Source: Candidatus Latescibacterota bacterium (GTDB lineage Bacteria; JAAXHH01; JABIQT01). From it: DNA of 6,352 nt. The notes under the pieces were generated by a model that saw nothing but the letters and a program-made list of their open reading frames with translations, was not told where the DNA came from and searched no databases. Both the position numbers and the translations under genes were made by a program. The stretch lies in the NCBI GenBank assembly GCA_018667995.1, contig JABIQT010000382.1, positions 1-6,352 of the forward strand. Reading direction: 5' to 3'. Positions 1-6,352 of this stretch are shown piece after piece. Numbering within the stretch: position 1 is the stretch's first letter; every line of letters begins with the position of its first letter.

Positions 1-2
1 CC

Positions 3-1043
3 GGGCTGTCCGAGCAGGTGGTCACAGTCGGCCTGACAGTATTCCCCTTCGCGCTGCCCGACTCCGCCCCGACGCGAACGGCGTTTGGAATAGGGACCGA
101 ACAGCTGAGCCAGTGGCATGGTGTGCCAACCGGTACGCCCGAATTTGAAGCGCTCTACGATAGGTATTACTGGTTCCTCGTGGATCGGCTCATATCACCA
201 CAGCATCTTCCCGTTCCCCTCGACCCAAACCGCATGGCTCCTTATCTGAATGATCCGAGGGTATCTGGTGTTCTGATGCCGTACTCCGACGACGCCACAG
301 TCCTTGGTCAGACCATTCAGATGTATAAAGACCATGGATGGATGGACAAGGCTTACCTGTATCCCGTCGATGAGCCTTACGGAAAAGCCCAATACGACAG
401 ACTCACCGACGCGGCAGGGAAGATACACACTATAGATTCGAGCGCGAAGGTCATCTGTCCCTACTACAGAAACCCCGAATTTGCAGAGGATGAGCTGGCA
501 ATCAAGCACCTTACCGGATCGGTTGATATCTGGTGTGCCCTGACCTCCTACTATCACCCGGAGGAACTCCGGGAACGTATTGCCGCGGGTGACAACGTGT
601 GGTGGTACACCTGCTGTGTCCCCATCGAGCCGTACCCCAATTTTCAGATCCAGATGCCGCCCATCGACCACAGGATTCTGTTCTGGCAGATGCACCATTT
701 CGACATAGAAGGTTTCCTCTACTGGAGCGTCAATACGTGGACTGATGATCCGTACAAGGAACTTCCGGCTATGTGGTTAGAGTCGCGACAAAGAGATTCA
801 ATCAGCGACGGACATCTGCTGTATCCAGGACCAGACGGGCCGGTTTCGTCCATCCGTCTTGAATTAATCCGCGAGGGTTTGGAAGATCTGCAGTATCTCA
901 AGCTGCTTGAAGACATGGCTGGCCCCGGGGAGGCGAAGCGCTTCGTCCAACGGCTGGTGGGTGGGACAACCTTCTATGAGAGAGATCCACGGGAGTTGAT
1001 GAAGGTGCGTTCACAGCTCGCCAGACGAATTTGTGAAGGCTGA
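3..1043 (+). CDS. DUF4091 (GH123-like) glycoside hydrolase family protein, 5'-truncated
   Basis: This is the C-terminal 346 codons of a larger protein. The frame is open to the left edge (codons from position 3 read GLSEQ), so the GTG at 18 is almost certainly internal. Numbering from that GTG, the N-terminal residues (VGLTVFPFALPDSAP) look like the end of the beta-sandwich domain that precedes the barrel in DUF4091 proteins. The barrel carries a Y-P-V-D-E-P segment with Asp118-Glu119 (codons 369-374), matching the Asp-Glu pair used in substrate-assisted catalysis by GH123 beta-N-acetylgalactosaminidases. Trp/Tyr-rich strands follow (VWWYTCC at 194-200, GFLYWSVNTW at 232-241). The family's C-terminal signature is at about 265-297 (YPGPDGP, SSIRLELIREGLEDLQYL). 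The family is known or suspected to cleave glycosides, usually extracytoplasmically; any signal peptide lies outside the window. The real substrate is unknown. A 185-nt gap separates it from the next gene, so co-transcription is possible but not shown. Family call is fairly sure; activity is inferred. Confidence 0.85.
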   Translation, partial: GLSEQVVTVGLTVFPFALPDSAPTRTAFGIGTEQLSQWHGVPTGTPEFEALYDRYYWFLVDRLISPQHLPVPLDPNRMAPYLNDPRVSGVLMPYSDDATVLGQTIQMYKDHGWMDKAYLYPVDEPYGKAQYDRLTDAAGKIHTIDSSAKVICPYYRNPEFAEDELAIKHLTGSVDIWCALTSYYHPEELRERIAAGDNVWWYTCCVPIEPYPNFQIQMPPIDHRILFWQMHHFDIEGFLYWSVNTWTDDPYKELPAMWLESRQRDSISDGHLLYPGPDGPVSSIRLELIREGLEDLQYLKLLEDMAGPGEAKRFVQRLVGGTTFYERDPRELMKVRSQLARRICEG

Positions 1044-1218
1044 CAGGCTATTGAGAATTCCCATCAGTTAGTGCCATTGCGAAAGAGCAGCTTGCGGGTA
1101 TCGAGTGACCGTTGGATGAGGACAGGCCGCTCGGCGCCAGAAGTCATTCACGCAGCGACATTCAGGAAATCGGAACCGTGCCGACCGGGCCGCGTGGGCA
1201 GAGCGCCAGGGCAACCAC

Positions 1219-1223
1219 AGGGA
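1219..1223 (+). promoter_or_regulatory. Ribosome binding site fixing the start at 1229
   Basis: AGGGA lies 5 nt upstream of the ATG at 1229. It supports this start over the in-frame TTG at 1112, which would add 39 residues of low-complexity, Arg/Gly/Thr-rich sequence and has no good Shine-Dalgarno. The protein read from 1229 begins with the usual N-terminus of the family (MINERDNLLKVVRFETPEYI). Confidence 0.6.
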
Positions 1224-1228
1224 CAGAC

Positions 1229-2284
1229 ATGATCAATGAACGCGACAATCTTCTGAAGGTCGTCCGGTTCGAAACGCCAGAATACATACCGATGCACTTC
1301 CACATAAACCCGGCCTGCTGGCACCACTATCCGCCGGACGCCCTGGCGGAACTCATGGAGGCCCACCCGCTTCTTTTTCCAGGATTCGACGCCGCGTCGG
1401 AAACGGTTCCCCATTCTCCCGGGTCTGGGAATCGAGCAGGCGAAGCCTACGAAGACGCTTGGGGATGCGTGTGGGAAACAACTGATGACGGCATAACGGG
1501 GGTGGTCACACAACATCCGCTCAAGGACTGGAGCGAATACGAAGCCTACGCCGCCGACCATCCTCGTGCAGACGAAACCACCGGTGCCGACTCCCAGACA
1601 CGAATTGAGCAAGCTTTCGCGGCAGCGGCTGCGGAGGGTAGGATGAAGCGTGGTGGACTACCGCATGGCCACACGTTTCTTACTCTCTCCTATATCCGGG
1701 GATATGAGAATCTCATCTTTGACATGACCGACAGAGAGCCACAGCTGATGGACCTGATCAGTCTGATAGAAGACTACAATATGTCCATCGTTCATCGAAA
1801 TATAGAAGCAGGCGCGGAGTGGATGGGGTATCCGGAAGATCTCGGGATGCAGGTGGGGCCAATGCTTGCACCTGCTGACTTCCGCGAGTATATGAAACCT
1901 TCTCTGCAGCGGCTGGTCGCGCCTGCCAGGGACGCTGGATGCATTATTCATATGCACTCAGATGGCGATATCCGTGACCTCGTGGACGATCTCGTGGACG
2001 GCGGCGTACAAGTCTTGAACCTCCAGGACCTCGTTAATGGTATCGACTGGATACAGAAGCGTCTGGCTGGAAAGATCTGCATCGACCTGGACATCGACAG
2101 GCAGCGGGTCACTCGATTCGGGACGCCGGCCCAGATCGATGACCTCATCCGCGAGGAGGTGGAGAAGCTTGGTAGTCGTGAAGGTGGACTGATGACGATC
2201 TACGGTCTGTATCCCGGTGTTCCATTGGAGAACGTCAAGGCACTGATGGACGCGATGGAAAGATATACGGGATACTATTCTTAA
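1229..2284 (+). CDS. URO-D superfamily protein 1 (MtaA/CmuA-like methyltransferase fold), H-x-H type
   Basis: A 351-residue cytoplasmic (no signal or membrane segment) protein of the uroporphyrinogen decarboxylase superfamily, covering essentially the whole TIM-barrel domain. Family marks in order: N-terminal R-D-N-L-L-K-V-V-R-F-E-T-P-E-Y-I-P (5-21); D-A-W-G-C-V-W (76-82) leading into G-V-V-T-Q-H-P-L-K-D-W (91-101); E-D-L-G-M-Q (203-208) before a P-x-D-F-R-E-Y-x-x-P helix (215-224); I-H-M-H-S-D-G-D-I (240-248); V-L-N-L-Q-D-L-V-N-G-I (262-272); and Y-P-G-V-P-L-E-N-V (328-336) near the C-terminus. The RQAGRY region of true HemE is absent, so heme synthesis is unlikely. H241 and H243 occupy the place of the H-x-C zinc ligands of MtaA/MtbA, and Tyr325 stands where their third ligand, Cys, would align. 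Proteins of this subtype are common in uncultured bacteria and have no established reaction that I know of. First of four tandem paralogues; 39 nt to the next gene. Fold is confident; a methyl-transfer role is inference. Confidence 0.9.
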   Translation: MINERDNLLKVVRFETPEYIPMHFHINPACWHHYPPDALAELMEAHPLLFPGFDAASETVPHSPGSGNRAGEAYEDAWGCVWETTDDGITGVVTQHPLKDWSEYEAYAADHPRADETTGADSQTRIEQAFAAAAAEGRMKRGGLPHGHTFLTLSYIRGYENLIFDMTDREPQLMDLISLIEDYNMSIVHRNIEAGAEWMGYPEDLGMQVGPMLAPADFREYMKPSLQRLVAPARDAGCIIHMHSDGDIRDLVDDLVDGGVQVLNLQDLVNGIDWIQKRLAGKICIDLDIDRQRVTRFGTPAQIDDLIREEVEKLGSREGGLMTIYGLYPGVPLENVKALMDAMERYTGYYS

Positions 2285-2312
2285 ACAGGTGTAGGCTCAG
2301 GAGAAAGCGCCG

Positions 2313-2318
2313 AAGGAG
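2313..2318 (+). promoter_or_regulatory. Ribosome binding site for the gene at 2324
   Basis: AAGGAG lies 5 nt before the ATG at 2324, inside the 39-nt spacer after the preceding stop. The strong site and short spacer suggest translation from a shared transcript; no promoter is evident in the spacer. Confidence 0.7.
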
Positions 2319-2323
2319 AAGCT

Positions 2324-3394
2324 ATGAACTGCGCTGAGAGAATCGATGCCGTCTTTTCCGGAGACATGGTAGATACTGTACCATTTGCGCTCAAGGGGTG
2401 GCGTATTCCGCAGTGCGAGGCGGAGCGCGAGTTAAGGAATGCCGGTCTGTGCGTGATCGATTCGAGATCGGTCTACTCATCGTCCAGTCCCAACACTGAA
2501 ACGGATGTGCTACACTTCACCAGGCAGGGCGTATCGTATCAGAAACGTACCGTTAGAACGCCGGTAGGTGTTCTGACATCCCTAACGCGAGAAGTAGCAA
2601 CGGACCAGACAGAGCGCACCACGTGGCGTGTGGAGATGCCGTTCAAAACTCCACAAGACTACGATGCCGTAGAATTCATGATACGCGACAGAATACACGT
2701 CCCTGCCTACGACAACTTTCTCAAGGCCCAGAGACAAATGGGCGGCGACGCGTTCTTCAAAACAAGTACACCCGGCGCTCCGATTCACACGATAATGTAT
2801 GAGATAATGGGTTTGGAGACCTTCAGCATTGAGTGGGCCGAACGGAGAGACCGCGTACTTGCCTTGAACGATGCCATAGCAGAGAACCAGCGTGAGATCT
2901 TCGCCATAGTGGCAAAGTCGCCCGCCAACGTAGTGCAGTGTGGTGGCAATTACGCGGCGGAAGTATTGGGAAGAGAGCGGCTTATAGAGCTGGTGCTACC
3001 CCATTGGGAAGAAGTGTGCGACGTGTTGCACGCGGGGGGCAAAATGGTGGGGTCGCATCTGGACGCCAACAACAGACTGTGGGCGAAGGAGATCGGTAAT
3101 TCGAAACTGGACTGGATCGAGGCGTTCACGCCGGCCCCCGACACAGACATGTCTATGGCCGACGCTCGGAAGATGTGGCCGGGAAAGGTCCTCTTTATCA
3201 ACTTCCCCTCGTCCCTCCATATAGAGAGCGTACCCACAATAGAAGCAGCGACAAAACAGATCCTGCTCGAATCGGCCCCCGGCGATAGACTTATCATCGG
3301 CATTACGGAGAACGTTCCGGAAAACCGGTGGAGGGAGAGCTTTCGGGCTATTCTGGAGACCGCCCGTATCCACGGGAAGCTACCCCTCGGATAG
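2324..3394 (+). CDS. URO-D superfamily protein 2, H-x-D type
   Basis: A 356-residue soluble protein with the URO-D barrel layout, but clearly diverged from its neighbours. It opens with R-I-D-A-V-F-S-G-D-M-V-D-T-V-P-F (6-21), the usual 'gene-start helix plus D-x-V-P' pattern. A strand pair at about 74-110 contains R-T-P-V-G-V-L-T (78-85) and ends in the M-P-F-K-T-P-Q-D-Y (105-113) segment that corresponds to the H-P-L-x-D of protein 1. The active-site strand reads M-V-G-S-H-L-D-A-N-N-R (241-251), so H245 is kept while the zinc-ligand Cys of MtaA-type enzymes is Asp247. It is followed by L-D-W-I-E-A-F-T-P-A-P-D-T-D-M-S (262-277) and the strand F-I-N-F-P-S-S-L-H-I (291-300). I recognise this as a URO-D-like subfamily often annotated only by domain. 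The RQAGRY signature of HemE is lacking. Substrate and reaction are unknown; a methyltransferase or a lyase/decarboxylase role are both possible. The C-terminal I-T-E-N-V-P-E-N-R-W (327-336) aligns loosely with the P-L-E-N region of the others. Confidence 0.85.
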   Translation: MNCAERIDAVFSGDMVDTVPFALKGWRIPQCEAERELRNAGLCVIDSRSVYSSSSPNTETDVLHFTRQGVSYQKRTVRTPVGVLTSLTREVATDQTERTTWRVEMPFKTPQDYDAVEFMIRDRIHVPAYDNFLKAQRQMGGDAFFKTSTPGAPIHTIMYEIMGLETFSIEWAERRDRVLALNDAIAENQREIFAIVAKSPANVVQCGGNYAAEVLGRERLIELVLPHWEEVCDVLHAGGKMVGSHLDANNRLWAKEIGNSKLDWIEAFTPAPDTDMSMADARKMWPGKVLFINFPSSLHIESVPTIEAATKQILLESAPGDRLIIGITENVPENRWRESFRAILETARIHGKLPLG

Positions 3395-3438
3395 CTCACG
3401 GGGAATCGCCAACTCCCATTCGTGAGACGGCGTCTTGC

Positions 3439-3447
3439 GGAGGAGGA
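3439..3447 (+). promoter_or_regulatory. Strong Shine-Dalgarno fixing a GTG start at 3452
   Basis: GGAGGAGGA contains a perfect AGGAGG at 3441-3446, 5 nt before the GTG at 3452. A longer in-frame reading from GTG 3422 would add ten residues (MRRRLAEEED) that are simply the translated ribosome binding site and its flank. The family N-terminus T-S-R-E-R-I-L-T-A-L begins right after 3452. Confidence 0.85.
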
Positions 3448-3451
3448 AGAT

Positions 3452-4624
3452 GTGACTTCACGAGAACGTATTCTCACGGCTCTGCGGCACAAGGAGCCGG
3501 ATCGCGTACCCTATGACCTGTCGTCCACACCGGTGACGGGGATTCATGATGTCGCCTACAGGAACCTGCGAAAAGCCCTGGGACTACCGCCAACAGAACC
3601 CCATATCTGGCACCTGATGCAGCAGTTGGCCTGGGTCGAAGACGACGTGCACGAGGCAATGCAGACGGACGCAACCGGGTTGAGGCCCAAAGCCCCGTCC
3701 GCCTGGTCCCTGGAGATTGCCGAGGACGCCAGGTATTTCTACTACACGGACGAATGGAGTATAACCCGTCGGAAGCAACGGCAGGACGGTCACTACTTCG
3801 ACCTTTGTAAGTCACCCCTCTCGGAAGCGACAGCCGTGGCCGATATCGAACGCTTCCCGTTTCCCGATTCTGTGGATGAGGCCAGGTTCTCTGGAATGCG
3901 ACGGGCCGCGGAAGAGATTCGTGCTCAAGACCGGGCCCTGGTACTCGGCGGCATCTGTCCTGGTATGCTCGAGATGGGGCAGTGGCTTCGGGGATTCGAG
4001 AATTTCTACTGCGACCTGGCCGGAGATCGCCCGCTTGCTGAGGCATTGTGCGACAAGATCATCGAGCTCAAAATGCTGTATTGGACAAAGGCGTTGGGAG
4101 AGATCGGAGACCTCGTCGATGTGATTCAGGAGGGAGACGACTACGGTGGACAAAACGATTTGCTTATCTCGCCTCATCTATGGCGAGAACTATTCAAACC
4201 TCGCCTCGAAAAACTGATCGCCCACATCAAGAAGCTGGCACCACAGGCGTTTCTGTTCTTTCACGCCTGCGGCTGCGTGTACGAGGTGTTGCCCGATCTG
4301 ATCGAGGTAGGAGTGGATATCCTGAATCCAGTACAGGTCTCGGCAGCAAGAATGAACAGTCGTCAGCTGAAACGGGAATTCGGCGACGACCTGACATTTT
4401 GGGGAGGCGGCGTCGACACACAGCACGTCCTGCCGCAAGGAACCCCCCAACAGGTGCGCGATGAAGTGAGATGGCGGATAGACGACTTTGCCCCTGGTGG
4501 TGGGTTCGTGTTCAATACGGTGCACAATATCCAGGGGGACGTACCCGCGGAGAATATACTGGCAATGAGACAGGCGTTACGCGACTACGGCCAGTATCCG
4601 ATGGGACACCTGATGGACGCATAG
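3452..4624 (+). CDS. URO-D superfamily protein 3 (MtaA/CmuA-like methyltransferase fold), H-x-C type
   Basis: A 390-residue soluble protein (GTG start chosen by the AGGAGG site) and the most canonical of the four. N-terminus S-R-E-R-I-L-T-A-L-R-H-K-E-P-D-R-V-P (3-20) is the hallmark opening of MtaA/CmuA-like URO-D proteins. Next come Y-T-D-E-W-S-I (98-104) and Y-F-D-L-C-K-S-P-L-S (115-124), then D-I-E-R-F-P-F-P-D (131-139), E-G-D-D-Y-G-G-Q (227-234) with S-P-x-x-W-R-E-L-F-K-P (240-250), F-F-H-A-C-G-C-V (269-276), D-I-L-N-P-V-Q-V-S-A (289-298), F-W-G-G-G-V-D-T-Q (316-324) and P-A-E-N-I-L-A-M (365-372). H271 and C273 match two zinc ligands of corrinoid methyltransferases, and Cys275 lies close by. 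The third ligand Cys aligns with His358 in V-H-N-I-Q, so the site may be His-Cys-His. Known relatives demethylate methylated corrinoid proteins or methyl substrates; no corrinoid partner is encoded here. Methyltransferase activity is likely but unproven. It sits 16 nt upstream of the next gene. Confidence 0.92.
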   Translation: MTSRERILTALRHKEPDRVPYDLSSTPVTGIHDVAYRNLRKALGLPPTEPHIWHLMQQLAWVEDDVHEAMQTDATGLRPKAPSAWSLEIAEDARYFYYTDEWSITRRKQRQDGHYFDLCKSPLSEATAVADIERFPFPDSVDEARFSGMRRAAEEIRAQDRALVLGGICPGMLEMGQWLRGFENFYCDLAGDRPLAEALCDKIIELKMLYWTKALGEIGDLVDVIQEGDDYGGQNDLLISPHLWRELFKPRLEKLIAHIKKLAPQAFLFFHACGCVYEVLPDLIEVGVDILNPVQVSAARMNSRQLKREFGDDLTFWGGGVDTQHVLPQGTPQQVRDEVRWRIDDFAPGGGFVFNTVHNIQGDVPAENILAMRQALRDYGQYPMGHLMDA

Positions 4625-4631
4625 AGAGGGG
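4625..4631 (+). promoter_or_regulatory. Ribosome binding site for the gene at 4641
   Basis: AGAGGGG directly follows the TAG of the preceding gene and lies 9 nt before the ATG at 4641. With only 16 nt between the genes there is no room for a separate promoter, so these two are almost surely co-transcribed. Confidence 0.55.
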
Positions 4632-4640
4632 CTCCACTGT

Positions 4641-5672
4641 ATGAAACATAACGAAAGTACGGATGACTTACTCCGAAGGCACCGAAAATTCTGGGAAATG
4701 GACGATGTCGACAGCCCGCTGATGAGTGTCGGCCGCTATGTATCGCTGCAGAACCGCGATCCCATTCCGATGGCTAATGGAAAGCCCGTGCAGGACGGGG
4801 AAATTCTGCTCCCAGCCGCACTGCGGGCGATTCACCTCATGGAGCAATCGAACGCACCCGATGCAGTGGTGCAAGGAGATTTTATCCGTGGACGATCACC
4901 CTATGATCTATGCTGGACCGAGGCCATATCGGGGTGCCAGATCCGATGGCGTGCGGGACATATCTGGGCGGATCCGTTCATAGAGGATCTGAATGAAGTG
5001 GAACATCTGCAGGCGAACCCGGACAGCGAGTGGCTTTCCTTACTTCTGGAACTGACCCGGCTGCTTGCAGAGGCTGCAGATGGAGCATACCCGGTTACCC
5101 AGCCACTGATGCGAGGCCCGATTGATATCGCTTCGGCAATCGTTGGCGATGAGCCGCTCTGCTGGGAAATGGTGGATGAACCCAATCGTTTCCGCCTTCT
5201 GATGAGGGTTTCCACAGATCTCTTCATCACGATAGCTAAGGCTTGGCGCGATGCTGCTCCGTTGTTCGCGGGAGGATCGTGTCTCTACGGCATATGGGCA
5301 CCCGGAACTGCGGTCCGTATCCAGGCTGATAACGCCGCGCTGATGTCCCCTGGCACCTATCGTGACTTCCTGTTGCCGTGCGACGAGCGGATCTGTGCGG
5401 CCTTCGATTACCCATTGATGCACACGCACTCCGGAGTACTGCACATCATAGCGGACGCCTTGCTGGAGCTTGACGGTTTACGCGCCATTCAGGTCAGCCT
5501 TGACTATCCAGCCCCGCCTCCGATCAGCGAGTTGCTGCCGGTGCTGCAGAAGGTCAACGGGCGCAAACCCCTCATTATTACGGGATCAGTAACCCAGAGC
5601 GAACTGGACTCTCTGCTGGACGCGCTATCACCCGCCGGATTGTGCCTGCAGGTAGCCCTGCGAGACGGCTGA
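4641..5672 (+). CDS. URO-D superfamily protein 4, divergent H-x-H type
   Basis: A 343-residue soluble protein and the most diverged of the four. The N-terminal L-L-R-R-H-R-K-F-W-E-M-D-D-V-D-S-P-L (10-27) is the usual opening of the URO-D-like subfamily whose members start with an R-x-x-x-F-W segment, which supports the ATG at 4641. Later features: W-T-E-A-I-S-G-C (92-99) and the strand leading to W-A-D-P-F (109-113), a long helix at about 130-148, Y-G-I-W-A-P-G-T (216-223), R-I-Q-A-D-N-A-A-L-M-S-P-G-T-Y-R-D-F (226-243), and the active-site strand L-M-H-T-H-S-G-V-L-H-I (259-269). H261 and H263 replace the His and Cys zinc ligands of MtaA-like enzymes. The protein ends soon after I-T-G-S-V-T-Q (313-319) and C-L-Q-V-A-L (335-340), without the P-x-E-N tail seen in proteins 1 and 3. 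No reaction is known to me for this subtype. It is the last gene of the apparent operon; no clear terminator follows. Confidence 0.85.
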   Translation: MKHNESTDDLLRRHRKFWEMDDVDSPLMSVGRYVSLQNRDPIPMANGKPVQDGEILLPAALRAIHLMEQSNAPDAVVQGDFIRGRSPYDLCWTEAISGCQIRWRAGHIWADPFIEDLNEVEHLQANPDSEWLSLLLELTRLLAEAADGAYPVTQPLMRGPIDIASAIVGDEPLCWEMVDEPNRFRLLMRVSTDLFITIAKAWRDAAPLFAGGSCLYGIWAPGTAVRIQADNAALMSPGTYRDFLLPCDERICAAFDYPLMHTHSGVLHIIADALLELDGLRAIQVSLDYPAPPPISELLPVLQKVNGRKPLIITGSVTQSELDSLLDALSPAGLCLQVALRDG

Positions 5673-6352
5673 TCAGACCGAGTGAACGGGCTGCGATCTC
5701 TTCCACCGCCTGAAATAGCCGAGTACTCAGAATTTAGGTGTCTGCCGGTGACGTTGCAGCATTCAGCGCTGTCACCTGTGTAACTCTCGGTCTCGGACAT
5801 TTGATGCCGCCAAGCACGCTCCGGTACCATTTCCGGACATAACCTGTCGCGATGCTCATTGAGGCAGGAACATGCGACATCGTGACCATCGTGCTGAAGT
5901 GCGTCGGAAGATATCCAAGACCAGAGGAAGGCCTGTGGAGACCATCGCATAGCTCCCGACGTTCAAGGCAGGCCGGTTGCCGATGACCTTAAATTCGATC
6001 CGCAGGATCTTCGGTTAATCGTATGGTTTCCTACCCCCGTCCCCAATTTCGAACACGTTCAGGATTCGCTATGTTGACATTCATTGTATATTGCCCTGTG
6101 CTGTAATGCATCGGGCAGGTCTAAGAGACGACACCGTCGTAAACAGGCATGCGCCACGGTGATTATTGGGACAACGGGGGCTCTAAGTTACTGCATCATC
6201 CGTTAATACCTTGGGCGGCGATCTAACCACGCTGCGGGACAGAAAGATCGAACCAGGGAATACTTCTTCAGAGTATTCGAACCAGAGTATTTCGGCCTGG
6301 TCACCGATCCTGCCCGATGTGTGGCGAGAGCGAACACAGGTTGCCAGATTGC
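5673..6352. other. Gene-poor 3' flank with no convincing coding sequence
   Basis: Stops are frequent in all three + frames up to about 6226. A reverse-strand reading over 5504-5950 lies partly antisense to the preceding gene, is rich in Ser/Arg/Cys and resembles no family. A 57-codon open stretch ending at TGA 6071-6076 (reading about PVADDLKFDPQDLRLIVWF near 5970-6030) has no start codon and no recognisable domain. All three + frames are open over the last 120 or so bases, so a gene beginning or decaying past the right edge cannot be excluded, but no ribosome binding site plus start is seen. Small inverted repeats occur: GATCC-GCA-GGATC at 5997-6009, ACGAC-ACC-GTCGT at 6128-6140, and the 8-bp palindrome GAGTACTC at 5721-5728. 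No tRNA, rRNA or CRISPR pattern is visible. It may be a true intergenic region or a decayed gene. Confidence 0.6.
6248..6291. repeat. Short cluster of overlapping direct and inverted repeats
   Basis: TCGAACCAG occurs at 6248-6256 and again at 6277-6285. CAGAGTATT occurs at 6269-6277 and 6283-6291, a 14-bp period. GAATACT at 6258-6264 and AGTATTC at 6272-6278 form a perfect 7-bp inverted repeat around a 7-nt loop. The units interlock within 44 bp. The layout could be an operator for a regulator of a gene to the right of the window, or a remnant of local duplication; no promoter box is visible to decide between these. Confidence 0.5.

What the first reader, a model, noticed from the sequence alone, without database searches (positions are those of the whole stretch)
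1229..5672. Four tandem, mutually divergent URO-D-fold genes in one apparent operon
The sequence shows four consecutive same-strand genes with spacers of 39, 57 and 16 nt, each giving a 343-390 residue protein with URO-D superfamily landmarks. They share only scattered motifs, so they are not recent tandem duplicates but different subfamilies held together. Characterised family members work singly or paired with a corrinoid protein. A four-enzyme set suggests sequential or multi-substrate chemistry that I do not recognise as a described pathway.
Basis: partly seen in the sequence, partly recalled or inferred. Interest (0 to 1): 0.6.

Follow-up and report, generated by a model that had tools for sequence, protein, structure and literature searches.

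The report
Mosaic array of four URO-D-fold enzymes
An uncultured bacterium related to Latescibacterota carries about forty genes of the URO-D enzyme superfamily, often lined up in rows; this window holds one row of four very different members, probably methyl-group-removing enzymes that share helper proteins encoded elsewhere, in a combination found in none of the related genomes that were compared.

Summary
Four same-strand ORFs (1229-2284, 2324-3394, 3452-4624, 4641-5672; gaps 39, 57 and 16 nt) all encode URO-D-fold proteins. P1, P3 and P4 pass Pfam PF01208. P2 does not, but its predicted structure matches HemE and MtaA. The four fall in four separate supported clades, so they are not tandem duplicates.

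The reading of a conserved four-enzyme unit is not supported. P2 orthologs (59-67%) and the P4 ortholog (62%) lie in other neighbourhoods in related genomes, beside different URO-D genes or none. What is conserved is the clustering: this genome has about 40 URO-D ORFs, 32 of them adjacent to another, and a second array of five.

The best explanation is a reshuffled pool of substrate-specific methyltransferases of the OdmB/CdmB type that share one corrinoid protein, its activase and folate enzymes encoded elsewhere. The substrate is unknown; neighbours suggest glycan-derived compounds. Most copies, including P1, P2 and P4, lack the MtaA-type metal site, and URO-D genes far outnumber corrinoid proteins, so a non-corrinoid function stays open. 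A recurring link between URO-D arrays and glycyl radical enzymes is the most interesting side result.

The parts
1229..2284 (+). P1: URO-D-fold protein, 351 aa; motif H-S-D-G where MtaA has H-x-C-G; no third ligand (Tyr)
   Evidence: PF01208 1.7e-16; 41% relative in G276. An upstream TTG start (1112) is possible but lacks support.
2324..3394 (+). P2: divergent URO-D-fold protein, 356 aa; H245-x-D247 at the MtaA zinc position; orthologs in Latescibacterota and Omnitrophota MAGs
   Evidence: (no Pfam hit).
3452..4624 (+). P3: URO-D-fold protein, 390 aa, GTG start; keeps H-A-C-G and a C-terminal His (VHNIQ), the only one of the four with a plausible MtaA-like metal site
   Evidence: PF01208 2.6e-22; 50% relative in G042 in a sugar-type ABC operon. 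Alternative GTG start at 3422.
4641..5672 (+). P4: divergent URO-D-fold protein, 343 aa; H-T-H-S-G, lacks the C-terminal ligand segment
   Evidence: PF01208 9.2e-8; 62% ortholog in G001.
3..1043 (+). Upstream neighbour, GH123 catalytic-domain protein (5' end cut by the contig); 185 nt before P1, same strand. Context, probably not part of the array
   Evidence: PF13320 1e-29.
5673..6352 (.). Stretch without a convincing gene after P4: the array ends here
   Evidence: no terminator-like site found.

Best explanation
The array is one assortment out of a large, reshuffled pool of UroD-superfamily methyltransferases in this lineage. Each of P1-P4 is most likely a substrate-specific component I (methyl donor : corrinoid protein methyltransferase, as OdmB, VdmB and CdmB are). 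It binds its own methylated substrate in the TIM barrel and presents the methyl group to the Co(I) of a corrinoid protein encoded elsewhere. That corrinoid protein is shared by many URO-D proteins, re-reduced by a RACo-type activase, and passes the methyl group to tetrahydrofolate (pterin-binding methyltransferase, methylene-THF reductase) or homocysteine. Four different pockets in one operon would let the cell strip several methylated compounds, or several positions, that arrive together, probably glycan- or plant-derived. Shown: fold, divergence, operon-like layout, lack of order conservation, presence of the shared machinery in the genome. Inferred: corrinoid dependence, demethylation, shared hub, substrate class.
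For: URO-D fold of all four, and nearest solved sequences among methyltransferases (CdmB 1.4e-6, MtaA). The genome holds a corrinoid protein with adjacent URO-D and RACo (contig C106) and RACo-DUF1638-URO-D (C12). The G001 counterpart is a complete hub: corrinoid protein, RACo, DUF1638, two URO-D genes, homocysteine S-methyltransferase; one of its URO-D proteins is the ortholog of C12's. Pterin-binding and MTHFR genes lie beside URO-D genes in this genome (C129) and in G001 (C194, near a P2-like gene). Of 21 URO-D-rich genomes 20 keep a B12-binding_2 match, but only 1-4 each, while the seven of them counted have 5 to 28 URO-D matches; 12 of 30 such loci have a URO-D gene within 1.5 kb. In G055 a P2-like array lies about 8 kb from a corrinoid protein. 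CdmB shows that a URO-D component I can work without zinc (PMC13222342), which fits the lost ligands in P1, P2 and P4.
Against: There is no corrinoid protein or activase on this contig, and about 40 URO-D ORFs face one free-standing corrinoid protein, unlike known component I genes, which usually sit with their own. G198 (93% complete, ten URO-D genes seen) has no B12-binding_2 match at all. NCBIfam MtaA/CmuA scores are far below cut-off (37-46 against 235 bits). Neighbourhoods point to sugar catabolism rather than one-carbon metabolism.
Confidence: 0.5

Rival explanations
1. The array proteins are not corrinoid-dependent: the URO-D barrel has been reused for lyase, isomerase or decarboxylase-like chemistry on sugar-derived compounds, with different metal sites (H-x-D, H-x-H), working alongside glycosidases, sugar transporters and glycyl radical enzymes.
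For: About 40 URO-D ORFs to one corrinoid protein. Ligand replacement in most copies. GH123 beside the array, GH127-like, GH116 and GH2 genes near orthologs, sugar-type ABC operons around the closest P3 relatives, glycyl radical enzymes beside arrays. G198 lacks the corrinoid domain.
Against: Apart from HemE, the characterised members of the superfamily named in PMC10418091 are methyl or alkyl transferases; the shared machinery is present in nearly all URO-D-rich genomes.
Confidence: 0.3
2. The four form one sequential pathway or a hetero-oligomer (for example canonical/divergent pairs P1+P2 and P3+P4) that needs all members.
For: Operon-like spacing. P2-like and P4-like genes often directly adjoin a canonical URO-D gene in this genome and G001: C133, C595, C786, C231, C41, C194.
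Against: Partners differ from locus to locus. In wider genomes most P2-like and P4-like genes have no URO-D gene within 1.5 kb. P2 orthologs stand without an adjacent same-strand URO-D gene in L102, L103 and L104.
Confidence: 0.1
3. The array is a transient by-product of gene transfer and rearrangement; some copies are decaying and have no joint role.
For: No order conservation. P1 and P3 have their closest relatives in distant genomes. URO-D remnants with internal deletions lie in G001 (L088 12309-12656, 13814-14314).
Against: Intact ORFs with good ribosome-binding sites and strong purifying selection on P2 and P4; non-random clustering.
Confidence: 0.1

Closest known systems
UroD-family component I methyltransferases OdmB, VdmB, MtvB, MtoB and CdmB (acetogens, methoxydotrophic archaea)
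   Same: URO-D barrel; zinc not required in CdmB; many paralogs per genome in Acetobacterium; CdmB is the best PDB sequence match of the P2 and P4 profiles.
   Different: Those genes sit with their own corrinoid protein and methyltransferase II; here four sit together with none.
Type 1 mlp gene clusters (Mlp1/2/3 + corrinoid protein + Ram; PMC10418091)
   Same: Several mutually divergent UroD-family genes in one same-strand cluster, with no conserved synteny.
   Different: No corrinoid protein or activase in this contig; the proteins score far below the MtaA/CmuA subfamily cut-off.
Soluble coenzyme M methyltransferases MtaA/MtbA and CmuA
   Same: Fold; P3 keeps H-x-C-G and has His at the third ligand position.
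   Different: P1, P2 and P4 lack the H-x-C...C zinc site; scores 37-46 bits against a 235-bit cut-off for P1, P3 and P4, none for P2.
HemE uroporphyrinogen decarboxylase
   Same: Fold (Z about 18-22).
   Different: The genome has its own HemE (C1154, 434 bits); P1-P4 do not reach the hemE model cut-off.

Membership tests
URO-D superfamily (PF01208 / URO-D fold) | Pfam match over gathering score | tested here: met
   P1, P3 and P4 yes; P2 no, and P2 is included on profile and fold.
URO-D superfamily (PF01208 / URO-D fold) | URO-D TIM-barrel fold | tested here: met
   P2 Z 22.5/21.2, P4 Z 18.4/18.3 with a moderate-confidence model; P1 and P3 by sequence only.
HemE | NCBIfam TIGR01464 over 303 bits | tested here: not met
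   P1 17 bits, the others not listed.
MtaA/CmuA (SCMT) subfamily | TIGR01463 over 235 bits | tested here: not met
   42, 46 and 37 bits for P1, P3, P4; none for P2.
MtaA/CmuA (SCMT) subfamily | H-x-C...C zinc site | tested here: not met
   P1 HSD/Tyr, P2 HLD, P4 HTH; P3 HAC/His is a partial match.
Type 1 mlp gene cluster | Corrinoid protein and Ram in the same cluster within 2 kb | tested here: not met
   None in the 6,352-base contig; the only free-standing corrinoid protein found in the genome is on contig C106. The contig ends 1.2 kb before and 0.7 kb after the array, so the 2-kb rule is tested only that far.
Corrinoid-dependent component I methyltransferase (OdmB/CdmB type) | Methyl transfer from a donor to a Co(I) corrinoid protein | not testable with these tools
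   Needs enzymology.
Corrinoid-dependent component I methyltransferase (OdmB/CdmB type) | Corrinoid protein and activase available in the cell | tested here: met
   One corrinoid protein and two RACo matches in the genome; the G001 hub is complete.

The most novel reading that the evidence does not exclude
URO-D arrays and glycyl radical enzymes form an undescribed anaerobic route for glycan-derived, perhaps O-methylated, compounds: P4-like and other URO-D proteins, with unusual H-x-D or H-x-H sites, act together with an eliminase-type glycyl radical enzyme encoded next to them.
Probability: 0.18. Interest if true: 0.7.

Novelty: new variant of a known kind. Interest (0 to 1): 0.42.

Why it matters
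The UroD superfamily covers haem synthesis, methionine synthesis and anaerobic demethylation of ethers, thiols and haloalkanes, but most of its sequence space is uncharacterised. Genomes with 20-40 members in arrays, and only one or a few corrinoid proteins, suggest either a many-to-one methyl-transfer hub or a large non-corrinoid branch. Either answer would change how metagenomic 'uroporphyrinogen decarboxylase' annotations are read. P1-P4 with the C106 corrinoid protein make that choice testable.

Tried and rejected
Recent tandem duplication: rejected, four separate clades. Conserved four-gene module: rejected by neighbourhoods of P2 and P4 orthologs and of relatives of P1 and P3. Obligatory canonical/divergent URO-D pairs: suggested by this genome and G001, but not upheld in wider genomes. 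P2 outside the fold, because Pfam gave nothing: rejected. Membership in mlp clusters: rejected. HemE duplication: rejected, HemE is separate. Promoter and terminator scan gave nothing above chance. A weak match of P3 to designed TPR repeats in the PDB (25.5 bits summed over five repeats of about 6 bits) is a chance match. Searches for papers on Latescibacterota with UroD or demethylation, on a glycyl radical enzyme working with UroD proteins, and on corrinoid demethylation of methylated sugars found nothing relevant in the held library.

Full report
What is there. The window is a whole contig (G000:C1060) of a 6.06 Mb, 85% complete assembly in 1,165 contigs. Four same-strand ORFs follow a GH123-type gene: P1 1229-2284, P2 2324-3394, P3 3452-4624, P4 4641-5672, with gaps of 39, 57 and 16 nt. 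P2 and P3 have clear ribosome-binding sites; P2 and P4 are under purifying selection (dN about 0.25-0.32, dS saturated or above 2). After P4 there are 680 bases without a convincing gene.

Fold. P1, P3 and P4 pass PF01208; P2 has no Pfam or NCBIfam match. A profile of P2 relatives finds CdmB (1.4e-6), MtaA and human UroD in the PDB. The AlphaFold2 model of P2 (pLDDT 87.8, pTM 0.86) aligns to UroD at Z 22.5 and MtaA at 21.2, then MetE at 12-15, with other barrels below 13. P4's model is less sure (pLDDT 69.4) but gives Z 18.4 and 18.3 against 9-10 for other barrels. P1 and P3 were not modelled; their sequence matches suffice. All four are therefore URO-D superfamily.

Divergence. Only P1-P3 gives a clear BLASTP alignment (26%). 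In a tree of 78 URO-D proteins (quick method, SH-aLRT support only) each sits in its own supported clade with closer relatives elsewhere: P2 with orthologs in Latescibacterota, an Omnitrophota MAG and others (59-67%); P3 with a 50% relative in G042; P4 with a 62% ortholog in G001; P1 with relatives of 34-41% in G276 and G296.

Setting. The lineage is inferred to be near Latescibacterota: the nearest relative, G001, has a contig identical in length and match to one of a named Candidatus Latescibacterota MAG. This genome has 33 PF01208 matches and 40 URO-D-type ORFs by a local profile, of which 32 adjoin another: 22 adjacent pairs against 0.4 expected by chance. Contig C1067 holds five URO-D-type genes in a row. 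Most sampled bacteria have 0-2 PF01208 matches, while six of the other 58 searched have 5-25 (G001, G039, G042, G047, G053, G055).

Order. The order P1-P4 was found nowhere else. In G001 the P2 ortholog lies between a GH127-like gene and an alcohol dehydrogenase, and the P4 ortholog follows a different URO-D gene. In the unnamed MAG contig L106, the gene just before the P2 ortholog is a close relative of a C1067 gene of this genome, and the next URO-D gene after it is a close relative of one on C810: same pool, different hands. Only L103 and L104, two close Latescibacterota contigs, share an arrangement. So clustering is conserved, order is not.

Mechanism. The genome has a corrinoid protein with adjacent URO-D and RACo genes (C106) and RACo-DUF1638-URO-D (C12). 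G001 shows a full hub: corrinoid protein, RACo, DUF1638, two URO-D genes and a homocysteine S-methyltransferase. MTHFR and pterin-binding genes lie near URO-D genes in both genomes. Twenty of 21 URO-D-rich genomes keep 1-4 corrinoid-domain matches (some are MetH-like long proteins); G198 has none; 12 of 30 such loci have a URO-D gene within 1.5 kb. I therefore favour many substrate-specific component I proteins serving one corrinoid protein in trans, at 0.5. CdmB is a precedent for zinc-free catalysis in this fold (PMC13222342). Only P3 keeps a plausible MtaA-like metal site (HAC...H); P1 has HSD, P2 HLD, P4 HTH (alignment-based). The main rival is non-corrinoid chemistry on sugar-derived substrates (0.3), which the glycosidase, ABC-transporter and glycyl-radical neighbours favour.

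Side result. Glycyl radical enzyme genes adjoin URO-D genes on C595 and C1067 of this genome, C231 of G001, and C43 and C3 of G296. For this genome alone, two of four such genes near URO-D genes has a probability of about 0.014 by chance; the other two contigs are too short to judge. The one paper that mentions both terms is a proteome survey that was not read further.

Verdict. True observation, but the conserved-pathway reading is not supported; a new variant of a known kind, of moderate interest.

Noticed in passing
G000 contigs C595 (L071) and C1067 (L059); L088:9153-12355; L216; L225: Glycyl radical enzymes (PFL-like plus Gly_radical) directly beside URO-D arrays; in L071 and L088 beside P4-family genes, in L088 with an activase.
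   Followed up: partly
L088:12309-12656 and 13814-14314 (G001:C231): Two short ORFs that look like URO-D genes with internal deletions; the second has a C-terminal part 57% identical to P3. Decayed copies or assembly errors.
   Followed up: no
L059:3873-5105, L060:2580-3842, L064:677-1945, L067:3561-4754: A group of 400-420 aa proteins with a YGCC motif at the HxCG position, found in the URO-D arrays; below the PF01208 cut-off, perhaps an undescribed branch.
   Followed up: partly
L089 and L098 (G042): The closest P3 relatives (45-50%) stand in operons with sugar-type ABC transporter genes, one also with a LacI-type regulator: a clue to a carbohydrate-like substrate.
   Followed up: partly
L186 (G001:C245): Compact hub of corrinoid protein, RACo, DUF1638, two URO-D genes and a homocysteine S-methyltransferase; one URO-D protein is orthologous to that of contig C12 of the window's genome.
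   Followed up: yes
G198: A 93% complete genome with ten URO-D genes seen but no B12-binding_2 match.
   Followed up: no
window 3-1043: GH123 catalytic-domain gene just before the array; glycosidase-type genes (GH127-like, GH116, GH2) also lie near URO-D genes in G001.
   Followed up: partly
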